IMG/VR virus record: IMGVR_UViG_3300043639_000033
Span: 1 to 29,408 of that record
Direction: 5' to 3' (one strand)
Length of the DNA: 29,408 nucleotides
From: a virus
A model generated the notes under the pieces. That model ran no database searches. It saw nothing but the letters and a program-made list of their open reading frames with translations, and was not told the origin of the DNA. This document shows, in pieces, positions 1 through 29,408 of the stretch. Positions within the stretch are counted from its first letter, which is position 1; the number at the start of each line of letters is the position of its first letter. The position numbers and the translations under genes were made by a program.

Positions 1-37
1 TCCTACCACAAACAGACTCCTCGGGAGGGAGTCGCAC

Positions 38-922
38 ATGGCTAAGAAGCAGCATACGACAACGCAAAAGCAAGTCACGGAAATCCTGAAAGTCTCGACG
101 GGCGGCTTCGACTGCTGCCTCGTCGGTCGCGACTTCGTCTGCAATCGCGTCAGCGAGAAGGCGAAGCGCGAGCTCTTGTTTCCCAACCCGCGCGTCAGCG
201 GGATTCGGACCACCCTGAAACACGTCCCGGTCGATGAATTTCGGGCGTCGCCGTATCTCTTGAAAGACCCGAGCCAACCGACGCTCCTGGCGATGTTGTC
301 GAGCGCGTTTCACAAGGCGATTGCGAACGCGACGCTCGACATGTCCGCGAAGAAAACGGAAATCTATCGCCGGATGTGGATTGAAGGCGACAAGACCAAC
401 ATCTACGGCGTGCCAAAGCTCTGGATGACGATCGTGCGGTCGGCCGACATGAACCGGACCCCCGATGTCCGGACGCGCGCGCGACTGCCGGAGTGGGCCT
501 GCCGGTTACGCATCACGTTTGTCGAGCCGCTGATCAAGGCGCAAGCCCTGGTGAATCTGCTGGCGTCCGCCGGTCTCACCATCGGCGTCGGCGATGGGCG
601 ACAGGAGAAGGGCTCGGGGATGCACTGCGGCAATTTCCGGATCGTCGGCGAGAACGATGCGGACTTCAAGCGCATCGTGAAAGAGGGCGGCCGCAAGGCG
701 CAGCAAGCGGCGCTCGATCACCCGGTCGCGTACGACGACGAAACGCTGGAGTTGCTGACGTGGTTCGACACCGAGCTCGAGCGACGGCGCAAAGCGGGGG
801 CGCCGCAGGTCGAGTCGGGCCCCGTGGCACACGCGCGGGCCGTTCGTCCCAACGGGAAGATCATCACGGACGGTCACCAGAAAGGGGCGCGCGGTGAAAC
901 TCACGCAAGCGCAGCTCGCTAG
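38..922 (+). CDS. Phage protein of unknown function with G-x-G-D-x-R-x-E-K-G motif
   Basis: A 294-residue protein with a good ribosome binding site (GGGAGGGAG, about 23-31) ahead of the ATG. No signal peptide or membrane segment is seen. The middle (residues about 120-205) alternates hydrophobic strands and ends in a glycine-rich stretch, GVGDGRQEKGSG followed by CGNFRIV. I know this kind of strand-loop-strand ending from a widespread phage family of unknown function whose members read roughly GVGEWRPEK-G-G-FG-F; that assignment is from memory and unproven. The C-terminus is charged and probably disordered. Its 3' end overlaps the next gene by 29 bases, so the two are probably co-translated. 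It lies just upstream of the pentamer array with one gene between. The beta-rich glycine-loop arrangement could suit a nucleic-acid-binding protein, but nothing in the sequence proves this. Confidence 0.8.
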   Translation: MAKKQHTTTQKQVTEILKVSTGGFDCCLVGRDFVCNRVSEKAKRELLFPNPRVSGIRTTLKHVPVDEFRASPYLLKDPSQPTLLAMLSSAFHKAIANATLDMSAKKTEIYRRMWIEGDKTNIYGVPKLWMTIVRSADMNRTPDVRTRARLPEWACRLRITFVEPLIKAQALVNLLASAGLTIGVGDGRQEKGSGMHCGNFRIVGENDADFKRIVKEGGRKAQQAALDHPVAYDDETLELLTWFDTELERRRKAGAPQVESGPVAHARAVRPNGKIITDGHQKGARGETHASAAR

Positions 923-1361
923 GATCAAGGCGCTCGAAAACAGCAAGGGCCAGATCACGGCCCGCCGGGTGCTCGAGGAGGCCCGGCAGGAGCGGAGCCC
1001 CTTACATCCGCTGTTTAACTGGGATGTGAAGCACGCCGCGGAACGCTGGTGGTTGCATCGCGCGCGGCTCGTGATCGGCGCGGTGTCGATCCAAGTCACG
1101 CACAACCACGCCGTGATCAAAGCCCCCTGTTACGTCGTGGACACGTCCGTCAAGGGTGAGGGGTATCGCAACGTGGTCGCCATGAAATCGGATGTCGCCT
1201 CGTCGCGGGAATCGCTGGTCTACACGCTGGAGATGGCGGCAGGACAGCTGCGCCGTGCGTACGACCTCGCCGTGCCACTCAAGTTGACGCGGGAGATCGA
1301 TACGTTGCTCGCGCAAATCGCGGGCGTCGCCCGCATCGCGCAGCAGAAGGAAGCGGCGTAA
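894..1361 (+). CDS. Conserved-looking phage protein, unknown function
   Basis: A 155-residue protein starting with GTG at 894, with AAAGGGG a few bases upstream inside the previous gene. The N-terminal segment resembles a short helical domain (residues 1-35) followed by the phrase SPLHPLFNWDVKHAAERW and a region rich in helix formers. A similar order, 'SPLH..F.WDD..AA...R...AR.LI', occurs in small proteins of many siphoviruses near recombination or replication genes; this is recalled family knowledge, not a search result. The C-terminal half (residues 100-155) is helical and Ala/Arg/Leu-rich. It overlaps the upstream gene by 29 bases and its stop codon is the left border of the pentamer array, so any transcript of this gene that continues would run into the array in its G-rich sense. 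Confidence 0.78.
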   Translation: MKLTQAQLARIKALENSKGQITARRVLEEARQERSPLHPLFNWDVKHAAERWWLHRARLVIGAVSIQVTHNHAVIKAPCYVVDTSVKGEGYRNVVAMKSDVASSRESLVYTLEMAAGQLRRAYDLAVPLKLTREIDTLLAQIAGVARIAQQKEAA

Positions 1362-2340
1362 AGCGGGGCGCGGCACGGCGCGAGGTGGCATGGCTCTGCA
1401 TGTCTAGGTGGGGCGTGAATGGCGCGGCGGGCGTGGCGTCGCAGCGCAGCGACGGGGCAATGCTTGGCAAGGATCGGCGAGGCGGGGTCAGTCGCGGCGC
1501 GGACTGGCGCGACATGGCACGGTGCGGCGCGGCGAGTCAGGTCCGGTTACGCGGGGCGTGGCCCGTTAGGCGAGGTCCGGTCGGCTCGGCAGGCGCGGTG
1601 CAAAGGCCTGGTCTGGCACGGCTTGGCGGGGCCGGATGCGGCTAGTTGCGGCCGGCACGGCGCGGCGCGGTATGGATTGGCACGGCACGGCGAGGCGTGA
1701 CGCGGCCTGGTCCGGCGAGCCCGGCGCGTCGGTGTTAGGCGTCGGCGGCGCGAGGCTGGATCAGGTTCGTCCAGGTCCGGCGAGGCGAGGCAGGCTCGGC
1801 GTGGCGCGGCCGGTTTGGGAACGGTTCGGCATCGGGGTGTTTGGCGAGGCAGGCAAGGCGTGGCGCGGCGGCGTGCGGAACGGCGAGGTTTGGCTCCGCA
1901 GGGATTGGCGTGACCGGCCGACGCGCGCGGACGGCGGGCGGGGTATGGATGGCGAGAGTACGACGTGGCGCGCACGGCACGGCGAGGGGCGCCACGGTCT
2001 GGCGCGGGCCGGATGTGGTCTGTTACGGCGGGCGAGGTTCGGCAAGGCGTGTCGAGGCGCGCGATGGTGCGACCGGGCCAGCAATGGTGCGGCGCGGCAT
2101 GGCAGGCGCGGCACGGCTTGGTTGGACAAGGTTCAGTCCGGTCGGGCGCGGTCAGGTCAGGCGTCGAAGGGCATGTCAGGAGTTGGTTCGGCACGGCAGG
2201 CGAGGCCCGGCGTGCGCGTGAAAGGTATGGCGCGTCACGGTTGGGACTGGCCCGGACGGCACGGCGAGGCAGGAGAGGTAAGGCGCGGCGCGGCTTCGCG
2301 GCGCGGGGTATGGCGTGGTCTGGCAAGGCAGGCACGCTCT
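1362..2340 (+). repeat. Degenerate pentanucleotide (GGYNN) array, about 980 bp, non-coding
   Basis: The whole interval is built on a 5-base step in which GG recurs, followed mostly by C or T and then two variable bases. In the block from 1654 to 1715, 12 of 13 successive positions spaced by exactly 5 (1654, 1659 ... 1714) begin GG; the exception is GA at 1699. Another clear block is 2224-2332. The grid slips by one base at intervals, as expected from small insertions and deletions, and then resumes. No long exact unit is repeated, so this is not a simple microsatellite: the GG frame is kept while the remaining bases vary. The G-rich strand is the coding strand of the flanking genes. Several overlapping reading frames on both strands are open only because the sequence is poor in TA; none spans the array, and stop codons at 1645, 1700 and elsewhere break them. 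Left border is the stop of the preceding gene; right border is about 2337, just before a normal ribosome binding site. Confidence 0.85.
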
Positions 2341-2375
2341 TTCACAAACTAACTAACGAAAGGTAGGCACCGAAA

Positions 2376-2543
2376 ATGGCACCAACAAAAGAACGTCCCG
2401 ATCACGATCTACCCGGCGGCGACCGTCCAGGCAATCGGCCGGATCAGGGATTACCAAGACCTGAGCGGCCCGGGGAGAAACCCGAGCCGCCGACGAAGCC
2501 GGTTGAACCGACCGAGCCGGCGCCGACGCCGCACACGACGTAA
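2376..2543 (+). CDS. Small Pro/Glu-rich protein (55 aa)
   Basis: An ATG at 2376 opens a 55-residue reading frame ending at the TAA at 2541-2543, with AAAGG about 10 bases upstream (2359-2363). The product is very rich in Pro, Glu, Asp, Arg and Gly (for example RPGEKPEPPTKPVEPTEP) and has no hydrophobic core, so it should be disordered. It is the first gene to the right of the pentamer array and is followed after 18 bases by another small gene. Function is not recognisable. It could be a short linker or acidic tail-like accessory protein, or a spurious frame; the clean ribosome binding site and the gene-dense setting favour a real gene. Confidence 0.55.
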   Translation: MAPTKERPDHDLPGGDRPGNRPDQGLPRPERPGEKPEPPTKPVEPTEPAPTPHTT

Positions 2544-2561
2544 CGCGAAGGGGATTCGACT

Positions 2562-2720
2562 ATGGCGAAGCGCGCGACCATCGCGGAGAAACTTCTACAA
2601 CGCATCGACGCGAAGATCGCGGCGCTTCGTCTCGCGCGCGAGGAGCTCGTGGCCGAGATCGAGGCGATGAAGACCAATCCGCAATCAACAACGGGCGACC
2701 AGGCGGCCGCCGACGAGTGA
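2562..2720 (+). CDS. Small coiled-coil protein (52 aa)
   Basis: ATG at 2562 with GAAGGGG about 8 bases upstream (2547-2553). The 52-residue product has a lysine/arginine-rich start (MAKRATIAEKLL) and then a heptad-like helix (residues about 8-36, RIDAKIAALRLAREELVAEI) with Ile/Leu spacing typical of a coiled coil, ending in a polar tail. Its TGA stop overlaps the GTG start of the following DUF1376-type gene (GTGA at 2717-2720), which points to translational coupling and to a shared role with that replication gene. The helix could serve for dimerisation or partner binding; no specific function is recognised. Confidence 0.65.
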   Translation: MAKRATIAEKLLQRIDAKIAALRLAREELVAEIEAMKTNPQSTTGDQAAADE

Positions 2721-3109
2721 CAGCGATGCCGATCCGATCCAACGGGCAACCGATTCGACACACCGCGCTCTACTGGTGGATCGACCGGTGGCGCAAGAGC
2801 ACGGCGTTCATCGACATGACGCTCGAACAGCAAGGCGCCTATCGGAACCTGCTCGACGAGGCGAGTCTCCGCGGCGGCGCGATTCCCGATAACGACGAGG
2901 TGCTCGCGAAAGCCTGCGGGGACCCGCGTCGCTGGCGGGCCCTCCGGAAGGTGGTCCTCGAGCGGTTCACGTTGACCCCGGACGGCTGGCGCAACGAAAC
3001 CCTCGACGGCGTCCTGAAAGAGACGGACCGACGCGCACTCAAGCAACGGAATTACCGGATACGAAACGGGCAACGCACACGCAGCGAAGTCGGTAACGAA
3101 TCACGGTAA
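2717..3109 (+). CDS. DUF1376 (YdaU-like) phage replication-associated protein, short form
   Basis: The product (130 aa from GTG 2717, or 127 aa from the in-frame ATG at 2726) carries the DUF1376 signature: YWWIDRWRKSTAFIDMTLEQ, then GAYRNLLDEA, and a DDEVLAKACG-like stretch (here NDEVLAKACGDPRRW) followed by a winged-helix-like helical segment. Proteins of this family sit at the position of lambda O/DnaA-like replication proteins in many prophages; the biochemical role is not firmly established. It is shorter than many relatives, which often continue with an Asn/Gly/Arg-rich tail and a further helical domain. Here the frame ends in RNYRIRNGQRTRSEVGNESR, directly in a cluster of GGTAACG repeats. 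The start overlaps the previous gene's stop. The shortened end could be natural or a result of frameshift. Confidence 0.8.
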   Translation: MTAMPIRSNGQPIRHTALYWWIDRWRKSTAFIDMTLEQQGAYRNLLDEASLRGGAIPDNDEVLAKACGDPRRWRALRKVVLERFTLTPDGWRNETLDGVLKETDRRALKQRNYRIRNGQRTRSEVGNESR

Positions 3110-3183
3110 CGCACGCGGTCAACGCGTGGGGCTTCTTCGGCGGTAACGATGACTGGTAACGCGCGTGCATTCGCGCGGTAACG
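3068..3183 (+). repeat. Iteron-like GGTAACG repeat cluster (possible replication origin)
   Basis: The heptamer GGTAACG occurs at 3092, 3105, 3142, 3155 and 3177, all in the same orientation, with near copies GGGCAACG at 3068 and GGTCAACG at 3117. Two pairs have the same 13-base spacing (3092/3105 and 3142/3155), making an imperfect 27-base direct repeat 50 bases apart. The cluster begins inside the 3' end of the DUF1376-type gene and continues into the intergenic region, and is followed by a visibly A+T-richer stretch (about 3208-3278). Iterons within or beside an initiator gene followed by an A+T-rich segment is the plan of the lambda origin. The alternative is that the repeats are the remains of an Asn/Gly-coding tail of the gene. 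Confidence 0.5.
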
Positions 3184-3279
3184 AAGGGCGACCTCCGGAT
3201 CTTCGGATCAGAACAAAACCAGTTAATTCGGTACGTTCTTCTCTCTTCGTCACTCGTCGTACTAGAAACAGTTAGAGCA

Positions 3280-3306
3280 GGCGCGCAAGACGCGCCGACC
3301 CTTTTT
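3280..3306 (+). terminator. Candidate rho-independent terminator
   Basis: GGCGCG (3280-3285), a five-base loop CAAGA, and CGCGCC (3291-3296) form a perfect 6-bp GC stem, followed after GACCC by five T (3302-3306). It lies in the 210-bp gap between the DUF1376-type gene and the next gene, which starts 14 bases after the T run. The distance between stem and T tract is a little longer than ideal, so it may terminate weakly or act as a leader structure for the gene at 3320. Confidence 0.55.
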
Positions 3307-3319
3307 GTGAGAAGAAATC

Positions 3320-3643
3320 ATGGCCGGAATCGGGGTCATCGCGGCGGTCGTTCACGAGGTCTTGAAGACCGAACAATTTGAGTCGCTGGCGGACCTGGCA
3401 GAAGCCGTCAAATGCCGCTGCGCGCGGCTCAAGATTCCGTACGACGCGGGCACGGTCGCGGAGGCCATCCACCTGGTCGAGCGGACGCGGCCGGTGCTTT
3501 CGGGTATCGAGCCGATCAGGCGTATCACGCGTATCGAACGTATCGAGGACGACGTGCGCCCGATCACGCGCGCGGAGGCCGCCGAGCTCTGGCCGCGCCT
3601 CGTCGCCGCCGTGATGCGCGAACAACGGAGGAGGTCCGCATGA
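3320..3643 (+). CDS. Hypothetical phage protein (107 aa)
   Basis: ATG at 3320, preceded by the purine-rich GAGAAGAAA. The 107-residue product is mainly helical; the N-terminal half (residues 1-45) has an Ala/Val/Glu pattern with a Cys pair (KCRCARLK), and residues about 60-80 contain the near-repeat RRITRIERIE, encoded by closely similar DNA (CGTATCACGCGTATCGAACGT). No known motif is recognised. It is the first gene after the candidate terminator and heads a run of small genes with overlapping ends; its stop overlaps the next start (ATGA at 3640-3643). Confidence 0.7.
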   Translation: MAGIGVIAAVVHEVLKTEQFESLADLAEAVKCRCARLKIPYDAGTVAEAIHLVERTRPVLSGIEPIRRITRIERIEDDVRPITRAEAAELWPRLVAAVMREQRRRSA

Positions 3644-3924
3644 CAGCGGAACGTGCCGTGGCAGAACTGATCCGACAGCACATCGCGCACGCGAACCAGG
3701 TGGCGGACGTGTGGTTGTTCTACATGGCCGCGCTGCCGGACGAGATGGATGAAGCCGAGCGCCGGGTGATCGCCCGGGCGTTCTATACGGGCGCGTCCTG
3801 TGCGGCGAGCCTCGTGCTGAAGGCCATCGCGCTCGATGACGAAACCGAAATGCGGGCCCGCATGGACGCGCTGTATCAGGAATTCCGGCGCTTCGCCGGT
3901 GACGTCGAAGCGGGTCGCGCATGA
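3640..3924 (+). CDS. Hypothetical helical phage protein (94 aa)
   Basis: The reading frame is open from further upstream, but ATG 3640 is chosen because GGAGGAGG lies 5 bases before it (3627-3634) and because it overlaps the previous stop as ATGA. The 94-residue product is almost entirely helical by composition (RAVAELIRQHIAHANQVADV, then two further amphipathic helices ending LYQEFRRFAGDVEAGRA). There are no catalytic or metal-binding motifs. It overlaps the next gene by four bases. Function unknown. Confidence 0.72.
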   Translation: MTAERAVAELIRQHIAHANQVADVWLFYMAALPDEMDEAERRVIARAFYTGASCAASLVLKAIALDDETEMRARMDALYQEFRRFAGDVEAGRA

Positions 3925-4193
3925 GCATCAAGTGGACGCGCGCCCCGGCGATCGGCCGCTCGTATACCTGCGGCCTCTGCGGGCACGTGCTCGACGCCAA
4001 CGAGCCGATGAAACTGCTGTCGGTCGATCGCGTGGCGGCCGTACTGGTCCGCTGCCAGTGCGACGAACCCGCGCCGCCCGATCTGCCGGCGCTGCCCGAG
4101 CGGAGCGAGCCGACCGCGCCGGCCTTCAAACCGCTGCGGCAGTTGTTGCCGCTCGAGTACGCGCAGACACGCCCGCGAGGACGGGACGAGTAA
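3921..4193 (+). CDS. Small zinc-ribbon-like protein (90 aa)
   Basis: ATG 3921 overlaps the previous stop. The product has Cys17-x-x-Cys20 (YTCGLCGH) near the N-terminus and Cys45-x-Cys47 (VRCQCD) about 25 residues later, a spacing that could bind one zinc ion. The remaining C-terminal half (residues 50-90) is Pro/Glu/Arg-rich and probably unstructured. It lies immediately upstream of the RusA resolvase gene. Small Cys-rich proteins are common in phage early operons, and the zinc assignment is an inference from the Cys spacing only. Confidence 0.7.
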   Translation: MSIKWTRAPAIGRSYTCGLCGHVLDANEPMKLLSVDRVAAVLVRCQCDEPAPPDLPALPERSEPTAPAFKPLRQLLPLEYAQTRPRGRDE

Positions 4194-4198
4194 CGTCG

Positions 4199-4696
4199 AT
4201 GCTGGCCTTCCGCGTCTACGGCGTCGCGCTGCCGAAGGGCAACATGCGGCCGCGCATCGTCCGCACGAAAAGCGGAATGCAGATTCCGATCGTGACGGAG
4301 AGCAATCGCAACGTCCGCTCGTGGCAGCAGTTGGTCAAGGAGGGCGCGAATCAGGCGCTCAACGAGCTCGCGCCTGGCGATCGCGCGCTCTTGCCTTTGG
4401 GCGTGCGGCTCACGATTGCCTTCTACCTGCCGCGGCCGAAGAAGCACGCCAAGCGCGGCGTCTTCGTGCCGCATTGCGTGGCGCCCGACTGCGACAAGCT
4501 CCTCCGCAGCGTGCTCGACGCGCTGACGTCCATCGTCTATCACGACGACAAACAGGTCACCGAGATCGTCGCGGGCAAGTACTACGCGGAGGTGGACGGC
4601 GCCTCGTATGTGGACATCCGCGTCGAAGCGGCCGGCTGGAAAACGGTCGCAGTGCCGGCGGCGCCGTTGCCGCTCTTCGAGTTGGCCGTCCCATGA
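4199..4696 (+). CDS. rusA: RusA-family Holliday junction resolvase
   Basis: RusA cuts four-way DNA junctions formed in recombination and replication, here probably to debranch concatemers before packaging. The 165-residue product from ATG 4199 has the family pattern: an N-terminal GVALPKGNMRPRI strand, a central AFYLPRPKKH segment, then PDCDKLLRSVLDAL and YHDDKQVTEI. The acidic residues Asp97, Asp99 and Asp116/117 correspond to the catalytic Asp70, Asp72 and Asp91 of E. coli RusA. The position of RusA Lys76 holds Arg103 here, a substitution I have seen in phage members. The upstream frame is open but ATG 4199 is the only start that gives the family N-terminus. The stop overlaps the next start (ATGA, 4693-4696). 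Confidence 0.9.
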   Translation: MLAFRVYGVALPKGNMRPRIVRTKSGMQIPIVTESNRNVRSWQQLVKEGANQALNELAPGDRALLPLGVRLTIAFYLPRPKKHAKRGVFVPHCVAPDCDKLLRSVLDALTSIVYHDDKQVTEIVAGKYYAEVDGASYVDIRVEAAGWKTVAVPAAPLPLFELAVP

Positions 4697-5373
4697 GCCG
4701 CGATCACGACCTGGCGCGGCATCTCGACGCCGAGAACCACCGGCTGCACGCGCTCAACTGTCGAACCTGCCACCCCGAAAGGAAACGCACAATGCGCCTC
4801 TTCGATGACGACAAGATCGGCGTGTATCTCGATGCGATCGGTCACCGCGTCGAGCGCACGAGCGACAGCGAAACCAAGATGGTCGACCTGACCTGTCGCG
4901 TGCAGCCGTTCGGGCCGGAGCTCGCCACGTCCCTGGACCCCGACGTGCGCGCCTTGCTGTTCAACCTGAGCGATGCGAAACCCAAACCGAAGCTCAAGAC
5001 GGTGCACTTCGATCTGACGGTGCCGCGCCAGGTGCTCGCGATCTATCCGCTGCCCGAGCTCGAGGACGGCCGGATCGCCCTCACGGAATGCGAGATCACC
5101 GGGTGCCGCGCGCGCACCGAAAAAGGCGTCGACGGCTACGCCCTGGTCTTTTACGTCAGCTTTGGGCCGGCGAGTCCTGCGGAACTGGAATACGTGTGTG
5201 AATGGCTGACACAGCAGCGGTTCATCACGTTCCAACCGCAGGCGCCGGCCCTCGACTTCGGCAAGACCGAGGACCCGCCGCCCCCTGGCCCCCCGCGTCG
5301 TGGCCGGCGGCGCGCTGAGCCTGCCGTGGATGCCGGCGACGAACTGCGCCCGGGCGTGCACGCGGAGCACTGA
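4693..5373 (+). CDS. Conserved-looking phage protein, unknown function (two possible starts)
   Basis: From ATG 4693, which overlaps the rusA stop, the product is 226 aa. An in-frame ATG at 4792 (MRLFDDDKIGVYLDAI, 193 aa) has the better ribosome binding site, GAAAGGAAA, and begins where a folded domain seems to start. The first 33 residues contain a Cys-x-x-Cys (NCRTCHP) and may be an extension, or the trace of a separate small gene fused in frame. The main domain (about residues 34-190) is a beta-rich fold with EKGVDGYALVFYVSFGPASP and a following helix; I know similar phage proteins of unknown function beside rusA. The end is Pro/Arg-rich. No catalytic motif was recognised. Confidence 0.75.
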   Translation: MSRDHDLARHLDAENHRLHALNCRTCHPERKRTMRLFDDDKIGVYLDAIGHRVERTSDSETKMVDLTCRVQPFGPELATSLDPDVRALLFNLSDAKPKPKLKTVHFDLTVPRQVLAIYPLPELEDGRIALTECEITGCRARTEKGVDGYALVFYVSFGPASPAELEYVCEWLTQQRFITFQPQAPALDFGKTEDPPPPGPPRRGRRRAEPAVDAGDELRPGVHAEH

Positions 5374-5375
5374 CC

Positions 5376-5732
5376 ATGCCGGTCCTCGAGGTCATCTGGA
5401 ACGGCGCCCATCAGGGTCGCGATTGCGACCTGCTCAACGAAGCGCTGCGCGTCACGCCGAAGCTGTATCCCCGCGACGCACCGAAACCGAAACCATCGTC
5501 GCCCCGCCGCTTCGATGCCCGCGACCTCGTGCTGACCTGTTTGCCGCAGCGGGCGGCCGACGCGCTCACATACGCGGACATCGCCGCGCGCACGAAGCTG
5601 ACGCCGTCGCAGATCGGCTCGGCGATGGCGAAACTGATTCACGAGCGCCTGGTGCAGCGCGCCTTCGCCAATCGGAATCGGATGCGGTCGCGCGTGACGC
5701 AACGCTACTGGCGATCGGATGGAGGCCGTTGA
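5376..5732 (+). CDS. Winged-helix-like DNA-binding protein
   Basis: ATG 5376 lies three bases after the previous stop. The 118-residue product has a short N-terminal segment (MPVLEVIWNG) and, from residue about 48, the pattern of a winged helix-turn-helix domain: ARDLVLTCLPQRAADALTYA, then DIAARTKLTPSQIGSAMAKL as the likely turn and recognition helices, and a wing-like strand LVQRAFANRNRMRSRVTQRY. It could regulate early phage genes or join a replication complex; its target is unknown. It sits in a run of recombination and chaperone-like genes on the same strand. Confidence 0.72.
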   Translation: MPVLEVIWNGAHQGRDCDLLNEALRVTPKLYPRDAPKPKPSSPRRFDARDLVLTCLPQRAADALTYADIAARTKLTPSQIGSAMAKLIHERLVQRAFANRNRMRSRVTQRYWRSDGGR

Positions 5733-5734
5733 CC

Positions 5735-6367
5735 ATGTTCGCTGAACGAACGGAGCACACTACGCGGTATCCGTTGACCTGGCCGCGAGGATGGGCGCGC
5801 ACGCCGCCGCGCGATCGCCGTGCCGCCGCTTTTGGCAGCCATGCGCGAGGCGACTTCAAGCGGCCGATGACGGCCGCGACAGCAACGGATCGTCTCGTCC
5901 GCGAGTTAGACCTTTTACGCGCAGATACCAACCGCGCCGTGCTCAGCACGAACATCGCCTTGCGATTGGATGGCCGCCCGCGCAGTGACCAAACGGAGCC
6001 GACAGACCCCGGCGCGGCGGTCTATTTCACCGTCGACGGGAAGGATCGGGCGCTCGCGTGCGACAAGTGGCGGCGCGTCGCGGACAACATCGCAGCGATC
6101 GCCGCGCATATCGAAGCTATCCGGGCCATCGCCCGCTACGGCGTAGGTACGCTCGAGCAAGCCTTCGCCGGCTATACGGCGCTGCCGCCGACGGCCGAGG
6201 ATTGGAGCATCGTCCTGATGGTCCCGACCTCGGCCACGCGGGCAGACATCCAAGCGGCCTATCGACAACTCGCAGCGATCCATCATCCGGATCGCGGCGG
6301 GCGGCACGAGGACATGGCGCGGCTGACGGCCGCGCGCGATCGCGCACTGGAGGTTGTTACCACATGA
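5735..6367 (+). CDS. Phage protein with C-terminal J domain (DnaJ-like)
   Basis: A 210-residue protein from ATG 5735. Residues about 50-130 are helical and charged, with no recognised domain. Residues about 157-205 match a J domain: IVLMVPTSATRADIQAAYRQ, then LAAIHHPDRGGRHEDMARL, including the HPD tripeptide (residues 184-186) that stimulates the ATPase of DnaK/Hsp70. In this family J-domain proteins recruit host Hsp70, and phages (lambda P) and some phage proteins use DnaK/DnaJ to remodel replication complexes. The J domain lies at the C-terminus, unlike classical DnaJ. Its place after rusA and before packaging genes fits a role in replication or remodelling, as an inference. Start chosen as the first ATG after the preceding stop. 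Confidence 0.8.
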   Translation: MFAERTEHTTRYPLTWPRGWARTPPRDRRAAAFGSHARGDFKRPMTAATATDRLVRELDLLRADTNRAVLSTNIALRLDGRPRSDQTEPTDPGAAVYFTVDGKDRALACDKWRRVADNIAAIAAHIEAIRAIARYGVGTLEQAFAGYTALPPTAEDWSIVLMVPTSATRADIQAAYRQLAAIHHPDRGGRHEDMARLTAARDRALEVVTT

Positions 6368-6399
6368 CCGCTCCATCCGGTAAGGAGGAGTGACCGGCC

Positions 6400-6666
6400 A
6401 TGCGCGTGAAGGGCATCCCCGTTCGCGTCGGCGACATTGCGCGATCGTTCGCCGCGTGTCATCCGGTGACGGTCAACGGCGTGAGCACGAGTCCGGAGCT
6501 GATGCGCGGCTACCTCGAGACGGCTGAGCAATGCGTCCGTGCGAATGATTGCGTCTTCTGCCGGCGCGAGCTCGCGCGTCTGGCCGCGGCGATGGGCACG
6601 ACGTGCGGCGCCTGCGGCCGCGAGCGCTTCCGCCAGTTGTGTCGAGAGGTGGGACCCTGCCCGTGA
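6400..6666 (+). CDS. Small zinc-ribbon-like protein (88 aa)
   Basis: ATG 6400 is preceded by TAAGGAGGAG at 6381-6390, a strong ribosome binding site. The product has Cys51-x-x-Cys54 (CVFC) and Cys69-x-x-Cys72 (CGAC), a spacing of 14 residues between pairs that fits one zinc ribbon; further Cys at 20, 45, 81 and 87 may be structural or free. Most of the rest is helical and Arg-rich. It could bind nucleic acid, a common role of such phage proteins, but no partner is evident. The stop is followed at once by a 13-codon frame (6666-6707) with no clear role. Confidence 0.72.
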   Translation: MRVKGIPVRVGDIARSFAACHPVTVNGVSTSPELMRGYLETAEQCVRANDCVFCRRELARLAAAMGTTCGACGRERFRQLCREVGPCP

Positions 6667-6707
6667 TGGCTGGCCGCTGGAAACCGTGGTCGTCGAGGAG
6701 GACGTAG

Positions 6708-7040
6708 GTGCCCTTCGCCCCTCCGCGTGCGTGTGGCGTGTGCGGTCGGATTCGGTGTCGAGCCCATGTGCGGTCGGTGTGGCGTTCGCGCACGCAGCCG
6801 CCGCCGCCACGCGTGCGCGGACGCGCCTTACAACAGGCCCGCGCCGCCCTCTTCGCTGCGCAGCCGTGGTGCGTCGAATGTCTGCGGCTCGGGCGACGGA
6901 CGCGCGCGACGATTCGGGATCATCACGTCCCGCTGGCGGAAGGCGGTGCCGACGTCGAGGAGAATGTCCAAGGATTGTGTCAAGTCCACAGCGACGAGAA
7001 GACGCGCGCCGAAGCGCGACGCGGACGACAACGCCGGTGA
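6708..7040 (+). CDS. HNH endonuclease, packaging-associated
   Basis: GTG 6708 has GAGGAGGA 5 bases upstream. The 110-residue product has a short N-terminal Cys-rich segment (CGVCGRIRCRAH, residues 9-20) followed by an HNH core: WCVEC (Cys55-x-x-Cys58), IRDHHVPLAEGG (His72/His73 as the first motif pair), NVQGLCQVHSDEKT (Asn86, Cys91, His94) and a basic tail. The Cys/His pairs hold the structural zinc and the His residues are the catalytic metal site in this family. In cos-packaging phages (HK97-like), an HNH protein next to the terminase genes is required for terminase cutting of cos. The gene precedes the terminase small subunit by 117 bases. Confidence 0.88.
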   Translation: MPFAPPRACGVCGRIRCRAHVRSVWRSRTQPPPPRVRGRALQQARAALFAAQPWCVECLRLGRRTRATIRDHHVPLAEGGADVEENVQGLCQVHSDEKTRAEARRGRQRR

Positions 7041-7157
7041 GGTCCCGCGATGTCGAGGATGTGGGGGGGGCGTCGCAATCGCTAGCCTCGGCGCCTTGGT
7101 GGAAACCATTCGGAGTCAAACTCGGCCGGCGGAGAAATTGGCGATCAAAATCGGTGA

Positions 7158-7721
7158 ATGAGTGACGTGAAAGGCCGCAAACCGAAACCACCCGCGGTCC
7201 GCGCGCTCCACAAGTCCGATACGCGTGCTGATCGACGCGACCGGCGCGACCAGGCCGCCGCCGATGCGCTCGAGGCTCGCGGGACGGACGCCCGGCCCGT
7301 GCCGGCGCCGATCGGCCTCGTGCCCGCTGAGCGCAAGTACTGGGCGTACTTCGCGCCCCTGCTGTCAGGGGCACGCGTGTTGACGCCGGCGGACGTGGAG
7401 AGTCTGGCCGACTACTGTCGGGCGTGCGGCGCGGTCGACGATCGCGGGCGTCGCTTGCGTACCGCCCTCGCCAAGCGCACGCTCGATCAGCGGCTCGTGC
7501 GGTTACTGGACAGCCAGCTGCGCGGCTGGGTGGAGAAGAAGACCAGGCTCGCCAGCGAGCTCGGACTCACGGCGATCGCGCGCACCCGGATCAACTGGAC
7601 CGGGTATCCCCAGCGGCCGGGCGCCACGGCCGACGAGCCCCCGCAGGCGCCGAAGTCGAAGCTCGCCGAGCTCCAGGAGCAGGCCGCGGCCTGGCGCCGG
7701 CCGGTCGGGGTGCAACGATGA
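7158..7721 (+). CDS. terS: Terminase small subunit, P27 family
   Basis: ATG 7158 opens a 187-residue protein. The start MSDVKGRKPKPPAVRALHKS is typical of the P27 family, whose members begin with a basic segment of this kind. The central helical part has VPAERKYWAYFAPLLSGARV, then LTPADVESLADYCRACGAVD, followed by a basic region LLDSQLRGWVEKKTRLASEL that should form the long helix for oligomerisation. The TerS binds phage DNA near cos and hands it to TerL. It is normally followed directly by terL; here the HigBA pair lies between the two. The stop at 7721 is five bases before the stop of the convergent antitoxin gene. Confidence 0.9.
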   Translation: MSDVKGRKPKPPAVRALHKSDTRADRRDRRDQAAADALEARGTDARPVPAPIGLVPAERKYWAYFAPLLSGARVLTPADVESLADYCRACGAVDDRGRRLRTALAKRTLDQRLVRLLDSQLRGWVEKKTRLASELGLTAIARTRINWTGYPQRPGATADEPPQAPKSKLAELQEQAAAWRRPVGVQR

Positions 7722-7726
7722 GGCGG

Positions 7727-8044
7727 TTAGCTGGCCTTCGCCAGGGCGCGGATCCGCGGCTCACGCCGGGCAGCCCGCGCCTGCTGCGCGTGCCACAAGT
7801 CGTACCGCGCCTGCAATGTCATCCAGAAGTCAGCCGACGTGCCCGTCAGGTCGGCGAGGCGCAGGGCGGTGTCCGGGGTGACCCCACGATTCCCGCGAAT
7901 GAGCTGATTGAGACGCACCACCGGGATGTGCATCTGCGTCGCGGCGTCGACCTGCGACACGGGCGGGTCATACTGCTTCAAGAACTCCTCGAGCAGAATC
8001 TCGCCGGGATGAATGGGGGCCGCCGTGGGTGGGTGCTTCGCCAT
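7727..8044 (-). CDS. higA: HigA-family antitoxin (XRE helix-turn-helix)
   Basis: Transcribed on the minus strand behind higB. ATG at 8044 gives 105 aa and is chosen over an upstream in-frame ATG (8128) because residues start with the family pattern PIHPGEILLEEFLKQY, then VSQVDAATQMHIPVVRLNQL (helix-turn-helix, residues about 28-50), GNRGVTPDTALRLADLTGTS and ADFWMTLQARYDLW. The antitoxin binds HigB and represses the shared promoter through its HTH. The four bases between higB and higA show tight coupling. The gene ends in a convergent arrangement with terS, five bases from its stop. Confidence 0.92.
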   Translation of the reverse strand: MAKHPPTAAPIHPGEILLEEFLKQYDPPVSQVDAATQMHIPVVRLNQLIRGNRGVTPDTALRLADLTGTSADFWMTLQARYDLWHAQQARAARREPRIRALAKAS

Positions 8045-8048
8045 CGTC

Positions 8049-8339
8049 CTATCCTTTGTGGTAGTCCTCGCACCGGACGTCGTACGCGTCCTGGTGCTCG
8101 AACCGGAACGTGATGCGGAACTGGTCATTGACGCGGATGCTGTAGCGATCGGTCCCTTTCAACGCTTCCAGTCGATACCCGGGTGTCACGGCGATCTCCG
8201 TCGGCGTCCTCGCGGCGTCGATCACGGTGAGCTTGCGGCGAATGGTGCGCCACAACTCCTGCGGCATGCGTCGCGCGGCCTTGGTGCGCTGTCCGTGAAA
8301 GAGATCCGCCGTGGTGCGGTCTGCGAACGACCGAATCAT
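8049..8339 (-). CDS. higB: HigB-family toxin (RelE/GraT-like mRNA interferase)
   Basis: A 96-residue protein on the minus strand from ATG at 8339. It shows the HigB pattern MIRSFADRTTADLFHG, then RTIRRKLTVIDAAR, PGYRLEALKGTDRYSIRVND and QFRITFRFEHQDAYDVRCED, ending DYHKG. This family cuts mRNA on ribosomes and is neutralised by HigA. The order toxin first, antitoxin second is the usual higBA order. There is no clear ribosome binding site between the -10-like box at 8353-8348 and the ATG, so the transcript may be leaderless or nearly so. Placed between terS and terL and against the late operon, the module looks like an accessory insertion (moron). Confidence 0.92.
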   Translation of the reverse strand: MIRSFADRTTADLFHGQRTKAARRMPQELWRTIRRKLTVIDAARTPTEIAVTPGYRLEALKGTDRYSIRVNDQFRITFRFEHQDAYDVRCEDYHKG

Positions 8340-8376
8340 TCTATATGATTATACGATACTCGTATAGTTTTGTTCC
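8340..8376 (-). promoter_or_regulatory. higBA promoter and palindromic operator
   Basis: Directly upstream of higB is a 17-bp palindrome with arms TATACGA (8350-8356) and TCGTATA (8360-8366) around a three-base centre. On the minus strand a perfect -10 box TATAAT lies at 8353-8348, overlapping the palindrome; a -35 is weak (GGAACA, 8376-8371). HigA-type antitoxins bind palindromes over the promoter, so this is the likely autoregulatory operator. The local sequence (8341-8370) is A+T-rich compared with the surrounding late genes, which supports a distinct origin. Confidence 0.72.
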
Positions 8377-8394
8377 CTCCTGCGGTGTCGCGGT

Positions 8395-10077
8395 GTGAGA
8401 TCGCCCTTCCGCCATCGCGTCGATCGGTACGCCCTCGACGTGGACCGCGGGACGATCGTTGCGGGTCCCCTCGTGCGGCTCGCGTGTGATCGCCATCTCC
8501 GCGATCGACACGTCGCGGCGAAGAAGGCCGGGCATCCACTCGGACTGTTCTTCCATGAGGCCGCCGCGACCCACATCATCGAATTTTTCGAAGGCGTCCT
8601 GCGGCTGCCGGATACCCTCGACGACGACGGCAACCCGATCCCCTTTCTCTTGACGCCGGCGAATACCTTCATCGTCGGATCGATCTTCGGGTGGAAGATG
8701 CCGTCGGGCTATCGCCGCTTCCGCGAGGCGTATGTCGAGGAAGGGAAGGGCAATGCGAAGACGCCCCTCGCCGCCGGCATCGGGCTGTACGGCCTGACGA
8801 TGGACGGGGAAATCGCCGCCGAAATCTACTCGGTGGCGACCGGGATTGACCAGGCGCGCATCTGCTGGCGCGACGCCGATCGGATGGTCGAGGCCTCGCC
8901 GGACCTGGGCGACCTCATCTACCGCAGCGCCGACAACCTCGCGTACGCGGCGACCTATTCATGGTTTCGGCCGCTCACGAAGGAGAAGCGCGGGAAGTCC
9001 GGGCCCCGGCCGCACATGGTGTTCTTCGACGAAGAGCACGAGTACGCCGATGCGGTCGTCGTCAACAAGATGCGCGCGGGGATGAAGCGCCGCCGGCAGC
9101 CGCTCTCGCTGGGCATCACCAACAGCGGCTTCGATCGCACGTCGGTGTGTTGGCACCATCATGAGCATGCGCGCAAGGTCCTCGAGGGCGTGGTCGAGGA
9201 TCAGCGGCTCTTCGCCTACGTGTGTGCCCTGGACGAGGGCGACGATCCCCTCACGGACCCGACCTGTCACATCAAAGCGAATCCCAACCTCGGGATCGTG
9301 ATCCAGCAGGAATACCTCGATCGGCAGGTTGAGAACGCGCGAAACATCCCGAGTGAAACGAGCACGGTCCTCCGGCTGAACTTCTGTGTTTGGAGTCAGG
9401 CGCATACGCCCGCGTGGGACATGGCGAAGTGGCGGCAATGCGGGGCGCTGGCGTTCACGGACGCGGATCTCGTCGGCCGCCCGTGTTGGGGCGGGCTCGA
9501 CCTGGGGCAGAACGACGACTTCTGCGCGTGGGCGCGGCTCTGGGACCTCGACGAGTATGTCGCGGTCAAGATGCGATTCTGGCTGCCCCGCGTCGCGCTG
9601 ACGACGTATCCCGATCGGCCGTACGAGCAATGGGAGCGTGCGGGCCTGCTCGAGGTGACCGAGGGTGACACGACCGACATCGACTTGGTCGAGGAAGCGG
9701 TCCTCGAGGATATCCGGAACGACGGCGTACTCGAGGTCGCCTACGACAAGCGGTTCGCGCAGCAACTCGCGCTGCACCTCCAGGGCGCCGGCGTCACGAT
9801 GGTCGACACGCCGCAAGGCTACGCGCTGAACGAGTCGATCAAGTCGGTGGCGAAGCTCGTCGCCGACGTCGCGCTCGCGCACGGCAACCACTTGATCATG
9901 ACCTGGATGATGGATAACACCGTGCTCCGCACCGGGCGGAACAAGGAAGTGCGGCTCGATAAGGAGGCGGCGAAAGAGAAGATCGACGGACCCTCGGCGC
10001 TCGTGATGGCGAACGCGCGGCGCATCGCGCAGGTGCCCGAGGTCCCGGCCGAAGACCCCGATCTCGTGGTCGCGTGA
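8395..10077 (+). CDS. terL: Terminase large subunit
   Basis: 560 residues from GTG 8395. Family pattern: start segment DRYALDVDRGTIVAGPLVRL; ATPase domain with a Walker A-like stretch EEGKGNAKTPLAA (about residues 115-127) and Walker B MVFFDEEHEY (208-217); linker and RNase H-like nuclease with WGGLDLGQNDDFCAWARLWD (catalytic Asp), then EVAYDKRFAQQLALHL and a final DGPSALVMANARR (catalytic acidic side). TerL pumps DNA into the capsid and cuts at cos. No good ribosome binding site is visible; the start lies about 55 bases from the higB start, in the divergent region. The N-terminus matches the family, so the inserted HigBA did not truncate it. Confidence 0.95.
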   Translation: MRSPFRHRVDRYALDVDRGTIVAGPLVRLACDRHLRDRHVAAKKAGHPLGLFFHEAAATHIIEFFEGVLRLPDTLDDDGNPIPFLLTPANTFIVGSIFGWKMPSGYRRFREAYVEEGKGNAKTPLAAGIGLYGLTMDGEIAAEIYSVATGIDQARICWRDADRMVEASPDLGDLIYRSADNLAYAATYSWFRPLTKEKRGKSGPRPHMVFFDEEHEYADAVVVNKMRAGMKRRRQPLSLGITNSGFDRTSVCWHHHEHARKVLEGVVEDQRLFAYVCALDEGDDPLTDPTCHIKANPNLGIVIQQEYLDRQVENARNIPSETSTVLRLNFCVWSQAHTPAWDMAKWRQCGALAFTDADLVGRPCWGGLDLGQNDDFCAWARLWDLDEYVAVKMRFWLPRVALTTYPDRPYEQWERAGLLEVTEGDTTDIDLVEEAVLEDIRNDGVLEVAYDKRFAQQLALHLQGAGVTMVDTPQGYALNESIKSVAKLVADVALAHGNHLIMTWMMDNTVLRTGRNKEVRLDKEAAKEKIDGPSALVMANARRIAQVPEVPAEDPDLVVA

Positions 10078-10108
10078 GCGGCTATGGCACAATACGGCCT
10101 GACGCTGC

Positions 10109-10297
10109 ATGCAGCCCACACGCCGCCAGGGGCGCCCACCGCTCGATGACGACGGGGACGAATCCGTCTCGGTCTCCTTCCGCGTCTCGTCATCGCAGTA
10201 CGACGACCTCTATCAGCGCGCGCAACAAGAGCGCCTAACGGTCTCCGAACACCTGCGCCGCGAGCTCGCCGCCCGGGCATTTCGCACACAAAAGTAG
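10109..10297 (+). CDS. Small ribbon-helix-helix-like protein (62 aa)
   Basis: A 62-residue product from ATG 10109. Residues about 18-55 (DESVSVSFRVSSSQYDDLYQ, then RAQQERLTVSEHLRRELAAR) match the beta-strand, helix, helix of a CopG/Arc-type ribbon-helix-helix DNA-binding domain: an alternating strand, an amphipathic helix, a Thr/Val/Ser turn and a second helix. The N-terminus is Arg/Gly/Pro-rich. It lies between terL and the portal group, an unusual place for a regulator, and might regulate late genes. No ribosome binding site stands out. Confidence 0.62.
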   Translation: MQPTRRQGRPPLDDDGDESVSVSFRVSSSQYDDLYQRAQQERLTVSEHLRRELAARAFRTQK

Positions 10298-10328
10298 GGC
10301 GCCTCCCCGAGCACTGGCACACTCACGC

Positions 10329-10559
10329 ATGGTGCGGTGGTTGTGCTGGTGGCGGCCGCCGTGTCTCCTCAAGACAGTCCTGGTCAATCTGAAGGATGAC
10401 GAGACGACCGCGCTCGAAGGCGTGCTCTACGCGACGCGCGGGCCGTGGTGGACGCTGAAAAACGGGTCCGTGATCAAAGCCGGTGAACCGCCGGCACCGG
10501 TCGTCGGCGACTTGATCGTGCATCGCGACAACGTGGCCTTTCTCCAGGTTGCACCCTGA
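10329..10559 (+). CDS. Small phage protein between terL and portal (beta-rich)
   Basis: 76 residues from ATG 10329. The basic, Trp-rich start MVRWLCWWRPPCLL is followed by alternating strands: KTVLVNLKDDETTALEGVLY, ATRGPWWTLKNGSVIKAG, then VGDLIVHRDNVAFLQVAP. The strand pattern resembles an Sm/SH3-like small barrel, and proteins of this shape are common between terL and portal in siphoviruses; no function has been shown. The stop and the portal start share bases (TGATG at 10557-10561), showing translational coupling. Confidence 0.7.
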   Translation: MVRWLCWWRPPCLLKTVLVNLKDDETTALEGVLYATRGPWWTLKNGSVIKAGEPPAPVVGDLIVHRDNVAFLQVAP

Positions 10560-12070
10560 TGGCGATTGTCCGCACGCTGAACGGCCTCCAGTCGATGACG
10601 CGCCGCAGCACGTCGACGCCGGCCCTCGCGCCCTCGCTGTCCGCCTACAGCGCCTCAACCTACGCGACGATCTACGCCACGCAGCCGAACGTCCGGATCT
10701 GCGTCGACTTCCTCGCCCGCAACATCGCGCAACTCGGGTATCACATTTTCCGCCGGGTCTCGGACACCGATCGCGTGCGGCTGACCGACCACGAGCTCGC
10801 GCAGTGGCTCGCGAAGCCCAATCCCACGACGACGCGCTATCGGCTCTTCGAATCCTTCATCGCCGATCTGGCGGTCTACTTCAACGCCTTCTGGCTGAAG
10901 GTCCGCATCAACGACCCGGACCAGCGGCGGATCGGCCTGGTGCGGATGCCGCCGGAAACGGTCGAGGTCCAGGGCGGCCTCCTGCCGTCCGGTGTGATCT
11001 GGACGTATGACGGGACGGCGACGCCGCTCGACATGACCGAGCTGGTCTATGCCAACGGCTACAACCCGCTCAACGCGCTGGTCGGCCTCTCGCCGCTCGA
11101 AACGCTGCGGCGCCTGCTCGCGGAAGACGTCGCCTCGAGCGATCATCGCGCCCGCTACTGGCAGAACGCGTCCCGCATGGAGGGCATCATCGAGCGGCCG
11201 AAGGACGCGCCGCGGTGGACGCCCGAACAGAAAACCGCGTGGCGCGCGCAGTGGCAGACGCGCTTCACGGGCATCCAGAGCACCGGACAGACGCCCGTCC
11301 TCGAGGACGGGATGACCTTCAAGCAGATCTCCTATTCGGCGCGCGACTCCGAATACGTCGCCGCCCGGCAGTTGACGCGCGAAGAGTGCGCCCGGGCGTA
11401 CCACATCCCGCTGCCGATGGTCGGGATTCTCGAGCACGCGACCTTCAGCAACGTGAAGGAGCAACACAAGCAGCTGTACGCCGATTGTCTCGGGCCATGG
11501 CTGGAAATGGTCAGCGAGGCGATCGAGCTCTGGTTACTGCCGGAGGCGCGCGACACGACCGACGTCTACGGGGAATTTAACATCGCCGCGAAACTGTCCG
11601 GTAGTTTCGAGGAACAAGCGAATGCCTTGCGGGTGCTCGTCGGTCGTCCCATCATGACGGCCAACGAAGGCCGCGCGCGGCTCAATCTCCCTTCGATCAA
11701 AGACGACGCGTCGGCCGACCAGCTCGCCGCACAACAGGGTGGGCCCTCGTCGTCACGCAGTAACCCCGACGCGGGCGTCGATATCCCCGCGGACGATGCA
11801 CCCGAGGCCCTCACCGCGACCGGAGCCTTACCGTTCGAACGCGCCGCCCCGATCATTCGCCGCCATCAGGAGCGGCAACGGGCGTTCTTGCAACGGTTGC
11901 CGGCCGCGGCGCGCGCCGAAGTCTTCCGCCTGCGGTGTCCGGACCGCTGGACGCCGGAACTATCGCGCGACCTGCGGGCCGTGTGCGAGGCCACGGAAGC
12001 CGATGCGATCGCCCGTTTCACCAACGAGGAAACCATCGGCCAACTCGAAAGGGATTCCGATGCCGCGTAA
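10559..12070 (+). CDS. Portal protein, HK97 family
   Basis: 503 residues from ATG 10559. The portal forms the dodecameric ring at the capsid vertex through which DNA is packaged and leaves. Family features: PNVRICVDFLARNIAQLGYH at the N-terminus, a long middle part, and the wing/stem part with ECARAYHIPLPMVGILEHAT, FSNVKEQHKQLYADCLGPWL. The last 110 residues (from about 395) form an extra C-terminal extension with a Ser/Pro/Asp-rich linker and a helical segment (ERAAPIIRRHQERQRAFLQR). The following protease gene begins at 12060, overlapping the portal end by 11 bases. Confidence 0.93.
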   Translation: MAIVRTLNGLQSMTRRSTSTPALAPSLSAYSASTYATIYATQPNVRICVDFLARNIAQLGYHIFRRVSDTDRVRLTDHELAQWLAKPNPTTTRYRLFESFIADLAVYFNAFWLKVRINDPDQRRIGLVRMPPETVEVQGGLLPSGVIWTYDGTATPLDMTELVYANGYNPLNALVGLSPLETLRRLLAEDVASSDHRARYWQNASRMEGIIERPKDAPRWTPEQKTAWRAQWQTRFTGIQSTGQTPVLEDGMTFKQISYSARDSEYVAARQLTREECARAYHIPLPMVGILEHATFSNVKEQHKQLYADCLGPWLEMVSEAIELWLLPEARDTTDVYGEFNIAAKLSGSFEEQANALRVLVGRPIMTANEGRARLNLPSIKDDASADQLAAQQGGPSSSRSNPDAGVDIPADDAPEALTATGALPFERAAPIIRRHQERQRAFLQRLPAAARAEVFRLRCPDRWTPELSRDLRAVCEATEADAIARFTNEETIGQLERDSDAA

Positions 12071-13070
12071 GCCGCACACGTACGACCACCTCGCCGCATT
12101 CGCCCTCGAGCACCCCTGGGCGTTGACGGACACCATGCGCGAGGTCGTCGCCAACACGATCGCGCGGCGCCTCGCCGGCCTGGACGACGACGAAGAGGGG
12201 ATCGTTCGCGCGCAACAGGCCCGCGCGACTCGCGATGTCGCCGTGCGGGGCGGCGGCCTGGTCGCCGTCCTGCCGCTGCACGGCGTCATCGCGCCGCGCA
12301 TGAACCTGTTATCGGAAATTTCCGGCGGCGCGACATTCGAAGGCCTGTCGAAGCAACTCAACGCCGCGGTCGCCGATCCGGACGTCACGACGATCGTCTT
12401 CGACGTCGACTCGCCGGGCGGCAACGTGGCGGGGGCGAGTGAATTCGCCCGCGAGGTCCTCCGGGCGCGCACCATCAAACCGATCATCGTGCAGGCGCAT
12501 CACCTGATGGCCTCCGCGGCGTACTGGGGGCTGGCTGGTGCCACGGAAATTGTCGCCAGTCCGTCCGCGATGATCGGTGCGATCGGCGTCATCGGCATTC
12601 ATGACGACCTGACGGCGGCGCGCGAGAAACTCGGCATCCACCGCGAAGTGTTGTCGGCCGGGAAGTACAAGGCCGAATCAGCCGGCGGGATGCCATTGTC
12701 CGAAGCGGCCCGCGCCCATGCCCAACATCTGATCGACGGTTTCTTTGGCCGGATGGTCGGTGACATCGCGAAAGGTCGCGGCGTCACCGCCGCCGCGGTC
12801 CGGAGCGGCTATGGCGAAGGCCGCATCCTGAACGTCGAGGATGCGCTCGCCGCCGGCCTCATTGATCGCATTGCCACCTTTGACGAAACCCTCGCGCGCG
12901 TCACGCAACCGGCGACGGCCGGTCGCGCCCGCGTCGCCGCCACGGCACCCCCCGCGATCACGGAGGCCCCGGCGGCCCCCCAGGAATCGCGCGTCGTCCC
13001 GGCCGGCGCTCAATTCGCAGTCTTCGAGCGGCGAGTGCTCGACCTGCATCTGCGGAGACGCGCCCCATGA
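12060..13070 (+). CDS. Head maturation protease, S49 (SppA-like) family
   Basis: 336 residues from ATG 12060, which overlaps the end of the portal gene; the upstream open frame is a shadow of the portal. Family features: VLPLHGVIAPR strand, VFDVDSPGGNVAGASEFARE (the GG loop of the oxyanion hole), QAHHLMASAAYWGLAGATEI with Ser152 as nucleophile, and GKYKAESAGG with Lys204 as likely general base, both matching the Ser/Lys dyad of SppA. The C-terminal 60 residues are Ala/Pro-rich and may serve as scaffold. In this cassette the protease degrades the scaffold/delta domain of the capsid protein. The stop overlaps the capsid start (ATGA, 13067-13070). Confidence 0.92.
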   Translation: MPRKPHTYDHLAAFALEHPWALTDTMREVVANTIARRLAGLDDDEEGIVRAQQARATRDVAVRGGGLVAVLPLHGVIAPRMNLLSEISGGATFEGLSKQLNAAVADPDVTTIVFDVDSPGGNVAGASEFAREVLRARTIKPIIVQAHHLMASAAYWGLAGATEIVASPSAMIGAIGVIGIHDDLTAAREKLGIHREVLSAGKYKAESAGGMPLSEAARAHAQHLIDGFFGRMVGDIAKGRGVTAAAVRSGYGEGRILNVEDALAAGLIDRIATFDETLARVTQPATAGRARVAATAPPAITEAPAAPQESRVVPAGAQFAVFERRVLDLHLRRRAP

Positions 13071-14338
13071 ATGTGACCCAACTCGAAGCCGACCTGCGCA
13101 CGTCGACGGCCAAAGCGATGGCCCTGATGGAGAAGACGCGCGCGGCCTGCGGCGAACCCGGATCGGCCGAGGCGCGCGACATGACGGCCGACGAAAAGTC
13201 CGCCATCAATGCGGCGCTCGGCGAGATGGAAGCCATCGAACTCAAGATCCGGAACGCGGCCAGCGACACCGCCTTGATGGCCCGGTTCGATGAGATTCGC
13301 AGCAAGCACGCCCCCGCGGTACCTGCGCTGCCGGCCGCCCCAGCGCGTCGGCTGGGATCGTTGGGCGCGCAGTTCACCGGGTCCGATCAGTTCAAGCAAC
13401 TGATCAAGAGCGGGCTGCATCGCGCGGGCCGGTCGTGGGCCTCGGGCGTCGTCGAGTGTTTCGACTATTCCGCGACGACGTTGACGGAAGACGCCGCATC
13501 GGGCGGCAAGCTGCTGACGCCGCAATACACCCCGGGCATCGTGCAGACGCTGTACAAGCGGCTCGTGGTCGCGGACCTGATGGCGTCGGGCACGGCCGAC
13601 AGCAACGCCATCACGTACATGGTGGAGACCCTCTTCACCAACGCGGCAGCGCCCGTACTCGAGGGCGCGGCGAAGCCGGAAAGCGCGATGACCTTCGACC
13701 AGAAAACGGACCTCGTGTCGAAGATCGCGCACTGGCTGCCGGTGACCGAGGAATTGTTGGAGGACGTCGCGGCCATCGCGAGTTACATCGACGCGCGGCT
13801 GCGGCTCGGGGTGCAGCTGGCCGAAGAGGACCAGTTGTTGAATGGCAACGGCACGCCGCCGAATCTGCTCGGCATCCTGAACCGGCCGGGGCTGGCGACG
13901 GCGGTTGCCCGCAATGCCGGCGCGACGCCGCCGGAAACCAACGCCGACGCGGTCCTGCGGCAGATCACCGCGATCGCCACCACGGCGTTCGTGTATCCCG
14001 ACGGCATCGTCATGAACCCGATGAACCTGTTCGCCATCCTGACGAGCAAGGACAGCAGCGGGGCGTACTACGGCGGCGGGCCGTTCTCGGCCTTGCCGAC
14101 GGCGTCGATCTGGGGCACGCCGGTCGCGCCGACGCCGTCGATCGTCGCGGGCACGGCGCTCGTCGGGGCGTTCGGCACGCAGTCGCAGGTCTACCGCAAG
14201 GGCGGGATTCGCGTCGAGGCCAGCAACTCGCATCAGGACTTCTTCATCAAGAACCTGGTCGCGATCCGGGCGGAAGAGCGGCTCGCCCTGGCCGTCTATC
14301 GTCCCGGCTCGTTCGGGAAGGTCACCGGCCTGAACTGA
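13067..14338 (+). CDS. Major capsid protein, HK97 fold
   Basis: 423 residues from ATG 13067. The N-terminal part (residues 1-90) is a charged helical delta domain (TSTAKAMALMEKTRAACGEP, then AALGEMEAIELKIRNAASDT) ending in a Pro/Ala-rich linker, which should be removed by the preceding protease. Residues about 120-423 show the HK97 core: GGKLLTPQYTPGIVQTLYKR, AHWLPVTEELLEDVAAIASY, DGIVMNPMNLFAILTSKDSS, GTPVAPTPSIVAGTALVGAF and NSHQDFFIKNLVAIRAEERL, typical of the last strand and helix of the P- and A-domains. The gene follows the usual portal, protease, capsid order. Confidence 0.94.
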   Translation: MNVTQLEADLRTSTAKAMALMEKTRAACGEPGSAEARDMTADEKSAINAALGEMEAIELKIRNAASDTALMARFDEIRSKHAPAVPALPAAPARRLGSLGAQFTGSDQFKQLIKSGLHRAGRSWASGVVECFDYSATTLTEDAASGGKLLTPQYTPGIVQTLYKRLVVADLMASGTADSNAITYMVETLFTNAAAPVLEGAAKPESAMTFDQKTDLVSKIAHWLPVTEELLEDVAAIASYIDARLRLGVQLAEEDQLLNGNGTPPNLLGILNRPGLATAVARNAGATPPETNADAVLRQITAIATTAFVYPDGIVMNPMNLFAILTSKDSSGAYYGGGPFSALPTASIWGTPVAPTPSIVAGTALVGAFGTQSQVYRKGGIRVEASNSHQDFFIKNLVAIRAEERLALAVYRPGSFGKVTGLN

Positions 14339-14353
14339 TTCGGATAGGTGGAT

Positions 14354-14404
14354 GGGAAGGAAATAAACCCCCCGGTTTGTTTCCTTCCCTTCGGTGGAAG
14401 GAAA
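14354..14404 (+). promoter_or_regulatory. Capsid-gene 3' hairpin with competing helix over the next ribosome binding site
   Basis: The arms 14354-14369 and 14374-14389 form a 16-bp stem (one G-U pair) with a four-C loop, just after the capsid stop. There is no T tract. The right arm contains TTTCCTTCC (14380-14388), which can instead pair with GGAAGGAAA (14396-14404), across a 7-base loop. This second copy holds the ribosome binding site for the gene starting at 14413. The two helices are mutually exclusive, so the 5' hairpin would free the ribosome binding site and the 3' one would hide it. This could tune the capsid to next-gene ratio or protect the capsid mRNA end. Both pairings were read directly from the sequence; use is an inference. 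Confidence 0.7.
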
Positions 14405-14412
14405 AGATCCTC

Positions 14413-14799
14413 ATGGCGAAGAAAGCGACCGACGACCGACGCGAGGACGAGGACGAGCCGCGTCGGGACGCGCGAGACAGCGTCAACCCGCTGGCGGAAC
14501 CGGCGCCCGGCTGGAGCAACTCGACCGATACCGGCCCGCAATTTCCGACCGTGTCACCCGGCGTCGACATGTCGATCCCCGGCTTCAGCAACAACGGACC
14601 CGCGGCGACCGGCGCGACGGCCGGCATTCCTGGGGCGTGGACGCCGGCCAACGCCGACCCGCCGAACAAGTTTCAGAACATGAACGCCATTACGGCCTCG
14701 CCCGCGACGGCCTGGACGAGCGGTCAATACGTCAAGCTGGGCGACGGCAGTAACGCCTTCTGGGGCGGCGCGGCCTGGACGTCGGGCATCAAGCCGTAA
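14413..14799 (+). CDS. Phage structural-like protein after major capsid (128 aa)
   Basis: ATG 14413 with GGAAGGAAAAG 9-17 bases upstream; the upstream open frame is a shadow of the capsid gene. The product begins with a strongly charged segment (MAKKATDDRREDEDEPRRDA), then is rich in Pro, Gly, Thr, Ser and Asn, and ends with TSGQYVKLGDGSNAFWGGAA, an aromatic/Gly motif I know from short proteins encoded after capsid genes. It may be a head decoration or minor structural protein, as position suggests; this is an inference. The ribosome binding site lies inside the competing hairpins described at 14354. Confidence 0.72.
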   Translation: MAKKATDDRREDEDEPRRDARDSVNPLAEPAPGWSNSTDTGPQFPTVSPGVDMSIPGFSNNGPAATGATAGIPGAWTPANADPPNKFQNMNAITASPATAWTSGQYVKLGDGSNAFWGGAAWTSGIKP

Positions 14800-14803
14800 C
14801 GCC

Positions 14804-15043
14804 ATGTGGCCGACCCCGCCGCCCTGCCCGGTCGATGACGCGCCGCACACGACGTGCACGAGCCCGGACTACGTGCCGTCGGCGTCGATCGTGATCGTCC
14901 AGCTGCCGTGTCGGGATGCGGGCACCGCGGCATCCCGGCCGCCGCCGCCGCCGGCTGCGCCGCCGCCGAACCCACCCCCGCTCCCGACGTCCTTCACGAC
15001 GAAGAGCTACGCGGGACAGCTGAAGCGGCGAGGGCGCGGCTGA
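14804..15043 (+). CDS. Small Pro-rich phage protein (79 aa)
   Basis: ATG 14804 follows the previous stop by four bases. The product is dominated by Pro (a run PPPPPAAPPPNPPPLP at residues 46-61) with Cys residues at 8, 18 and 36 and a basic C-terminus (YAGQLKRRGRG). The Pro-rich stretch should be an extended, flexible arm. Its stop overlaps the next start (TGATG, 15041-15045). Position suggests a head or head-tail accessory protein, but no function is recognisable; a non-functional frame cannot be ruled out. Confidence 0.6.
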   Translation: MWPTPPPCPVDDAPHTTCTSPDYVPSASIVIVQLPCRDAGTAASRPPPPPAAPPPNPPPLPTSFTTKSYAGQLKRRGRG

Positions 15044-16035
15044 TGGGCCAGCTGTCGTACGACTTTTCGGCGGCGCTCACGGCCCCCCCGACGAGCAATC
15101 AAGTGCGGTTCGACGCGGCCTATCCGTACACGGCCGTGCAGGCCGTGTGGTGCCGACCCGTCACGACGGACGGCATCGACGTCACCAACGCCCTGCTCGC
15201 CATCCTGCCGGGCTCAACCGTCTATGTGCAGGACAAGAACGACCATACGGCGTACGTCCTCTTCGTGACGACGGGCCCGGCCGTCGAGCACCTGACGTAT
15301 GTGGAACTGCCGGTCACGTGGACCAGCAACGGCCCGACGGTCCTCGGGAACAATCAGGCGATTGAGGTCGTGACGCAGCCGCCGGCCGCTGCGGCGGCGC
15401 CGCCGACCGGTACCGATCCGCTGACCGTCACCGGTCCGATCGTATTCGCGGGTCCGCGCTCGCGGCTGATCACGCCGCCGGCCGTCGAGCCGCTGACGCT
15501 GGAAGAGGCCAAGATCTGGTGCGGGTTCGACTGGCCGCCGGGTGATCCGCGTGAACCGCTGTTGCAGACGGTCATCGCCGCCTCGCGCGCGCAGGTCGAA
15601 GAGGATACCGGCTTCGCGTTCCTGACGCAGGCACGCGAGGTCTATGTCGCCGCCAGCGCGGGCGTCGTCGTCGTCATGCCGTCGAAGTGTCATCCGGTCC
15701 AACGGGTCGTCTCGATGACCTGGGTCGATGCCGCCGGCCTGCCGCAGCCGATCGATCCGACGTGGTACAGCGCCGTGCCGGGCACGGGCGTGGTCATCCT
15801 CGGCGTCGGCTATCCGTGGCCGGCGGCCCTCTTGACGATCCAGGTCATCGCCGGCTGGCCGACGGTCGCCGACCTGACGGCCGACGAGCCGCGGCTCGTG
15901 CATCTGGTCGGCCGCCTGGTCGCGCACAACATGACGCTCGGCCGCGATCACGCCATCTCGGGGACGATCGTCGTCGAAGTGCCGATGGGGTACGCGGACG
16001 AAGTGCAACCGTATCGGCCGGAAACGCTCGCGTGA
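15043..16035 (+). CDS. Two-domain head-tail connector (N-terminal structural domain plus gp6-like adaptor)
   Basis: 330 residues from ATG 15043. The first part (residues 1-115) is a beta-rich domain that I know as a stand-alone small phage protein: LSYDFSAALTAPPTSNQVRF, then LPGSTVYVQDKNDHTAYVLF and YVELPVTWTSNGPTVLGNNQ. A Pro/Ala-rich linker (residues 116-135) joins it to a second domain: PPAVEPLTLEEAKIWCGFDW, then EPLLQTVIAASRAQVEEDTG, HPVQRVVSMTWVDAAGL and a C-terminal helix, the plan of a gp6/gp15-like adaptor (Phage_connect/DUF) that forms the head-tail joining ring. The linkage in one open frame suggests a genuine fusion. It is followed by the joining protein and tail terminator genes. 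Confidence 0.8.
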   Translation: MGQLSYDFSAALTAPPTSNQVRFDAAYPYTAVQAVWCRPVTTDGIDVTNALLAILPGSTVYVQDKNDHTAYVLFVTTGPAVEHLTYVELPVTWTSNGPTVLGNNQAIEVVTQPPAAAAAPPTGTDPLTVTGPIVFAGPRSRLITPPAVEPLTLEEAKIWCGFDWPPGDPREPLLQTVIAASRAQVEEDTGFAFLTQAREVYVAASAGVVVVMPSKCHPVQRVVSMTWVDAAGLPQPIDPTWYSAVPGTGVVILGVGYPWPAALLTIQVIAGWPTVADLTADEPRLVHLVGRLVAHNMTLGRDHAISGTIVVEVPMGYADEVQPYRPETLA

Positions 16036-16038
16036 GCC

Positions 16039-16386
16039 ATGCCGATCAGCATCAACCGGAAACGGACGCGCGTCACGCTGCAACGCCCCGACGGGCCGGC
16101 CGCGCCGAACGGCGACGGCAGCTACACGCAGGCGTACGTCGACCTGGCGCCGCCGCAGGTCCAGGCGTCGATCGCCGCGGCCACCACGCGCAACCTCGAG
16201 CACGCGGCCGCCGGCAGCACCCTGGCGACGGCCACGCATGTCGTCACGATCTGGTTCCGGCCGGATGTCACGACCGAAACGCGCGTGGTCGTGTCGCCGA
16301 CGCGGACGTTGAACGTGCTCTCGGTTCTCGACCCGGCCGACGACCAGCGCGAGCTCGAGCTGCTCTGCACCGAGGTCGTGCCATGA
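16039..16386 (+). CDS. Head-tail joining (stopper) protein
   Basis: 115 residues from ATG 16039. Strand-rich: RKRTRVTLQRPDGPAAPNGD, then GSYTQAYVDLAPPQVQASIA, a strand ATHVVTIWFRPDVTTETRVV and TRTLNVLSVLDPADDQRELE, the pattern of phage head closure / head-tail adaptors of the SPP1 gp16 type. The gene sits in the usual position after the gp6-like adaptor and before the gp10-like protein. The stop overlaps the next start (ATGA, 16383-16386). Confidence 0.85.
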   Translation: MPISINRKRTRVTLQRPDGPAAPNGDGSYTQAYVDLAPPQVQASIAAATTRNLEHAAAGSTLATATHVVTIWFRPDVTTETRVVVSPTRTLNVLSVLDPADDQRELELLCTEVVP

Positions 16387-16835
16387 GCAACAACCATTTC
16401 GTGTTTCAAGGCGTCGACGAATTGCTCGCCCTGTTGCGGACGCTGCCGGCGGAACTGGCCGAGGCCGCCGCCTGGTATGTGCAGGACGCCGCCGCGCAGG
16501 CCGAATCGGAAGTCCGCGCGGTCTATCAGGCGCACCGCGTGACGGGCAATCTCGCCGACAAGCTGACGCACGACAGCACGGCCTCGGCCTTCGGGAGTGC
16601 GGTGCGGGTCAGCAATACGGCGAAGCACGCGTGGATCTTTGAGAATGGCAGTCAGGCCCGGCACTACACCACGAAGGGCGGCAAGCGTCACGACACGGGC
16701 GCGATGTGGGGCCAGACGCCGCAGCCGCCCGGGCACGTCTTCGTGCGCACGATGCAGAAACATCGGCGCCAGATGTACGAGCGGCTGAGCGAGATGGTCG
16801 AGCGGCAGGGGCTCGAGGTGCGGGGCACGCCATGA
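16383..16835 (+). CDS. HK97 gp10-like neck/tail-completion protein
   Basis: 150 residues from ATG 16383, overlapping the previous stop; the longer open frame upstream is a shadow. The segment VRVSNTAKHAWIFENGSQAR, then HYTTKGGKRHDTGAMWGQTP and PPGHVFVRTMQKHRRQMYER, is typical of the HK97 gp10 family of head-tail/neck proteins. The N-terminal helix (ELLALLRTLPAELAEAAAWY) begins with the usual amphipathic pattern. The protein joins the connector ring with the tail. The stop overlaps the next start (ATGA at 16832-16835). Confidence 0.85.
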   Translation: MSNNHFVFQGVDELLALLRTLPAELAEAAAWYVQDAAAQAESEVRAVYQAHRVTGNLADKLTHDSTASAFGSAVRVSNTAKHAWIFENGSQARHYTTKGGKRHDTGAMWGQTPQPPGHVFVRTMQKHRRQMYERLSEMVERQGLEVRGTP

Positions 16836-17284
16836 CGGCGATCGCGCGGGCCGCGGCGCCGCCGGATTCGACCGCGATCGACCAGGCCGTGCTCCAGGTC
16901 CTCATCACCGATCCGACGCTCGCCGCGCTGATGCCCGACGGCGTGTACTGGGACGTCGCGAAGCCGAAGGCCAAACGCTTCGTGATCGTGTCGCTCGTCG
17001 AGGCGCTCGACGAACCGGTCTTCGGGCACCGCGCGTTCGAGGACGTGCTCTATCTCGTGAAAGCCGTGGCGCTCGAGTCGACCGGCGGCGACGTCAAGGC
17101 CGCGGCCGATCGGATCGATGCGCTCCTCGAAGATCAACCGCTGACGATCCCCGGCTACACGCATATGGTGACGTGCCGGGAGTCGCGCATTCGCTACACC
17201 GAAGTCGACGAGGTCGACGACACCATTCGCTGGCAACATCGCGGCGGACACTATCGCGTGCAGGCTTCTATCCCCGGCGTGTAA
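16832..17284 (+). CDS. Tail terminator / tail completion protein (DUF3168-like)
   Basis: 150 residues from ATG 16832. Pattern: VLQVLITDPTLAALMPDGVY, then KRFVIVSLVEALDEPVFGHR, FEDVLYLVKAVALESTGGDV, KAAADRIDALLEDQPLTIPG and a final strand RHGGHYRV-like segment (here RWQHRGGHYRVQASI). The order short helix, strand, long helix, strand is that of tail terminator proteins that cap the tail tube. It is followed after 31 bases by the tail tube gene. Confidence 0.85.
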   Translation: MTAIARAAAPPDSTAIDQAVLQVLITDPTLAALMPDGVYWDVAKPKAKRFVIVSLVEALDEPVFGHRAFEDVLYLVKAVALESTGGDVKAAADRIDALLEDQPLTIPGYTHMVTCRESRIRYTEVDEVDDTIRWQHRGGHYRVQASIPGV

Positions 17285-17315
17285 GTGGACAACGAACAGA
17301 AAGCAGGGTAACGAC

Positions 17316-17762
17316 GTGGCGATTCTCACGGGACGGTACGGCACGGTCAAATACGATCCGACAGGGGTGACCCCGGTCGAGGTCATCTCCCTCAATACCT
17401 GGAAACTCTCCACCAAACCCGACTACGAAGACGTGACGTGCTTCGGCGACGAGAACAAGGTCTACGTCCCCGGCATGATCGACACCTCGGGATCGCTCGG
17501 CGGCTTCTGGAACAGCGCTGAAACGACGATCTGGGAAGCGGTCAGGGCCACCACACCGGGGATGCTCGAACTGGCGCCCAACAGCAACGAAGCCCTCTTC
17601 AAATGGTCGGGCCTCGCCTATCTCGACGCCGACATTGATGCGAGCGCCAAAGGCGCGCCCAAGATGACCTCGACCTTCAAGGCCGCGGGGCCCTGGACGA
17701 TGTCGGCCGGGACGCTGCTCGCGGCCCCCGGCGCACAGGCGCATCGACGACCGGGCGCGTAA
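17316..17762 (+). CDS. Tail tube protein
   Basis: 148 residues from GTG 17316 with GCAGGG 8 bases upstream. It shows the beta-barrel pattern of tube proteins: RYGTVKYDPTGVTPVEVISL, then KLSTKPDYEDVTCFGDENKV, PGMIDTSGSLGGFWNSAETT, LAYLDADIDASAKGAPKMTS and TFKAAGPWTMSAGTLL. Hexameric rings of this protein stack to form the non-contractile tail tube. The position between terminator and assembly chaperone is the standard one. Confidence 0.85.
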   Translation: MAILTGRYGTVKYDPTGVTPVEVISLNTWKLSTKPDYEDVTCFGDENKVYVPGMIDTSGSLGGFWNSAETTIWEAVRATTPGMLELAPNSNEALFKWSGLAYLDADIDASAKGAPKMTSTFKAAGPWTMSAGTLLAAPGAQAHRRPGA

Positions 17763-17777
17763 GCCGACGCGCGGGTC

Positions 17778-18056
17778 ATGTTCGACGCATTGCGGATTCA
17801 CGGGACCGCGGCGTCGATCCTCTGGGGGTATCGCGCCGCGGTCACTCTCAAGACGTGGTCGATTGTCCGCGTGCAACAGCAATGGATGTTGACCGGCATT
17901 ATCGAACGGGTCGAACCGTTCATGGTCCGGCAACGTCCGCTCTTGTTCACCGCGCCGCGCGAGCGCGCGCGCGATGGGCATTGGGCCTGGGGGATCGAGG
18001 CCATTCAGGTCGGCCGGATCGAAGTCGTCGCACGTCTGGGCCCCCCCGAACAATAG
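17778..18056 (+). CDS. Small phage tail-region protein (92 aa), unknown
   Basis: 92 residues from ATG 17778. Strand-rich with basic segments (ALRIHGTAASILWGYRAAVT, then WSIVRVQQQWMLTGIIERVE and LFTAPRERARDGHWAWGIEA). A protein of this size and shape lies between tail tube and chaperone genes in related phages; its function is not known. It is followed after 12 bases, including AGGAGG, by the tail assembly chaperone. Confidence 0.7.
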   Translation: MFDALRIHGTAASILWGYRAAVTLKTWSIVRVQQQWMLTGIIERVEPFMVRQRPLLFTAPRERARDGHWAWGIEAIQVGRIEVVARLGPPEQ

Positions 18057-18068
18057 GAGGTCGCGGTC

Positions 18069-18503
18069 ATGGGTCGGTGTCGTTTTGTGCAACCGGGCAT
18101 CGTGCGGTTGCCCCTGTCGGATGGTGAATGGATCGACGTCAAGCAAGAATTGACGGCCGGGGAACAACGGCACGCCGACGCGGGCCGGTACAAGGAAATC
18201 CTCTCAGGAGAACGGCCCACGCTCGACTACGAACGCATGGGCACCACGCGGATTCTCGCCTACGTCACCGGCTGGTCCCTGGTCGGCTTCGATGGAACCC
18301 CGGAACCCTTCGATGAAAGCTCGCTCAATAGCGTGGACATGGACACCTTTCAGGAGATCACCGCTGCCATCGACGCGCACGAAGCGCGCATCAGCGTGGA
18401 ACGGATCGCCCGAAAAAACGGCCAGGGTGGCGAGAAGGCATCCGCAGCGATCTTGCCATCGCCCTCCGCTGCGGTTGGCGTGTCGAGTGGGTCCGGGACT
18501 TGA
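18069..18503 (+). CDS. Tail assembly chaperone (short, zero-frame form)
   Basis: 144 residues from ATG 18069, with ATAGGAGG 8 bases upstream. The product (VRLPLSDGEWIDVKQELTAG, EQRHADAGRYKEILS, TRILAYVTGWSLVGFDGTPE, then DMDTFQEITAAIDAHEARIS) matches tail assembly chaperones of the gpG/gpG-T type, which bind the tape measure until tube polymerisation. A slippery heptamer at 18413-18419 near the end of this domain allows a -1 shift into a second frame. The zero-frame tail after it (GGEKASAAILPSPSAAVGVS) is Ala/Ser-rich and low in content, as expected for the short form. Confidence 0.85.
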   Translation: MGRCRFVQPGIVRLPLSDGEWIDVKQELTAGEQRHADAGRYKEILSGERPTLDYERMGTTRILAYVTGWSLVGFDGTPEPFDESSLNSVDMDTFQEITAAIDAHEARISVERIARKNGQGGEKASAAILPSPSAAVGVSSGSGT

Positions 18504-18568
18504 GCCAGGACGACTACGAGGTGTTGGTCGAGATGCTGATCGCGTCACAACCGAGTGAGGTCGAGTAA
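18069..18568 (+). CDS. Tail assembly chaperone, -1 frameshift form (gpG-T-like)
   Basis: Shifting -1 at A_AAA_AAC (18413-18419) continues the reading through codon CGG (18419) for 49 more codons to the TAA at 18566-18568, giving about 166 residues. The -1 frame encodes RPGWREGIRSDLAIALRCGW, then RVEWVRDLSQDDYEVLVEML and a short polar tail. The phrase RDLSQDDYEVLVEML is the type of tail segment that chaperone fusion (T) domains carry. The -1 frame has no start codon of its own near the site and ends three bases before the tape measure gene, as in lambda-like phages. No stimulatory structure was established. Existence of the frameshift is inferred from site and downstream frame. Confidence 0.85.
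18413..18419 (+). promoter_or_regulatory. Programmed -1 ribosomal frameshift slippery site
   Basis: AAAAAAC (18413-18419) lies exactly on the X_XXY_YYZ boundaries of the zero frame: the last A of codon CGA, then AAA, AAC. This is among the most efficient -1 slippery heptamers in bacteria. It precedes an open -1 frame that ends just before the tape measure, in the position where lambda-type phages make the long chaperone. Confidence 0.85.
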
Positions 18569-18571
18569 GTC

Positions 18572-20929
18572 ATGCCCTTACAGGGGATCTTTAACGCCGA
18601 TTTCACCGCCTTCACGGCGGCCTGTGCCGCGGCCGAAACCTCGCTGAAGGGGTTCGAGACGGGCGCGGTAAAGACGGAAACCGCGCTCAATCGGATGGCG
18701 GATTCCGTCTCGGGGAAGACCATCGTGCAGCAGGCCATGCTCGCGACGAAGGCCGTCGAGGACATCGGCGGCGCCGCGGTCCTGACCGAGAAGGAACTGG
18801 CCCGCATGTCGAGCGTCGCGGCGGAAGGCGTGGAGAAGCTCCAGAAGATGGGGCAGACCGTGCCCGAGGATATGCGGAAACTGGCGACGGCCTCGAAAGA
18901 GGCGACCGCGCAAACGAGTGACTGGAGTCAGGCCGTCTCGGTGCTCGAAGGTACCTTCGGCGCGCTCTCACTCCAAAGCGTGATCGACCAGGCGATTGCG
19001 TTCGGCAAACAGATTTTTAACGCCGCGAGCGAGTTAGAAAACCTGAAAGGCCGCACCGACCTCGGCGTTGAATCCCTGCAACGCTTCAAGGCGATGGGCG
19101 ACGAGTCGGGGGTCAGTGTCGAATCGATTGCGGGCGCGTTGACGACCCTGCAGCGCAACATCGGTCAAGGCAAATCCGCCACGGTCGGGGCGTTATCCGA
19201 CCTGGGGATTAGCCTCGACGCCATCAAGCGCATGACCCCGGAGGAGAAACTTCGCGAGATGGTTCGGGCGTTGAAAGAGGTCGACGACCAGGACCGGATG
19301 GTCGCGCTCGGGTCGGCCGCGATGGGCCGCAGTTTCATCGACATTCTGCCTCTGGTCAGAGCCGGGATCGATGACACCAAGAGCAGCATGCACGTCTGGG
19401 GGGAGACCACGACCGCGGCCCTCGACGGGGGTGGGAATGCGGTGAAGCGGTTCGGGTCAGCATTCGTGACCGAGTTAGGCGAACGGGTGGCCGACCTCAT
19501 GACCGGGGTCACGCGCGACGTCCGCGCCCTCGAAGACGTCTTGGCGAATATGCCGAAAGCGGTGAAGGCCGCCGAGGCAGCGGCGGCGTTCGATAACTTC
19601 TGGGGGCATGTGCTCCCGCCGTCGGTGCCGAAGGATCTCGACGACATCACGGCGAAGTCGGACGCCTGGGGGAAAAAGAACAAGGAAATGGCCGACGCGA
19701 TGGCCGAGTTGAGCACGGTCGGGCGCACCTATCGCGAAACGATCGCGGGCATTCAACCAGACCTGGTCGCGCAGACCGAGGAATTCCTGCGGGCCGGTCA
19801 GGCTCAGGCGCTCATCGCGAAGGGGCTCGACCTTACGCAGGGCCAGGTGAAGGCCGTCGCCGATCGGATGAAGGATTACGCCGACACGATCAAGGCCGTG
19901 CAGAAGCTCGAAACCGACCGCATCAAGGAGCGGGAGGTCAACGAATTCGGGTTGAGCAAGGCTGAAAATGACGCGTCCCAACTCCGGATCACCAACGCGG
20001 GCAAAGCCGCCGATCAGCTCATCGCCATTGACAAGCAATTGAACGACACCTACATGCAGCAGTCGATGGACCGCTACACCTACGAGAACCTGAAACTCTG
20101 GGAAGCCGCCGAGACCCAGATCGCCGCCTTCAAGAAGACCGGCGCGACCGCCGAACAGGTGACCGCCTTCTCCAACAAGGTGTATGAGGCGACGGCGATC
20201 AAGGTGTCCGAGATGTCGACCGGGATCGTGAAGGCCGCGGAGACCGGAGCGGCGGCGCTCACGAGCATCTGGGCCGCGTTCGACCGTGACCTCTCAGCCG
20301 CGCATGGGACGTCGCTCCAGGTCGCCCAGGCGGCGGAACAAGCGTTCGAGAATGCGACCCGTCAAGCGATCAACGTGGCGTATTCGGACATTGACGAAAT
20401 CACCCAGACCGGGATCGACGCGATGAACCGGTTGCTCGCCGAACAACAACGGGTGATGGATTTAGCGGCGAAGGCCGCGCAGGACGCCAAGGCGAAGGCC
20501 GACGCCGCCAACACTTACCAGGGGGGCACAAAGCTCGGGGGATCGACGACGGAAACCGCGTTCGGGCAGAACTATCTCATCGGTCCGAACGGGAGCCGCG
20601 TGCCACTCGGCCCGCATGGGGAACTCCCGGACAATTGGTTCGACGTCTACTCGGGCAAATCGTCGTTCTCGTCGGTCATCTCGAACCTGCCGCGGTTCGC
20701 GAGCGGCGTCGAGAATTTCGCCGGCGGGCTCGCGCTCGTCGGCGAACGCGGCCCCGAGCTCGTGAACCTGCCCGGCGGCAGCGACGTGATTCCCCGCGGC
20801 GGCTTCGGCGGCGGCGTCACCAACAACGTCGTGATCCACGTCAACGGCACGGCCGCCGAGGTCGCGCAGAAAGTCGCAGCCGAATTGATGCGGACCCTCC
20901 GATCGGGCCAACAACTGCCGCTGCGGTAA
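18572..20929 (+). CDS. Tape measure protein
   Basis: 785 residues from ATG 18572, three bases after the frameshift product stop. Long helical protein with charged and coiled-coil-rich segments (for example NRMADSVSGKTIVQQAMLAT at the start, AADQLIAIDKQLNDTYMQQS in the middle and a long Ala/Lys/Glu region near 630). The ending FASGVENFAGGLALVGERGP, then ELVNLPGGSDVIPRGG, is the usual C-terminal part of tape measures. No peptidoglycan hydrolase domain is visible. As a ruler for tail length at about 1.5 Angstrom per residue this gives near 118 nm, a rough family-based estimate. The stop is followed without gap by the hub gene (taaATG). Confidence 0.93.
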   Translation: MPLQGIFNADFTAFTAACAAAETSLKGFETGAVKTETALNRMADSVSGKTIVQQAMLATKAVEDIGGAAVLTEKELARMSSVAAEGVEKLQKMGQTVPEDMRKLATASKEATAQTSDWSQAVSVLEGTFGALSLQSVIDQAIAFGKQIFNAASELENLKGRTDLGVESLQRFKAMGDESGVSVESIAGALTTLQRNIGQGKSATVGALSDLGISLDAIKRMTPEEKLREMVRALKEVDDQDRMVALGSAAMGRSFIDILPLVRAGIDDTKSSMHVWGETTTAALDGGGNAVKRFGSAFVTELGERVADLMTGVTRDVRALEDVLANMPKAVKAAEAAAAFDNFWGHVLPPSVPKDLDDITAKSDAWGKKNKEMADAMAELSTVGRTYRETIAGIQPDLVAQTEEFLRAGQAQALIAKGLDLTQGQVKAVADRMKDYADTIKAVQKLETDRIKEREVNEFGLSKAENDASQLRITNAGKAADQLIAIDKQLNDTYMQQSMDRYTYENLKLWEAAETQIAAFKKTGATAEQVTAFSNKVYEATAIKVSEMSTGIVKAAETGAAALTSIWAAFDRDLSAAHGTSLQVAQAAEQAFENATRQAINVAYSDIDEITQTGIDAMNRLLAEQQRVMDLAAKAAQDAKAKADAANTYQGGTKLGGSTTETAFGQNYLIGPNGSRVPLGPHGELPDNWFDVYSGKSSFSSVISNLPRFASGVENFAGGLALVGERGPELVNLPGGSDVIPRGGFGGGVTNNVVIHVNGTAAEVAQKVAAELMRTLRSGQQLPLR

Positions 20930-23900
20930 ATGGCGACCACTAACGCGCTGCTCGGCGTCGGCCGGCTGAACAACTTCCGGCTCAACGCGATCGATCCGGC
21001 CCTCCAAGCGGCCCGCCGCACGAAAGTCCGGTTTCTGCTCAATGGGGAAGACGTCCGTGCGCGCGTCCGCGTCCACTCGACGACGATCCGCGACGCGATC
21101 AATGACTCGCCCAACAGCGCGAGTTTCACGATTGAAGGCCCGCCGAGTTCCGCCTATGCCGCGGCCGTGCTCGCCGATCAACCTGTCGCGTACTGGCGGC
21201 TTGGTGACGTCGGGACGACCGCATTCGATCAAAGTGGGCACGGACATACCGGCACGGTCATCGGCGCGGTGACCATCAATCAACCGGGGGCCGTCAGTGA
21301 CGGCGACCGCGCCATGCATTTTCCGGGGGTGCTCGGAGCGCGGCTCGAAGTGGCCGCGGCCGTGGAGTTGGCGTTTCCGTCGGCGGTGACCGTCGAGGTC
21401 TGGATCAAGACGGACGGGGTGCAGATCGCCGGCATCGTTGAGCGCACCGTGGGCGGGGCCGTCAATACGGCGTGGAATCTGTTCCAACTCAACACCGTGT
21501 GGAACTTTCGGATCATGGTGGGCGGGGCCGCGTACGACGTCACCGTGCCCGTGGAACCCGCCGACGTGGGCGCGTGGGTTCATCTCGTGTGCGGTTGGTA
21601 CGACGGCGTTGGCGCGCTGTGGATTTATAAGAATGGCGTGCTCGGCGGGATCACGTACGGTGTCCCCACGGGCCCGCTCGACGGCAACCTCGGGCCCGTC
21701 TTGATCGGGCACCTCGGCAGTAACGTCTATCCCTTCACCGGCACGCTCGACGAGGTCGCGATTTATCGCTATCCCTTCGACGGCAACCGCGTCGCGGCGC
21801 ACTATGCCGCCGGCCGTGCGGTCGCGGCCCCGACCGTCGCCCAAGAAGTGCGGATCAGCATCGGCGTGGATGATTCAACCCTCCTGTTCAACGGCGCCCT
21901 GACGCAAGTCGACTTGAGTTACGAAGGCCGCGCGCACCTCCCGATCTATCACTGCTCGGCGACGGATGACACCTTGCGCGCGAACCGGCGTCGCCCGTTC
22001 GGCCAATGGACGAACGTCACGGCCACCGAGATCGCTCGCGCGTTGATCGCGGCCTTTGTGCCGGGATTCGGGACTACCTTTGTGCAGGCAGGGTTACCGC
22101 CGGTCACGGTGATCTTCGATGGCTCCGAAGGGATGAACCGGTGCCTGACCCAGATCACGAATTTGATTGGGGGCTATTGGTACTTTGCCGACCGGCAACT
22201 CCATCTCTTTCTGTCGGAGGGGGCGGACGCGCCCGATCCGATTGACGCCGTGCATCCGTTTCTCGCGGACCCCCGCATTACCGCTGCCGTCGAGATGAGC
22301 CAAGTCCGGACGCGCGTGTTCGGACGCGGCCACGGTGAAGCACTCTTGAGTGCCGTCGTGCCGGGAGAGGCGTTGATCCCGATTGCGTCGGCGGTCATGT
22401 TCGCCACCGTGGGGGGGCGCGCGATTGCGCTGTCCCAGGTGTTGACCTACACCGGAATCTATCTCGGCGGCATTGGTTCACTCGTGGGACCAGGAGCCGC
22501 GCCAAGCGTGGCTGTCCTGGCGACGTTGGCGAGCGGGGCGGGGTTGGTGGCGGGACTCTATCAATACGCCTATACCTTCGTCACGGCGTCGGGTGAGTCG
22601 CTTCCCGGCCCGGTCGCCGCCGTATCGGTCGGCGTCCTCGCCCCGCCGACGGTGGGTCCGAGCGTCGGTCATCCCGCGATGGGAACCGGCCCCGATCCGG
22701 GCGGGCATAACTACGCGGTCACGTTCGTCACCGCGAGCGGGGAAACGACGCCCGGTCCTTCGGTCGCGGTCGCGACAGAGGTATCACCCGCGCCCGAAAC
22801 GGCCCCTACCTTGGCGAATGCGACGCAAGGCCCTGGTCCGGACCCTGGCCTGCATTACTACGCCGTGACGTTTGTGATCGGCACAGGAGGCGAAACGACG
22901 TCGGGGCCGTTCGTCGCCGTGCAAACCGGCAGCGGGACGCAAGGCGTGTCGCCGCCCGCGGTCGCTCCGGTGGTCACGTTAGGCAATCGAGGCGCGTACA
23001 ACGCGATCTTTGCGAGCGGCTACTCCATGTTCGTGGCCGTCACGTTCGTGACGGCGGCGGGTGAAACAACGGCGGGGCCGTCAGGGTCGGTGTTGATCCC
23101 AGGCCAGCAAGGCGGTACGTATGGCGCCACCTTAGAGCTCGCCAATATCCCCCTTGGCCCACCGGGGACGGTGTCTCGCCGGTTGTATTCCTATCCCAAT
23201 AGCTGGACGACGGGGCCTCCCATCCAGACGGTGTATCGTCATCTCATCAGCGACAACACGTCGACGGTGTGGGTGCTCGGCGGGGTTGACTACAACAGCG
23301 GCAGCCAATCGAGTCAGTCAGGACAGATCGGCCCGCCCACCAACACGGCGGGGAGTGTCACGGTGCCGCTGTGTCAACTGGCGCTCGCGAACATCCCACG
23401 GGGGAATGCGAACGTTTCGTCGCGACGGCTGTACCGCACGAGGGCGGGTCAAACTCCCTTCTTTCTCGTCGCCACGATTCTGAATAACACGGCCACGACG
23501 TTCACCGACACCATCACCGATGCCGCGTTAGGAGTTGCGCTCCCGCTCGTGTCGACGGCCCATCTCCAGCAGTTCCCGATCACCGTGCCCAAGGGACCGG
23601 CGCTCGTCGTCGCCCGTCGAATCTATCGCACCAAAGCGAATGTCGGCGGGACGCTCCAACTGGCGGGCACCATCAACGACAACGTCACCGACGGCTGGAC
23701 GGACACGGTGCCGGATAGTGCCTTGGGCGTCGCCGCCCCGGTCACGAATACGGCGACCGCGAATCAGGTGCAACTGACCGCGATTGCCGTCGGGGCCTCC
23801 ACGGTGACTGCGCGCAAGGTGTATCGGACCACGGTCGATGGCGCCCAACTCAAGCTCCTGGCGACGCTCGCCAACAACTCGACGCTCACCTATCTCGACG

Positions 23901-24622
23901 CGGCGACCGATGCCGCGCTCGGGGCGAACGTGCCGACGAGCGATAACTCCGGACTGGCGCAACCGCAGGGGCAAGTGAACGCGGGGTCGACGGCGTTGCC
24001 CACCGCGAGCGCGGGGCCGTTTCTCGTGTCGGGCGGGTGGGCGCTCATCGGCACGCAAGCGATCCGCTACACCGGGGTCGCGGGGAACACCTTGACCGGG
24101 ATTCCCGCGTCGGGTCCTGGCGCCCTCATCGCCACCGTGCGCTTCGGGGATCACATTCTCTCGGCGCCGATGCTGACCGGCGTCACCGTGCCGGGCGGCG
24201 CCCTCATCGCGCCGGTTGGCACCGTGATCTATCTCTGGATTCAACGTGACGATGCGGCGGCGCAGGCCGCGATGGCGCGGCTCGACGGCGGCGATGGGAT
24301 TTACGAATATCTCGTGCAGGACGAACGGCGCGGCGAGCCCTCGCTCACGGCGCTCTGCGACGCGCACCTCGGCGCGTACAAAGCCCCGATTCAAACCGTC
24401 ACCTATGCCACGCGCGACCTCAAGACCAAGAGCGGGAAACCCGTCCTCGTCGACCTGGCCTCGCCGCCGATCCTCGGCACCTTCGTGATTCAGGACGTGA
24501 CGATCGACCAGATCGACACCACGCCGGGGATCGCGCCGCGGTTTCTCGTGACCGCCAGCACCGTCCGGTTCTCGTTCGAAGACTTGCTCCGACAACTCGC
24601 GGGCAGCTTGGAGAGCGCATGA
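20930..24622 (+). CDS. Tail hub/tip protein with inserted LamG-like domain and repeated modules
   Basis: 1230 residues from ATG 20930, directly after the tape measure stop. The hub domain begins TTIRDAINDSPNSASFTIEG and is interrupted at about residue 74 by a LamG/concanavalin-like domain (AYAAAVLADQPVAYWRLGDV to about residue 295, including WIKTDGVQIAGIVERT and LDEVAIYRYPFDGNRVAAHY). The hub resumes with VAQEVRISIGVDDSTLLFNG and continues (TATEIARALIAAFVPGFGTT, GGYWYFADRQLHLFL). From residue about 540 to 720 come four YxYA-TFVTASGE-type modules, then three RRxYRT modules (about 830, 895, 961) before a conserved C-terminal part (YEYLVQDERRGEPSLTALCD). Hub proteins anchor the tip; the LamG-like and repeat parts probably bind host surface glycans, as inference. 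Confidence 0.87.
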   Translation: MATTNALLGVGRLNNFRLNAIDPALQAARRTKVRFLLNGEDVRARVRVHSTTIRDAINDSPNSASFTIEGPPSSAYAAAVLADQPVAYWRLGDVGTTAFDQSGHGHTGTVIGAVTINQPGAVSDGDRAMHFPGVLGARLEVAAAVELAFPSAVTVEVWIKTDGVQIAGIVERTVGGAVNTAWNLFQLNTVWNFRIMVGGAAYDVTVPVEPADVGAWVHLVCGWYDGVGALWIYKNGVLGGITYGVPTGPLDGNLGPVLIGHLGSNVYPFTGTLDEVAIYRYPFDGNRVAAHYAAGRAVAAPTVAQEVRISIGVDDSTLLFNGALTQVDLSYEGRAHLPIYHCSATDDTLRANRRRPFGQWTNVTATEIARALIAAFVPGFGTTFVQAGLPPVTVIFDGSEGMNRCLTQITNLIGGYWYFADRQLHLFLSEGADAPDPIDAVHPFLADPRITAAVEMSQVRTRVFGRGHGEALLSAVVPGEALIPIASAVMFATVGGRAIALSQVLTYTGIYLGGIGSLVGPGAAPSVAVLATLASGAGLVAGLYQYAYTFVTASGESLPGPVAAVSVGVLAPPTVGPSVGHPAMGTGPDPGGHNYAVTFVTASGETTPGPSVAVATEVSPAPETAPTLANATQGPGPDPGLHYYAVTFVIGTGGETTSGPFVAVQTGSGTQGVSPPAVAPVVTLGNRGAYNAIFASGYSMFVAVTFVTAAGETTAGPSGSVLIPGQQGGTYGATLELANIPLGPPGTVSRRLYSYPNSWTTGPPIQTVYRHLISDNTSTVWVLGGVDYNSGSQSSQSGQIGPPTNTAGSVTVPLCQLALANIPRGNANVSSRRLYRTRAGQTPFFLVATILNNTATTFTDTITDAALGVALPLVSTAHLQQFPITVPKGPALVVARRIYRTKANVGGTLQLAGTINDNVTDGWTDTVPDSALGVAAPVTNTATANQVQLTAIAVGASTVTARKVYRTTVDGAQLKLLATLANNSTLTYLDAATDAALGANVPTSDNSGLAQPQGQVNAGSTALPTASAGPFLVSGGWALIGTQAIRYTGVAGNTLTGIPASGPGALIATVRFGDHILSAPMLTGVTVPGGALIAPVGTVIYLWIQRDDAAAQAAMARLDGGDGIYEYLVQDERRGEPSLTALCDAHLGAYKAPIQTVTYATRDLKTKSGKPVLVDLASPPILGTFVIQDVTIDQIDTTPGIAPRFLVTASTVRFSFEDLLRQLAGSLESA

Positions 24623-25146
24623 GTATCGACCGCACGAAGTACAACGCGCTCGTCGACGACGACGGAAGTAACACCGTCGGATCGATCTGGAACAAGCAAT
24701 CGATCAAGAACGTGTTACTCGATCCGATTGATGCCGCCTTCGTCCCGACGTGGCAGACCTATACGCCGGTCTGGTCAGGTGATGCGAACGTCCAGCCTGC
24801 GATCGGCAACGGGCTCCTCGTCGGACGGTACTGGCGCAATGGGCCGTGGATCGAAGTCGTGATCGTGATCCAGCCGGGAACCACGTCGGTCATCGGGACG
24901 AGTAACTATTGGATGATCACCCTGCCGGTCACGCCGAAACTCATCGCGTCGGGGCAAGAGACGACGTTCCGGGTCGGCACGATGTTCAGCAATGGCGCGG
25001 CGCAAGCGGGCATGATCGGCTACTTCATTGGCCTGAACAAAATCTACGTGATTCATGCTTCGAATGGGTCGCTCTGGGGACCGACGAGCCCGTTTGCTTG
25101 GAACGCGGGGTGTATCTTCAGCGCGCGCGGCGGTTACGAAGTCTAA
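24619..25146 (+). CDS. Tail-tip structural protein (175 aa)
   Basis: 175 residues from ATG 24619, overlapping the hub stop (ATGA). The start DRTKYNALVDDDGSNTVGSI, then WNKQSIKNVLLDPIDAAFVP is a short N-terminal attachment segment known to me from tail accessory proteins. The rest is strand-rich (WQTYTPVWSGDANVQPAIGN, NYWMITLPVTPKLIASGQET, FRVGTMFSNGAAQAGMIGYF) and fits a jelly-roll-like domain, probably surface exposed. It may be a host-recognition or fibre-tip protein. Function is an inference from fold pattern and place. Confidence 0.72.
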   Translation: MSIDRTKYNALVDDDGSNTVGSIWNKQSIKNVLLDPIDAAFVPTWQTYTPVWSGDANVQPAIGNGLLVGRYWRNGPWIEVVIVIQPGTTSVIGTSNYWMITLPVTPKLIASGQETTFRVGTMFSNGAAQAGMIGYFIGLNKIYVIHASNGSLWGPTSPFAWNAGCIFSARGGYEV

Positions 25147-25156
25147 AGGAGTCACG

Positions 25157-25453
25157 ATGGCCCCTCCCCATCCGGCGCAAGGGAATCAGAAGCAGTACAC
25201 CGAGCGCCCGCTGAAAATCTTCGGTGAGCAGTACCACGCGGGCGGGCCGTTGCCGGTCGGGGCCGTGATGGTCGACCTCTACACCGATGGCCTGCCGCGC
25301 GTCTTCACCGACACGCGGGCCTATACCCTCCATGAAACCGAGTGGGTCATCACCAATCGCTACACGGGCCGGCCGATCCAAGTGCTATCCGACGAGGAAT
25401 TCACGGAACGCTTCGGCGGCGGCGGCGGGCCGAACGCCGATCCGGAGGACTGA
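25157..25453 (+). CDS. Small tail-region protein (98 aa), unknown
   Basis: ATG 25157 follows AAAGGAG by 6 bases; the longer open frame upstream is a shadow of the previous gene. The product (QYTERPLKIFGEQYHAGGPL, then PVGAVMVDLYTDGLPRVFTD, ETEWVITNRYTGRPIQVLSD) is strand-rich with a poly-Gly tail (GGGGG), and probably a small beta protein of the tail tip. No recognisable family. It is followed after one base by the next gene. Confidence 0.7.
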   Translation: MAPPHPAQGNQKQYTERPLKIFGEQYHAGGPLPVGAVMVDLYTDGLPRVFTDTRAYTLHETEWVITNRYTGRPIQVLSDEEFTERFGGGGGPNADPED

Positions 25454-25454
25454 T

Positions 25455-26858
25455 ATGCCTTCAAAGCCCGCGATGCTGCGCGGCGTGCTGACGTGGGAGG
25501 ACGACGAGGCGCCGCCCATCATCGACATCGATCCGCCGATTGACCCGCCGATTGACCCGCTGCCGCCCGACGCGGACCTCGGGCTGATCTATCCGTCGGA
25601 CCTGCACTATCTCGGGTGCTTCCGCCTGCCGAGTTACCCGGTGCGGTTCGACTATCCGCCGAAGGGCATGGCCTTCTGCGGAGCCCACGAGTCCCTGTTC
25701 ATCAACGGCTTTGCCGACTTCCACGCGACCGGCGAAGTATCGATTCCCACGCCCATCAAAGGCGCTTTGACCCTCGCGGATCTCAATCGCGCGATCGAAC
25801 TGCAACCGCTGCAAGACCCGACCGAAGGCAGCATCTGGGCGCTCACCTACGGCGCCGCGCTCAATCTGGGCGGACTGCACGTCCATCGCGAGCGCCTGCT
25901 CGTGACCGCCTATCGCCACTACGATGCGGACGGCAATCAACCGTTCTCGCACTGGTCGCGCCATCTGAATCTGAGCAAGGCGGGCGACTATCTCGGCCCG
26001 GTGACGCTCGACGTGACAGCCGCGACCGAGACGAGCAGCGTGCACGCCGGGAACGTCAGCGGCTACATGGGCGCGATCGCGCCCGAGTGGCAGGAGCGCT
26101 TTCGCGGCGTCTGTTTCACCGGCCAGGCCGGCATCCCGATTGTGAGCCGCACGTCCCTCGGTCCGGGGCTCTTCTCGTTTGACCCGGCCGACATCGGCGT
26201 GAAGGACCCGGTGCCGACGCATCCGCTGCTGTTCTATCCCGGGTCGCATCCGACGCTCGGGCCGTATACGCCAGGTCCGAATGACCCGAATCCGAATCCG
26301 CTCTTCAATGGCACCATGCAAATCGGGGCGGTCATTCAGCCGGTCGGGACGCGCAGCGTGTTGTTCTTCGGGGCCATCGGGGTCGGCAAGTACGCGTACG
26401 GGCAAGGGACGGGGGACGCCTCGTTAGACGGGACACCCGTGCCGGGTTACAACAACGAGGTCTTTTACTGTTTCGACCCGGTCAACTACGCGAAGGGCGA
26501 TCACGCCTGGCCCTATCTCGCCTGGGTGTGGGCGTACGATGCGCTCGACCTGGCGAAGGTCGCGGCCGGGACGATGCAACCGTGGGAACCGGTGCCGTAC
26601 GCCGTCTGGGAACTGGACAGCGACTTCTACTCCTGGCTGCCGCGCCTCTCGGCCGCGACGTACGACCCCGACACGCAGCGCATCTTCGTGAATCAAACAC
26701 GCGGCGACGGCGATGCGCCGCTCTGTCACGTCTACAGTTGCGCGCAGGCCACGGCGCGCGCCGCACGCTTCAGCCGTCAACTCGTGAGAAGGGCAGGCTT
26801 GCATGGGCTATCCGCATTTCGATCTCGTACAAAGGTCACACTCGGAGCTGATCGCTGA
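25455..26858 (+). CDS. Tail-tip/fibre-like protein (467 aa), unknown
   Basis: 467 residues from ATG 25455. A tandem linker PPIDIDPPIDPPIDPLPP type segment (residues about 20-40, with Pro/Asp/Ile repeats) precedes a large strand-rich domain (GLIYPSDLHYLGCFRLPSYP, then YMGAIAPEWQERFRGVCFTG, SRTSLGPGLFSFDPADIGVK, TMQIGAVIQPVGTRSVLFFG, VWAYDALDLAKVAAGTMQPW, RLSAATYDPDTQRIFVNQTR). The order of short strands, aspartate and aromatic residues recalls a beta-propeller or sugar-binding/hydrolase domain, not assigned with certainty. The last 18 codons overlap the next gene (56 bases), and the final residues look unlike a domain end, so the true stop could lie earlier if a base was gained or lost. Confidence 0.7.
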   Translation: MPSKPAMLRGVLTWEDDEAPPIIDIDPPIDPPIDPLPPDADLGLIYPSDLHYLGCFRLPSYPVRFDYPPKGMAFCGAHESLFINGFADFHATGEVSIPTPIKGALTLADLNRAIELQPLQDPTEGSIWALTYGAALNLGGLHVHRERLLVTAYRHYDADGNQPFSHWSRHLNLSKAGDYLGPVTLDVTAATETSSVHAGNVSGYMGAIAPEWQERFRGVCFTGQAGIPIVSRTSLGPGLFSFDPADIGVKDPVPTHPLLFYPGSHPTLGPYTPGPNDPNPNPLFNGTMQIGAVIQPVGTRSVLFFGAIGVGKYAYGQGTGDASLDGTPVPGYNNEVFYCFDPVNYAKGDHAWPYLAWVWAYDALDLAKVAAGTMQPWEPVPYAVWELDSDFYSWLPRLSAATYDPDTQRIFVNQTRGDGDAPLCHVYSCAQATARAARFSRQLVRRAGLHGLSAFRSRTKVTLGADR

Positions 26859-27522
26859 AGGGAAGATCCGCCGGCGCTCTGACCAGGAGGCCGTCGAGCA
26901 GGACAAAGGGTTGTTGACGCGCAGGGCCGCGTACTATTCCAACATCGAGCGCGACGCCAATATCGGCTTGCTCGAGAAGACGACCGGCAACAACTCGATG
27001 GGGTTCAGCGTCGACATCCTGCTCGACAAGGACGGGTCGTTCTGGGACGTGGCGACGGACCAGGGCGGGATGGCGATGCCGTCCGACGGCGAAGAACGGT
27101 TCGACCCGGAGCTCGCCGCCCGGTGGGCGCAGCCGACGGCCGAGCTCGCGCAGATCGACTCGGCGCCGCCGGTCATCGGTCCTGGCCCGGGCCCCGACCC
27201 GACGCCAGACGTCGATGAAGTCGTGGCGCTGCTCAACGACATCATCGCCATGCTCGAGCGCGCGCGAGAGACGCAGGCCCGAGACACGGCGGCGATCATC
27301 GCGCGCGATGACGTCAACACCGAGCGCATCCTCGAGCGCATCGAGGAAGTCGTGACCAACGCCGAAAACTCGGGCAAGAAGGCCCTGGCGCTCTATCTCG
27401 CGATGCAGAACCGGCCGGGCACCGAGCCACCGATCGATGGGGAACTGCCGCCGCCGGGCGACGGTAACGCCCTGCTGGCGCTGCTCCTCAAGCTCCTCGC
27501 GAACCGACCGGATACACGCTGA
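26803..27522 (+). CDS. Tail-tip accessory protein with helical C-terminal half (239 aa)
   Basis: ATG 26803 with GAAGGGCAGG about 7 bases upstream. Residues 1-105 are mixed (HFDLVQRSHSELIAEGKIRR, then MGFSVDILLDKDGSFWDVAT); a Gly/Pro linker (VIGPGPGPDPTPD) leads to a long helical part (VDEVVALLNDIIAMLERARE, then DVNTERILERIEEVVTNAEN) able to form a coiled coil, and a Pro/Gly-rich end with a small hydrophobic helix. It overlaps the upstream gene by 56 bases. Function unknown; perhaps a trimeric tail-tip fibre. Confidence 0.7.
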   Translation: MGYPHFDLVQRSHSELIAEGKIRRRSDQEAVEQDKGLLTRRAAYYSNIERDANIGLLEKTTGNNSMGFSVDILLDKDGSFWDVATDQGGMAMPSDGEERFDPELAARWAQPTAELAQIDSAPPVIGPGPGPDPTPDVDEVVALLNDIIAMLERARETQARDTAAIIARDDVNTERILERIEEVVTNAENSGKKALALYLAMQNRPGTEPPIDGELPPPGDGNALLALLLKLLANRPDTR

Positions 27523-27534
27523 AGGGAGGCCCGC

Positions 27535-27669
27535 ATGTGGACCGTGACCACGTTCGTGATCGTCGCCGCGTTCGTCGCCGCCATCGCCGCGGCGATGGGC
27601 AGAGCCCCGCTCTGGGTCGCGGTCATCCTCGCGATCCTGGTGTTGATGCTTCAGGTGTTCCCGCGGTGA
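27535..27669 (+). CDS. Small membrane protein (44 aa), possible holin-like
   Basis: ATG 27535 has GAAGGGAGG 6 bases upstream. The product has two hydrophobic stretches, residues about 4-21 (VTTFVIVAAFVAAIAAAM) and 26-41 (LWVAVILAILVLMLQV), joined by GRAP, with the N-terminus and C-terminus short and only weakly charged. This hairpin membrane shape suits a small holin-like or membrane accessory protein, but no lysis motif is present and none can be assigned. Its stop overlaps the next gene's GTG start (GTGA, 27666-27669). Confidence 0.65.
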   Translation: MWTVTTFVIVAAFVAAIAAAMGRAPLWVAVILAILVLMLQVFPR

Positions 27670-28043
27670 CCCGTCGGATCATCCTCTGGGTCTTCGTCAC
27701 GAGCTGGTGCCTGACCGGCACGGCCTGGGCAGACGACCAGCCGCCGCGCACGGTCGCCACCGGGGAACCGGTGAGCCTGACGGTCGCGATGGTCGGCACC
27801 GTCGTCGTCGGCGCCGGCTTCGGGTTGATGCTGCATGAGGCGCGGCCGTGTTACTGCGGGCCGGATACGGCGTGGGTCGTGGGCGGGGTGGCGGTCGTCG
27901 CGGCCGGCGTGACGATGACTTGGCTCGGCCTGCGGTCGCGTACGGTCATCGTCGCGCCGACCGTGGCGCCGCGCGTCATCGGCGCGACGACGACGATTCG
28001 ATGGGGCGCGAGGCGACCCCGGAAGAGGAACATGCAGCCATGA
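27666..28043 (+). CDS. Membrane protein with signal peptide (125 aa), unknown
   Basis: GTG 27666, overlapping the preceding stop; the longer open frame upstream is a shadow. The start MTRRIILWVFVTSWCLTGTA followed by WADDQ looks like a cleavable signal peptide (site after AWA). Then two further hydrophobic segments occur (about residues 37-57, SLTVAMVGTVVVGAGFGLML, and 72-93, AWVVGGVAVVAAGVTMTWLG) and a basic C-terminal tail (RWGARRPRKRNMQP). It may be an inner membrane accessory protein of late infection, possibly lysis related by neighbourhood. No specific family was recognised. The stop overlaps the tailspike gene start (ATGA, 28040-28043). Confidence 0.65.
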   Translation: MTRRIILWVFVTSWCLTGTAWADDQPPRTVATGEPVSLTVAMVGTVVVGAGFGLMLHEARPCYCGPDTAWVVGGVAVVAAGVTMTWLGLRSRTVIVAPTVAPRVIGATTTIRWGARRPRKRNMQP

Positions 28044-29335
28044 GTAACGGCGACGTGAGCATCAATCAAACCGTGTACGACGGCGCGACCGGGATCTGGA
28101 TCGTGATTGGCCCGATCACCCCGGCGCGGCCCCCCGGCCCGGAAGTCCCGCCGCCCGTGGTGACGAGCGAGTATTTCGTGTCGCCGCTCGGCGACGACGC
28201 CAACCCTGGCACGGAGGTCGCGCCATGGCGCACGGTCAATCACGCCCTGCCGAAGCTGTCCGCGACCTCGGCCTTGACGCTCCGCGGCGGCGTCTACCCC
28301 GAAGCGATCGAGCTGATCGGGTGGAAGGGGGGACCGCTCGGGACGGACTGGCCGAGCGCAATCCAGATCCGCGCGAAGGCCGGGGAGCCGGTGACGCTGT
28401 GTCCTCCGGGCGGATCGACCTGGGGCGCGTACTTGCGCGGGTCGCAATCGGGATCGAGTGACGCGCCCCGGTGGATGGTCTTCGACGGCATCCTCTTCGA
28501 TTGCCAGAACGTCGCCAGCGTGGGGTTCTACGTCAGCGCGTGGGATAGCACGTGCACGCCCGCCAACGCGCCCGCGCACCATATCCGGTTGTCGCGGTGC
28601 CGCATCACGAACGTGCAGCACAGTCAGGGCTTCTCGGCGATGTGGGGCTCGGATGGCTGCGAATTCCTCGACGGCGAGGTCGATCACGTCGCGGGGCCGA
28701 GCCACGACAACAACAACACCCAAGCGTTTTACGTGGCGAGCAACGATTTCATCCTGCGCCGATCGCACATCCATCACTGCTGGGGTTACGGCGTGAGCAA
28801 CCTCTCGTCGCTCCCCGGCTGTGACGTCAACCGGCACATCGTCGAGGGCAACCACGTCCATCACTGCGGCCAGGGCGGCACGGGCCTGGGCGGCATCAAC
28901 CTGGGCGAGGGCGTCGGGCACTTCGTCGTGAACAACAACGTGCACGACAACCTCGGGCCGGGAATCAATCTGCGGTTCAACCCCGGACCCGGCTCCACGC
29001 GGTTGGTGATCGCCGCCAATACCGTGCTCCGCAATCAGGGCGAGGGGATCTACATCAGCGGGGCGCAGCAGGGGACCGAGGTCCATTCGAACATCTCGCA
29101 GGGCAACGGCGGCGGCGACTACGTGGACCTGGGGGTGGGCACCATCGTGTCGACGAACCTCTTCGGCATCGATCCGCTCGTGGTCGACGCCGCGGCAGGC
29201 AATATCCGCCTGACGGCGGGGAGTCCCGCGCGCGGCATGGGCCGCAGCCACGCGAAGATCCCGACCGACTTCTATGGCGCACCGCGGCCGACGAGCGGGG
29301 CGTGCGATGGCGGCGCGGCGCAGTACGTGCCGTGA
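28040..29335 (+). CDS. Right-handed beta-helix tailspike-like protein
   Basis: 431 residues from ATG 28040. A short N-terminal part (about residues 1-45) ends with a Pro-rich linker (PARPPGPEVPPPVV); the body starts with EYFVSPLGDDANPGTEVAPW, the usual entry of pectate-lyase-like repeats (SPxGxDxNPGT), and continues with ladder-like repeats: HHIRLSRCRITNVQHSQGFS, NDFILRRSHIHHCWGYGVSN, RHIVEGNHVHHCGQGG and AANTVLRNQGEGIYISGAQQ, each with Asn/Gly turns. Such proteins bind and often cut host polysaccharides or serve as tailspikes. No catalytic pair can be named. It is the last complete gene of the window and fits the tail-tip group. Confidence 0.82.
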   Translation: MSNGDVSINQTVYDGATGIWIVIGPITPARPPGPEVPPPVVTSEYFVSPLGDDANPGTEVAPWRTVNHALPKLSATSALTLRGGVYPEAIELIGWKGGPLGTDWPSAIQIRAKAGEPVTLCPPGGSTWGAYLRGSQSGSSDAPRWMVFDGILFDCQNVASVGFYVSAWDSTCTPANAPAHHIRLSRCRITNVQHSQGFSAMWGSDGCEFLDGEVDHVAGPSHDNNNTQAFYVASNDFILRRSHIHHCWGYGVSNLSSLPGCDVNRHIVEGNHVHHCGQGGTGLGGINLGEGVGHFVVNNNVHDNLGPGINLRFNPGPGSTRLVIAANTVLRNQGEGIYISGAQQGTEVHSNISQGNGGGDYVDLGVGTIVSTNLFGIDPLVVDAAAGNIRLTAGSPARGMGRSHAKIPTDFYGAPRPTSGACDGGAAQYVP

Positions 29336-29339
29336 ACAC

Positions 29340-29408
29340 ATGGCTGACGAGCCGCGTCAGGGGTTCGACCCGATCGCCCTGCTGGGCCTGGCGCTGCTGA
29401 TCCTGCTC
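29340..29408 (+). CDS. Membrane protein, start only (cut by the window end)
   Basis: ATG 29340 opens a frame that runs through the end of the window (23 codons seen). The visible part MADEPRQGFDPIALLGLALL and then ILL is a short polar start followed by a hydrophobic segment, as for a small membrane protein (possibly holin or lysis related). It begins after the tailspike stop with a four-base gap. Nothing more can be said from this window. Confidence 0.5.
   Translation, partial: MADEPRQGFDPIALLGLALLILL

What the first reader, a model, noticed from the sequence alone, without database searches (positions are those of the whole stretch)
1362..2340. Long degenerate pentanucleotide array, GGYNN, strand-specific and non-coding
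Nearly 1 kb is built on a 5-base grid that starts GG on the + strand, followed mostly by a pyrimidine and two variable bases; between 1654 and 1714 12 of 13 steps of exactly 5 carry GG. The unit is not copied exactly, so ordinary slippage repeats are a poor explanation; rather the GG frame has been kept while the other bases changed, with occasional single-base slips. It fills the whole gap between a gene stop and the next ribosome binding site, occupying a size a phage would normally use for a gene. A maintained rule over non-coding DNA implies a function: a binding array for a protein that recognises GG every half turn, a structural RNA, a packaging or replication element, a recombination substrate, or a decoy. 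I cannot decide among these.
Basis: partly seen in the sequence, partly recalled or inferred. Interest (0 to 1): 0.92.

Follow-up and report, generated by a model that had tools for sequence, protein, structure and literature searches.

The report
Phage VIPR guide-RNA array (GGY/NN repeats)
The odd GG-every-five-bases DNA is a bank of guide RNAs belonging to VIPR, a phage-encoded RNA-guided weapon described in a 2026 preprint, and several of its guides spell out capsid-assembly genes of related phages.

Summary
In detail: 177 GGYNN units fill window 1363-2332 (GG-GG at lag 5: 94 against 36 +/- 5 in shuffles). It is the vrRNA array of a VIPR system (Viral Interference Programmable Repeat; preprint PMC13142463, 2026). 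The gene two places upstream (38-922) encodes the Vipr RAMP protein: its family profile hits the solved 'SUSP1 Vipr protein' (E 4e-41), and its predicted fold matches Csm3/Cas7. Across >100 virus contigs such arrays mostly sit beside a vipr gene, always on the same strand (211 to 0); control loci have none. The gene between (894-1361) is a conserved partner, a probable vap. Reading the NN pairs by the published 1-nt-skip rule, three blocks decode in frame, skip base at the wobble position, to two neighbouring head genes, the prohead protease and the major capsid protein. Related phages match better (22/26, 23/28, 19-21/22 bases) than the phage's own genes (20/26, 22/28, 17/22). So this is a new member of a very recently described kind. 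The targeting of head genes of near relatives is the new, inferred part. Expression, processing and silencing were not tested.

The parts
38..922 (+). vipr gene (P0001, 294 aa): RAMP-fold guide-RNA-binding protein, phrog_4652
   Evidence: profile of 81 family members hits PDB 36pp_D 'SUSP1 Vipr protein' E 4.3e-41; P0001 found at E 7e-20 by the profile without it and its near relatives; AF2 pLDDT 86, Foldseek top hits Csm3 E 8.8e-6, VIA Z 9.5
894..1361 (+). probable vap gene (P0002, 155 aa, phrog_15946), overlaps the vipr stop and ends just before the array
   Evidence: same family beside vipr in about 30 loci, including Gordonia and Mycobacterium phages; AF2 pLDDT 91, no significant fold match
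1363..2332 (+). vrRNA array: 177 GGYNN units in phase-coherent blocks joined mostly by 4-nt units (GGCA)
1852..1912 (+). guide block decoding to [KN]VAGAT[DE][FL]S[SR]..: prohead protease motif
   Evidence: own protease NVAGASEFAREVL at 12423; L326/L334/L347/L348 NVAGATEFSREVL, 22/26 bases, in frame
2031..2100 (+). guide block decoding to [DE]S[KN]V[DE]A[IM]AR[HQ][IM]AA[IM]: major capsid protein
   Evidence: L326/L347/L348 ETNADAILRQITAI 23/28 bases, 0/1000 permutations as good in L348; own 22/28
2199..2253 (+). guide block decoding to [DE]PVR[KN]IATWLP: major capsid protein
   Evidence: 21/22 bases in capsid genes of L270, L273, L274, L275, L279; 19/22 in L348; 17/22 in own capsid gene
12060..13070 (+). 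own S49/ClpP-like prohead protease gene (named from its sequence), homolog of the predicted target of block 1852
   Evidence: sequence; best own match at 12423 with skip 1
13067..14338 (+). own HK97-type major capsid protein, homolog of the predicted targets of blocks 2031 and 2199
   Evidence: PF05065 E 8.6e-46

Best explanation
The region is the guide-RNA (vrRNA) array of a phage-encoded VIPR system. It is transcribed in the sense of vipr and vap. Vipr subunits would hold the GGY of each 5-nt unit and present the two variable bases, which pair with double-stranded DNA in the pattern NN-x-NN-x, one target base skipped per unit. The bound complex represses the target. In this phage at least three blocks are best read as guides against two adjacent head genes (prohead protease and major capsid protein) of related phages, with extra mismatches to its own copies, i.e. 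exclusion of close competitors. Shown here: array statistics, Vipr identity and fold, linkage and strand rule across many phages, in-frame decoding. Taken from the preprint (PMC13142463): RNA expression, Vipr-RNA complex, 1-nt skip rule, repression. Inferred: that this locus is expressed and active, that P0002 is a vap, and that the named genes are the true targets.
For: Vipr: 36pp_D, E 4.3e-41; P0001 E 7e-20 by a profile without it; Csm3 E 8.8e-6; Z 9.5 to Csm3. Linkage: 50 of 65 IMG/VR array loci with 1.5 kb on both sides have vipr within 1.5 kb, all 5 named-phage loci too; 0 of 51 control virus loci, 0 of 111 low-entropy chromosomal GGY repeats; strand 211 to 0. Same order vipr-vap-array in relatives. 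Preprint: vrRNAs of alternating GGY/NN, vipr flanked by long intergenic repeats. Targets: block 1852 aligned to the own protease; the IMG/VR scan then found protease homologs with 18/18 bases over its first 9 units; in those contigs blocks 2031 and 2199, not used to find them, hit the capsid gene in frame with 0 of 1000 permutations as good, and only with skip 1.
Against: No expression data. GG is intact in only 73% of units (0.74-0.81 in near relatives L080 and L079), and the preprint reports that altered GGY abolishes silencing, so part of the array may be dead. No perfect target was found; block 2031 fits the competitor hardly better than self (23 against 22 of 28). About eight other blocks have no convincing target. 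The own-genome clustering test alone is weak (p 0.03-0.04). P0001 alone finds nothing in the PDB by sequence; the link is through its family.
Confidence: 0.95

Rival explanations
1. VIPR array as above, but the capsid/protease reading is chance or indirect and the true targets are other genes or phages not in the collections.
For: No 22/22 match; other block scans gave nothing convincing; scanning a collection this large makes 20-21/22 matches not impossible; own-genome matches are related by homology to competitor matches.
Against: Blocks 2031 and 2199 hit, in frame and only with skip 1, contigs chosen by block 1852 alone; three blocks fall in two adjacent genes.
Confidence: 0.2
2. The guides act on the phage's own head genes as a timing device (self-regulation of late genes) rather than on competitors.
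For: Best own-genome matches of three blocks lie in the own protease and capsid genes.
Against: Relatives match better at each site, and own mismatches include whole dinucleotides; distant capsid genes match 21/22.
Confidence: 0.08
3. mRNA-leader binding array for a ring protein such as a TRAP-like regulator (5-nt spaced triplets).
Against: The linked protein is a RAMP; variable bases decode to proteins; no TRAP-like gene was noticed among shared families.
Confidence: 0.01
4. Simple slippage repeat without function.
For: Pure pentamer runs exist in chromosomes.
Against: Those are low-entropy and never beside vipr (0 of 111); phage arrays use all 16 NN pairs with GG kept.
Confidence: 0.01

Closest known systems
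VIPR systems (SUSP1 and P. fulva prophage; PMC13142463)
   Same: RAMP-fold Vipr homolog, partner gene, sense-strand GGY/NN arrays beside them, phage-borne; NN pairs readable with a 1-nt skip at codon wobble positions
   Different: Long array (177 units) of joined blocks with 4-nt joints, probably the preprint's 'staggered' kind; lower GG retention; predicted targets are head genes of near relatives, not satellites or lysis-lysogeny regulators
Class 1 CRISPR-Cas (Csm3/Cas7 of type III)
   Same: RAMP fold of the RNA-holding subunit
   Different: No repeat-spacer array, no cas genes seen, noncontiguous code, 5-nt instead of 6-nt period
TIGR-Tas (PMC12045711)
   Same: phage-borne tandem guide RNA arrays
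   Different: other protein family and array design (from title, abstract and general knowledge; not tested)

Membership tests
VIPR | Vipr protein homologous to SUSP1 Vipr | tested here: met
   family profile hits 36pp_D E 4.3e-41; P0001 in the family at E 7e-20 by a profile without it; P0001 alone gives no hit
VIPR | RAMP fold: RRM-like core with glycine-rich loop | tested here: met
   AF2 pLDDT 86.4; Foldseek Csm3 E 8.8e-6; VIA Z 9.5; conserved G.GD.RP....GRF segment in the alignment
VIPR | Tandem GGY/NN repeats next to vipr, same strand | tested here: met
VIPR | vrRNA of 9-16 repeats | tested here: inconclusive
   longer phase-coherent blocks of 9-18 units, plus short ones and one of 24; boundaries uncertain
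VIPR | vap accessory gene | tested here: inconclusive
VIPR | NN code with 1-nt skip, skip at wobble, target in other mobile elements | tested here: met
   blocks 1852, 2031, 2199 in head genes of related phages, in frame, skip 1 only; a sequence prediction, not a binding test
VIPR | vrRNA expression and Vipr-vrRNA complex | not testable with these tools
   needs RNA-seq and pull-down
VIPR | conserved structured 3' tail, or hammerhead-interspersed or staggered array type | tested here: inconclusive
   no hammerhead found by Rfam in 1-3000; regular 4-nt joints fit 'staggered'; supplement not readable; tail not tested
CRISPR-Cas | identical repeats with spacers, cas operon | tested here: not met
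   no such repeats; no cas gene among the genes scanned near the array

The most novel reading that the evidence does not exclude
A VIPR array dedicated to policing the head-gene cassette: several guides against the prohead protease and major capsid genes of the phage's closest competitors, each spared at home by a few mismatches, so that capsid genes themselves evolve under guide pressure (escape only through amino-acid change, since the code ignores wobble bases); possibly also tuning the phage's own late genes.
Probability: 0.45. Interest if true: 0.72.

Novelty: new member of a known kind. Interest (0 to 1): 0.6.

Why it matters
VIPR was described only in April-June 2026. This locus, found without knowledge of it, independently supports the family: array statistics, gene linkage, strand rule, RAMP fold and, for three blocks, the 1-nt-skip code. 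It adds a likely target class, structural head genes of near relatives with self mismatches, which would make VIPR a superinfection-exclusion system and make inter-phage targets predictable from sequence alone.

Tried and rejected
TRAP-like ring protein, mRNA leader and ribosome-binding readings were my first ideas, dropped when the linked protein proved a RAMP. Comparing skip rules with 296 guides over the fetched loci (2.4 Mb) did not separate them (98, 109, 95, 116 hits at 80%). One 19/20 match from L091 to L061 is isolated and not in frame with the longest ORF. IMG/VR scans for blocks 1654, 2272, 1363 and 2031 gave no convincing extended target; L281 (19/20) lies in a short ORF and was not pursued. 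Most of the 60 contigs hit by the block-1852 pattern belong to other protein families sharing VAGATDFS or VAGATELS; only five carry the protease. The alignment of block 2272 to the own capsid gene was not supported in L348. P0002 has no fold match in PDB. BLAST of the array against named phages finds only similar arrays; its empty result elsewhere means little. TRAP was not listed by the fold search, which does not exclude it formally.

Full report
Observation. The region 1362-2340 has 94 GG-GG pairs at distance 5 against 36.0 +/- 5.4 in dinucleotide-preserving shuffles, with maxima at every multiple of 5 up to 30; no other part of the window behaves so, and the opposite strand is silent. A phase-tracking HMM delimits it to 1363-2332, 177 units, GG intact in 73%. 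Phase changes are not random slips: 16 of 20 have the same sign, a 4-nt unit, often GGCA; over all loci 277 of 355 joints are of this kind, and 34 of 39 loci with at least four joints use one joint type for 80% or more of them.

Where else it occurs. The window is an IMG/VR record of 29,408 bases. Those arrays are degenerate, using all 16 NN pairs with GGY kept. In bacterial genome contigs a similar pattern finds mostly pure pentamer repeats of low entropy.

The linked protein. All-against-all comparison of the ORFs in the array loci gave one family present in 89 of 128 loci, at a median 18 bases from an array; the window's P0001 (38-922) belongs to it. With a profile of that family, 50 of 65 IMG/VR array loci with 1.5 kb on both sides have a member within 1.5 kb, all five named-phage loci do, and 0 of 51 control virus loci and 0 of 111 low-entropy repeat loci do; 211 array chains lie on the strand of the gene and 0 on the other. 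P0001 scores E 7e-20 with a profile from which it and its nearest relatives were removed. The family is phrog_4652, function unknown.

What the protein is. The family profile hits one solved chain strongly, 36pp_D 'SUSP1 Vipr protein', E 4.3e-41. Independently, the AlphaFold2 model of P0001 (pLDDT 86) has Csm3/Cas7 subunits of type III CRISPR complexes as best PDB matches (Foldseek E 8.8e-6; VIA Z 9.5 over 154 residues). The preprint behind the name (PMC13142463; read) describes VIPR: a RAMP homolog, an accessory gene, and vrRNAs of alternating GGY/NN whose NN pairs read double-stranded DNA with one skipped base per unit, mostly at codon wobble positions, to repress competing mobile elements. 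Array types include staggered, overlapping arrays; the supplement was not readable here.

Anatomy. Order in the window: vipr 38-922, P0002 894-1361, array 1363-2332, then small genes, a DUF1376 replication-type gene, terminase, portal, protease, capsid, tail. The near relative L003 (86% identity over 126 aa) has a divergent repressor region, exonuclease VIII and an array about 123 bases upstream of vipr; the window record is cut just before that place, so an upstream array may be missing. P0002 has relatives beside vipr in about 30 loci, among them Gordonia phages UmaThurman and Ecliptus and Mycobacterium phages Mattes and Donkeykong, and is probably a vap; its model is confident (pLDDT 91) but matches nothing solved.

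Decoding the window. With the 1-nt-skip rule a block reads as a string of codons lacking the third base. Block 2199-2253 gives [DE]PVR[KN]IATWLP. An 8-unit pattern of it finds 12 IMG/VR contigs; ten of these (L269-L277, L279) carry the motif in frame in a long ORF, matching 20-21 of 22 bases, and the six ORFs tested with Pfam are all HK97-type capsid proteins. The phage's own capsid gene has DLVSKIAHWLP there, 17 of 22. Aligning all blocks to the own genome put blocks 1852, 2031 and 2199 in frame into the own protease and capsid genes. This test alone is weak: with block 2272 counted, p is 0.03-0.04 by permutation, and block 2272 was not supported afterwards. It did predict that block 1852 should meet protease homologs. 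The scan for block 1852 then found five contigs with that gene (L312, L326, L334, L347, L348), four of them reading NVAGATEFSREVL, with 18 of 18 bases over the first nine units; the own gene reads NVAGASEFAREVL. In L326, L347 and L348, chosen by block 1852 only, blocks 2031 and 2199 also hit the capsid gene in frame: 23 of 28 and 19 of 22 bases, 0 of 1000 unit-order permutations as good for each in L348, while skip 0, 2 and 3 stay at background. Own sites score 20/26, 22/28 and 17/22 against 22/26, 23/28 and 19-21/22 in relatives. The head genes of L348 are 65-66% identical to the window's.

Limits. These are predictions; no exact target was found, the difference between self and relative is small for block 2031, and about eight further blocks remain unread. 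Matches in relatives are not independent of matches in the own genome, because the genes are homologous; the cleanest test is that blocks 2031 and 2199 hit contigs that block 1852 had picked. The low GG retention suggests that part of the array may be inactive. A comparison of skip rules over all fetched loci was uninformative.

Verdict. The finding is a real VIPR array, a new member of a kind made public in 2026. The kind is remarkable; this member adds a probable target class, the head genes of close relatives.

Noticed in passing
L245:4007-4339 (Gordonia phage UmaThurman, NC_031249.1): The deposited gene 40 lies almost wholly inside the GGYNN array, so it is very probably a spurious ORF; annotated genes also underlie array matches in several Mycobacterium phages.
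   Followed up: partly
L010, L015, L019, L023, L025, L026, L040, L043, L045, L060, L076, L106, L113, L117, L120: Degenerate GGYNN arrays with no detectable vipr gene within 1.5 kb (15 of 65 loci): orphan vrRNAs, diverged Vipr proteins or satellites.
   Followed up: no
L247:4001-4732 (Pseudomonas aeruginosa phage LESphi2, OQ594955.1): A P. aeruginosa temperate phage carries a vipr homolog (P21_9, E 4e-53) beside a short array, downstream of its CI repressor gene.
   Followed up: partly
L090, L036, L035, L053, L105: Loci with a joint length different from the common 4-nt one but mostly constant within the locus, e.g. CTAATG between the blocks of L090; possible processing signals.
   Followed up: no
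L005, L030, L011: Arrays whose blocks are separated by conserved spacers of about 35-45 bases, possibly structured 3' tails.
   Followed up: no
all loci, variable bases: NN pairs are not uniform: GC, GA and AA are commonest, CC, CA, CT and TA rarest (6021 units), as expected if most guides copy the first two codon positions of the coding strand.
   Followed up: partly
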